Assembly: GCA_016928495.1 (NCBI GenBank)
Contig: JAFGKQ010000093.1
Location: forward strand, 1 to 5,705
Source: Candidatus Fermentibacterales bacterium
GTDB taxonomy: Bacteria > Fermentibacterota > Fermentibacteria > Fermentibacterales > JAFGKQ01
DNA: 5,705 nucleotides
Direction: 5' to 3'
Shown here: in pieces, positions 1 to 5,705 of the stretch
How the letters are laid out: each line of letters opens with the position of its first letter
Numbering within the stretch: position 1 is the first letter of the stretch
Notes under the pieces: generated by a model
Told to the model about the DNA's origin: nothing
The model's database searches: none
Seen by the model: the letters and a program-made list of their open reading frames with translations, nothing else
Program-made: the position numbers and the translations under genes

Positions 1-440
1 GACTCCGAGGAGGAGCTCCAGGAGGTGAACGGGATGCCGGTCGGCTCGGTCTGCATGGTGAGGACGAGCGAGCTCCCGGATGTCTCCGTGGTGTAGCTCA
101 TCAGCTCACCGCTGACGTCGACGATTATCCTGACTATCCCGTCCGGAGGGGCCTTGTACTGGCTCGTCCTGATGGCGCTGACGCCGCCCCTGGCGACCGT
201 GTAGTCCATGCCCGAGAAGGCATGGACAGCGTCGCTCAGGTCCAGGACTATTCTCATCGGATCGGTGAGAAGGAACTTCTCGAACACGATCGGCGCGTCC
301 GCGGTGATCGTCACCTGTGTACGGTCACCACTGGGCACAACCGAGATGTCCGTCACTCTGTACGCCGTTGCTGGCGCGCTGAGCAACAGGAGCATCATCA
401 CCAACGGCACGAGTCGTTTGAATTCTGCTACTCCACGCAT
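1..440 (-). CDS. pilQ: PilQ type IV pilus secretin, N-terminal part (signal peptide and AMIN domain), 3' end outside the window
   Basis: This is the 5' part (146 codons) of a secreted protein. A basic start and a hydrophobic run (residues 10-22) end in SAPATA before Tyr27, a plausible signal peptidase I site. Residues 27 to about 130 read as an AMIN domain: the RIVLDL strand (63-68), the VSAIRTSQY segment (87-95) and the VRIIVDV strand (103-109) are its recurrent elements. AMIN domains bind peptidoglycan and occur at the N terminus of PilQ secretins and in AmiC-type amidases; position directly after pilM-N-O-P makes PilQ much the better reading. The Ser-rich stretch starting at residue 140 looks like a linker. 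PilQ forms the outer-membrane ring through which the pilus leaves. The ATG shares its A with the TGA stop of pilP (TGATG), so translation is probably coupled; a GAGG lies 10 nt upstream. The secretin pore itself is not visible. Confidence 0.87.
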   Translation of the reverse strand, partial: MRGVAEFKRLVPLVMMLLLLSAPATAYRVTDISVVPSGDRTQVTITADAPIVFEKFLLTDPMRIVLDLSDAVHAFSGMDYTVARGGVSAIRTSQYKAPPDGIVRIIVDVSGELMSYTTETSGSSLVLTMQTEPTGIPFTSWSSSSE

Positions 441-1870
441 CACAGACCACCCTCTTCATGGAGCCTCATCGTGTAGATAGTAGGAATGATGGCGACTCCG
501 CCCCTTTCTGCGCCGTAGTCAACGGTCACTTCCTGAACCACAACTACTTCGTTCTCGGATATCTCGGCCACCTCGGTGTTGTTGGCCAGCTGGATTCCCT
601 CGTAGAGGATGAAGGCTACCCCGCCGGCGTCCTCCACCAGCGCCTGGTTGCCACCGACCGGGTCGATCGTGATTCCGACCAGCCGGAGCTCTTCCACGGT
701 GACCTCTATCAGATCGCGCCTGAGGTCTCTTCTCAGAGGCGGGAACTCGGTGAAGGGATCCGGCCTGCTGGAAACCGACTCGTAGATCCTGAAGACGCCG
801 GCCCCGGTAGTCATGACGGGCATCACGCCGCCCGTGGCCCCGGTGGTCTGCCTGGCGGCCTGTCCCGCCATGGTGCAGGCTATCATCTCCGAGTCGTAGT
901 CGGGAAGGCCGGTCCTTATGGACCCCAGTGCCGCGTGGGCGATAAGGCCGATCTCGTCGGCAGCCCAGATGATGTCACCCGTCTCCGACGGGATCAGTAT
1001 CGAGGGCTCGAACGAGGGTCTGCCGGCAACCGGGCCGGATGGGTCATCGACCGAGTAGACTCCGGACTCCGCCAGTATCAGGCCCTCGGGGTAAAGCCTG
1101 CCGTCAGGTCCGAGATCCACCCAGTTGTCCCGCGACTCCCTTCGAAGAACGGAGCCTTCCGGGTCGGTCACGTAGAAGACCCCCGATCTCCCGGCAAGGA
1201 CTCCGGAGGTCGGAGCCGTCTCGAACTGCCAGAGATCGACATCCTGATCGTACCTGCAGAGCACATCGCCATCCGCAAGGAAGAACCAGTCGGGTTCCGC
1301 CCTGAACAGCCCGGAGCAGGCCTCTGCAACTTCCTCTCCGGGGTCCCTGAGCACGAAGCCCTCGGCATCGTCGGGTATCGCCAGCCTGCCATCGGCGCCG
1401 AGCACGGCACAAGAGCCGCCCCCGATACCGATCGCGAAGGGCTCGAACCCTGTCGGGAGCTGCTGCAGCACGGCCTCCTCATCCGGAGAGAAGGAGGTCA
1501 CGCCTTCGGCAGACAGCAGCAGCACTCCGTCGCCCGTTGCCGCTATGTCCAGGTAGGGGCTGCCGCCGCCCTCCATCCTGAAGGATCTCCACTCCCTCTC
1601 GGAGGAGTCGTAGCAGAGCAGCGCCCTCTCACCGGGGAGCAGGAACCAGGTCCTGGCGCCGCTCGCGGCCGCGTCGAGCATCGCAGGGGATCCGACCGGC
1701 AACAGGACCTCGAGCCAACCCTCTACCCGGGTGCGCCCGGCTGCCGCGGTCAGATCCGGAGGCACGACGGCCGACGAGACTTCCCCCCCGCCCTGGTCGG
1801 AGCAGGATGCCGCCGCCAGGAGGGCGAGGAGCAGGAACGCCGCCGGAGCCTCGCGGGCACGTTTCTTCAT
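440..1870 (-). CDS. pilP: PilP-type pilotin-like lipoprotein with a large N-terminal beta-propeller-like domain
   Basis: This 476-residue protein is far longer than ordinary PilP (about 170-180 residues). Residues 1-23 form a lipoprotein signal (basic start, FLLLALLAAAS, lipobox AASC with Cys23); Ser24 follows, compatible with outer-membrane sorting by E. coli rules. Residues from about 45 to 360 are beta-rich with recurring blade-like units ending in an aromatic, such as LCYDSSEREWRSF (85-97), LCRYDQDVDLWQF (204-216) and LRRESRDNWVDL (242-253); this looks like a degenerate beta-propeller. Residues 369-475 match PilP: the RPDPF motif, then EVTVEELRLVGI, ALVEDAGGVAFILYEG and EVAEISENEVVVVQE, the usual order before its small beta-domain. 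PilP connects inner-membrane PilN/PilO to the PilQ secretin, and pilO and pilQ flank it here. I chose the ATG at 1870 because AGGAGG lies 9 nt upstream and a lipobox follows; the longer open frame to 2062 lies in pilO. The propeller fold is an inference, the PilP end is firm. Confidence 0.85.
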   Translation of the reverse strand: MKKRAREAPAAFLLLALLAAASCSDQGGGEVSSAVVPPDLTAAAGRTRVEGWLEVLLPVGSPAMLDAAASGARTWFLLPGERALLCYDSSEREWRSFRMEGGGSPYLDIAATGDGVLLLSAEGVTSFSPDEEAVLQQLPTGFEPFAIGIGGGSCAVLGADGRLAIPDDAEGFVLRDPGEEVAEACSGLFRAEPDWFFLADGDVLCRYDQDVDLWQFETAPTSGVLAGRSGVFYVTDPEGSVLRRESRDNWVDLGPDGRLYPEGLILAESGVYSVDDPSGPVAGRPSFEPSILIPSETGDIIWAADEIGLIAHAALGSIRTGLPDYDSEMIACTMAGQAARQTTGATGGVMPVMTTGAGVFRIYESVSSRPDPFTEFPPLRRDLRRDLIEVTVEELRLVGITIDPVGGNQALVEDAGGVAFILYEGIQLANNTEVAEISENEVVVVQEVTVDYGAERGGVAIIPTIYTMRLHEEGGL

Positions 1871-1879
1871 CTCTCTACA

Positions 1880-1885
1880 CCTCCT
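1880..1885 (-). promoter_or_regulatory. Shine-Dalgarno that fixes the pilP start
   Basis: AGGAGG on the minus strand, beginning at the last base of the pilO stop codon and lying 9 nt before the ATG at 1870. It is the best ribosome site near the 5' end of this frame, and it places initiation at the lipoprotein signal rather than at upstream in-frame codons inside pilO. Confidence 0.75.
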
Positions 1886-2445
1886 CACGGCGCGACGAAC
1901 GCGGAGAACGTGAAGGTCGCCTCGATGTTGTCGAACTTGCCCTCGGCGGCCTTCATCTGGTGAATCTCGAGGTCCTCCACGGCCGTCATCATCGCCTGCT
2001 GCGTGAGCTGATCGAGGAAGACCCCGAGGCGATGGTAGCGCCCGACCAGGTGGACCTGCCAATCGTAGCTGGTGTACTCGCCCTGAGCCGATGCCGGCAT
2101 CGGGCTCAGCGAGAGTATCTGAAGGCCGCTGTTATCGGCCTTGTCCGCAAGCATCTGAAGGACTTCCTCCTGGCTGTAGCTCCTGGGAAGGAACCTGTCC
2201 AGACGTTCGAGCTCCTGCTCGTACTGCTCGATTCTCTGGGACATCATGGCCATGTCCTCGGTGGTCTGCTGCTGCAGCGTCTCGAGCTGTGTCTCCCTCA
2301 TCCTGTAGGTGTCCTCGGCCTCCGTGATCGAGTCCTGCACACCCTTCACGATGAAGTTGAAGTAGACGTAGACCACCACGGCCAGAAGCACGAGTCCGAG
2401 GATCACTCTCAGAAGCCTGGGGTCACGAATGTCGATCCCGGCCAC
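1885..2445 (-). CDS. pilO: PilO type IV pilus inner-membrane alignment protein
   Basis: At 186 residues this is a typical PilO. It has a short cytoplasmic start, one membrane helix (about residues 12-33), a periplasmic coiled coil (about 36-84, rich in Glu/Gln/Leu), then the ferredoxin-like domain. That domain opens with the usual FLPRSYSQEEVLQML (85-99) and includes GRYHRLGVFLDQL (135-147), the characteristic PilO/GspM-like helix. PilO dimerises with PilN in the inner membrane and, with PilP, positions the secretin over the motor. The start is GTG at 2445: an in-frame TAG lies only two codons upstream, so no earlier start is possible, and a G-rich run (GGGGG, 6 nt before) may act as a weak ribosome site. 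It follows the small lipoprotein gene by 35 nt and precedes pilP by 14 nt. Identity is clear from fold layout and context. Confidence 0.93.
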   Translation of the reverse strand: MAGIDIRDPRLLRVILGLVLLAVVVYVYFNFIVKGVQDSITEAEDTYRMRETQLETLQQQTTEDMAMMSQRIEQYEQELERLDRFLPRSYSQEEVLQMLADKADNSGLQILSLSPMPASAQGEYTSYDWQVHLVGRYHRLGVFLDQLTQQAMMTAVEDLEIHQMKAAEGKFDNIEATFTFSAFVAP

Positions 2446-2480
2446 TGTCTACCCCCTCTCTCTCTTGCTTCCGGTGACCA

Positions 2481-2951
2481 CTAGTTTCCGCCGCCGCCAG
2501 AGCCACCACCGCCCGGAGGCACGTCATGGAAATCGTTGATGTCGATGGACCAGAGATACAGCGTGTCGCCCACGCCCAGCGTCATCGGGTTGGTCTGCTT
2601 GGTGCAGAAGATGTAGGCGCTGTCCTGGTCCGCATCGTAGGCGTAGAAACCGATGGGGATCTCGTCGGGGAAGCTGTAGGTCACGCCTCCGCCTTCGCCC
2701 TCGACGATCTCCGGGTAGATCTGGACATCCATGATGTACCAGCCGTTCACATCGGTCAGGCAGGACTGGGAGTAGACGGTCGTAGTGTCTCCCTCGAGGA
2801 AGAGCCAGACGCCCTCGGCCGGTATGGTGTGCGCGGCGTCCTCGTAGATGTGCCCGGTGACGTAGCCCCGCGTCTCATCGATTCCGAACAGGTCGCAGCC
2901 TGCCATCACGATCAGAAGCGAGACCACCGATACAGCGATCAGCCTTTTCAT
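2481..2951 (-). CDS. Small lipoprotein with carboxypeptidase-regulatory-like fold and Gly-rich tail, inserted in the pilus operon
   Basis: This 156-residue protein has a clear lipoprotein signal: MKRLIAVSVVSLLIVMAGC, with Cys19 in the lipobox MAGC. Residues 28-75 (GYVTGHIYEDA, PAEGVWLFLEGD, then TDVNGWY at 66-72) follow the pattern of carboxypeptidase-regulatory-like/CnaB-like beta-sandwiches, in which a TD-x-NG-x-Y/F turn is a hallmark. Residues 90-142 are further predicted beta strands with aromatic residues. The protein ends in PPGGGGSGGGGN, a flexible tail. Asp20 follows the lipidated Cys; in E. coli Asp at that position retains lipoproteins in the inner membrane, but whether the rule holds here is unknown. 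The gene lies between pilM-N and pilO, 11 nt after the former, where conventional pilMNOPQ operons have nothing. I do not recognise a named family. A role in pilus assembly or envelope anchoring is inferred from position only. The ATG has a GGGGGG run only 3 nt upstream, a poor SD spacing. Confidence 0.82.
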   Translation of the reverse strand: MKRLIAVSVVSLLIVMAGCDLFGIDETRGYVTGHIYEDAAHTIPAEGVWLFLEGDTTTVYSQSCLTDVNGWYIMDVQIYPEIVEGEGGGVTYSFPDEIPIGFYAYDADQDSAYIFCTKQTNPMTLGVGDTLYLWSIDINDFHDVPPGGGGSGGGGN

Positions 2952-2962
2952 GATCCCCCCGA

Positions 2963-4726
2963 TCAGATTCCCACGTAGTCGCCAACTAGTGGTTCCAGAG
3001 ACGCCGAGTTGACCCCGACTTCCATGTCGAACTGATACCTCACGTCAGAGCCGGCGCCGGCAACGCCGGCCCCGGCCACGGTAGTCATCATGTAGGTCTG
3101 CCCGTAATCGGGAAGCGAGAACAGAGAAGTGCTGCCATCGGGCTTCAGCTCGGTAAGCCTCTGCTGGAACTCGACTATGTCGCCCCATGTCCTGGCTATG
3201 CCGGTGAGGCGAATGCTCGAGTTCCCGCTGATAATGAGGCTGGTCAGGTATATGCCCTTCTCCGCCTCTTCGGCGAGAGCCGCCTGCTCGGGATAGAGAG
3301 CGCGGCAGAGGTATTCCATCACGTAAACACTGAACCTCTGGTTGAGGGCAAGGCTCTGGATGGCTCTCTGTCTGGCGGCGACCTCTTCCGCCAGGTTGTT
3401 GACCATTTCCTGCTGCTGCAGCTGGGTCTGCATCTGGGCGATCTGCTCATCTATTACCGCAATATCGTCCTGCAGCTTCTTCTCCTTGTCCTTCACCCCC
3501 TTGTAGTGGAGGCCCAGCGCCACGACCCCGGCAACGACCAGGATCAGAGGCACGTAGCTGAGCACTCTGGAGATGGAGGGAGCCCCGGCCGCCGCGGGAG
3601 CGGCTGCCTTGGCCCTCTTCCTTCTTCCCTCGCCCGCCTCCTCCAGGACGTTGATGTCCACACGGCCCGGCTCGAAGCCCCTCAGCGCCAGTCCGGCGCT
3701 GACCGTGAGCAGGGCGCCCAGAGTGGCGCGCTCATCGTCAGGGATGACCGAGTCGTCGACGATCAGGTTCGCGAAGGGCTGGAGCGGCTCGACGGGCAGT
3801 CCGTGCTGCTCGCTGAGGATCGTCGCCAGCCCCGGAACCAGCGAGCAGCCGCCGCTTATGTACATCTTGTCGATGCGGTTGCTCTCGCCGGAGGCCTGGA
3901 AGGAGATGAATGAGCGCCTGATGCTCGTGGAGAGCTCCTCGATGACGTATCCTATCGCGGACCTGACGTCATCGTTGGACACGCCCTCGGGCAACTCGCC
4001 CCTCAGAACCTTCTCGGCAACCTCGTAGTCGAGACCCAGCGAGCGCTGGAGTGCCTCGATGAAGCGGTTGCCTCCTATGGCCAGGTCACGGTTGAAGCTG
4101 GGGAGCCCTCCGCGGACCACGACCATGTTGGTTACCTCGGCGCCTATGTTGATGATCGTGACGCAGAGGTCCTCCGGAGGCAGGTAGGCGTTCTGGAAGG
4201 CTCTCTGAAGCGCGAACTGCTCGAGCTCGATGGCCACAGGTCTCACGCCCGCGCTCTGCAGCAGCGAGCGGTGAAGATCTACGACCTCCCGTTTCGCCGC
4301 GACGAGCAGCACCTCCATCTGCCCCGGCGAGATCTCCGGGTTTACGATCTTGAAGTCCAGGCTCACCTCGTCGATGCGGAACGGAATGTGCTGCTCCGCT
4401 TCCCAGTGGATGGCCTGTCGGGCATCTTCCTCCGACATCTTCTCCATTGGTATGCGGCGCACGATGACGCTGCGGCCCGATACGGCGGAGAAGACGTTCT
4501 TCGGCTTGATTCCCGCGCTGCGGAGAACGTCACGGATGGTGGCTATCAGGTGTTCCCTGTTCACCACCTCGCCATCGACCACGGTACCCGGCAGAAGCTC
4601 CTGCACTCCGTATCGAGACAGCTTGAGCGATTTGCCGGATCTTATCAGCTCAACGGCCTTTACAGAGTGACTGCCGATGTCGAGGCCGACGGCTGACTTT
4701 CCCCCCTTGCCGAAGCTGAACATCAT
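2963..4726 (-). CDS. pilM-pilN: PilM-PilN fusion: actin-like ATPase joined to the inner-membrane PilN protein
   Basis: One 587-residue frame covers two proteins that are usually separate. Residues 1 to about 350 are PilM, an actin-like cytoplasmic ATP-binding protein: GLDIGSHSVKAVEL (14-27, phosphate 1), the KMSEEDARQAIHWEAEQHIPF stretch (96-116), INIGAEVTNMVVVRGG (192-207, phosphate 2), GGNRFIEAL (218-226) and YISGGCSLVPGL (289-300, adenosine motif). Residues 355-361 (RVDINVL) resemble the N-terminal INLLP motif of PilN that docks on PilM. A basic, Ala-rich linker (368-382), one membrane helix (about 388-407), a coiled coil (411-455) and a PilN-type periplasmic domain (460-587) follow. The protein ties the cytoplasmic PilM ring to the PilN/PilO pair. 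I chose the ATG at 4726 because GGAGG lies 10 nt upstream and PilM homologues start about here; an upstream TTG at 4759 would overrun that SD. A second ATG follows immediately. It is the first gene of the operon. The frame is uninterrupted. Confidence 0.94.
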   Translation of the reverse strand: MMFSFGKGGKSAVGLDIGSHSVKAVELIRSGKSLKLSRYGVQELLPGTVVDGEVVNREHLIATIRDVLRSAGIKPKNVFSAVSGRSVIVRRIPMEKMSEEDARQAIHWEAEQHIPFRIDEVSLDFKIVNPEISPGQMEVLLVAAKREVVDLHRSLLQSAGVRPVAIELEQFALQRAFQNAYLPPEDLCVTIINIGAEVTNMVVVRGGLPSFNRDLAIGGNRFIEALQRSLGLDYEVAEKVLRGELPEGVSNDDVRSAIGYVIEELSTSIRRSFISFQASGESNRIDKMYISGGCSLVPGLATILSEQHGLPVEPLQPFANLIVDDSVIPDDERATLGALLTVSAGLALRGFEPGRVDINVLEEAGEGRRKRAKAAAPAAAGAPSISRVLSYVPLILVVAGVVALGLHYKGVKDKEKKLQDDIAVIDEQIAQMQTQLQQQEMVNNLAEEVAARQRAIQSLALNQRFSVYVMEYLCRALYPEQAALAEEAEKGIYLTSLIISGNSSIRLTGIARTWGDIVEFQQRLTELKPDGSTSLFSLPDYGQTYMMTTVAGAGVAGAGSDVRYQFDMEVGVNSASLEPLVGDYVGI

Positions 4727-4736
4727 CTTGCTTCCG

Positions 4737-4741
4737 CCTCC
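4737..4741 (-). promoter_or_regulatory. Shine-Dalgarno of the pilM-pilN gene
   Basis: GGAGG on the minus strand, 10 nt before the ATG at 4726. It decides the start of the fusion gene against the in-frame TTG at 4759. Confidence 0.65.
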
Positions 4742-4793
4742 AACCCTTCTTGGTCCCAACGCCGTATTCCCAGCGACATTGAAACCTGAATAT

Positions 4794-4828
4794 CGGTCCT
4801 ATTGCAGCAAACCGCAATGCTTGGACCG
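4794..4828 (-). repeat. Nested inverted repeat (hairpin) in the leader of the pilus operon
   Basis: Outer arms CGGTCC (4794-4799) and GGACCG (4823-4828) are exact complements. Inside them ATTGC (4801-4805) and GCAAT (4814-4818) pair over an 8-nt loop, leaving one unpaired base on one side and four on the other. It lies about 10 nt after the expected transcription start of the pilus operon and about 70 nt before pilM-pilN. There is no U-tract, so it is not an intrinsic terminator. It could stabilise the 5' end of the mRNA or be a protein site. The function is unknown. Confidence 0.4.
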
Positions 4829-4857
4829 TAGCTCTCCTCGAAGGGAGTCTAAGCTAC
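4828..4857. repeat. Imperfect inverted repeat across the pilus promoter -10 and start region
   Basis: GTAGCT (4828-4833) is complementary to AGCTAC (4852-4857). Within them CTCC (4834-4837) is complementary to GGAG (4844-4847), and a 4-nt bulge (TCTA) sits beside the right arm. The repeat covers the proposed -10 box and start point, so a protein bound here would block the pilus promoter. This is an operator candidate only; short inverted repeats like this also occur by chance. Confidence 0.3.
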
Positions 4858-4874
4858 TGCGGACCTTGCGTCAA
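4846..4874 (-). promoter_or_regulatory. Sigma-70-type promoter for the pilus operon
   Basis: On the minus strand TTGACG (4874-4869) is followed after 17 nt by TAGACT (4851-4846). The -35 matches the consensus at five of six positions and the -10 at four of six, with ideal spacing. The expected start is near 4839, giving a leader of about 110 nt before the ATG of pilM-pilN. It is the best promoter match I found upstream of the five-gene run. Confidence 0.55.
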
Positions 4875-4897
4875 TACCCCAAATTCATAAGTCCGAA

Positions 4898-4923
4898 ACT
4901 TCATCACTACACTTGACTTCATC
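4898..4923. repeat. Direct repeat ACTTCATC between the divergent promoters
   Basis: ACTTCATC occurs at 4898-4905 and 4916-4923 in the same orientation, 18 nt apart start to start. A shorter TTCAT sits at 4884-4888, so three TTCAT cores lie 16 and 18 nt apart. The second copy overlaps the -35 box of the plus-strand promoter. Tandem sites of this kind are typical for small dimeric repressors, but an 8-bp repeat in a region this size could arise by chance. Confidence 0.3.
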
Positions 4924-4940
4924 CGATTCTGGCCTATGTT
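4913..4940 (+). promoter_or_regulatory. Sigma-70-type promoter for the small plus-strand gene
   Basis: TTGACT (4913-4918) and TATGTT (4935-4940) are separated by 16 nt. The -35 matches at five of six positions, the -10 at four of six. Transcription would start near 4947, right at the SD of the gene, giving a very short leader. The -35 boxes of this promoter and of the pilus promoter lie back to back, 38 nt apart. Confidence 0.5.
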
Positions 4941-5705
4941 CCCTGCCAGGAGGAGAACTCGTGATAGCAAGAAGAAGAGAAGGCATAGTCCAGAGTATCA
5001 ATGACATAGAGGACAGGGACCAGGCTTCCGTGCGGCTGACGGTTCCCATACGTTTCGATCAGGAAGAGCTCCTTACGAGGATCGTTAGGACCGTTTCCTC
5101 CAGTCGCGACAAAGAGCACAAGAAGGAGCGCATCACCAAGGCGACGGTCATACGGGCCTACATCGACGCGCTCTCGACCATACCGCTGGACCTCGACAAC
5201 ATCAGCGACGAGAAGATCCTTCTCCAGAGGATAGTCACGGCTCTCGAGAAGCGCTGAGCCGTCCTCCCTTCCACTCGGCGGCCCCAACCTGAGCAGCACG
5301 AAGGAGCCGACCACCAGGACCGGCTCGCAGCGCTCCCTCAGGAAGTCACGCCAGCACTCCATCTGAAAGCTATCGAGCTGGCTCGAGATGCTGTTCGACG
5401 CCATGTCCATGTCGATCGCCATGTAGCACACGCCGTCGCGAGCAAGCTCCTCCGCCAGGCTGCAACCAGAGCCGGGACGCGCTGCCCAGAGGGGCTCCAG
5501 CACCCTGAAGGGGATATCCCAGGACTCGTACAGGGGCATGCCCGGCGCGTAGAAGGCTCTGTTGCCCATATCCACCAGAAGCAGCGTATCCGAGGCTGTC
5601 AGGTGCTCCCGCGCTCTCTCGTAGAACCCGTACTGCGGCTGTCTGGCCAGCAGGTACTCCTCCGGCTTTCCAGCGTAGAGAAAGGGGCGCTCGCCCGCGT
5701 ACACC
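4934..5705 (-). CDS. Probable GT-C/PMT-type membrane glycosyltransferase, C-terminal part; 5' end outside the window
   Basis: The frame is open from the right edge to a TAG at 4934-4936 (257 codons visible). The first 140 or so residues look like the soluble C-terminal domain that follows the last membrane helix in many GT39/PMT-like glycosyltransferases: EYLLARQPQYGFYERAREHL (16-35), TLLLVDMGNRAFYAPGMPLY (40-59), LAEELARDGVCYMAID (83-98), and a closing strand VLVVGSFVLLRL (129-140). Such enzymes move sugars from lipid carriers on the periplasmic side of the inner membrane; the catalytic, membrane-embedded part is not in view. The recognisable domain ends near residue 140 (about 5285). The last roughly 107 residues run exactly antisense to the small plus-strand gene and look unlike the family, so the true end may be earlier, with a lost or misread stop. 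The family assignment is by pattern, not by search. It points the same way as the pilus operon but is separated from it by a promoter. Confidence 0.5.
   Translation of the reverse strand, partial: VYAGERPFLYAGKPEEYLLARQPQYGFYERAREHLTASDTLLLVDMGNRAFYAPGMPLYESWDIPFRVLEPLWAARPGSGCSLAEELARDGVCYMAIDMDMASNSISSQLDSFQMECWRDFLRERCEPVLVVGSFVLLRLGPPSGREDGSALLESRDYPLEKDLLVADVVEVQRYGRERVDVGPYDRRLGDALLLVLFVATGGNGPNDPRKELFLIETYGNRQPHGSLVPVLYVIDTLDYAFSSSCYHEFSSWQGT
4948..4955 (+). promoter_or_regulatory. Shine-Dalgarno that fixes the start of the small plus-strand gene
   Basis: AGGAGGAG ends 5 nt before the GTG at 4961, a near-ideal ribosome site. It argues against the in-frame TTG at 4913, which is itself part of the -35 box. 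Confidence 0.7.
4961..5257 (+). CDS. Small basic protein, possible ribbon-helix-helix DNA-binding regulator
   Basis: This 98-residue protein starts at GTG 4961, 5 nt after AGGAGGAG. Residues 23-30 (ASVRLTVP) would form a beta strand, FDQEELLTRIVRTVSSSR (32-49) a helix, and ERITKATVIRAYIDAL (56-71) a second helix with the T-K-x-x-V-I-R-A pattern seen in the second helix of ribbon-helix-helix (Arc/CopG-like) proteins. A final helix (NISDEKILLQRIVTALEKR) may add to dimerisation. The linker between helices is longer and more charged than usual, so the fold is only a suggestion. Codon use (7 of 13 Ile codons are ATA, the rest ATC; AGG/AGA frequent) resembles the pilus genes and supports a native coding gene. 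It reads away from the pilus operon with back-to-back promoters, the usual layout of a regulator and its target. It lies entirely opposite the tail of the glycosyltransferase frame. No terminator is visible after its stop. Confidence 0.6.
   Translation: MIARRREGIVQSINDIEDRDQASVRLTVPIRFDQEELLTRIVRTVSSSRDKEHKKERITKATVIRAYIDALSTIPLDLDNISDEKILLQRIVTALEKR

Follow-up and report, generated by a model that had tools for sequence, protein, structure and literature searches.

Each type IV pilus machine contains many copies of PilP, which joins the inner and outer membrane complexes by binding PilQ N0 through its C-terminal domain and PilN and PilO through the arm that precedes this domain. PilP in known machines links PilQ N0 with the PilMNO complex (PMC4471445; PMC10191384). 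In Thermus, PilW is encoded between pilO and pilQ and is thought to bridge PilQ and PilMNO as a flexible connector and to make the periplasmic densities P1 and P2 (PMC13039148). Ordinary PilPs are ~165 to 230 aa long with a disordered arm, whereas the protein described here has a predicted propeller of ~270 residues between its lipid anchor and its arm.

Organization of the pilus locus

The window, the whole stretch of DNA analysed here, is an entire 5,705-base contig from a genome in 337 contigs, and among named relatives Candidatus Fermentibacter daniensis (L002) and a further Fermentibacteria bacterium (L003) are closest to it. It is organized, on the minus strand, with a pilM-pilN fusion (2963 to 4726), a small lipoprotein gene (2481 to 2951), pilO (1885 to 2445; PF04350, E 4.5e-13), the propeller-PilP gene (440 to 1870), and the start of pilQ (3 to 443), which overlaps the pilP stop; the gene order of L002 is identical. 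The contig ends within pilQ, leaving the N-terminal part with a signal peptide and an AMIN domain (PF11741, E 1.5e-11), and the complete pilQ of L002 codes for AMIN, N0, N1, and secretin domains. The PilM part of the fusion is well matched (PF11104, E 8e-67 at 14 to 351), and the PilN part at 484 to 525 is weak in the window (0.0065) and somewhat clearer in L002 (3e-4), where PilM and PilN are also in one protein. Such a fusion is not new and has been reported in most Campylobacterota pilus gene clusters (PMC11870540).

The small lipoprotein encoded between pilMN and pilO is conserved (36% identity to L002:6956-7378) and has no Pfam match; from its sequence it gives the impression of a transthyretin- or CnaB-like fold. 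Two further open frames, 4934 to 5704 on the minus strand and 4961 to 5257 on the plus strand, overlap antisense over ~300 bases and have no Pfam match, and the plus-strand frame has a good ribosome-binding site. Among motor and platform genes, the genome has five T2SSE matches and one PilC-type platform protein.

Domain architecture of the propeller-PilP

The propeller-PilP gene (open frame 443 to 1870, stop 440 to 442) codes for a predicted lipoprotein of 476 residues. A lipoprotein signal peptide with a lipid-modified Cys23, preceded by AAAS, is predicted (1802 to 1870), with a lipobox-type motif at the same site in the complete homologues. It is followed by a short disordered tail (residues 24 to 45; 1736 to 1801; pLDDT <50), a predicted seven-bladed beta-propeller (residues 46 to 316; 923 to 1735), and a linker that is mostly disordered (residues 317 to 359; 794 to 922; pLDDT mostly 25 to 55), within which the alignment shows a conserved MAGQ at 334 to 337. 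A conserved arm, FRIYESVSSRPDPF (residues 360 to 373; 752 to 793), corresponds to the RDPF motif of PilP and leads into a PilP (GspC HR-like) beta-domain (residues ~374 to 476; 443 to 751). The initial annotation placed ~310 extra residues between anchor and PilP; the extra domain stands, with the size revised to ~270 residues for the folded propeller and ~350 for the whole interval from Cys23 to the PilP domain, tail and linker included. This domain order is strongly supported, and the architecture, as modelled, is very likely right.

The C terminus as PilP

Because the window protein alone matches no Pfam family at cut-off and none in NCBIfam, relatives and profiles were needed; the PF04351 model likewise misses it in six-frame scans. 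Alignment of the C-terminal domain by hhalign to 27 PilPs from other genomes, taken together as a profile, gives E 7e-16 (probability 98.6), and in profile-profile comparison the arm aligns with the RDPF of other PilPs. The best fold matches of the predicted domain are PilP structures (Z 8.0 to 10.8), followed by the GspC HR domain (Z 8.1), and PF04351 matches 8 of the 29 relatives (best E 9e-4). PilP structures also take ranks 1 to 3 when the relatives' profile is compared with 177,635 PDB sequences, with weak E-values that make this weak support taken alone.

The gene also lies where PilP is expected in a pilMNOPQ cluster, with pilO on one side and pilQ on the other. PilPs usually have a disordered arm and no other folded domain, a feature that is not defining and from which the propeller departs; PilP membership is still allowed, because other PilP fusions exist. 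On profile-profile comparison, predicted fold, and gene position, we call the C terminus homologous to PilP, as the initial annotation had proposed, and the protein likely works as PilP. Run on the 42 genomes of the order, the profile of PilPs from other genomes matches, in 41 of them, the propeller-PilP alone (in one fragmentary genome on two contigs), so that these genomes give no indication of an additional PilP of the ordinary type. A propeller-bearing PilP accounts for the failure of the standard PilP family model to find PilP in them.

A predicted seven-bladed propeller

Residues 46 to 316 are modelled by AlphaFold2, with 29 sequences, at a pLDDT of ~90. The strands of the model fall in seven groups, with the N-terminal strand 50 to 56 placed to close the ring, and the closest fold matches are seven-bladed propellers (Z 19 to 20 over ~263 residues); the prediction for the domain is thus a closed seven-bladed beta-propeller. 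Sequence similarity between the blades is weak (profile self-comparison E 0.002), and the case for the propeller therefore rests mainly on structure prediction and not on counting repeats. The three repeats picked out in the initial annotation, which had suggested a probable beta-propeller, fall, in the model, on the hairpins that strands c and d form in blades 1, 4, and 5 (residues 85 to 97, 204 to 216, and 242 to 253). That annotation had also named two outcomes that would count against its reading, a region lacking a closed beta fold and a C terminus outside PilP; both were looked for, and the model gave a closed fold and the C terminus fell within PilP.

As to named propeller families such as PQQ/BamB or WD40, PQQ_2 matches 3 of the 29 members (best E 6e-4) and not the window protein, and the whole alignment, used as a profile against PDB sequences, gives weak, chance-like matches. 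In the alignment, Trp, Gly, and Pro are invariant at positions that recur from blade to blade, and, with strands read off the model, the Trp lie mostly in strand d, the Gly in turns, and the Pro in inter-blade loops; these residues look structural.

Conservation and distribution

A homologue is present in 41 of the 42 genomes of the order, ~37 of them with a full-length gene and the rest with genes cut at contig ends or split; the only genome without a match is 89% complete. On average, pairs of homologues are 43% identical in the propeller, 82% in the stretch ~359 to 382, which includes the arm and is the most conserved of the protein, and 76% in the PilP domain. Nei-Gojobori dN/dS ratios for close pairs are 0.08 to 0.17 for the propeller and 0.03 to 0.14 for PilP; the propeller is under purifying selection, and its faster evolution relative to the PilP domain is as expected for a less constrained accessory role. 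These data also bear on whether the gene is an artefact, in which an assembly or frame error has run two genes together or the copy has decayed. The genome is fragmented, the window being one of its short contigs, and one relative (G041) carries the gene in two frames, but a single frame with constant domain order and under purifying selection recurs in ~37 genomes, and with full-length frames so conserved we regard this explanation as already refuted, its probability being negligible.

A full-length profile search of 343 genomes outside the order, a broad and not complete sample, found no propeller-PilP, and many PilPs in the same genomes were matched by PilP profiles. Long PilP frames in other genomes, read one by one, show no propeller; their arms are low-complexity, AMIN, NTF2-like, PilO, or helical, several of these labels coming from reading and not from a family match. 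Both domains are above Pfam cut-offs in an AMIN-PilP protein (L102) and in a PilO-PilP fusion (L053:922-1875). AMIN-type domains also appear to be fused to PilP in L041 and L100, and L111 (G333:C1 845231-845527), which adjoins a helical-PilP gene, reads like AMIN plus secretin N-domains with a PilP domain replacing the secretin at the end. Two matches to the propeller region in other genomes (L109 and L110) belong to other proteins, in which no PilP domain was seen. We thus found a seven-bladed propeller on no PilP outside the relatives of Fermentibacter, and the view in the initial annotation that this layout is undescribed agrees with our search of the open-licence literature, in which no paper describing a propeller-bearing PilP was found.

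Proposed role of the propeller

We favor, with reasonable confidence, a Fermentibacter-type PilP that bridges PilMNO and PilQ and whose anchor-side seven-bladed propellers form an extra periplasmic ring or shell, a protein-binding and spacing platform and not an enzyme. By analogy with known PilPs, the C-terminal beta-domain would sit on PilQ N0 and the arm on PilN and PilO, joining the inner and outer complexes, and partner domains for such binding are encoded, PilO in the window and PilQ N0 in L002. The arm and beta-domain are the most conserved parts of the protein, and the bridging job of PilP is therefore most likely retained. The lipid anchor would keep the N terminus in a membrane, and the 43-residue linker would let the propeller hang beside the base; since the propeller precedes the arm and is on this flexible linker, it need not disturb the bridge. 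As there are many PilP copies per machine, we infer from the position of the propellers, and by analogy with Thermus PilW, that they may form a ring, shell, or docking layer in the periplasm. The machine of Fermentibacter relatives probably has an extra periplasmic part; a propeller ring with one propeller per PilP copy, on which partner proteins or the cell wall would dock at the base of the machine, would be an undescribed type IV pilus machine architecture, a tentative proposal to which we give nearly even weight. If it is true, it predicts an extra density visible to cryo-tomography.

The alternatives differ in what the propeller would do. The initial annotation had suggested that such a domain might enlarge the periplasmic cage, contact peptidoglycan, or replace another subunit. 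It could be a recruitment domain that brings one particular partner to the pilus base, be it the cell wall, a secreted substrate, or the co-encoded small lipoprotein, instead of a structural ring; propellers are commonly protein-docking domains, the operon also codes for the conserved small lipoprotein, and in other phyla PilP carries, at the same place, a fused AMIN, which is a domain associated with peptidoglycan binding. Recruitment has an appreciable probability, short of even, and is compatible with a ring. A periplasmic enzyme, for example of the lyase or lactonase type, is suggested by a seven-bladed streptogramin B lyase, which ranks with the top fold matches (Z 20.1), but many unrelated seven-bladed propellers score equally, and Asp208 is the only invariant catalytic-type residue. 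In the alignment of relatives, neither His nor Glu is invariant anywhere in the propeller, which argues for a platform that would not be enzymatic, and we consider an enzyme very unlikely.

The presence of PilY1 (PF05567) in just 1 of the 42 genomes of the order (G003), and not in that of the window, raises the idea that the propeller of this tip adhesin has been replaced by one moved into PilP. PilP is located at the base and not the tip, however, the window protein has no match to the PilY1 propeller model at E up to 1, and G003, the sole genome with PilY1, also has the propeller-PilP. PilY1 is, moreover, missing in many bacteria, and such a replacement is highly improbable.

Comparison with known systems

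The preferred reading, a bridging PilP with an added propeller platform, has a close counterpart in type IVa PilP (PF04351; PDB 2Y4X, 2LC4, and 2IVW), with which it shares a predicted lipoprotein nature, an RDPF-type arm, a C-terminal beta-domain, and the position between pilO and pilQ. Thermus PilW has the same position and a C-terminal domain like GspC HR, as in the propeller-PilP, but in its published description it is itself a flexible linker, with no propeller mentioned (PMC13039148). Another propeller-bearing protein of type IV pili is PilY1, but it is a pilus-tip and surface protein of another propeller family, whose model is unmatched in the window protein. The AMIN-PilP (L102), PilO-PilP (L053), and NTF2-like-PilP (L043) fusions also have an extra module N-terminal of PilP, although these modules differ from the Fermentibacter type and those examined are without a propeller. 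A lineage-wide propeller on a usually tiny core connector points to the anchor side of PilP as a place where pilus machines gain periplasmic parts.
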